This document shows, one piece after another, positions 1 through 33,266 of a stretch of DNA of 33,266 nucleotides (within the stretch, counting starts at the first letter, position 1; each line of letters begins with the position of its first letter). The DNA comes from Crenothrix polyspora (lineage in GTDB: Bacteria; Pseudomonadota; Gammaproteobacteria; Methylococcales; Methylomonadaceae): positions 1-33,266 of the forward strand of contig NZ_FUKI01000170.1 in NCBI RefSeq assembly GCF_900163755.1, given 5' to 3'. The notes under the pieces are model-generated. The model made no database searches and was not told the origin of the DNA. It saw only the letters and a program-made list of their open reading frames with translations. The position numbers and the translations under genes are program-made.

Positions 1-89
1 TGCTGAGCTTGTCGAAGCATGAACGGCACACTTCGACAAGCTCAGTGCGAACGGTTACGCTGTAACTATTGAACTGTGAAAATGCTGTA
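1..89 (+). repeat. Truncated copy of a dispersed palindromic element (right part)
   Basis: The window opens inside a palindromic repeat. The inner hairpin arms CTGAGCTTGTCGAAG (3-17) and CTTCGACAAGCTCAG (31-45) are exact reverse complements. They are followed by an outer tail ending in TGAAAATGCTGTA, which differs by one base from the outer arm of the intact copy at 7515-7643. The first 45 bases are identical to the last 45 bases of the window. The left half of this copy lies outside the window. The core resembles REP-like repeats that are widespread in proteobacteria. Confidence 0.85.
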
Positions 90-572
90 ATTGACTATTG
101 CCAAGCTCACTTGCCAAATATTACATGGTTTTTTGCTGGTTTCTGCAAAAAAGCCCATTGAGAATGACAATCTACCTGATTGTGCTTAACGATAGCGCAT
201 TGGCATTATTGGGTCAAAGCCACCGAAAAAACATACAATTCAATCCGAATATTGATATACAAAAATCAGCAACTATAAATCTTTAACACAGTCGATACAT
301 TGATTTTTTGTGTAAAACAATCAATGTCATAACCCAATAAAAATTCAGATTAGACTAGCTATTAAAAGATAGCTGCGCATACAAAAATATAAAATATTTT
401 TACAGTTGTTAAAAATATCCATGTTATCATCGTAACCAGTAAAATAATATTTTACGAATACCATCACCATAAATATCTTATTTTAAAAACAGCTCGTTGG
501 AGCGCTCATTATTTAATCGACAAAATCGATAGCATTATCGATATTTGTATCCTTCTTATTGATGATAAGGCA
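90..572. other. AT-rich non-coding stretch upstream of the ATP-grasp gene
   Basis: No convincing gene is present. A 62-codon open frame at 98-286 has no ATG start, no family features and no ribosome-binding site, so it is not called. The stretch is strongly AT-rich. Close to the downstream gene it contains a dyad, ATCGATA-GCAT-TATCGAT (525-542), about 30 bases before the start codon. That is a plausible operator position, but no regulator can be named. Confidence 0.5.
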
Positions 573-1769
573 ATGAAAAAATCAGAAAATAAAGTTTTTT
601 CGGTACTTATACCGGATGGAGAAAGCTGGCTAACCTATTCTGTGCAAAGCTGTTTAGCACATATTCCAGGTGTTGAAGTAATTGTTTTGTCTAACAATGC
701 TTGGGATCCAATGCGTTTTTCCAGATACACCAGTCAATTTTTTAGTTACCGTTGCAATGGGGGTAATGCCGCAAAATTAGCGGCAATTGAAGAGACACTA
801 AAGCGAACCCATGTTGACATCATTTTACCTGTTGATACCTCCACTATGCGCTTGCTGTCCGCGCATGGCGCGTCTTTACTAGCGAAAACAGCCTTAGCAC
901 CATTACCCGACGTTGAAGCCATTGATATTGCTGAAAACAAATGGCTATTGGCGCAATGGTTGCAAAAACATCAGATTCCTCGTCCTACCACGCTTTTGTA
1001 CCAAGCCAATGTGTCGTTTGAGCAAGCATTAGATACACTGATATTTCCCGTATTATTGAAGCCAACTCAACAAGTAGGTGACGTAGGTATTGGTGGACGC
1101 GGTATACAGATATTCAAGCAATCATCTGCATTACTTGAATTTTGCAAAGAAAACGCAGAGACTGAATATGTGGTGCAATCTTTTATCAACGGTTACGATA
1201 TTGATTGCAGTGTTTTATGTCGACAAGGAAAAATACAGGCATATACCATTCAAAAAGGTTTTATGGCGGGTTCAGGCCGCTTTGCACCACCGGCTGGAAT
1301 TGAATTTGTTGCTAATGCCAAAATTTATGATGTCATTAAAACACTGGTCGAAAAAATGAATTGGACAGGCATCGCTCATTTTGATTTGCGCTACGACGAA
1401 CAGGATCAGCAGGTAAAAGTGATCGAAATAAATGCCCGTTTTTGGGGGAGTTTATTGGGTTCTTTTTATGCGGGTGTTAATTTTCCTTATTTAACCTGTC
1501 TTACTGGCTTGGGTTTAGCTATTCCAAAGACCGATTTTCATCTCTTGCGTTATGTGAATGGCCAAGCAGCGATAAAAATACTGTACCAACGTGTAATACA
1601 AAAGAAACGCGAAGATGATCATTTCGATCATTCTGCCTTAGCGTTTATGATAAAAAACCCTGTACCGATGTTTGTTGCCTATGCCGGCAAAGTTTATCGT
1701 AAAGTACGGCTCGGTATTCATGGCAAATATTATAAAAGCTCAGTGCTGGGTATAAAAAATACAATGTGA
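573..1769 (+). CDS. ATP-grasp domain carboxylate-amine ligase-like protein
   Basis: This 398-residue protein has the layout of the ATP-grasp superfamily, whose members activate a carboxylate as an acyl-phosphate and join it to an amine or thiol. The N-terminal pre-ATP-grasp fold covers about residues 8-120. The ATP-binding region has the lysine of FPVLLKP (K163), a glycine-rich loop GIGGRG (172-177), and the adenine-side segment EYVVQSFINGYDID (198-211). Metal ligands are expected at D271 (HFDLRYD) and in EINAR (285-289). A basic C-terminal tail of about 100 residues follows. The ATG start has AAGG seven bases upstream. The neighbour is a convergent phosphopantetheinyl transferase, so there is no operon to indicate a substrate. 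It resembles uncharacterised ATP-grasp enzymes such as the COG3919 group. The superfamily is secure; the substrate is unknown. Confidence 0.8.
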   Translation: MKKSENKVFSVLIPDGESWLTYSVQSCLAHIPGVEVIVLSNNAWDPMRFSRYTSQFFSYRCNGGNAAKLAAIEETLKRTHVDIILPVDTSTMRLLSAHGASLLAKTALAPLPDVEAIDIAENKWLLAQWLQKHQIPRPTTLLYQANVSFEQALDTLIFPVLLKPTQQVGDVGIGGRGIQIFKQSSALLEFCKENAETEYVVQSFINGYDIDCSVLCRQGKIQAYTIQKGFMAGSGRFAPPAGIEFVANAKIYDVIKTLVEKMNWTGIAHFDLRYDEQDQQVKVIEINARFWGSLLGSFYAGVNFPYLTCLTGLGLAIPKTDFHLLRYVNGQAAIKILYQRVIQKKREDDHFDHSALAFMIKNPVPMFVAYAGKVYRKVRLGIHGKYYKSSVLGIKNTM

Positions 1770-2001
1770 TCCTGTTTGTAACCATCTGCATTTTTTAAAA
1801 TTTTAAACATAATAAAAACACCTACACTTTGCCGAAGGCTTTATGGCAAACGTCTAAACTATCCATGCGTACAATCAACAATTAACACACAGTACAACAA
1901 AAAATAGTCGACCCCACAAAAATATATGTTTTTGCACTACTTTGGCAAAGCAATCAAGCCGCCTTCAACATGAATTTTTACCCAGCTTACTGGGTTGACG
2001 A
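1770..2001. other. Convergent intergenic region with weak hairpins
   Basis: This 232-base gap separates two convergent genes. It contains TTTGCC...GGCAAA (1828-1850) and a tight hairpin ACCCAG-CTTA-CTGGGT (1980-1995) just after the stop codon of the minus-strand gene. Neither hairpin is followed by a good T-tract in the direction of transcription, so termination is possible but not clear. Confidence 0.35.
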
Positions 2002-2739
2002 TTAAAATAATGCGTTGACGTATATTTCGGTGATTTTTTTATCAACACTCACAGCGCACAGCATTTGCGAATCTAATGCGGGTAAAACAACCTCCCGTAA
2101 CTGCCAGTCTACAGCCTCGCCACAGTTATCGGGAATGCGTAGAAAAGCATTAGGTTGTCGAGGATTAACAACACAATGCTGCAAGCCTAAAGCAATACCA
2201 AAACCCGTCGCCTTAACAAAGGCTTCTTTGCGCGTCCAAAACCGATAAAATTCAGCTGTTTTTTGTGCATCAGGTAATTGTTGCCAGTACAGCGCCTCTT
2301 CTGGTGCAAAGCATTTGTTAACCAGTGCCGCCAGATTAGTGCGAGGTTTAGAATTTTCAATATCGACACCCAGCTTGCAATGCCAACCAAGCGCAATTAC
2401 AAACACATTGCCGCAATGCGACAAATTAAAGCCGAGCTGCGGGTAATCCGCCAAATACGGTTTGCCGTGTGCTGCGTTGGCAATGGTTATTTTTTCCGGC
2501 GCTCGCTGTAATGTGTGTGCGAGCAGCGCTCTTAACTGGCCGTGAACAACGACATAGCGTTTGTGTACCCGTTCATTTTTAAGCTGCCTCGCATGGTGTT
2601 GTTCTTCTTCAACCAGCATTTTCCAGTAACGCTGATAATCGCTGGCTTCATTAATTACGCCGTACCATAAAGCGATATTGTCGGAATACGGACTTAACTG
2701 CATAGCACTATTTTCGCTTAAAGTTTTTGTCAATGTCAT
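2002..2739 (-). CDS. 4'-phosphopantetheinyl transferase (Sfp type)
   Basis: This enzyme transfers the phosphopantetheine arm of coenzyme A onto a serine of acyl- or peptidyl-carrier proteins in the cytoplasm, converting them to the active holo form. The 245-residue protein has the Sfp-family signatures in order: GKPYL (92-96), FNLSHC (104-109), GVDIE (124-128, Mg-binding D126 and E128), and FWTRKEAFVKATG (167-179, with E172 as the third metal ligand). The length matches Sfp/EntD-like two-lobed enzymes rather than the short AcpS type. No polyketide, peptide synthetase or carrier-protein gene is in the window, so the client is unknown. An alternative start at codon 13 (position 2703) is possible because neither ATG has a strong ribosome-binding site. 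Confidence 0.92.
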   Translation of the reverse strand: MTLTKTLSENSAMQLSPYSDNIALWYGVINEASDYQRYWKMLVEEEQHHARQLKNERVHKRYVVVHGQLRALLAHTLQRAPEKITIANAAHGKPYLADYPQLGFNLSHCGNVFVIALGWHCKLGVDIENSKPRTNLAALVNKCFAPEEALYWQQLPDAQKTAEFYRFWTRKEAFVKATGFGIALGLQHCVVNPRQPNAFLRIPDNCGEAVDWQLREVVLPALDSQMLCAVSVDKKITEIYVNALF

Positions 2740-2863
2740 GCGATAAAGTTTGGGGTTTATGCTTGCTTACGCAAAATTTAGTGTTCAGGGGAAGTCTTGC
2801 CAGCACAAATGGTTTATCATTAGCCTATTACAACTATAAGCTTAAAAAGCGACTTATAAAACA

Positions 2864-5104
2864 ATGAACAACTCGACAGATGTAAAAACAGACCGACGTT
2901 TCTCGCTGATATTGCTGTTTGCGCTGACTTTGTTTACCAGCGCATCGCTGATGTTTGTTATACAGCCGCTATTTGGCAAAATCCTATTGCCCTTGCTCGG
3001 TGGCTCGCCCGCTGTATGGAACACCTGTATGGTGTTTTATCAAACCATTTTGTTCTTGGGTTATTTTTACGCGCATGTGGTTTCCACCCGTTTTAGTCAA
3101 CACAAACAAATTTTGCTCCATATTGCGGTTATTTTAGTCAGTTTTTTGGCTTTGCCTTTAGGATTGCCTGATAACGTTGTGCCGCCTACGGAAGGTAATC
3201 CAGCGTTTTGGTTATTCTGGATATTATTGCTGGCGATTGGCCTGCCATTTTTTGTGGTATCCACCACAGGGCCGCTGATTCAAAAGTGGTTTGCCAGTGT
3301 CGGCCATCATACCAGTGATGACCCGTATTTTCTGTATGTGGCCAGTAATATCGGTAGCCTGTTGGCGTTGTTAAGTTACCCGTTTTTATTAGAACCTAAT
3401 ATCGGTTTGGCCAGCCAGAAGACACTGTGGAGTGTCGGTTACGGCGTGCTGTGTGTGTTAATTATGGCGTGTGCGTTTGTGTTGTGGAAATCGCAGCAAA
3501 ATACACTGGCTTTCGCAGTCGATACCACAGAAAAACAAGCGTTGAGTGTCACCACGCGCTTGCATTGGCTGGTGTTGGCGTTTGTGCCATCCAGCTTATT
3601 GCTGGGCTTAACCAACTTTATCAGCACCGATATTGCCTCGGTGCCGTTACTGTGGATTATTCCACTGACTTTGTATTTGCTGTCGTTTGTCATTGTGTTT
3701 TCTAAATGGAACGACAAGATTCATCCGTTGATGGTGCAGTTACAGCCGATCGTGTTGCTGCCTTTTATCGCCTATTCCTTCATCAATCCGGCGGTATTGC
3801 CGTATTGGCTGGATTTGGGCCTGCATTTGCTGGCATTTTTTCTGGCTATCATGGTATGTCACGGTGAACTGGTTAAAAACCGACCTTCTACCCAGCACTT
3901 AACCACATTTTATCTGATTATGTCGTTTGCCGGTATGTTAGGTGGTATGTTCAACAGCTTTATCGCACCGTTTATATTCAACGCTGTGTACGAATACCCG
4001 TTGATGATCGTTGCTGCGTTATTGCTACGCCCCGGTGTAAAATCGGCATTTACTGATGGTAAACAAGCGTTGTTACAAGCGGTATTTCCATTGTTGCTGA
4101 TTGTTGTCGGCACAGTCGTGTTTTTCAGTATTGAAGATTGGTCGGCGTATTTTGATAGCCTGGGTGTGGCGTTAATTCTGTTGGTCGGCTTAACCTATGC
4201 CTTCAGAAATCAGCCGATTACGTTGGCGCTGTTATCGGGTGCGTTGATTGCTTTTACAATGGCTTTGCACGGATTGATGTCCAATACTTTATACCAAGAG
4301 CGTACGTTTTTTGGGGTATTAGCCGTGCGGGAAACTACCATAATGGATGAGCAAGGTCATCCGGAAAAAGTACGTGAATTATTTCATGGTACTACCAAAC
4401 ATGGCGCACAACGCTTAACGGCAAATAACTCGCGTACACCGTTAACCTATTACAGCGTACCAGGACCTATGGGGCAGTTGTTTAAAGCCTATGACGGTGT
4501 GAGTCAGAATTGGCAGGTTGGCGTGGTAGGTTTGGGTGCAGGTGCGTTAACCTGTTATGCCAAAGAAGGTCAAACCTGGACGCAATACGAGATTGATCCA
4601 TTAGTCGTGTCAATTGCCAGTAATCCACAATACTTTACTTACATCAGCCAATGTGGCAAAAACACCACAATGCGTATTGGTGATGCGCGGCTGTCCCTTA
4701 ATAAAGAACCAGATGCTAAGTTTGATTTATTAGTGATGGATGCGTTTAGCTCGGATTCTGTACCGACGCATTTGTTAACACAAGAAGCCTTGACGATGTA
4801 CTTTAAAAAGCTTAAACCTAACGGCTTACTGGCATTTCATATTACTAATCGGCATTTAGAGATTAAGCGCGTACTGGCAGATCATGCTAAAAACCTGCAT
4901 TTTGACGGTTTACTGCAAGAGTTTAAACCAAAACAAGAGATGCCGTTGGTGGTAGATACCGACTGGGTAGTGATGGCCAAAGACAGCGCAATTTTAGAGC
5001 CTTTACGTGTCAGTGATTTGGGTAGTTGGCAAAAGCTACCGCTGTCATTCGATTTAAAACCTTGGACGGATGATTTTACTAATATTGTGAGTATTTGGCG
5101 TTAA
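2864..5104 (+). CDS. Membrane protein with C-terminal spermidine synthase-like domain
   Basis: This 746-residue protein has two parts. Residues about 15-475 form a series of hydrophobic helices, roughly a dozen, with short polar loops. Residues about 490-740 form a soluble Rossmann-like domain of the spermine/spermidine synthase family. That domain shows the nucleotide-binding loop VVGLGAGALTCYA near residue 555, the acidic strand end YEIDP, the motif GDARLSL, and DAFSSDSVPTHLL starting at D626, which aligns with the catalytic aspartate region of polyamine synthases. Such proteins are usually labelled fused MFS/spermidine synthase. The loop reads GLGAG where classical SpeE has GGGDG, so the aminopropyl donor may differ or the domain may not make spermidine. 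It is transcribed alone, divergently from the phosphopantetheinyl transferase. Fold confidence is high; the reaction is uncertain. Confidence 0.85.
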   Translation: MNNSTDVKTDRRFSLILLFALTLFTSASLMFVIQPLFGKILLPLLGGSPAVWNTCMVFYQTILFLGYFYAHVVSTRFSQHKQILLHIAVILVSFLALPLGLPDNVVPPTEGNPAFWLFWILLLAIGLPFFVVSTTGPLIQKWFASVGHHTSDDPYFLYVASNIGSLLALLSYPFLLEPNIGLASQKTLWSVGYGVLCVLIMACAFVLWKSQQNTLAFAVDTTEKQALSVTTRLHWLVLAFVPSSLLLGLTNFISTDIASVPLLWIIPLTLYLLSFVIVFSKWNDKIHPLMVQLQPIVLLPFIAYSFINPAVLPYWLDLGLHLLAFFLAIMVCHGELVKNRPSTQHLTTFYLIMSFAGMLGGMFNSFIAPFIFNAVYEYPLMIVAALLLRPGVKSAFTDGKQALLQAVFPLLLIVVGTVVFFSIEDWSAYFDSLGVALILLVGLTYAFRNQPITLALLSGALIAFTMALHGLMSNTLYQERTFFGVLAVRETTIMDEQGHPEKVRELFHGTTKHGAQRLTANNSRTPLTYYSVPGPMGQLFKAYDGVSQNWQVGVVGLGAGALTCYAKEGQTWTQYEIDPLVVSIASNPQYFTYISQCGKNTTMRIGDARLSLNKEPDAKFDLLVMDAFSSDSVPTHLLTQEALTMYFKKLKPNGLLAFHITNRHLEIKRVLADHAKNLHFDGLLQEFKPKQEMPLVVDTDWVVMAKDSAILEPLRVSDLGSWQKLPLSFDLKPWTDDFTNIVSIWR

Positions 5105-5163
5105 ACCGTGTTGTAGTGTAGACGTAATCTATTTTAATATTATTTTTCATGTCACTTAAGCTA

Positions 5164-5264
5164 AGGAACGTGCATGAAATAACTTGAGCACATTCATGCT
5201 TCGACAAGCTCAGCACGAACGGAAGTGGAGTTTAAGTTGTTCAACTTATTTCATGCACATTCCT
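5164..5264. repeat. Palindromic element with embedded dispersed-repeat half-core
   Basis: The outer arms at 5164-5187 and 5241-5264 are inverted copies matching at 22 of 24 positions; the shared part includes GTGCATGAAATAA and its complement. Between them sits CTTCGACAAGCTCAG followed by CACGAACGG (5199-5222), which is one half of the inner hairpin of the repeat family found at 1-89, 7515-7643 and 33198-33266. The element is therefore a composite of two palindromic repeats. It ends about 40 bases before the mntA start and creates a spurious upstream extension of that reading frame. Confidence 0.85.
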
Positions 5265-5303
5265 AACTATTCGGTACATTCACTTCTTTGCAAATACGCC
5301 CTA

Positions 5304-5732
5304 ATGATCCAGCTCTTTAACAGCAGCCATCTTTTAAATAAAAATGGCCTTGTGGTCACCCAGCTTCGTTCGGCTTTGCCAGACGTTATGGCCATTTATG
5401 CGTTTGGTAGTCGCATTCAGGGCGTAGCGCGAGCTAGCAGCGATTTAGATTTGGCAGTATTAACCCCAGGTTATACTGATCCATTATTGCTATGGCAGTT
5501 GTCGGGGGATTTAGCTGAGCAGGTGCAGTGTGATATCGATTTGCTGGATTTACGGGCTGCCAGTACTGTAATGCAGTATCAAATTATTATTACTGGCCGA
5601 TTGTTATGGGGTGACAAATTGGCGGTAGGGTTGTTTGAATGTTTTGTTTTGAGTGAAAAAACTGCGCTGAATACAGCCAGAGCTGATTTATTGGCAGATA
5701 TAGTTAAAAAAGGCAAAATTTATGGTGGATGA
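5304..5732 (+). CDS. mntA: MntA-like antitoxin nucleotidyltransferase (MNT domain)
   Basis: From the ATG at 5304 this is a 142-residue minimal nucleotidyltransferase. The catalytic signature GSRIQGVARASSDLDL has G35-S36 and the metal-binding pair D47/D49, the expected GSX10DXD pattern. In characterised HEPN-MNT modules the MNT protein is the antitoxin and attaches AMP to a tyrosine of the partner toxin. The frame stays open upstream to 5184, but that extension runs through the palindromic element and lacks family similarity, so the internal start is preferred. It overlaps the HEPN gene by 11 bases, implying translational coupling. Here the antitoxin gene comes first, whereas in the studied Shewanella pair the toxin gene is upstream. 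Confidence in the family is high; activity is inferred. Confidence 0.88.
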   Translation: MIQLFNSSHLLNKNGLVVTQLRSALPDVMAIYAFGSRIQGVARASSDLDLAVLTPGYTDPLLLWQLSGDLAEQVQCDIDLLDLRAASTVMQYQIIITGRLLWGDKLAVGLFECFVLSEKTALNTARADLLADIVKKGKIYGG

Positions 5733-6147
5733 TGTTTTGATTAACAAATCGGCCAGTATTGAGCGCTGTGTTGCGCGGGTGCGGCAAGAATACGCCGCTT
5801 CCGAAAATTTTGCCACTGATTTTACGCGCCAAGATGCAGCGATTTTAAATATTCAACGCGCCTGTGAGGCCGCCCTGGATATGGGGCAGCATCTCATCCG
5901 TCGTGAGCGATTGGGTGTGCCGCAAAGTGCGCGTGATGTATTTACCTTACTGGCGCAAGCCGCCTGGATTGACAGTTCATTGGCCGATGCGCTAAAACGT
6001 ATGGTTGGTTTTCGTAACATTGCCGTACATGAGTATCAGCGCTTATTACTGCCGATTACTGTCAGTATTATTACGCAGCATTTGGACGAATTTTTGCAAT
6101 ACAGCGCTGCTATTCTTATGCGAGATGTTAATAATAAAACAAAATAA
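5722..6147 (+). CDS. hepT: HepT-like HEPN toxin (putative RNase)
   Basis: This 141-residue, mostly helical protein pairs with the MNT gene directly upstream. The diagnostic HEPN RNase motif RX4HXY is present exactly as R98-NIAV-H103-E-Y105. In studied HepT toxins the R and H form the RNase active site, and the tyrosine is the residue that MntA modifies with AMP to block toxicity. The intact motif suggests a working toxin, not a relic. It starts with ATG inside the end of mntA (11-base overlap) and is followed after 20 bases by a hairpin with a T-tract, so the two genes form one short transcription unit. The RNA target is unknown; tRNA cleavage is known for some family members. Confidence 0.9.
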   Translation: MVDDVLINKSASIERCVARVRQEYAASENFATDFTRQDAAILNIQRACEAALDMGQHLIRRERLGVPQSARDVFTLLAQAAWIDSSLADALKRMVGFRNIAVHEYQRLLLPITVSIITQHLDEFLQYSAAILMRDVNNKTK

Positions 6148-6167
6148 ATTGTCACTGCGGCTGAATT

Positions 6168-6210
6168 AAACCTTACTCTTGCGTAAGCCTTTTATTGGGT
6201 AAGGTTTTTT
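6168..6210 (+). terminator. Rho-independent-type terminator after hepT
   Basis: The arms AAACCTTAC (6168-6176) and GTAAGGTTT (6199-6207) form a 9-bp stem followed by more T residues up to 6210. It lies just after the hepT stop codon. A competing shorter stem (CTTAC/GTAAG) is possible within the loop. The gene on the other side ends at 6232, so the structure may serve both strands. Confidence 0.75.
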
Positions 6211-6231
6211 AGTGATCAATAAACCTGTGCT

Positions 6232-6744
6232 TTACAGCATCGGTGCTCTAGGCGTTAAATTTATGTGTTTACGCGCCTTAAGCAAAGCCAAACTCACCAC
6301 CACTACCAACGCTGCCAACGAAAATTCCAGTAACAAAAACGAGGCAATTTTAAAATAAGCAAACCACGGGTGTACAAACCGCACCAACCAGCCACCGGCT
6401 TCATCCGCAAGCGCAGAAAAATAAGTGGCATAACTGAGCCAGATTTTCAGGCGCACGGAAAACTCGGTCATTAACATCAAATGGGTGAGCGTTAGCACCA
6501 GCATTCCCATGGCAAACAAATGGAAATGCGACACTTCCAACATGCCTTGATAACTGCGCGGCTGGGTGAATTGCTGTTCTGAACCCAGATAATAATCGGT
6601 GACCGATTTGGCGCTTAAATCCATGTGGTGAAAATACATCAAGCCATTACTGAGCCATAATAAAGCTATATAACCCAGAAACATCAACACCAACATGTTT
6701 AACAAGGATTTACGGTATTGCTCGCCGGTAACAAAATAACGCAT
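6232..6744 (-). CDS. Small membrane protein of the FMN/peroxidase cluster
   Basis: This 170-residue protein has about four hydrophobic segments: near residues 15-35, 73-93, 100-120 and 130-155. I do not recognise a named family. Histidines fall in or beside membrane segments (HH at 39-40; HFH and a further H in the second segment, HFHLFAMGMLVLTLTHL), so haem or metal binding is conceivable but unproven. Its ATG overlaps the stop codon of the FMN-binding protein by one base (TGATG), so the two are co-translated and probably act together as a membrane anchor or electron-transfer partner. No close functional call is made. Confidence 0.75.
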   Translation of the reverse strand: MRYFVTGEQYRKSLLNMLVLMFLGYIALLWLSNGLMYFHHMDLSAKSVTDYYLGSEQQFTQPRSYQGMLEVSHFHLFAMGMLVLTLTHLMLMTEFSVRLKIWLSYATYFSALADEAGGWLVRFVHPWFAYFKIASFLLLEFSLAALVVVVSLALLKARKHINLTPRAPML

Positions 6745-7286
6745 CAGTGCGCATCCTTGGCTTTTATCATCACTTGGTAAGTCGCTAGCACCTTACGCAC
6801 ACTGTCAAGATCAGCACGGGTACTGAGCGTTGCCCCCGCTATGCCATCGACAGCTTTGTTAAACTCCAGCTCGGCTAACGGTTTTTTGTACAATTGTTCA
6901 AACCAACGGTCGGGCGGCTGGTATTCAGACGGTTCATGGAAAGCCAACGTGGTGACATTACGCAGCTCGCCTTCCGGTGTCAGTATGATCATCAGGGTTT
7001 CCGGCTTGGTTCTGACCGTGATAGTTTCAATGGCGGCGTAACCCAGTATCTTATCTTGTTGCTTGCCGACATAAAAGGTGAGCATACCAGAAGTCAGTTT
7101 AACTTTGGCCTGTTGTTCTATGCTGGCGGTTTGCTGTTCGTCGGGAAATAGCGATTGTGGCTCTACCTGTGCGCCTTTGCCAAACGCCAATTCCATTGCT
7201 TCGTTTTTACTGTAGAAGATACCGGAAAGCACAGGTGTAGCAACGGCAAATAACGCTAAAAAAAACAGTAGTCGTAAGGTTTGCAT
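6744..7286 (-). CDS. Periplasmic FMN-binding domain protein
   Basis: This 180-residue protein starts with a hydrophobic export or anchor segment (about residues 4-22). Near its C-terminus it carries the flavinylation motif DGIAGATLST, fitting the D-x-x-x-G-A-T pattern that ApbE uses to attach FMN covalently to threonine, here T153. FMN_bind domains of this kind, related to RnfG and NqrC, carry electrons on the outer face of the cytoplasmic membrane. A GGGAT sequence sits seven bases before the ATG. The stop codon overlaps the start of the downstream membrane protein. No apbE is visible in the window. It lies on the same strand as the di-haem peroxidase and porin, which suggests an extracytoplasmic redox role, though a repeat element separates it from them. 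Confidence 0.85.
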   Translation of the reverse strand: MQTLRLLFFLALFAVATPVLSGIFYSKNEAMELAFGKGAQVEPQSLFPDEQQTASIEQQAKVKLTSGMLTFYVGKQQDKILGYAAIETITVRTKPETLMIILTPEGELRNVTTLAFHEPSEYQPPDRWFEQLYKKPLAELEFNKAVDGIAGATLSTRADLDSVRKVLATYQVMIKAKDAH

Positions 7287-7514
7287 GGTTATCCCATATT
7301 AAGTAGATTGACTTAAGGAAGATCATATAAGGCTAATGAACACTTTTGAATCATCAAGTTCATTTAAAAGTGTCCATTGGTGGCCTTGAGTGTGTTTACT
7401 ATACCTCAGCAACGAATAATTTGGGACATCCAGCGTTGTTTTTTGCCAGCTGTGCGTAAAGTTAGTATGCGCTTAAGGTTACGCCACTGACAAGGGAAGG
7501 GTTATTGTTAGTAA
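7287..7514. other. Intergenic region upstream of the FMN-protein gene
   Basis: No coding signal is visible. This stretch separates the FMN-protein start from the palindromic element at 7515-7643 and should hold any separate promoter for the FMN-protein/membrane-protein pair. I could not identify a confident promoter or operator in it. Confidence 0.4.
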
Positions 7515-7643
7515 TACAGCGTTTTCACAGTTCAATAGTTACAGCGTAACCGTTCGCACTGAGCTTGTCGAAGTGTGCCGTTCATGCTTCGACAAGCTCA
7601 GCACGAACGGTGGCTGTAATTGTCCTAAGTTGAAAACGCTGTA
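7515..7643. repeat. Intact 129-bp palindromic (MITE/REP-like) element
   Basis: The outer arms TACAGCGTTTTCA (7515-7527) and TGAAAACGCTGTA (7631-7643) are a perfect 13-bp inverted repeat. Inside are CTGAGCTTGTCGAAG and CTTCGACAAGCTCAG, a perfect 15-bp inverted repeat that extends outward to about 24 bp with two mismatches. It is the only complete copy in the window and is inverted relative to the partial copies at both ends. No coding capacity is present, so it depends on a transposase elsewhere. It lies between the peroxidase gene and the FMN-protein gene. Confidence 0.9.
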
Positions 7644-7667
7644 AGTTGCCCCCGATGTCAGAGGGGT

Positions 7668-8879
7668 CTAATTGTTGGTTTTATACCCATCGGTCAGGGT
7701 TTTAAGAAAGGCAACCAGAGCTTTTATTTCTTCGGTATTCAGGTTAAGTTCTCCCAACTCATTAATATTTACATTTTGGGTAACTTCTGGCTTTGGCCAA
7801 CAGCCCTGTTTAAGGGCATCAGCTTCGGTAACCCACGCCTTTTTGCAAACTGGCTTTATGTCACGGTTACTGTAAAAATCGGTTATGCCTTCCAGTGTTT
7901 TGAAGTAACCATTGTGCATATAAGGCTCGGTTTTAGCAATATTGCGTAAGGTGGGTACTTTAAATTTGCCATTTTCGGCAGTCTCATGGACAACACCGCC
8001 CAAGCCTTTGTCCACAAATTTGCGGCCTTCTGGATTAAGTCTGCTAGGTAGTTGATAAAATGGATTATTAGGATTTTGGGGGACACCTAAATTATCATAA
8101 GAAAAATCAGTAAACAATGGTGGTGTGCCATCTTCTGCGGGGCGGCTAGGGTGACAGGCAGCACAATTGCCTTTATTTTCGTCTTCAAACAGTTGGCGGC
8201 CACGCTTTTCCTGATCGGTGAATTTGGCTTTACCGGCCAGAAAATAATCATATTTAGACGTGAAAGGTCTAAATATTGGTGTGCGCTCAAAGGCGGCAAG
8301 CGCATCGGCAATTTTATTATAAGCGCTGTTAGCGTTGTTGAATGCATTAGTGCCATAGACCTGGATAAACAGTTTTGCGTAGCTGGCTTTGCGTACTTTG
8401 TTGACGACGGTGTTTTTGTCAGGATTGGCCATTTCAAGCGGATTCAGGAACGGTCCTTTGGCTTGCTCTGCCAGGGTTGCGGCACGGCCATCCAAAAATT
8501 GTCCGCCGATGTACAAGCCTTCTTTACTGTCGTAATGAAAGGGGGGGCTGAAAGCGTTATAAAGTACCATCGGTGTATTGCGGTTGCCTTTAAGGTGGGG
8601 CAACGCGCCATCAGACGTGGGTTGATTTTTATCAGGATCGATAAAAAATGTTTTAGGGTTATGACAGCTGGCACAGGCTTGGCCGACAGGCGTGGACAAG
8701 TTAGTGTCAAAAAACAATTGTTGCCCCAGTTTTTCTTTGGCTGTTAAAGCGCTAGTTTTAGCGGCAACCAATTCACCCGCATTGACAACACAGGCTGTGG
8801 TAAGAAAAATCAGGCCAATCCCCCAGTTCATTGAAAATTTCAACTGAGCCGAGTTGATTTGATGTTGTGTATGTTTCAT
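7668..8879 (-). CDS. Di-haem cytochrome c peroxidase / MauG-family protein
   Basis: This 403-residue exported protein begins with a Sec-type signal (hydrophobic core about residues 19-34, ending near VVNAG). It has two haem c attachment motifs, CASCH (69-73) and CAACH (239-243), spaced as in the bacterial CCP/MauG family. In that family one haem transfers electrons and the other is the peroxidatic or oxidising site. Conserved stretches such as FLDGRAATLAEQAKGP and KVPTLRNIAKTEPYMHNG support the family. It probably acts in the periplasm or at the cell surface, reducing hydrogen peroxide or oxidising a protein partner. It follows the porin gene on the same strand after a 147-base gap, so it may share the Fur-box promoter. 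The start has no strong ribosome-binding site. Confidence 0.92.
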   Translation of the reverse strand: MKHTQHQINSAQLKFSMNWGIGLIFLTTACVVNAGELVAAKTSALTAKEKLGQQLFFDTNLSTPVGQACASCHNPKTFFIDPDKNQPTSDGALPHLKGNRNTPMVLYNAFSPPFHYDSKEGLYIGGQFLDGRAATLAEQAKGPFLNPLEMANPDKNTVVNKVRKASYAKLFIQVYGTNAFNNANSAYNKIADALAAFERTPIFRPFTSKYDYFLAGKAKFTDQEKRGRQLFEDENKGNCAACHPSRPAEDGTPPLFTDFSYDNLGVPQNPNNPFYQLPSRLNPEGRKFVDKGLGGVVHETAENGKFKVPTLRNIAKTEPYMHNGYFKTLEGITDFYSNRDIKPVCKKAWVTEADALKQGCWPKPEVTQNVNINELGELNLNTEEIKALVAFLKTLTDGYKTNN

Positions 8880-9026
8880 AAGGTGTTTTTTAAAGGACGA
8901 AAACGATCAATGGCTTCATTAGTGTTGGGCAGCTTGCTGTGTTTACGTTTTCGACTCCTTGGTGATTTTGGTTCAAGAAGTCGATAAGTAGTGGTTAAAT
9001 GTACTTTAACCAGAAACATACACGCT

Positions 9027-10472
9027 TTAAAAAATAAAACCGAAACCCAAATTAAAATCGTCAGACAGCGGATTGGTATTCTCATCCTTGGCGACACGGT
9101 TACGGTAATCGGCTTTAACAACTACATTAGGGATAGGTTTGTATTGTAGCCCTACCTGAAAAATCTCCCAGTCCTGGTGCGGGTCGTCAGCCAACACGCC
9201 AATACTGCCAGGTGCTTTAGCGACGGTATCGAGTCTTTCGTAACGGAAAAATGGTGCGAGATATTGGGTGCTATTAGCAAATAAATGCGGCATGATGTCG
9301 TAGCCTAATTCGGTGTACCAGCCAAAATTTTCTGAGCCGATGACCTCACCCTTCGCTTGGCTGAGTAAATCGGCATTACCAATACTACCCCACGAACCCA
9401 GTGCGCGAAACTCTAAACCACGGTATTTCCATTGTAAATGGCCTTCGTAAAGCTGGGTAAATGCATCCACTTTTTTGCCTACAAAAGTTTGATCTTGGCC
9501 AGAATTACCCACATACGCAGAGCCGCCGACCGAGAGTCCGGGTATCTGCGGTGGTGCGTAGTCTAATCGGGCAATATAACCAAAGCTTTCGGCTTTAGCT
9601 TCAGTGCCGCTGCCCCGGCCTTCCCTAATACCAGAAGAGCCAAATTCTTTGGCATTTAAAGCGTTGGTTACGTAGGTGGTATAGGTTAAATTGGGCAGCA
9701 GTTCACCAAACAAACCTACACCCACTTCGCGCCAAGTGCTGGGAATGATGCGCTGTTCAACTTCTGGGCGATTGTTGCCGAAATAAAACGGCGGCTCATG
9801 GATGGTGTTGATAAAGCCCATTGGCATTAGCACCAAACCGGCGCGAATATTGGCTTTTTGGTTAATAAAAAAATCCAGTGCAGCAAACTCTACCGAGACT
9901 TCGCCTTTTTCTTCCGCGCCTTCACCCGTCGTACCATGTTCAAATTCAATCTCACTGTTAAACAGGATGTGGTCGGTGAACTTATATCCGGCATACAGTA
10001 CGATACGCTCCAAATCGGCGTTATCGCTTTCGGTGCCTTTATCATCCACTTTGGCTTGATAACTGGCTTGGCCATAGCCGCCTATCGACAAGCCCTTGCC
10101 AGCGGCATAAATTTTGGAGGCAGCAGGGCCTAAGCCATAAGCGCTTTTGTATTTAGCCTCTTCGGGAATGGCTAGATTAGTACGCAGTTTTTCGACTTCT
10201 TGGCTGAGCACATCGGTTTTGCGCTCCAGATTTTTTACATCTGTATTGGCTGATTTTGTAGCAACGGGTTCAGAGCTTGGTGTATCTGTATTGGATGATT
10301 TTTCAACCGCATGGTGTTGATTACGTAATTCATCAATTTGCTTTTGTTGCGCTCGAATAACCTGCCACATTTCATCCATCGTGGCAGGTTTATCTAGGGC
10401 ATAAGCAGGTGTAGTTAAGCTAACACAGGCTAGCAAGATGGCGTGTTTTAAAGGCTTAATAATCATGTTCAT
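9027..10472 (-). CDS. LbtU-like outer-membrane porin with N-terminal coiled coil
   Basis: From the ATG at 10472 the protein has about 481 residues: a signal peptide ending in TPAYA, a short heptad-rich coiled coil (MDEMWQVIRAQQKQIDELRNQ, then a Ser/Thr-rich linker and a second helical stretch), and a long beta-barrel region of alternating strands ending in a terminal phenylalanine (GFGFIF), the outer-membrane assembly signal. This architecture resembles the LbtU family, whose Legionella member is the legiobactin siderophore receptor, but phosphate-selective-type porins look similar. The reading frame stays open to 10535; the later start is chosen because it begins a normal signal peptide. A Fur-box-like site and promoter lie immediately upstream. 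Porin is confident; iron uptake is inferred. Confidence 0.82.
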   Translation of the reverse strand: MNMIIKPLKHAILLACVSLTTPAYALDKPATMDEMWQVIRAQQKQIDELRNQHHAVEKSSNTDTPSSEPVATKSANTDVKNLERKTDVLSQEVEKLRTNLAIPEEAKYKSAYGLGPAASKIYAAGKGLSIGGYGQASYQAKVDDKGTESDNADLERIVLYAGYKFTDHILFNSEIEFEHGTTGEGAEEKGEVSVEFAALDFFINQKANIRAGLVLMPMGFINTIHEPPFYFGNNRPEVEQRIIPSTWREVGVGLFGELLPNLTYTTYVTNALNAKEFGSSGIREGRGSGTEAKAESFGYIARLDYAPPQIPGLSVGGSAYVGNSGQDQTFVGKKVDAFTQLYEGHLQWKYRGLEFRALGSWGSIGNADLLSQAKGEVIGSENFGWYTELGYDIMPHLFANSTQYLAPFFRYERLDTVAKAPGSIGVLADDPHQDWEIFQVGLQYKPIPNVVVKADYRNRVAKDENTNPLSDDFNLGFGFIF

Positions 10473-10505
10473 GGTGTATTGCTCGTAGCAGGATGTTTTT
10501 GGCAA

Positions 10506-10550
10506 AGTATAAAGTAAATACTTATGTAAATGCAAACGATTCTCATTAAT
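10506..10550 (-). promoter_or_regulatory. Promoter with overlapping Fur-box-like operator
   Basis: Read on the minus strand, a 19-base site ATTAATGAGAATCGTTTGC (10550-10532) matches the Fur consensus at 13 of 19 positions by my count, including the AATGAGAATC core. It overlaps a candidate -35 box TTGCAT (10535-10530), followed after 18 bases by TATACT (10511-10506) as -10. The porin start codon is 34 bases further on. This layout would let iron-loaded Fur block RNA polymerase, making the porin and probably the peroxidase iron-repressed. Confidence 0.6.
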
Positions 10551-10619
10551 ATACTGTGGCGGTGCAGCAGGAAGTCTGTTATCTGGCGGTTTTTTAAGCC
10601 TTTAATCGACTAATTCCGG

Positions 10620-10625
10620 TATAAT
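10620..10625 (+). promoter_or_regulatory. Candidate -10 box for the PP-loop gene
   Basis: A perfect TATAAT lies 27 bases before the ATG of the PP-loop protein. No convincing -35 box was found at standard spacing, so only the -10 element is listed. Confidence 0.35.
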
Positions 10626-10652
10626 AGCCAGTTTTTTACAGCGTTTGGGAAA

Positions 10653-11696
10653 ATGAACAAACAGAGAAAGGCAATAGCATTGATTTCCGGTGGCCTGGAT
10701 TCCATGCTGGCGGCAAGAACTATCCAAGAACAAGGCATCCATGTTGAAGGTATTAATTTTTTCACGGGGTTTTGTGTGGAAGGCCATACGCATGCCATTC
10801 GCGAAAAAGATAAAGCCAAGCCCAAACGTAATAATTCCCTGTGGGTGGCCGAGCAACTGGGTATCAAGCTGCATATTGTCGATGTCATCGAAGAATACAA
10901 AAATGTGCTGCTTAATCCCAAGCACGGTTATGGCCAGCACATGAATCCGTGTCTGGATTGTAAAATCTTCATGGTGAATAAGGCCAAGCAATGGATAGTT
11001 GAAAACGATTTCGATTTCATTATTACCGGTGAAGTCATCGGCCAGCGGCCTATGTCGCAGCGTAAAGCTACTATGCCGATAGTGGCTAGAGAATCTGGTG
11101 CGGACGACTTGCTGTTGCGGCCTTTGTGCGCTAAAAATTTACCCGCCACTTTGCCAGAACGCGAAGGTTGGGTGGATCGGGAGAAATTGCATGACATCAC
11201 GGGGCGTTCACGTAAACCGCAGATGGCGATGGCCAAAGACTTTGGTATTGATGAATATTCGCAACCCGCTGGCGGTTGCTGCTTCCTGACCGATAAATAT
11301 TATTCCGCGAAACTGGTGGATTTATGGAAGGCGCGGGACAGCCGTGAATATGAGCTGGACGATGTGATGCTGTTAAAAGTCGGTAGGCATATACGGCCAC
11401 AGCCGCATTACAAGCTGATTATTGCCCGTGAAGAAGGTGAAGGCCGTTTTTTGGAAGGCTATAAAAAAGATTATATCAGCATGAAATGCGTTAGCCATCA
11501 AGGCCCATTGGTGCTAATTGATGGCACGATTGCCGCCGAAGATTTGTATCTGGCGGCCAGCATTACCGCACGTTATGGTCAGGGGCGCGAGGCTGAGCAG
11601 GTTGAAATTAACGTGCTTTATCAAGACGGTGCTGAGCGTTGCTTACAGGTTAAACCCATGCTTGAGCAAGATATTCCCAAAGCGTGGTTCATATGA
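10653..11696 (+). CDS. PP-loop ATPase, tRNA thiolation-like (MnmA/ThiI-type)
   Basis: This 347-residue protein has the PP-loop motif SGGLDS (12-17) of the ATP-pyrophosphatase family, which adenylates tRNA or other substrates before sulfur insertion. A CXXC pair (C100/C103 in NPCLDCK) and a later cysteine pair GGCC (C209/C210) could hold an iron-sulfur cluster, as in the three-cysteine [4Fe-4S] thiolases TtcA and TtuA. It lacks the rhodanese domain of bacterial ThiI. Relatives are often annotated as tRNA (5-methylaminomethyl-2-thiouridylate) methyltransferases, which is probably misleading. Its stop overlaps the start of a TusA-like sulfur carrier (ATGA), strongly suggesting that TusA delivers the sulfur. 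GGGA lies before the ATG. The modified substrate is not known. Confidence 0.82.
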   Translation: MNKQRKAIALISGGLDSMLAARTIQEQGIHVEGINFFTGFCVEGHTHAIREKDKAKPKRNNSLWVAEQLGIKLHIVDVIEEYKNVLLNPKHGYGQHMNPCLDCKIFMVNKAKQWIVENDFDFIITGEVIGQRPMSQRKATMPIVARESGADDLLLRPLCAKNLPATLPEREGWVDREKLHDITGRSRKPQMAMAKDFGIDEYSQPAGGCCFLTDKYYSAKLVDLWKARDSREYELDDVMLLKVGRHIRPQPHYKLIIAREEGEGRFLEGYKKDYISMKCVSHQGPLVLIDGTIAAEDLYLAASITARYGQGREAEQVEINVLYQDGAERCLQVKPMLEQDIPKAWFI

Positions 11697-11956
11697 CGCG
11701 GGAGGTATTGAATGCGCGGCGCTTGTTATGCCCGTTGCCAGTGATCCGCACCCAAGATAAGGTTAAGAAAATGCAGCCAGGCGATCAACTGGAGGTAATT
11801 TGTACTGACCCTGGTGTAATGCAGGATATTCCCACCTGGTGCCGTATTAATGGCCATAAGGTGCTGGAATTATTGTCGGGTGATCATGAATATACGGTGA
11901 TTTTAGAAGTGGGTGATGATAAGTTAAATAAACTACCTATCGACCTTACTATGTAA
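11693..11956 (+). CDS. TusA-family sulfur-carrier protein
   Basis: This 87-residue protein carries the TusA signature LCPLPVIRTQDKVKKMQPGD, with the sulfur-carrying cysteine at C13 in a CPLP motif, and the later segment TDPGVMQDIPTWCRINGH typical of the family. TusA proteins accept persulfide from a cysteine desulfurase or rhodanese and pass it on, in E. coli to the TusBCD/E relay for tRNA wobble-uridine thiolation. Here the ATG overlaps the stop of the PP-loop gene by four bases, so the carrier is probably dedicated to that protein. An in-frame GTG at 11684 is less likely than this coupled ATG. Whether it is the genome's only TusA cannot be seen. Confidence 0.9.
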   Translation: MTREVLNARRLLCPLPVIRTQDKVKKMQPGDQLEVICTDPGVMQDIPTWCRINGHKVLELLSGDHEYTVILEVGDDKLNKLPIDLTM

Positions 11957-11990
11957 ACGGCACGTTAGTGCCTACTATTTATACCCCAAT

Positions 11991-12758
11991 ATGAATAAAA
12001 CCCTTATTTATGCCCTGGATTTTGACGGTGTTATTTGCGATAGCGCCGTAGAAACAGCAATGACTGGTTGGAAAGCTGCTTGTACTCTTTGGCCCGATAT
12101 GCCAAAGACTATTCAGCCAGACATGATTGAGCGTTTTCGTGTTTTAAGACCCATCATAGAAACCGGTTACGAAGCGATATTAGTTATGCGCTTACTCTAT
12201 CTAAATGAGTCTATCGAGGCAGTTTACAGCAGCTATAATGATAAAATTAAAACGCTATTAGAAGAAGCTCAGGTTTCTGTTAATGACTTAAAAAAACTGT
12301 TTGGTAAAACCCGTGACCAATGGATAGCTGATGATTTAGCTGATTGGATTAACATGAATCCTTTATTTGCAGGGGTAGCAGAAAAACTGCAACAGCTTGG
12401 TCAACACAATACGTGGTACATTATCACGACCAAACAAGAGCGTTTTGTTAAGCACATACTCAAAGCCTATGCAATTGAATTAGCTGATGAGCGAATTTTC
12501 GGTTTGGATCGTAATATGAGTAAAATCGACGTGTTGAAAGCTTTGTTGCATAGCCACAATACTGAAACACTTTACTTTGTTGAAGACAGATTGCCCACAT
12601 TGATAAATGTATTAGGCACCAACACATTAAGCCGTGTTAAATTGATTTTTGCCTTGTGGGGATATAATACTGCAGAAGATAAAGCCTTGGCTGCAAAGCA
12701 GCCCTTTATTTTACAGCAACTTGAGGATTTTTTGGCATGGTATCGTTTAATGCGATAA
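11991..12758 (+). CDS. HAD-superfamily hydrolase
   Basis: This 255-residue protein shows the haloacid dehalogenase fold motifs. Motif I is LDFDGVICD with nucleophile D10 and acid/base D12. Motif II is the threonine of WYIITTKQERF, followed by a later lysine, and motif IV is VEDRLPT in the C-terminal third. A helical cap of about 100 residues sits between motif I and motif II, consistent with a C1-cap phosphatase. HAD enzymes of this size usually remove phosphate from small metabolites through an aspartyl-phosphate. It starts 34 bases after the TusA gene and may be co-transcribed with the sulfur-transfer pair. The substrate is unknown. Confidence 0.85.
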   Translation: MNKTLIYALDFDGVICDSAVETAMTGWKAACTLWPDMPKTIQPDMIERFRVLRPIIETGYEAILVMRLLYLNESIEAVYSSYNDKIKTLLEEAQVSVNDLKKLFGKTRDQWIADDLADWINMNPLFAGVAEKLQQLGQHNTWYIITTKQERFVKHILKAYAIELADERIFGLDRNMSKIDVLKALLHSHNTETLYFVEDRLPTLINVLGTNTLSRVKLIFALWGYNTAEDKALAAKQPFILQQLEDFLAWYRLMR

Positions 12759-13174
12759 TACGCGACTCAGGATGGCTATAAGATATTATTGACTTATAAG
12801 TTGATGCCTAAATTAGCTTGGCAAAACCAGAGAGCTTAGTCGAAGTTTTTACAAAATTTATGTCTGGAGCGAAAAGACAGGAATTTACCCTGTAAAAATC
12901 ATCGGCTACTGTTTTGTTAAGTCAGCATAAGTGGTTGAATTTTTATGTGCTTAATTTAATGGCAGTCGTTTTGCAGGTGGGTAGATCGTCAAAAAAAAGC
13001 CCCAGCCACTAAAGCTTTAGGGCTGGGGCTTTTAAGAAAAATCAGCTTATAAACAAGGGGAAATTAAGCTGATTAAACGCCGTTTTACCAGCGTTCGTAG
13101 TTATTGAGTTAATAGAGTACAGAAAGTTCCGCGTTAGCAGATTTTTTTGAGCCTGTAAAAATAGCACTCACCAT
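12759..13174. other. Intergenic region with a nested stem and a terminator
   Basis: No gene is visible in this 416-base convergent gap. A nested dyad lies at 12846-12898: outer arms TTTTTACA and TGTAAAAA (8 bp, perfect) with an inner TGTCT/AGACA stem. A strong bidirectional-looking terminator lies at 12995-13033. The remaining sequence shows no recognisable element. Confidence 0.45.
12995..13033. terminator. Bidirectional intrinsic terminator
   Basis: The arms AAAAGCCCCAGCC (12995-13007) and GGCTGGGGCTTTT (13021-13033) pair perfectly, and the loop itself is the palindrome CTAAAGCTTTAG. A-rich and T-rich flanks make it able to terminate both the plus-strand HAD transcript and the minus-strand yhbY transcript. 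Confidence 0.88.
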
Positions 13175-13441
13175 TTAATTTTTGGGCTTTGGTCTGTAAA
13201 CAACTACAATTTGACCAATAGCCTGTATCAATGTAGCGCCGCTATCTTGGCAGATTTTCTCGCTAATCAGCTTGCGTTCTTCGCGTTCTGCACGTATCCT
13301 GATCTTAATAAGTTCGTGGCTGTTCAGCGCAATTTCAATTTCTGCAAGTACAGCAGCAGTAAATCCAGCGTGGCCAATCATAACGACTGGATTGAGCGCA
13401 TGAGCTTGCGCTTTGAATTTTTTCTTGTCTACAGTCTGCAT
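13175..13441 (-). CDS. yhbY: YhbY-type ribosome-assembly RNA-binding protein
   Basis: This 88-residue protein consists of a single CRS1-YhbY (CRM) domain: an alpha-beta fold with the GxxG-like loop in VVMIGHAGFTAAVLAEIEIALNSHELIKIRI and the C-terminal strand GQIVVVYRPK. It binds pre-50S ribosomal particles in E. coli. Its length is typical of the family. It is divergent from rlmE with 48 bases between the start codons, the same neighbourhood seen in many gammaproteobacteria, which fits a shared role in large-subunit maturation. Confidence 0.95.
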   Translation of the reverse strand: MQTVDKKKFKAQAHALNPVVMIGHAGFTAAVLAEIEIALNSHELIKIRIRAEREERKLISEKICQDSGATLIQAIGQIVVVYRPKPKN

Positions 13442-13489
13442 GCTTTATTTCTCAAAACTCAAATATTAATTTTACACTAGAATCACATA

Positions 13490-14107
13490 ATGGCACGCAG
13501 TAAAAGCAGTAATCGCTGGTTACAAGAACATGCTCACGATGAATACGTGAAGTTAGCGCAAGCGCAAGGCTATCGTTCACGGGCGGTATTTAAGTTGAAA
13601 GAAATTCAAGAAAAAGATCATATTATCAAGCCAGGTATGAATATCGTCGACTTAGGTGCAGCGCCTGGCGGTTGGTCGCAGTTTGCAAGGCCGCTTATTG
13701 GTAAAAAAAATAAACTGATAGCGCTGGATATTTTGCCGATAGAGCCATTGGATGAAGTTGATTTTATACAAGGCGATTTTCGTGAAGAACATGTTTTTAA
13801 TGATTTGTTGGCGATTCTTAACGGTGCGCCGGTGGACTTGGTGTTGTCGGATATGGCACCTAATATGAGCGGAAATAAAGCTGTTGATCAACCTTGCGCT
13901 ATGTATTTGTGTGAATTGGCCTTGGAAACCGCTAAATCAGTATTAACGAAAAATGGAACTTTTCTGGTTAAGGTATTCCAAGGAGAAGGTTTTGATGCTT
14001 TTTATAATGAGATTAAACAGTATTTTTCTGTCGTCATTATTAGAAAACCCAAAGCATCTCGTCCGCGCAGCAATGAAGTTTATATTTTGGCCAAAGGCTT
14101 TAAATAA
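13490..14107 (+). CDS. rlmE: 23S rRNA 2'-O-ribose U2552 methyltransferase RlmE
   Basis: RlmE (FtsJ/RrmJ) methylates U2552 in the A-loop of 23S rRNA during late 50S assembly, using S-adenosylmethionine. The 205-residue protein has the SAM-binding loop DLGAAPGGW (54-62). The K-D-K-E catalytic tetrad is intact at K35, D121 (LSDMAPN), K161 (FLVKVFQG) and E196 (SNEVY), offset by three residues from the E. coli enzyme. It lies between yhbY and ftsH as in E. coli. In many bacteria rlmE and ftsH are one operon, but here a 225-base gap with its own promoter-like sequence separates them. Confidence 0.97.
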
Positions 14108-14253
14108 ATGATAGCAGACCTTATTATTGTAGATTACTAATAGTTTAAATTGATGCGCAGCTTTACTTTTAGGGAGTGTTTTGTTTTTATAGCTATGTGC
14201 TTTTATAAATCAGTGGCATAGCAAGTGTAATTGGGTTATTTGGAATAAATACT

Positions 14254-14285
14254 TTGCAGTTAGAAAAGTCAACTCCTGATATAAT
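14254..14285 (+). promoter_or_regulatory. Candidate promoter of ftsH (extended -10)
   Basis: A perfect TATAAT (14280-14285) is preceded by TG at 14277-14278, making an extended -10 element. A -35-like TTGCAG (14254-14259) lies 20 bases upstream, longer than ideal, but extended -10 promoters tolerate this. No clear heat-shock (sigma-32) promoter was seen. Confidence 0.5.
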
Positions 14286-14332
14286 CACCCTGTTTTTTAT
14301 AATATGAACCAGTTAGGTTCGGGGCGTGTAAA

Positions 14333-16261
14333 TTGAACGATACGATAAAGAATATACTCTTATGGGTTGTCATTGCTATTGTGTTGATGTCCATCTTTAA
14401 TAATTTTGCCCCTCAAAATGAACGAGGCGATCAGTCATTATCTTACTCGCAGTTTATTCATGCGGTAAAAGCTGGGCAAGTCCAGCAGGTTATGATTGAT
14501 GAACATATTATCAAAGGGAAAATGCAAGGAGGGCAGGTTTTTAGAACTTATGCGCCGTCAGATACCCATCTTGTCGATGATTTATTAGCCAATAACGTTG
14601 AAATAAAGGCGGTTCCGCCTGAGCAGCCTTCGTTAATAATGCAATTATTGGTGTCTTTTGGCCCCATGTTGTTATTGATTGGGGTCTGGGTTTTCTTTAT
14701 GCGTCAAATGCAAGGTGGCGGAGCCGGTGGCCGCAGTGCCATGAATTTTGGCAAAAGTAAAGCCCGTATGCTGGAAGAAGATCAAATTAAGGTTACTTTT
14801 GCGGATGTGGCCGGTTGCGATGAAGCCAAAGAAGAAGTGGTTGAAATGGTCGATTTTCTGAAAGATCCTGCTAAGTATCAACGCTTGGGTGGTAAAATTC
14901 CACGCGGTGCGTTAATGATAGGCCCGCCAGGTACCGGTAAAACGTTGCTGGCGCGTGCCATTGCCGGTGAAGCCAAAGTGCCGTTTTTCACCATATCCGG
15001 TTCTGATTTTGTGGAAATGTTTGTTGGTGTTGGCGCTTCGCGGGTGCGTGACATGTTTGAACAAGCCAAAAAACACGCGCCCTGTATTATCTTTATCGAC
15101 GAAATTGATGCCGTTGGTCGCCAACGTGGCGCAGGCTTAGGGGGTGGTAACGATGAGCGTGAACAAACCTTAAATCAATTATTGGTTGAGATGGATGGCT
15201 TTGAAGGCAATGAAGGTATTATTGTCGTTGCTGCGACTAACCGTGCCGACGTATTGGATAAAGCGCTGTTACGCCCAGGCCGATTTGATCGCCAGGTAGT
15301 TGTGGGTTTGCCTGATGTTAGAGGCCGTGAGCAAATTCTTAAAGTTCATTTGAGAAAAGTACCGGCATCTGATGATGTTATCCCTAAATATATTGCCCAA
15401 GGCACACCCGGCTTTTCAGGAGCTGATTTAGCCAATTTGATCAATGAAGCCGCATTGTTTGCAGCCAGAATGAACAAGCGTATGATCAACATGAGTGATT
15501 TGGAAAAAGCCAAAGACAAATTGATTATGGGTGTTGAGCGGCATTCAATGGTCATGAACGAAAAAGAAAAGAAAATGACCGCTTATCACGAGGCCGGACA
15601 CGCTATTGTTGGCAAATTAGTGCCTGAGCATGACCCTGTGTACAAAGTCAGTATTATGCCGCGTGGTCGTGCATTAGGTGTCACTATGTTCTTGCCTGAG
15701 CGTGACCAGTACAGTGCCAGCAAACAAAAGCTCGACAGTATGATTTCCAGTTTATACGGTGGTCGTATTGCTGAAGAAATTGTTTTTGGCTGGGAACAAG
15801 TCAGTACCGGTGCGTCTAATGACATTGAGCGCGCAACTGAATTGGCCAGAAATATGGTGACTAAGTGGGGGTTGTCACAACGATTAGGGCCTTTGGCGTA
15901 CAGTGAAGAAGAAGGCGAAGTATTCTTGGGGCGTTCGGTAACACAGCATAAAACCGTTGCCGAAGAAACTTCGCACACTATTGATGAAGAAATTCGTTCT
16001 TTCATTGACCGTAACTATGAGCGTGCCGAAAAAATTCTGCGTGAAAATATTGATATTTTACACTCTATGGCCGATGCATTAATGAAATACGAAACCATTG
16101 ATAAATATCAAATTGATGACTTAATGGCACGCATACCTGTGCGCGATCCGCAAGGCTGGGATGATACCCCTTCTTCGCATGGTGGCGGTGTTAAGTCTGA
16201 TGAATTTAAAGACAGTAAGTCTACTGAAAAATCAATCGGTGAAACAGCCAGGCAAAGTTAA
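14333..16261 (+). CDS. ftsH: ATP-dependent zinc metalloprotease FtsH
   Basis: FtsH is the membrane-anchored AAA+ protease that degrades misfolded membrane proteins and regulators such as LpxC and sigma-32. The 642-residue protein has two transmembrane segments (about 7-24 and 105-123) flanking a periplasmic domain. The AAA+ module has Walker A GPPGTGKT (197-204), Walker [12 protein letters not shown] and the second region of homology, and the zinc site is HEAGH (419-423). The length matches E. coli FtsH (644). The start codon is TTG, not ATG, with GGTTCGGGG upstream; a nearby ATG at 14305 is out of frame. A strong terminator follows, so it is transcribed separately from glmM, and folP is not between them. 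Confidence 0.98.
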
Positions 16262-16280
16262 GCTTTGTCTGGTTTAACTC

Positions 16281-16315
16281 GAAAAGAGGGGGAGATAGTA
16301 TCTCTCCTTTTTTTT
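16281..16315 (+). terminator. Intrinsic terminator between ftsH and glmM
   Basis: GGGGAGAT and ATCTCTCC pair around a three-base loop, the stem extends through A/T and wobble pairs, and eight T residues follow (16308-16315). It starts 20 bases after the ftsH stop codon and separates ftsH from glmM. Confidence 0.75.
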
Positions 16316-16379
16316 GAACGTTTTTAACGACATATATAAGATAGCATTACACGTCATACCAATAAAAGGGATTAATAGC

Positions 16380-17720
16380 ATGACAAAAAAATATTTTGGC
16401 ACTGATGGCATCAGAGGAAAAGTAGGCGAACCGCCAATTACCGCAGATTTTTTATTAAAACTGGGTTGGGCAGCGGGTCGCGTATTTGCCGATAAAGTCG
16501 ATAATTTTGTGTTGGTAGGTAAAGACACACGTATTTCGGGATATATGTTTGAATCTGCTTTAGAAGCGGGTTTAACAGCTGCTGGTATGGGGACGCACTT
16601 GCTAGGCCCTATGCCTACGCCAGGTATTGCGTATTTAACGCGCACCTTAAGAGCACAGGCTGGCATTGTGATCAGTGCATCACATAACCCGTATTATGAT
16701 AATGGCATTAAGTTTTTTTCAAAACAGGGCACAAAGTTACCTGATGAAGTTGAGTATGAAATAGAGCATTATTTGGATTCACCGATTACGACTGTTGAAT
16801 CGTCAAAGCTGGGCAAGGCCAGGCGCTTATCAGATGCTGCGGGTCGCTACATTGAATTTTGTAAAGCCAGCGTGTCGTCACATTTAGATTTTTTCGGCAT
16901 GAAATTGGTGGTTGATTGTGCGCACGGTGCAACTTACCATATTGCACCACATGTGTTCAGTGAAGTCGGTGCGGAAGTTATTACTATTGGCGCAGAACCA
17001 AACGGTATCAATATTAATGACAAGTGTGGGGCAACTCAGCCAGCATTGCTGGCTGCTGCCGTATTAGCGCACAAAGCCGATTTAGGCATCGCTTTGGATG
17101 GTGACGGTGATCGCCTTATTATGGTCGATCATAAGGGTGAAATTGTTGATGGCGACGAGTTGATTTATATTATCGCTAAATCGAGATTAGATGCTAAGCA
17201 GATGACAGGCCCTGTGGTGGGTACTTTAATGACAAATCTGGGTATGCAGCATGGCCTGCAAAAGTTAGGTATCGACTTGATCCGAGCAAATGTAGGTGAT
17301 CGTTATGTTATGCAGTTGTTAGAGGAGCATAAAGGTATTTTGGGCGGCGAGAACTCAGGGCATATTATTTGTCTCGACAAAACTACTACCGGCGATGGCA
17401 TTATTGCTGCTTTGCAAGTGATGTCGGAAATACAAGGTAGTGGCAAAAACTTGCATGAGTTAAAGTCGGGTATGCAAAAATACCCGCAAATTTTAGTTAA
17501 CGTTAAGACCAAGTCAAAAATTAATCCTGAGGCCAATGACAGCATTCAATCTGCCGTTAAAGCTGTTGAAAATAAGCTCGGAAATACCGGTAGAGTGTTA
17601 CTGCGCCCCTCCGGTACCGAGCCATTAATTCGGGTGATGGTGGAGGGGCAGGATGGTGTTGCGGTCGCAAATTATGCGCATGATCTGGCAGATACCGTCA
17701 AAAAAGCAATAGGTGCTTGA
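16380..17720 (+). CDS. glmM: Phosphoglucosamine mutase
   Basis: GlmM interconverts glucosamine-6-phosphate and glucosamine-1-phosphate, the step that leads to UDP-GlcNAc for peptidoglycan and lipopolysaccharide. From the ATG at 16380, preceded by AAAAGGG, it has 446 residues, against 445 in E. coli. The active-site phosphoserine is S101 in ISASHNP, the Mg-binding loop is DGDGDR (240-245), and the C-terminal phosphate-binding loop is [12 protein letters not shown]. An upstream in-frame ATG at 16314 is rejected because it lies in the terminator region and adds residues outside the family. tpiA follows within 53 bases. Confidence 0.97.
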
Positions 17721-17773
17721 ATTTATGGTCGTTAAAATATATCATACTCGGATTTATTCTATTGGGGGTAACG

Positions 17774-18517
17774 ATGCGTAGATCGCTAGTTGTAGGTAAT
17801 TGGAAAATGAATGGAACACTTGCCAGTGCTGAAGCGCTAGCAAGAGGTGTCATTGCCGGTTTAGATTCAAGTACCGACGTTGCTGTATGCGTACCGAGTG
17901 TTTTTTTACCCGGACTGCAAACCGTTGCTAAAGGCACGTTTTTAGCGTTAGGTGCGCAAAATGTTGCCGATAAAGAATCCGGTGCTTTTACCGGTGAAAT
18001 TTCTGCTTCAATGTTAGTTGAAGTCGGCTGCAAATATGTGCTCGTAGGTCATTCCGAAAGGCGTACCTATTATGGCGATAGCAACGCATCGGTAGCAGCG
18101 CGGTTTTGCCAAGCGCAGTCTAAAGGCCTTATACCCATTTTATGTATCGGTGAAACTTTAGAACAACGTGAGCAAGATCAAACTTTTTCCGTGATTGATG
18201 AGCAGCTTGATGCTGTTATCAGTGCGGCGGGTATTGCGGCATTTGCCAATGCGGTGCTTGCTTATGAGCCCGTATGGGCGATAGGCACAGGAAGAACGGC
18301 TACCGACGAGCAGGCACAGGAAGTGCACCATTATATTCGCCAATATTTGGCATTGAAAGATCAAGCCATTGCTGAAAACATGCAAATTTTGTATGGTGGC
18401 AGTGCGAAGCCTGATAATGCCAAAGGCTTGTTTGCTATGCCTGACATTGATGGTGGACTCATAGGCGGCGCATCCTTGGATGCGGACTCCTTTTTACAAA
18501 TTTGTCGTTCGGTTTAA
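17774..18517 (+). CDS. tpiA: Triosephosphate isomerase
   Basis: TpiA interconverts dihydroxyacetone phosphate and glyceraldehyde-3-phosphate in central carbon metabolism. The chosen start at 17774 has a GGGGGT Shine-Dalgarno-like sequence just upstream and gives a 247-residue protein starting MRRSLVVGNWKMNG. Catalytic residues are K11, H93 (GHSERR) and E165 (YEPVWAIGTG), and the phosphate-binding GGSAKPDNA and IGGASL loops are present. The frame extends upstream to 17717 but adds a hydrophobic stretch foreign to the family. Placement between glmM and secG is shared with Pseudomonas and many other gammaproteobacteria but not E. coli. Confidence 0.97.
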   Translation: MRRSLVVGNWKMNGTLASAEALARGVIAGLDSSTDVAVCVPSVFLPGLQTVAKGTFLALGAQNVADKESGAFTGEISASMLVEVGCKYVLVGHSERRTYYGDSNASVAARFCQAQSKGLIPILCIGETLEQREQDQTFSVIDEQLDAVISAAGIAAFANAVLAYEPVWAIGTGRTATDEQAQEVHHYIRQYLALKDQAIAENMQILYGGSAKPDNAKGLFAMPDIDGGLIGGASLDADSFLQICRSV

Positions 18518-18532
18518 GGCGCTTAAGCTGCT

Positions 18533-19159
18533 ATGTATCAAGTCATTATTGCAATTCATGTATTATTGGGATTAGGTGTCATTGGATTAGTGATGATGCA
18601 GCAGGGCAAAGGTGCTGACGCAGGTGCGTCTTTTGGTTCCGGTTCTGCGGGTTCTGTTTTTGGTGCGCAAGGTGCAGCATCGTTTTTATCCAGAACCACT
18701 GCTATTTTAGCGACCCTATTTTTTATTACCAGTTTGAGTCTTGCTGTTATTAACGGACATAAAGGCGCAGCGTACGATATTATGAACACACCGGCTGTCG
18801 GTGACACACCGAGCGTACCTGCTGCGCCTGATGCTTCTATTGCGCCTAGTATGCCGGCTATAGTACCCAGTGTGAATCCAGCAGTAAGCAATATAGATGA
18901 GGTTGTTAAGCCACCTTCTATGTCGCAAACTGCTGCTGACGCAAAAGCTGTGACACCTGTTGCAGAAGTACCAAAAGTAGAGGCATTATCTGTTCCAGCT
19001 AAAGAAGCGCCGATAGAGACAATTGAAGTCCCTAAAGCCGAATCGATTAAAGCGGTTGAAGAGAAAAAAGAACATAAAGAAGATAAAAAACATAAAGAAG
19101 ATAAAAAGCATCACGTAACGTCTAGTAAAGATAGTTCAAAAGCAAAAGCAGCTCAGTAG
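18533..19159 (+). CDS. secG: Protein translocase subunit SecG with long charged tail
   Basis: SecG is the small helper subunit of the SecYEG translocon in the cytoplasmic membrane. Residues 1-80 are canonical: two transmembrane helices (about 3-22 and 55-74) joined by the conserved loop MQQGKGADAGASFGSGSAGSVFG. The remaining roughly 128 residues are unusual: a Pro/Ala/Val-rich linker followed by a Lys/Glu/His-rich stretch (EEKKEHKEDKKHKEDKKHH). The whole is 208 residues, against about 110 in E. coli. Some gammaproteobacterial SecG proteins are extended, but this tail is long. It starts 15 bases after tpiA and precedes tRNA-Leu, the standard neighbourhood. Confidence 0.93.
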   Translation: MYQVIIAIHVLLGLGVIGLVMMQQGKGADAGASFGSGSAGSVFGAQGAASFLSRTTAILATLFFITSLSLAVINGHKGAAYDIMNTPAVGDTPSVPAAPDASIAPSMPAIVPSVNPAVSNIDEVVKPPSMSQTAADAKAVTPVAEVPKVEALSVPAKEAPIETIEVPKAESIKAVEEKKEHKEDKKHKEDKKHHVTSSKDSSKAKAAQ

Positions 19160-19174
19160 TGTGTAGGTAATATT

Positions 19175-19259
19175 GCCGATGTGGTGAAATTGGTAGACAC
19201 GCCATCTTGAGGGGGTGGTGACTTAGGTTGTGCCGGTTCGAGTCCGGCCATCGGCACCA
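19175..19259 (+). tRNA. leuU: tRNA-Leu(GAG)
   Basis: The acceptor arms GCCGATG and CATCGGC pair perfectly, followed by A and an encoded CCA. The D-arm region TGGTGAAATTGGTAGACAC is typical of leucine tRNA. The anticodon stem CCATC/GGTGG encloses the loop TTGAGGG, giving anticodon GAG, which reads CUC and CUU. A long variable arm and the T-arm GCCGGTTCGAGTCCGGC are present. Position after secG matches leuU of E. coli. Confidence 0.96.
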
Positions 19260-19295
19260 AATTAAGAATCCAGTGGGATTCAAAATAAGTACAAT

Positions 19296-19328
19296 AACCC
19301 GCAAGCTGAAAGGCTTAGCGGGTTTTTT
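19296..19328 (+). terminator. Intrinsic terminator after tRNA-Leu
   Basis: AACCCGC (19296-19302) pairs with GCGGGTT (19318-19324), with an additional inner AAGC/GCTT stem, followed by a run of T residues to 19328. It lies 37 bases after the tRNA. A small perfect hairpin GAATCC-AGTG-GGATTC lies in between. Confidence 0.85.
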
Positions 19329-19375
19329 GTTTGGGATTTAATACGCTGGGAAGAAACGTTGCAGATTAAGCTTTA

Positions 19376-19621
19376 GCCGACATTCCGCACCCCTATTCAT
19401 AATTTTATGATTAAATTTAATTTAATAATTTCAGTATGTTATAAATTTTTCGAATTTTTGGCGTATTTTCAAAGTCATTTATATCAGCTTATATTTAACA
19501 AAAAACAAACGAGAGATGAATTTTTCTTGTTTTAACTCGAAAGTCTAAAATACTAAAATTCATTAAATATCAATATGTTGCTTAAATGCTGAATTTTTAT
19601 TTAGGGGTGCGGAATGTCGGC
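19376..19621. mobile_element. MITE-like element, 246 bp, perfect 20-bp TIRs
   Basis: The ends at 19376-19395 (starting GCCGACATTCCGCACC) and 19602-19621 are perfect 20-bp inverted repeats. TTTA directly flanks both sides (19372-19375 and 19622-19625), consistent with a 4-bp target-site duplication. The interior is very AT-rich and encodes nothing. This is the structure of a non-autonomous transposable element or an internally deleted insertion sequence. It sits just after the tRNA-Leu terminator and next to the frameshifted TOPRIM-like gene. The parent transposase family was not recognised. Confidence 0.85.
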
Positions 19622-19641
19622 TTTAGGCACGTCGTCGAATA

Positions 19642-20210
19642 CTAATTGAAAAGATGTAATAACTTTTCTTTTAGGGAATTAAAGTGACAATGTTCAAAAT
19701 CATAAGGCGCATTTGGGTAGGCGATATTATAAATTTTGTTGAGAATAGCTTTGTGGTTTTCTTTAGATTTAAATTGTGAGCATTCTAAAAAATGCTCTAT
19801 ACAATTTCTTTGCTCTTCAGGAATTGTAGATAAAATAAACGATTCTAAGTAACCTGCTTTAGATATTGGATCACATGTGATATAGGTTTGGCTAATATCT
19901 TCAAATGCCAGTTGTTTGATAATAGTATCCAATGCTAATTGTGTATTATCAAATCTACCCAGTTTTGCATCATTTTCTATATAATCAGCATCGACTATAA
20001 AAGTATTTTGTTGATTTGATTATCGGTAATTTTAGGTTTTAATAGTTGGTATGCCACGTAATCCGATTTAAAAAAGTTACTTTTGCTGCCCATGCCATAA
20101 AAATCAACCAAGTTATTATCCAAGTTTAAATGTTGAATCAATAAACGGACTAAATAGTTGTCATGGGTTGGTTTAGCATTGCCCTCGTGCAAGATAGCAA
20201 TCGATTTCAT
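19642..20210 (-). pseudogene. Frameshifted TOPRIM-like partner of the AAA ATPase
   Basis: Two minus-strand frames (20210-19995, 71 residues, and about 20005-19642) join into one protein of about 190 residues if a single base is restored in the A-run at 19999-20002. The junction then reads NKILFIVDADYIENDAKLGRFDN with no gap. The joined product begins KSIAILHEGNAKPTHDNYLVRLL, whose glutamate, together with the DAD of IVDADY, looks like the E...DxD metal site of a TOPRIM fold (DUF3226/DUF4435-like, tentative). It starts on the ATPase stop codon with a one-base overlap (TAATG), so the two work as a unit. No standard slippery heptamer is present, so decay or a homopolymer sequencing error is likelier than programmed frameshifting. 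Confidence 0.7.
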
Positions 20211-21160
20211 TACCGAACCTCATGCTCTTGTGCCATGCTATAAAGCAGCATTTCATAATCTTGTGTTATGGCCTTAATTTCTTGCTGCTTGTTTTTAACC
20301 AGCGTCGTATAACTAATATCTTGCTCATTTAGTTTTTTAGCGACACGCGCAAACGATTCTAGCATTTCTTTGGAATGTGTAATGGCAAACAGTTGGCAAT
20401 TGGTTTTTTTAGACAGCGTTAAAATAAGCTCCCACAATCTATCCAGTTGGCTGTAATGTATGCCATTGTCAATTTCATCAATAAATAAATAGCCATTCTC
20501 ACAAGCGTAAAGAGCGCAGATTATTGAAATATAATGTCTTAAACCATCACCAAATTCAACAATATCGCGGTATTCGCCATTGGTTTTGCACTGTGGTTTA
20601 TCGCCAATAACTTTAAAGTTTTCAATACTGTTATCAAACTCTCGTACAAAATTATTTAACTCGTGCTCTTGGTCTTGTTTTTGAATGGCTTGAAATTTTT
20701 CAATTAGCTCATGATTGACCCAGCCAAAGTTATCTATAAATTCACAGGTATCAATATGTTCAACAATAAAGTTTAAATCTTTTTTATTGATAATTACCTC
20801 TTCGTCATTAATGGCGATTTTATATTCTTTCTTCGCATCCTTTTCTGTTATATAAAATGATTTTTCACTTAGATTAGATTTAGTCGCGTAGTTTCGCATA
20901 TGATCTATACATTCTTGATCATCTATGCCTTCTGAATAAAAATTCAAGTTTTCTCGCCTAAATTTAATACTGTGAATAGCAGTTATCAGTGTGTCGATAT
21001 TTTTAGAATGTAAATTAATATAACAAGCCTCCATAAACGCCGTCTTACCAATATTATTCTTCCCACCAATCAAATTAACGCGCTTAAAGCCAGATGCTTT
21101 AAAATCGGTAAAACACTTAAACTGTATTATTTCTATGTCAGTTAAAAAGTGATTATTCAT
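20210..21160 (-). CDS. AAA/ABC-type ATPase of the OLD-AriA (AAA_15/AAA_21) kind
   Basis: This 316-residue SMC/ABC-like ATPase has Walker A GGKNNIGKT (32-40), a signature-like FGDGLRHY (203-210), Walker B YLFIDEID (224-231) with the D-loop NGIHYSQLD, and the switch histidine in THS (261-263). A charged insertion separates the two halves. Such ATPases are the sensor or motor subunits of OLD-family, Gabija (GajA) and PARIS (AriA) defence systems, where a TOPRIM nuclease is fused or adjacent. Here the TOPRIM-like partner follows immediately. The gene is visibly more AT-rich than its neighbours, suggesting acquisition by transfer. It begins one base after the methyltransferase stop codon, at the end of the lspA operon. 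Defence function is inferred. Confidence 0.85.
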   Translation of the reverse strand: MNNHFLTDIEIIQFKCFTDFKASGFKRVNLIGGKNNIGKTAFMEACYINLHSKNIDTLITAIHSIKFRRENLNFYSEGIDDQECIDHMRNYATKSNLSEKSFYITEKDAKKEYKIAINDEEVIINKKDLNFIVEHIDTCEFIDNFGWVNHELIEKFQAIQKQDQEHELNNFVREFDNSIENFKVIGDKPQCKTNGEYRDIVEFGDGLRHYISIICALYACENGYLFIDEIDNGIHYSQLDRLWELILTLSKKTNCQLFAITHSKEMLESFARVAKKLNEQDISYTTLVKNKQQEIKAITQDYEMLLYSMAQEHEVR

Positions 21161-21161
21161 A

Positions 21162-21779
21162 TTATTTCAACGCCTCAATCAACTTAATAATATCGCTACT
21201 GCGCTCATCCACTCGCACAAAACGGAACGCGCCGCCCTGAACCTGTTTAACGGTATTTCGATTAATATTAGCGCCAACTAACGATAACACCAGCGGATTG
21301 AGAAAATTCATTAATTTGGCAATTAACCGCCGGGAGCTTAACACATGCTCGAGCAGTAAAACTTTACCGCTCGGTTTACACACGCGGTGCAGTTCCTTCA
21401 AACCTTTAGCAGGTGCTGGCACTGAGCAAAACACAAATGAACCCACCACGGTATCAAAACTGTTGTCGGCAAATTGCAGAAATTCAATATCCATGAGGTG
21501 CAAATCAACGTCAATATGGCGAGCGTCTTTTTTGCGCTGGGCTTGTTCCAGCATGGCAGGACTAAAATCAATCGCAGTCACTTTGGCATTTTTAGGGTAA
21601 TACGCAAAGTTTTTGCCCGTGCCTACGCCCACTTCCAAAATATGGATGCCCTCGGCTTTTGCCCACAGCTTTTCGCGCCAGTGCCTGAAAAACAAGCCTT
21701 CAACCACGGCTTCCATGCCTTCATAAAATGGCGCGAGTCGGTTGTATTTTTTGATGATACTGGCGCTGTCGGGTTTCAT
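21162..21779 (-). CDS. Class I SAM-dependent methyltransferase (UbiE-like)
   Basis: This 205-residue protein has the Rossmann methyltransferase motifs: motif I ILEVGVGTGKNFAYY (47-61), an acidic strand end in VTAIDFS, the post-I segment DIEFLQFADNSFDTVVGSFVFCSVP, and LKELHRVCKPSGKVLLLEH. The order and wording resemble UbiE/phospholipid N-methyltransferase-type enzymes that act on lipophilic substrates, but the target is not fixed. It lies about 90 bases downstream of lspA on the same strand, where fkpB or ispH often sits in other gammaproteobacteria. Its stop is one base before the ATPase start. The fold is confident; the substrate is unknown. Confidence 0.88.
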   Translation of the reverse strand: MKPDSASIIKKYNRLAPFYEGMEAVVEGLFFRHWREKLWAKAEGIHILEVGVGTGKNFAYYPKNAKVTAIDFSPAMLEQAQRKKDARHIDVDLHLMDIEFLQFADNSFDTVVGSFVFCSVPAPAKGLKELHRVCKPSGKVLLLEHVLSSRRLIAKLMNFLNPLVLSLVGANINRNTVKQVQGGAFRFVRVDERSSDIIKLIEALK

Positions 21780-21870
21780 AGAGTTCAGTTTGGCTTATTA
21801 ACCGAAGAGATAAATGGGATAAGAGACGCAAGAAGTTGCGTCTCTGTTGTAACGCTATTTTGGGAACAAG

Positions 21871-22368
21871 TTATTCAATATCATCTGGCGCTTTGCCACG
21901 CCCAATGCCAAACGACTCAGCAATCATTAAGCCTACGCCCAGCACAATCGCAGAATCAGCAATATTAAACGCCGGCCAATGCCAATCCTGGTAATACACA
22001 TCCAGAAAATCGATGACATAACCGTAAGCCAGACGGTCTATCAAGTTACCAATCGCACCGCCCAGCACCAACGATAACGCGATGGCCAGTAAGGTTTCAT
22101 GGGGCTTTAACCGCGCCAACCAGAACGTCATCACCACACTGATCACCAACGCTAAGGCGGCAAAAAACCAGCGTTGCCAGCCACCGGCTTCGCTTAAAAA
22201 ACTGAACGCTGCTCCAGTATTGCGCATATAAGTCAGGTTAAAATACGGCAGCACCGGAATCGACTCGTACAATTGCATAGCCCCCGACACCGTCAACTTG
22301 CTGGCCTGATCCAAACCCAGCGCCAACGCGGACAGCCATAACCACTTCAACTTGCTCACATTAGGCAT
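21871..22368 (-). CDS. lspA: Lipoprotein signal peptidase (signal peptidase II)
   Basis: LspA cleaves the signal peptide from diacylglyceryl-modified prolipoproteins in the cytoplasmic membrane. The 165-residue protein has four transmembrane segments, the conserved [16 protein letters not shown] region, and the catalytic aspartates D120 (GYVIDFLD) and D138 (FNIADSAI). Its length equals the family norm. Its start overlaps the end of ileS by eight bases, so translation is coupled, as in other murJ-ribF-ileS-lspA operons. Confidence 0.97.
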
Positions 22369-25195
22369 AATGTCTCACTTCGCCGGCACCAATCACATTT
22401 TCCACACAGCGGCCGCACAATTCAGGGTGCTCGGCATGGCTACCCACATCAGGACGCTGATGCCAACAGCGTACACATTTGCTATGCTCTGTGACTCGCA
22501 CCTTGATTTTTATGCCTTCCACGTCCGTGGCCACAGCATCGTCTGGTGCATCCTGTTCAGGTAACGATGTTGCACCAGAAGTAATAAACACAAAGCGCAG
22601 CTCATCGCCCAATTGCTTGAGGTCGGCCAGCAATTCGTCATTACAATATAAATCCAGCTCGGCATTTAAAGACGAGCCAATTGCCCCTTGCGCCCGCACT
22701 TTTTCCAGCTCTTTGGTGACGGCCATTCTGACCGACATAATATTTTGCCAAAACCTGGCATCCATCACTGCATCGCTATCCAATGCTGCTAAACCTTCAT
22801 ACCAGGTTTCCAAAAACACCGACTCACTGCGCTGGCCCGGCATAAATTGCCAGATTTCATCAGCAGTGTAGCTGGTGATGGGAGCCAGCCAACGAGTCAA
22901 GGCTTCCAGCACATGGTACATGGCGGTTTGCGCAGAGCGTCGCGCCAAGCCGTCCGCTTTGGCGGTATATTGTCGGTCTTTAATAATATCCAGGTAAAAA
23001 CCACCCAAATCAATCACACAAAAATGGTGGATTTTTTGGTATACGGTTTGGAACTGGTAAGTTTCGTAAGCGGTTTTAATGTCGTCCTGCAAGGCCAAGG
23101 TTCGATCCAGCACCCAACGATCCAGTGCCAGCAAATCAGCAGTCGCCACCAAATGCAGGACGGGGTCAAATTCATTCAGGTTGGATAATAGGAAACGGGC
23201 GGTATTGCGTAAGCGCCGGTAACCATCGGAGGTGCGCTCCAAAATTTCATCACCCACGCGCATTTCGCTGCGGTAATCGGTCGATGCTATCCACAAGCGC
23301 AACACGTCCGCGCCCAGGTTTTTCATCACCGACTGCGGCGGGATGACATTGCCCTTGGACTTGGACATTTTTTCGCCGCTTTTGTCGACGGTAAAGCCGT
23401 GCGTCAACACCGCTTTATACGGTGCTACCGAATTCATCGCCACCGAAGCCAGCAAGGAAGACTGGAACCAGCCACGGTGCTGGTCAGAACCTTCCAGATA
23501 CAAATCGGCAGGGAAAGCCAATTCATCACGCGTCTCCAGCACGCAGGCATGGGTCACGCCGGAATCAAACCATACATCCAAAGTATCAGTAGATTTGTCG
23601 TACAACGCAGCTTCATCGCCGAGCAACTCCTGCTTATCCAGCGCAAACCAGGCTTCTATGCCTTGTTGTTCAATACGCAGGGCGATCTGTTCAATCAATT
23701 CCGGCGTGCGCGGGTGCAGTTCGCCGGTTTCTTTATGGACAAAAAACGTGATCGGTACGCCCCAGGTACGCTGGCGGGAAATACACCAATCCGGCCGCCC
23801 GTCCACCATGCTTTCAATACGCGCCTGACCCCAATCGGGAAACCACGCCACCTGTTTGATTTGTTCCAAGGCCCGTTCGCGCAGATGGTTTTTGTTCATC
23901 GCTATAAACCATTGTGGGGTAGCGCGAAAAATAATCGGAGTTTTATGCCGCCAGCAATGCGGGTAACTGTGCAGCAGTGCGTGATGGTGCAATAAACGGC
24001 CTTTGGCTTCCAGCACTTCCAACACCTTGGCATTGGCGTTAAACACGTGCTGGCCTGCAAAAAACTCGGTATTGGGCAAAAACACACCATCGCCGCCGAC
24101 GGGGTTGTCGACCGGCAAGCCGTATTTCAGACCGACCACATAGTCGTCCTGGCCATGCCCAGGTGCGGTATGCACAGCGCCAGTACCGGCTTCGGTCGTG
24201 ACATGGTCGCCTAGGATAATCGGCACTTGCCGGTCATAAAAAGGATGCTGGAGTAATTGATTTTCCAGCGCACTGCCTTTGCAATAAGCGATAACATGGT
24301 AATCCTCAATGCCGTAGCGCAGCATGGCGGTTTTTATTAATGCCTCGGCCAATAATAAGCGCTCATGCTTGCCGTCTTTCTGGAATTGGACGACTGAATA
24401 TTCCAGCTCAGGGTTCAGCGCCACGCCCTGGTTGGCAGGCAGCGTCCACGGTGTTGTCGTCCAGATGACCACCGATAATTCGCCCTGACCCTCATGATCA
24501 GGCACATGATGGCATTGTGCTAAAAACCCATGTTCATCCACCACCTTAAAACGTACATCTATCGCAGGAGAATGCTTGTCTTCGTACTCCACTTCGGCTT
24601 CTGCCAGTGCCGAACCGCAATCGGTACACCAATGCACTGGTTTTGCACCTTTGGTTATGTGATGGTTAACGTTGATCTTACCCAAGGAACGCACGATATT
24701 GGCTTCAAAGGCAAAATCCATCGTTAAATACGGATTGTCCCAATCGCCCAAAATCCCCAAGCGCACAAAGGCTTCTTTCTGAATATCAACCTGCTTGGCG
24801 GCGTATTCGCGGCAAGCTTTTCTAAACTCCGCCGCCGACACTTTTACGCCCGCTTTACCGATTTTCTTCTCCACCATCAATTCAATCGGCAAGCCGTGGC
24901 AATCCCAGCCCGGCACGTAGGGCGCATCAAAACCACCCAGATTTTTTGACTTGACGATAATATCTTTCAACACCTTGTTGACGGCATGGCCAATATGAAT
25001 TTCGCCATTAGCATACGGGGGGCCGTCGTGCAAAATGAACTGGGTTTGACCTGCAAATCGGTCACGAATTTTTTGGTACAAACCCGCGTCCGTCCATTTC
25101 TTCAGGCGTTCGGGTTCGCGCTGCGCCAGATTGGCTTTCATCGGAAACGCAGTGTTCGGCAAATTCAGGGTTTTTTTATAATCTATCGTCATCAA
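22361..25195 (-). CDS. ileS: Isoleucyl-tRNA synthetase
   Basis: IleS charges tRNA-Ile with isoleucine and edits misactivated valine. The 944-residue class I synthetase has the HIGH motif (67-70, in [13 protein letters not shown]) and KMSKS (from about residue 609). The CP1 editing domain includes the threonine-rich [11 protein letters not shown]. The C-terminal zinc-binding region has cysteines in CVRCW and CGRC. This is the bacterial (type 1) form. It overlaps ribF upstream by four bases and lspA downstream by eight, indicating one operon. Confidence 0.98.
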
Positions 25196-26130
25196 CTCGT
25201 ACTCTGTGCAAAAAGGGTTTTAGTTTGGGCTACGTCGCGTTTAATCTGGTCTTGCAACTGTTCCAGCGATTGAAATCGCAGTTCATCACGGATTTTGTAT
25301 TTGAAATGCACCTCGATATAACGGCCATAAATGTCGCCGTCAAAATCGAACAGATGCGTTTCCAGGATGACATCGTTGTTGCCATCAATCGTTGGCCGCG
25401 TACCAACATTGGCAATGCCGGTCAGTTCAAAATCATCAATGCCGGTGACGGTAACAGCAAATACGCCACGAATGGGCGATATTTTTCGGAACATCTTGAT
25501 ATTGGCTGTAGGAAAACCGATGGTGCGGCCGCGTTTGCCACCGTGCGCTACCCGTCCACATACCGAGTAAGGTCGTCCCAATAGTTGCTCGGCCTGGGTT
25601 AAATCCCCTGCACCCAGTGCATCACGAATCAAGGTGCTACTCACTCTTAAGCCTTGCGATAGATACGAGCCGGTATCTTCCACGCTAAAACCGTGTAGCT
25701 TGCCCTTGTCCTTGAGCATAGCGAAATTACCACAGCGTGCTTTGCCAAAGTGGAAATCATCACCGACCACCAAGTGCTTGACGTTCAACTTGTTGATTAG
25801 AATATCGTCAACAAAATGCCCTGCGTCGAGATTGGCAAAACGCTCGTTAAAATGCGCGATTAGCAGCACATCTATCGGCAATTTGGCAAACTGGATGACT
25901 TTTTCACGCAGGCGGGTCAAGCGCGGCGGCGCATTGTCTTTTAGGAAATATTCCAGCGGCTGGGGTTCAAATATCATGACCACCACCGGCAACCCCAAAT
26001 TCATACCACGCGCCGACAATTTTTCAATAACTGCCAGATGCCCCAGATGTAAACCATCAAAATTGCCAATCGTCAGTACGCAGCCGCTGTGCAGCGCTTC
26101 CAGATGATGCAGGCCTCTAATTATTCGCAT
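25192..26130 (-). CDS. ribF: Bifunctional riboflavin kinase / FAD synthetase
   Basis: RibF phosphorylates riboflavin to FMN and adenylates FMN to FAD. The 312-residue protein has the N-terminal nucleotidyltransferase domain with [12 protein letters not shown] (20-31) and the conserved SSTLIRDAL segment, followed by the kinase domain with [27 protein letters not shown] and [11 protein letters not shown]. The length is standard. It lies 23 bases after murJ and overlaps ileS by four bases. FMN from this enzyme would also supply the flavinylated protein of the 6.7-7.3 kb cluster, although that is a general link only. Confidence 0.97.
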
Positions 26131-26153
26131 GAAATCTTCAATAAACCCATTTT

Positions 26154-27695
26154 TTACATTCTATCATGGGGCACGGTCAAATGCCGTAACCTTAACCCGC
26201 TTAATAATAGCGTTGCGCTGTAAATAATCATGCCGATACCAACCCACAGCAACAGGTTTAAAACCCGTTCGCCGGAACTCCAGCCTTGCCACCACTCCGG
26301 TTTAACGTAAGCGTATAAAACCCAGGACATGGCCATGCTGGCTAACACAATGCGAATAGTGAATAACAGCCAACCGGCAGTCGGTCGATAAACCTGTTGT
26401 TTAAGCAAGGTCTTTAACAACAAACCCACATTAATAAACGCGCCTAAAGAGGTTGCCAACGCTAGTCCCGCATGATGCAAAGGGATAGCCAGCACATTCA
26501 GGGCAAGGCTGGCGACCATCGCATAAATACCGTAGCGCACCGGTGTTTTCATATCCTGGCGCGCCGTGAAGCCACCCACCAACACTTTAATCAATATATA
26601 ACCTAACACGCCAATCGCATACGCCCGTAAACTTTGCGCAGATAAAATCACATCGTCAGCACCAAATTCCTTGTATTGAAATAAGGTGGATAGCAGGGGT
26701 TCGGCAAGCAAAATCAAACCCAATGTCGCAGGCATGCCGACCAAGATGGCCAAACGTAAACCCCAATCAATAGTCTGTGAAAAGGCGGCACGATTTTCTG
26801 TCGCGGTGTTTTTAGACAAATGCGGCAATATCACACTGCCCAAGGCTAAGCCTAAAATGCCGACGGGGAATTCCACTAATCTATCGGAATAATACAGCCA
26901 CGACACGCTACCGACTGTTAAGAAAGACGCAACCAGGGTATCCAGTAATAAATTAATCTGCGTGACCGACACGCTGAATATTGACGGCAGTAATTGTTTA
27001 AGAAAGTGTTGGATACCAGGATCTTTGAAATCTACTTTTAAGCGAGGCAATAGACCCAGTTGTATCAGTGCCGGAAGCTGAAACAATACCTGCACTATCC
27101 CTGCGATAAACACACCCCAAGCTAGGGCTATGACCGGATTGTGCATTTTGGGCGCTAAGTAAATAGCGGTGGCAATCATGCAAATATTTAGGAATACCGG
27201 AGTCAATGCAGGCACGGCAAATTTATCGTGGGCATTGAGTATGCTGCCTGCCAACGCCGTTAACCCGATAAAAAATAAATAGGGCAGGGTGATTTGCAGC
27301 ATTTGCACGGCAAGGTCATGTTGTGTGCCTTGCCAGGAGAAACCAGGCGCTAATAATACAATCAGCAATGGGGCTATGATGACACCAATCAGCGTGATGG
27401 CCAGTAAAATAACCGCCAGCGTGCCTGTGCTTTTGTTGATAAATTGCTTGAGGCTGACGGGATCGGAGTTTTCTTTGTATTCGGTGACGATAGGCACAAA
27501 GGCGTGGGCAAACGCGCCTTCGGTAAACAAGCGCCGCAAAAAATTGGGGATTTTAAATGCCACAAAAAATGCATCGGTAGCCAGATCCACACCAAACAGA
27601 CGTGCAATCAACATATCGCGCACAAAGCCTAACAGACGGGAAATAAGCGTCATGCTACTGACTATCAAGGTGGATTTGAAAAGCTGGCGGCTCAC
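26154..27695 (-). CDS. murJ: Lipid II flippase MurJ
   Basis: MurJ moves lipid II across the cytoplasmic membrane for peptidoglycan synthesis. The 513-residue protein is almost entirely hydrophobic with about 14 predicted helices. It has family motifs including the N-terminal MTLISRLLGFVRDMLIARLFG and DAFFVAFKIPNFLRRLFTEGAFAHAFVPI, whose arginines line the lipid-binding cavity. It is the first gene of the murJ-ribF-ileS-lspA run and is divergent from rpsT with 96 bases between the start codons, as in many gammaproteobacteria. Confidence 0.97.
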   Translation of the reverse strand: MSRQLFKSTLIVSSMTLISRLLGFVRDMLIARLFGVDLATDAFFVAFKIPNFLRRLFTEGAFAHAFVPIVTEYKENSDPVSLKQFINKSTGTLAVILLAITLIGVIIAPLLIVLLAPGFSWQGTQHDLAVQMLQITLPYLFFIGLTALAGSILNAHDKFAVPALTPVFLNICMIATAIYLAPKMHNPVIALAWGVFIAGIVQVLFQLPALIQLGLLPRLKVDFKDPGIQHFLKQLLPSIFSVSVTQINLLLDTLVASFLTVGSVSWLYYSDRLVEFPVGILGLALGSVILPHLSKNTATENRAAFSQTIDWGLRLAILVGMPATLGLILLAEPLLSTLFQYKEFGADDVILSAQSLRAYAIGVLGYILIKVLVGGFTARQDMKTPVRYGIYAMVASLALNVLAIPLHHAGLALATSLGAFINVGLLLKTLLKQQVYRPTAGWLLFTIRIVLASMAMSWVLYAYVKPEWWQGWSSGERVLNLLLWVGIGMIIYSATLLLSGLRLRHLTVPHDRM

Positions 27696-27723
27696 AGTGT
27701 CTTCCGTCGAGAGTGGTTAAAAG

Positions 27724-27752
27724 TTGACAATCATAGCATTTAAAATCATAAT
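27724..27752 (+). promoter_or_regulatory. Sigma-70 promoter of rpsT
   Basis: A consensus TTGACA (27724-27729), a 17-base spacer and CATAAT (27747-27752) form a near-perfect sigma-70 promoter 39 bases before the rpsT start codon, as expected for a highly expressed ribosomal protein gene. Confidence 0.8.
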
Positions 27753-27791
27753 ACCCGACTAATTAACTTGACTTTGAAGCATCGGTAACTT

Positions 27792-28055
27792 ATGGCTAAT
27801 TCACCACAGGCAAAAAAACGTGCGAAACAAGCGGAAAAAAGCCGTGTTCGTAACGTAGGACAACGCAGCAATCTGCGTACTTTCGTAAAGAAAGTGATTT
27901 TAGCCGTTAAATCCGGCGATAAAGTACAAGCTCAAGCAGCTTTAAACGTGGCTATGCCAATTATCGATTCTGCGGTAACCAAAGGCATTATCCACAAAAA
28001 TAAAGCGTCACGCGGTAAGAGCAGATTGAATTCCAAAGTAAAGGCAATGGCGTAA
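27792..28055 (+). CDS. rpsT: 30S ribosomal protein S20
   Basis: S20 is a small basic protein that binds 16S rRNA in the body of the 30S subunit. The 87-residue protein has the family start MANSPQAKKRAKQAEKSRVRN, a long basic helix, and the C-terminal IIHKNKASRGKSRLNSKV. Length and composition match the family. It is a monocistronic unit with a strong promoter upstream and an intrinsic terminator downstream, and is divergent from murJ. Confidence 0.98.
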   Translation: MANSPQAKKRAKQAEKSRVRNVGQRSNLRTFVKKVILAVKSGDKVQAQAALNVAMPIIDSAVTKGIIHKNKASRGKSRLNSKVKAMA

Positions 28056-28075
28056 GCTACGGTTTTTATTTAATT

Positions 28076-28112
28076 AAAAAAGGCCGAACTCTTTTGGGGT
28101 TCGGCCTTTTTT
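28076..28112 (+). terminator. Intrinsic terminator after rpsT
   Basis: AAAAAAGGCCGAAC pairs with GTTCGGCCTTTTTT around a loop of about nine bases. It lies 21 bases past the rpsT stop. The A-rich left side could also let it act on the opposite strand for the following minus-strand gene, which ends at 28130. Confidence 0.92.
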
Positions 28113-28129
28113 ATGACACCAAGCCAATC

Positions 28130-29179
28130 CTAGGCTTTGGTAAATTGCGTCTTTATACGCTTTAGGTAGTTATGTAGCCACTTTACATTGGCTGATCGGT
28201 ACGTGGTCATATGTTCAATAACACGCTGCCCTGAACTCCAACTGATTTGATCCGGTGTAGCGTTGGTATAAAACTCTATAGAATTAACGCGCTGTAAACT
28301 AAACTCTCGTTTAATCAATAAATACAGTAATAAACGTCCTGGTGCGTACCGTGACAGCGCTTCGTCATAAGTTGTTTTAAGTGTGATTAACATGTTTTTG
28401 TTAAGTACATTAATACGCGAGGCGGCTAATTGATTATTTAAGTATAACTCAACAATTTCCGCCTGATTTGATGTTGCAAATGCACTTAAAATATCACTGT
28501 AAAATTTTCCTTGTTCATTTCCGGCAGTAATTGCTGTTCCTGCTTTGCCTTTCCAGCTTTTTGTTTCAAGCGTAGCATAACGTTCTAACGCCAGCAGCAA
28601 AGCATCGGATTGTGAGATAACATTAAGGCGACAATCTAATTGATTATTTTGTAATCTATTAAAGTAACGCGTTATGTTTTGTTGCAATTTTTTAGATCGA
28701 TTTTGCCAATAGGTATCAAAATTTCCATTTAAATCAATATTAATTGTTACGGCGTGATTGCAGGTATCTGTGTGTGATAAGGCTTGTGTAGCACATGAGT
28801 AATGTGGATCTTGGCATAACAGATCAATAGAAATCGCTGAGCCAGGTAGACCTGTTAATACGTGTTGTAATGCCTGTGGGTTACCGCACAGCATGGGTGC
28901 GATTTGTGTTTGGCTAGGTAGAAATGTGCGCCACATTAAGGCATTTTTAGGCTGGGTAAATAAATAGTTGCCTTTTTGTGCTGCATTTTCTGGATAAACC
29001 GCGAATAAAAGTTGTGCGTCACCAAAGTGCTTAATTAATGCCTTAACAAAACGCGAATCAAGCATTGGATGCGACTGATAAAGTTGCTGATTCAGCGCAT
29101 CCCAGTAAGATGCGAAGCCAGAAAATTCCGCAGCGGGGTAAAACTGCCAGTCAGGTGTAAATTTAAGTGTGGCATTCAT
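28130..29179 (-). CDS. FemAB/CelD-like GNAT acyltransferase
   Basis: From the ATG at 29179 this 349-residue protein resembles the CelD/BcsL and FemAB-like group of GNAT-fold acyltransferases. The recognisable stretch is in the second half: NRSKKLQQNITRYFNRLQ, a later LETKSWKGKAGTAI, then YLNNQLAASRINVLNKNMLITLKTTYDEALSRYAPGRLLLYLLIKR, which is the acyl-donor-binding region of the fold. Relatives are usually linked to exopolysaccharide or cell-envelope modification. The frame extends to 29269, but the extra 30 residues are not typical of the family. It sits alone between rpsT and recB, so context gives no pathway. Confidence 0.72.
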   Translation of the reverse strand: MNATLKFTPDWQFYPAAEFSGFASYWDALNQQLYQSHPMLDSRFVKALIKHFGDAQLLFAVYPENAAQKGNYLFTQPKNALMWRTFLPSQTQIAPMLCGNPQALQHVLTGLPGSAISIDLLCQDPHYSCATQALSHTDTCNHAVTINIDLNGNFDTYWQNRSKKLQQNITRYFNRLQNNQLDCRLNVISQSDALLLALERYATLETKSWKGKAGTAITAGNEQGKFYSDILSAFATSNQAEIVELYLNNQLAASRINVLNKNMLITLKTTYDEALSRYAPGRLLLYLLIKREFSLQRVNSIEFYTNATPDQISWSSGQRVIEHMTTYRSANVKWLHNYLKRIKTQFTKA

Positions 29180-29269
29180 AAATTGTCTGTTGGTTATGTT
29201 GTAGTTTTTCAGATAAATAATCTTTACAACCGCAGCGATCAACACATTGATTTTAAATGCTGGATTCAA

Positions 29270-29622
29270 CTAAAGGGTGCAATTTTATTTTTAATCTAAT
29301 TTATTGGAAACATAATTATTAACTAATGAGTGAAATTAATAGTTATATGAAATTTTTTTGTAATGATTTTTTTAAAGAATCTATGAATGTGTATTTTCTA
29401 TTTATAATCAGATGACTACAGTATCAGCGTTCAATTGGTTGAATTCACTTTGGCTTAATGTTAGTCACTGAAAATTTAGACTAATTGCCATTGAATAGGG
29501 ATAAATATTTTATAATTGTGACCACCGTCACAATAATTGACATGACATGACCAAATCGGACACTGTCCCCAAAATATTTTCTTGCTTGCACAGCGTTAAC
29601 TATCTTTGAGAAATTTTTTACT
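29270..29622. other. AT-rich intergenic region upstream of recB
   Basis: No gene is visible. The region includes the divergent promoter space for the acyltransferase and recB. It contains an 8-bp perfect dyad ATTGTGAC-CACC-GTCACAAT (29515-29534) and the small palindrome GGACA-C-TGTCC (29558-29568), the latter reminiscent of REP-associated fragments. Neither can be assigned a function with confidence. Confidence 0.45.
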
Positions 29623-32600
29623 ATGTCAACCCAATGCTTTGACCCTGTGCAAACGCGTCTTTATAAAGGTACTAATCTCATAGAAGCCAGTGCTGGTACG
29701 GGCAAGACTTACGCTATCGCCATGTTGGCTTTACGCTTTGTGGTTGAAGAAAATATAGAGATAGAGCGGTTATTGGTGGTTACCTTTACGAAAGCCGCCA
29801 CCGAAGAATTAAAAGACCGGATTCGTGCCCGATTAGTTGAGGCTAAAAGAGCGGCAATAGGATGTCGTGCTGATGTCGATAGCAAAATTGTCGATTGGTT
29901 AGCTGGCCTTGCATTAAGCAGCGATCAGATTAAACAGCGCTTAGATAAGGCGTTGCTGAATATTGATCAAGCCAGTATTTTTACCATACACGGTTTTTGT
30001 CAGCGGGTATTGCAAGAGCGCCCTTTAGAAAGCGGGCAATTATTTACCAGCGAGTTAGTCGATAGTATTCAATCCATCGAACAACAGTGCGCGGATGATT
30101 TTTGGCGACGCACTATTTATCCACGTACTTGCTGGGAAGCATCGATCTTAACAGTGAGTTATAAAACCCCAGATGAACTGCTGGCCAGCATTCATAGTGT
30201 TGCGCCGCATATGCAGGTTTATCCCGTTTATGAAAACATAACTGATACTTTATTGGCTTTAAGACAGTTGTTTGACGCTGCCAATAATATCTGGCACAGC
30301 GTTATTGACATAGTGCAATCGTGTTTTGCTGATGATAAATTCAAACCCAGCTACACCGAAGCATTTCATAATCACGCGAATGAATTAAAAGCCTGGTTAC
30401 AAGCGGATACTACTCAGCTTCCCAGTACACAAGCATTGGCTGTATTAACACAACAGGGCTTGAAAGACGGGCTGAATGGCCATAAATTTCGTAGCACCAA
30501 AGCCCTAAGTGGTGATGAGCGTAAAACCGAATATCTTGCGAGTTTGAGCATTCATACGCAGCCGTTTGATGATCTGGTGCTGGCTATTAAGCGCAGTACA
30601 CTGTTATTACGACGCGGCTTGCTTGAATACCTCCGTATTAACGTAGACAAACAACTGCAACAACAAAATCTGCTGTCGTTTGATGCCTTAATTACCCGTT
30701 TGGCCGATAGTTTGCGGGGCGATAACAGCACATTATTAATTAATCAATTACGGCACTATTTTAGTGTTGCGTTGATTGATGAGTTTCAAGATACCGATGA
30801 CCAGCAATGGTTTATTTTTTCGCGTATTTTTGCCGCGCAAAGTCAATATTTGTATTTGATTGGTGATCCTAAACAAGCGATTTATAAATTTCGGGGTGCG
30901 GATATTTATTCTTATCTGAGCGCACAAAAAACCGCTGAGCATCGCTTTACTTTAGCTAGCAATTGGCGTTCTCATCCGCACTTGGTTAGCGCGGTTAATC
31001 GCTTATTTCAACGAGAAAACGCCTTTTTACTGCCGGATTTGCAATTTACCGCAGTTACCCCAGGTCTTAGCGTACAACACGGCTATATAGATAAAGAAAA
31101 TTTGGCTATTGCGCCGATGGTGTTATGGCAACTGCCACCCAGTGAAGCGTCTAAAGGCCATTGGACGGCGGGTGCGGCGGGTTTGGCAATATGTGCTGCG
31201 GTGGTGGTTGAAATTGTTACTTTGCTTAGCCAATCTTACCGCGTGCAACCATTAGATTGCTGTGTGCAGCCCAAAGATATTGCTATTCTGGTCAGAAGCA
31301 ATCGACAAGCGCGTGACTATCAAGCTGCGCTACGAGCCGTTAATATTCCATCGGTGTTGAACAGCATGGAGTCGGTGTTTTCTAGCCAAGAAGCACTTGA
31401 TCTTTACACTTTATTACGTGCTATTGCAGAGCCTGGGGATGGTGCATTATTTAAACAGGCAATGACGTTAAATTGGTTTGCGTTGGATGGCCAGGGTTTT
31501 TACCGCTTTATCAATAATGAAGTTGCTGTTGATGATGGTATGGCGCGGTTTTTTAATTACCATCAAGTTTGGCAAAAATCCGGATTACTGGCGATGATGC
31601 AGCAAGTAATGGCGCAAGAAAACATTAAAGCCAATTTATCAAGCACACCGCTGTCTGAGCGTCAAATTACCAATATTCAGCATGTGCTGGAATTATTACA
31701 GCACATCGCGGTTGATCGACGCTTAAGTATTAATAAAACAGTTGATAGTTTACACACCGCGATCAATCAAGCCAGCAGCGGTGAAGATCAGCAACTGCGT
31801 TTAGAAAGTGATGAAAATGCTATCAAAATTGTCACCACACACCGCTCTAAAGGCTTGGAATATAACATCGTGTTTTGTCCTTATTTGTGGCAATGCAGTC
31901 GTGTCGATGATCCGTTGGTCATTTGCCATGAACAAGGGCATATGATTGCTGATTTGGGTTCTGAAGATTTTGCACAGCGGCGTGTGCAGGCGTTGGATGA
32001 AGCGTTAGCGGAAGATTTGCGGGTACTTTATGTCGCGCTAACCCGCGCAAAATACCGTTGTTATGTGGCGTGGGCAGATGTACGCACCGCAACGACCGCC
32101 AATAATTCGGCACTGGCTTGGTTGTTAGAATTTAGTGATGCTGATTTTTCCCAGCAACAGGCTACGCTAAAAACTTTTAAAGCTGATTTTGTCCAGGTGT
32201 TTGATTATCAATTAGTGGATTTATCGGAAACCGCCCATAGTCTTTATCACAAGCCGTTAGAGGCTTTGGATTTACAGGCACAAAAGCGGACGCGGTCGTT
32301 GTATTCGCCTTGGCAAATGAGCAGTTACACCGCACTTTCTGCCTTAACGTTGCAAGATACAGCGGAATTTACTGACGATAAAGCTGACTCGCCGCAAGTA
32401 CGCTTTGACGCGTTGCAATCACTGCTACCCAGAGGCATGCAGACAGGTAATGTGGTGCATGCTTTACTGGAAACCAATAGCTTTAAGCAATTGGCTGAGC
32501 ACAAGGATATTGCTGTGCAAAGTGCTAAGTTGTGTTTACGTTACGGTTTAAAATTGGAGCAACCGGCGCTGTTGGATGAGCTGTTGTACGCGGTAGTGAC

Positions 32601-33108
32601 AACACCGTTATCTAGCGACGATAACAATTTTTGTTTAATGAATGTACATGATCAGCGCTGTTTAAAAGAAATGCCATTTTATTTATCTTTAAACACGCTG
32701 GATACCCTGGCCATTAATGCTATTTTACAAGACTGTCGGGTATTTCAAGCACTGAGTAACAAGCAAATAGCCGGTTATCTTACTGGTTTTATTGATTTAA
32801 TATGCGAGTACCAAGGGCGTTATTATGTGATGGATTACAAGACCAATACCTTGTCGGATTACAGTGATGAAACTCTGATACAGGCCATGCGTGAGCATAA
32901 TTACGGTTTGCAATATTGGCTTTATAGTGTGGTTTTACACCGATATTTACAAATACGCCTGCCCAATTATAACTACCAACAGCATTTTGGTGGCGTGCGA
33001 TATTTGTTTGTCCGTGGTATGCAGTCCGATGTTCCTATGTGCGGTGTTTATGAAGACAGACCAAAATTAGAGAAAATTACGGCGTTAGCCAGGCTTTTTG
33101 ATAGCTGA
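29623..33108 (+). CDS. recB: Exodeoxyribonuclease V beta subunit RecB
   Basis: RecB is the 3'-5' helicase and nuclease subunit of RecBCD, which processes DNA double-strand ends for RecA-dependent repair and degrades foreign linear DNA. The 1161-residue protein (E. coli 1180) has Walker A ASAGTGKT (22-29), helicase motif II DEFQD (386-390), the motif IV-VI region including TTHRSKGLEYNIVF and VALTRAKYR, and a complete C-terminal nuclease site. The nuclease site is D1058 (GFIDLI), D1071 and K1073 (MDYKTN), with the same spacing as E. coli D1067-D1080-K1082. No recC lies upstream within the window, and recD is not visible because the window ends 158 bases later. Confidence 0.96.
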   Translation: MSTQCFDPVQTRLYKGTNLIEASAGTGKTYAIAMLALRFVVEENIEIERLLVVTFTKAATEELKDRIRARLVEAKRAAIGCRADVDSKIVDWLAGLALSSDQIKQRLDKALLNIDQASIFTIHGFCQRVLQERPLESGQLFTSELVDSIQSIEQQCADDFWRRTIYPRTCWEASILTVSYKTPDELLASIHSVAPHMQVYPVYENITDTLLALRQLFDAANNIWHSVIDIVQSCFADDKFKPSYTEAFHNHANELKAWLQADTTQLPSTQALAVLTQQGLKDGLNGHKFRSTKALSGDERKTEYLASLSIHTQPFDDLVLAIKRSTLLLRRGLLEYLRINVDKQLQQQNLLSFDALITRLADSLRGDNSTLLINQLRHYFSVALIDEFQDTDDQQWFIFSRIFAAQSQYLYLIGDPKQAIYKFRGADIYSYLSAQKTAEHRFTLASNWRSHPHLVSAVNRLFQRENAFLLPDLQFTAVTPGLSVQHGYIDKENLAIAPMVLWQLPPSEASKGHWTAGAAGLAICAAVVVEIVTLLSQSYRVQPLDCCVQPKDIAILVRSNRQARDYQAALRAVNIPSVLNSMESVFSSQEALDLYTLLRAIAEPGDGALFKQAMTLNWFALDGQGFYRFINNEVAVDDGMARFFNYHQVWQKSGLLAMMQQVMAQENIKANLSSTPLSERQITNIQHVLELLQHIAVDRRLSINKTVDSLHTAINQASSGEDQQLRLESDENAIKIVTTHRSKGLEYNIVFCPYLWQCSRVDDPLVICHEQGHMIADLGSEDFAQRRVQALDEALAEDLRVLYVALTRAKYRCYVAWADVRTATTANNSALAWLLEFSDADFSQQQATLKTFKADFVQVFDYQLVDLSETAHSLYHKPLEALDLQAQKRTRSLYSPWQMSSYTALSALTLQDTAEFTDDKADSPQVRFDALQSLLPRGMQTGNVVHALLETNSFKQLAEHKDIAVQSAKLCLRYGLKLEQPALLDELLYAVVTTPLSSDDNNFCLMNVHDQRCLKEMPFYLSLNTLDTLAINAILQDCRVFQALSNKQIAGYLTGFIDLICEYQGRYYVMDYKTNTLSDYSDETLIQAMREHNYGLQYWLYSVVLHRYLQIRLPNYNYQQHFGGVRYLFVRGMQSDVPMCGVYEDRPKLEKITALARLFDS

Positions 33109-33197
33109 TTAGGTATTTTTGGGTGTCATTATCGTTATTATGTGATTGATGCTGTCATTATTAAAATGGCATTTCAAGCGCTTTTCGAAGCCATTAA

Positions 33198-33266
33198 TAG
33201 GACAGTTACAGCCACCGTTCGTGCTGAGCTTGTCGAAGCATGAACGGCACACTTCGACAAGCTCAG
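33198..33266 (+). repeat. Truncated copy of the dispersed palindromic element (left part)
   Basis: From 33198 the sequence matches the left part of the intact element at 7515-7643 read in reverse, with one difference in the first 24 bases, then the full inner hairpin to the window end. The last 45 bases (33222-33266) are identical to bases 1-45 in the same orientation. The right half is outside the window. Confidence 0.85.

Follow-up and report, generated by a model that had tools for sequence, protein, structure and literature searches.

A PP-loop/NFACT-R_2 protein with a TusA partner as a probable replacement for ThiI in the synthesis of tRNA 4-thiouridine

4-thiouridine (s4U), a near-UV target, is among the commonest sulfur marks of tRNA, and its synthesis in bacteria is ascribed to ThiI. 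The locus described here raises the question of what is thiolated by a PP-loop protein whose gene runs into that of a TusA-like protein, TusA being a persulfide carrier, in a host genome with no full ThiI. Both genes lie in the window, i.e. the whole stretch of 33,266 nucleotides that was analysed (Table 1), and an earlier note had described them as a compact two-protein sulfur-insertion system, perhaps iron-sulfur dependent, with a tRNA or a cofactor as substrate. Our analysis points to tRNA: with a probability of roughly 0.8, the pair makes tRNA 4-thiouridine, most likely at U8, and replaces ThiI. The genomic case for this product is strong but indirect, as it runs through RudS and ThiI; what we infer around it is the site at position 8, the presence of a cluster, the role played by each domain and the precise route of the sulfur.

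The PP-loop gene starts with ATG and encodes 347 aa, and its TGA stop shares the ATGA with the start of TusA, as had been noted before, which suggests translational coupling of the two genes (the longest TusA frame called by the program starts with GTG at 11684). The C-terminal part of the protein lies far above the gathering cut-off of NFACT-R_2 (PF18297, 122.8 vs 26.9 bits), while the SGGLDS motif (141/143 homologues) and HUP fold matches spanning model residues 2-243 identify the remainder as a PP-loop ATP pyrophosphatase. In Pfam, this domain scores between two families, with 43.7 bits to the MnmA HUP domain and 36.8 bits to ThiI. Neither protein reached any NCBIfam equivalog cut-off: the 347-aa protein stayed below those of MnmA (NF001138, 41.1 vs 284; TIGR00420, 39.5 vs 236.95) and ThiI (TIGR00342, 36.3 vs 264.5 bits, matching model positions 172-313 only), and the 87-aa protein below that of canonical TusA (NF001423, 51.3 vs 78). 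The latter passed the gathering cut-off of PF01206 (77.8 vs 28.6 bits), and C13 of its CPxP motif was found in 117/117 linked TusAs. No THUMP match was found in the 347-aa protein (Pfam, E up to 1), whose PP-loop domain begins at residue 4-6, nor was a rhodanese match (Pfam and NCBIfam, E up to 1), in agreement with its description as rhodanese-less. By membership it is no ThiI, given that both THUMP and score fail, yet we predict that it performs ThiI's job on tRNA. From the earlier account, the pairing, the domains and the Fe-S-type cysteine set (the CxxC of C100-C103 and the GGCC of residues 207-210) fit the sequence and the genome distribution; overlooked were the C-terminal NFACT-R_2 domain (244-346) and the mostly conserved C41 and C159. 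The name "thiolase" used there was wrong, since thiolases cleave thioesters and a tRNA sulfurtransferase was meant.

Table 1. Positions of the features of the PP-loop/TusA locus in the window.
Feature	Position	Strand	Basis
PP-loop / NFACT-R_2 protein, putative tRNA 4-thiouridine synthase (ThiI replacement)	10653..11696	+	ORF; Pfam NFACT-R_2 122.8 bits, tRNA_Me_trans 43.7, ThiI 36.8
SGGLDS PP-loop motif, residues 12-17 (ATP binding, adenylation)	10686..10703	+	each of S12-S17 identical in 141/143 (1 gap, 1 other letter)
C41 in loop common to most of the family	10773..10775	+	Cys in 138/143 (2 gaps, 3 replaced) and in 26/26 phylum-sample loci
NPCLDC, residues 98-103; CxxC as two of three proposed cluster ligands	10944..10961	+	C100 and C103 in 142/142 and 26/26
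GGCC, residues 207-210; putative third ligand (C210) and putative sulfur acceptor (C209)	11271..11282	+	C210 in 143/143, C209 in 139/143; both in 26/26
NFACT-R_2 domain, residues 244-346, putative tRNA-binding domain	11382..11690	+	Pfam; own-genome match at the same place; fold match to 5h3w and 8s1u
ATGA stop/start overlap	11693..11696	+	sequence
TusA-like sulfur carrier, 87 aa	11693..11956	+	PF01206 77.8 bits; NCBIfam TusA equivalog 51.3 vs cut-off 78
TusA CPxP motif, C13-P16, persulfide cysteine	11729..11740	+	C13, P14 and P16 each in 117/117 linked TusAs

Elsewhere in the window, translations judged by eye revealed a nucleotidyltransferase-domain ORF followed by a HepT/DUF86-like ORF (5184-6147), resembling an MntA-HepT toxin-antitoxin pair, and, on the - strand, two ORFs that diverge from the PP-loop gene: one encoding a cytochrome c peroxidase-like protein that carries two CxxCH motifs (7668-8879) and, upstream of it, a porin-like one (9027-10535). 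A HAD-like gene downstream of the pair (11991-12758) was considered as a third partner and rejected, a similar gene being present at 0/71 named loci with more than 1500 nt of room.

The pairing itself is widely conserved. We searched a class sample of 281 genomes, drawn evenly from the class, and a phylum sample of 269 genomes, with 19 genomes common to both and 531 in combination (counted from the genome numbering). NFACT-R_2 matches were found in 143/281 class genomes at 144 loci in all, 143 of which encode a PP-loop protein (hereafter the family); of the two loci in G153, one is a fragment lying at the end of its contig. Only G024 departs from this (L237, G024:C1:280563-280727): its NFACT-R_2 match is a fragment with an internal stop, and a search of the locus found no PP-loop protein. 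By difference, the TusA gene persists there, as TusA was counted at 118 loci and a PP-loop partner at 117 of these. DUF1722 is absent from this genome, and the copy is seemingly decaying. The family gene is immediately followed by a TusA gene on the same strand at 117/143 class loci, that of the window included, and TusA is also downstream at 22/26 phylum-sample loci (at a distance of 660-800 nt in three of the 22). It also lies within 400 nt at 69/80 named loci, these being the best 80 of at least 556 relatives, all with at least 71% identity, proteobacterial as far as named and mostly methanotrophs. Among these best 80, the closest named relative of the 347-aa protein comes from Crenothrix polyspora (94%), followed by other methanotrophs. 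With TusA adjoining the gene so often in all three sets, the pairing is not chance. No TusA stands beside the gene at 26/143 class loci (three of which run off the contig), 4/26 phylum-sample loci and 11/80 named loci; a tree of 43 rows calls for 10 or more changes in the presence of the TusA neighbour. The exact spacing of the window was found at 49/117 loci, the window included (HMM register).

The gene content of the host, a Crenothrix-like methanotroph (3.92 Mb, 99.98% complete), narrows the possible products. The genome encodes MnmA (272.7 bits), a TtcA-like protein in which both CxxC motifs were recognised by eye, and a second TusA (G000:C5:36776), i.e. most of the genes that the earlier note had proposed to look for. 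Full ThiI is absent from the host genome, where the ThiI models matched the PP-loop/NFACT-R_2 gene and MnmA only. As MnmA and the TtcA-like protein cover s2U34 and s2C32, s4U8 is left without a maker among the PP-loop tRNA thiolations. Of the 169 family-bearing genomes, 64 were tested for full MnmA; 62 have it, and the two without it are drafts of about 360 and 470 contigs. This supports the earlier suggestion that the pair is distinct from the MnmA relay. The host also encodes RudS, as a complete TudS+DUF1722 protein (L272:2678-3619, G000:C5). This gene lies about 5 kb from that of the second TusA.

Family members and full ThiI never occurred together. The class sample contained 143 genomes with the family, 23 with full ThiI (21 over the cut-off and two full-length proteins at 246.5 and 253.8 bits) and 0 of 281 with both; the phylum sample contained 29, 84 and 0 of 269, respectively. 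In combination, 169 genomes carried the family, 103 full ThiI, none both and 259 of the 531 neither. G106, from the same order as the window, has no family member, full ThiI, DUF1722 or photolyase and offers a natural comparison genome that is predicted to be without s4U.

RudS, consisting of TudS and DUF1722, is reported to remove sulfur from 4-thiouridine in tRNA and to lower total 4-thiouridine (PMC11417400), and because of this activity we examined the distribution of DUF1722. It was found in 79 class genomes, namely 67/143 with the family, 12/23 with ThiI and 0/115 with neither (62, 12 and 0 without five weak partial matches). The 76 phylum-sample genomes with DUF1722 comprised 16 with the family, 60 with ThiI (four of them weak and partial) and 0/156 with neither, while the 26 DUF1722-bearing genomes outside the class split into 14 with the family from five GTDB families, 12 with ThiI from one GTDB family, and none with neither. 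In combination, DUF1722 was present in 151 genomes: 82/169 with the family, 69/103 with ThiI and 0/259 with neither. The pooled Fisher values (1e-40 and 4e-20, 531 genomes) overstate independence because the genomes are related, and as they ignore this relatedness they are not readable as probabilities. Within the seven GTDB families of the class that are mixed for the family gene, DUF1722 occurred in 4/8 genomes with the gene and 0/11 with neither (stratified P 0.025), and within the seven mixed for ThiI in 5/8 and 0/10, respectively (P 0.028); 11 genomes without a listed family label were left out of these stratified counts.

The eight best-scoring DUF1722 loci all encode full-length RudS, and the remaining matches were judged by frame length, with frames of at least 300 aa in 73/79 class and 71/76 phylum-sample genomes. 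The marker is imperfect, as the control search also matched E. coli, which is reported to lack RudS (PMC11417400), and some matches may therefore be DUF1722 alone. DUF1722 was absent from 76/143 family-bearing class genomes, so the link between the family and RudS is one-way. Photolyase, used as a control in the class sample, was found in 52/143 genomes with the family, 13/23 with ThiI and 71/115 with neither; this last group is therefore not simply poor in light-related genes. Since the family and full ThiI never co-occur in the 531 genomes and DUF1722 appears there only with one of them, the substrate is most likely tRNA uridine C4, which narrows the earlier choice between a tRNA and a cofactor. 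The pair is accordingly a candidate source of the RudS substrate in ThiI-less bacteria. In some family-bearing genomes, the DUF1722 (RudS) and photolyase genes adjoin (G195:C4:50400-51590, G242:C19:91097-92097), in line with a near-UV role of 4-thiouridine.

The fold does not choose between substrates. In an AlphaFold2 model built from 14 alignment rows (mean pLDDT 81, weakest at the cysteine loops of residues 42-57 and 205-216 with pLDDT below 50), the PP-loop part matched YcfA (Z 15.1), the ThiI-RNA complex 4kr6 (Z 15.0; 2.8 A over 167 residues, 23% identity) and LarE (Z 14.7) equally well, and MnmA (2hma, Z 13.5) was likewise not separated from ThiI. TM-scores over the query were 0.30-0.35 among the Foldseek matches listed, which included TtuA chains, but these did not appear in the 50 rows of the Z-score comparison. 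The C-terminal part matched FBPS (5h3w, Z 12.4, 2.2 A, 105 residues) and RqcH (8s1u, Z 12.2, 2.2 A, 103 residues), and shares its fold with the NFACT-R domain of RqcH/FbpA; unlike in those proteins, it is fused to a PP-loop enzyme, with neither NFACT-N nor a coiled coil.

The earlier note had made its reading depend on C100, C103 and C209, which are conserved in 142/142 (one truncated row lacks the columns of the first two), 142/142 and 139/143 class homologues (4 gaps), so that reading is not refuted; the invariant cysteine of the GGCC motif is, however, C210 (143/143) and not C209. C41 is kept in 138/143 (2 gaps, 3 replaced), and position 159 holds Cys in 114 and Ser in 29 class homologues. 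In the further phylum-sample proteins, C41, C100, C103, C209 and C210 were all found in 26/26, and C159 in 11/26. Aligned to E. coli MnmA (2der), C100 and C103 fall on Asp99 and Cys102, and C103 and C210 occupy the positions of MnmA's two catalytic cysteines. With C210 invariant as well, the invariant set is thus CxxC...C, the CxxC plus third conserved cysteine typical of [4Fe-4S] non-redox tRNA thiolases. Such a set is reported to hold a [4Fe-4S] cluster in NcsA (Cys142, Cys145 and Cys233; PMC10067955) and to bind the cluster or be required in archaeal ThiI, TtuA and TtcA (PMC5372739). By analogy, the 347-aa protein probably binds a [4Fe-4S] cluster via C100, C103 and C210.

Taken as a working mechanism, an IscS-type desulfurase would load a persulfide on Cys13 of the dedicated TusA, which would pass the sulfur to the enzyme, probably to C209 or else to the open iron of the cluster on C100/C103/C210. 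C209 and C41 may accept the persulfide first, and the fourth cluster iron might then carry the incoming sulfur, as has been proposed for NcsA and TtuA (PMC10067955). Binding of the tRNA, a task of THUMP/NFLD in ThiI, would fall to the NFACT-R_2 domain; uridine O4 would be adenylated by the PP-loop domain, and the sulfur would go to the activated base, displacing AMP.

Proteins without a TusA neighbour bear on the role of C41 and C209. Four divergent gamma proteins (L230, L233-L235), a single clade inside the gamma proteins in the 43-row tree, and two Fusobacteriota proteins have no C41, no C209 and no adjoining TusA, and keep the CxxC and one GGC cysteine; the C41 loop is shortened or Cys-less in such distant relatives. 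That C41 and C209 mark the use of TusA is only a hint from sequence comparison, because it comes from one clade and one distant group and because the other 22 TusA-less class loci keep C209. The plasmid collection contained three distant relatives, all from Fusobacteriota and with 37-38% identity. Two of these (L274:5007-5987 and L275:4971-5987) have the NPCxDC motif and just one GGC cysteine, and the 11 kb examined around them contained no TusA match. L274 is annotated as 7-cyano-7-deazaguanine synthase and the third relative as a member of the MnmA/TRMU family. The 29 records in which ThiI was matched do not include a 2.1-Mb Fusobacterium record that holds a distant relative and is possibly not a whole genome; this absence fits the exclusion of ThiI.

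Among known systems, the family shares with ThiI a PP-loop domain of the same fold and the tie to the RudS marker; unlike ThiI, it has no NFLD/THUMP and no rhodanese, while possessing a C-terminal NFACT-R_2 domain, an added CxxC and a TusA partner. The archaeal Fe-S subclass of ThiI retains THUMP. In this subclass (Methanococcus), a CxxC and one further Cys in the catalytic domain are reported to hold a cluster, as proposed here, and sulfide is usable in vitro (PMC5372739), whereas the family relies on NFACT-R_2 and TusA. TtcA, TtuA and NcsA have the same three-cysteine CxxC...C, reported to hold [4Fe-4S] in those enzymes (PMC5372739, PMC10067955). The family protein has a recognition domain different from theirs and lacks the further CxxC pairs for the zinc fingers of TtuA and NcsA, and the host has a separate TtcA-like protein besides it. 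With MnmA it shares the PP-loop HUP domain and the positions of C100, C103 and C210 (on Asp99 and the catalytic pair of the E. coli protein), and it differs in having no Pfam match to the further MnmA domains and in coexisting with full MnmA.

Several other readings were considered. Persulfide/disulfide chemistry has been proposed for E. coli ThiI (Cys456/Cys344) and MnmA (Cys199/Cys102). A 4-thiouridine synthase of this kind, working with no Fe-S cluster, C210 taking the persulfide of TusA and C103 resolving it, is a possibility of lesser weight that would suit a persulfide carrier as partner and the match of C103 and C210 to the catalytic pair of MnmA, in which a cluster is itself disputed in print (PMC11784392). 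It leaves aside that C100 is just as invariant (142/142), which completes the three-Cys set of NcsA, archaeal ThiI and TtuA (PMC10067955, PMC5372739). The site is a separate matter: as RudS lowers total 4-thiouridine and the present data do not fix the position, and as some tRNAs are reported to bear s4U at position 9 as well (PMC11417400), the pair could thiolate a tRNA uridine elsewhere than at position 8, a minor or lineage-specific site on which RudS acts too. We consider this unlikely, since ThiI acts at U8 and the exclusion between it and the family is exact in the genomes searched.

Two further readings concern products other than 4-thiouridine. A paralogue or helper of MnmA making 2-thiouridine at position 34 could be argued from the slightly better score of the HUP domain to MnmA than to ThiI (43.7 vs 36.8) and from the public "MnmA/TRMU family protein" annotation of a distant relative, but the MnmA cut-off is widely missed (41.1 vs 284 bits), full MnmA is already present in nearly all family-bearing genomes tested (62/64), and both the exclusion of ThiI and the tie to RudS would go unexplained, which makes this role very improbable. 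We give equally little credit to a cofactor or small molecule as recipient of the sulfur, in the manner of LarE or of thiamine synthesis. LarE ranks among the top fold matches (Z 14.7) and ThiI is reported to serve thiamine in E. coli as well (PMC5372745); on the other side, NFACT-R_2 is described as RNA-binding in Pfam, and the reported target of RudS is tRNA (PMC11417400). The making of tRNA 4-thiouridine in place of ThiI thus remains our preferred reading, and no 4-thiouridine measurement in a family-bearing organism was found in the literature examined.

Burroughs and Aravind reportedly predicted the PP-loop/NFACT-R fusion as an RNA-thiolating enzyme (RNA Biology, 2014). No description of a PP-loop/NFACT-R_2 and TusA pair was found in the open-access literature, among the matches listed, and as far as searched there, the pairing with TusA, the exclusion of ThiI and the link to RudS are new. 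At even odds, the whole picture may hold in which the family is a second and non-orthologous 4-thiouridine synthase of bacteria, found widely in Pseudomonadota, with NFACT-R in place of THUMP, a dedicated TusA in place of rhodanese, a three-cysteine [4Fe-4S] cluster, and C41/C209 as the landing site of the sulfur from TusA, accounting for the ThiI-less RudS bacteria. If the preferred reading is true, TusA would feed a tRNA thiolase directly, without TusBCD/E. RudS bacteria without ThiI would gain a named gene pair; two such groups are left unexplained in the RudS study, where "Group B" comprises thermophilic sulfate reducers (PMC11417400). In the class sample, the family is six times as frequent as full ThiI (143 vs 23), while ThiI is the commoner of the two in the other lineages of the phylum sample (84 vs 29). 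On the preferred reading, the annotation of thiI would greatly understate how common 4-thiouridine is in Gammaproteobacteria.
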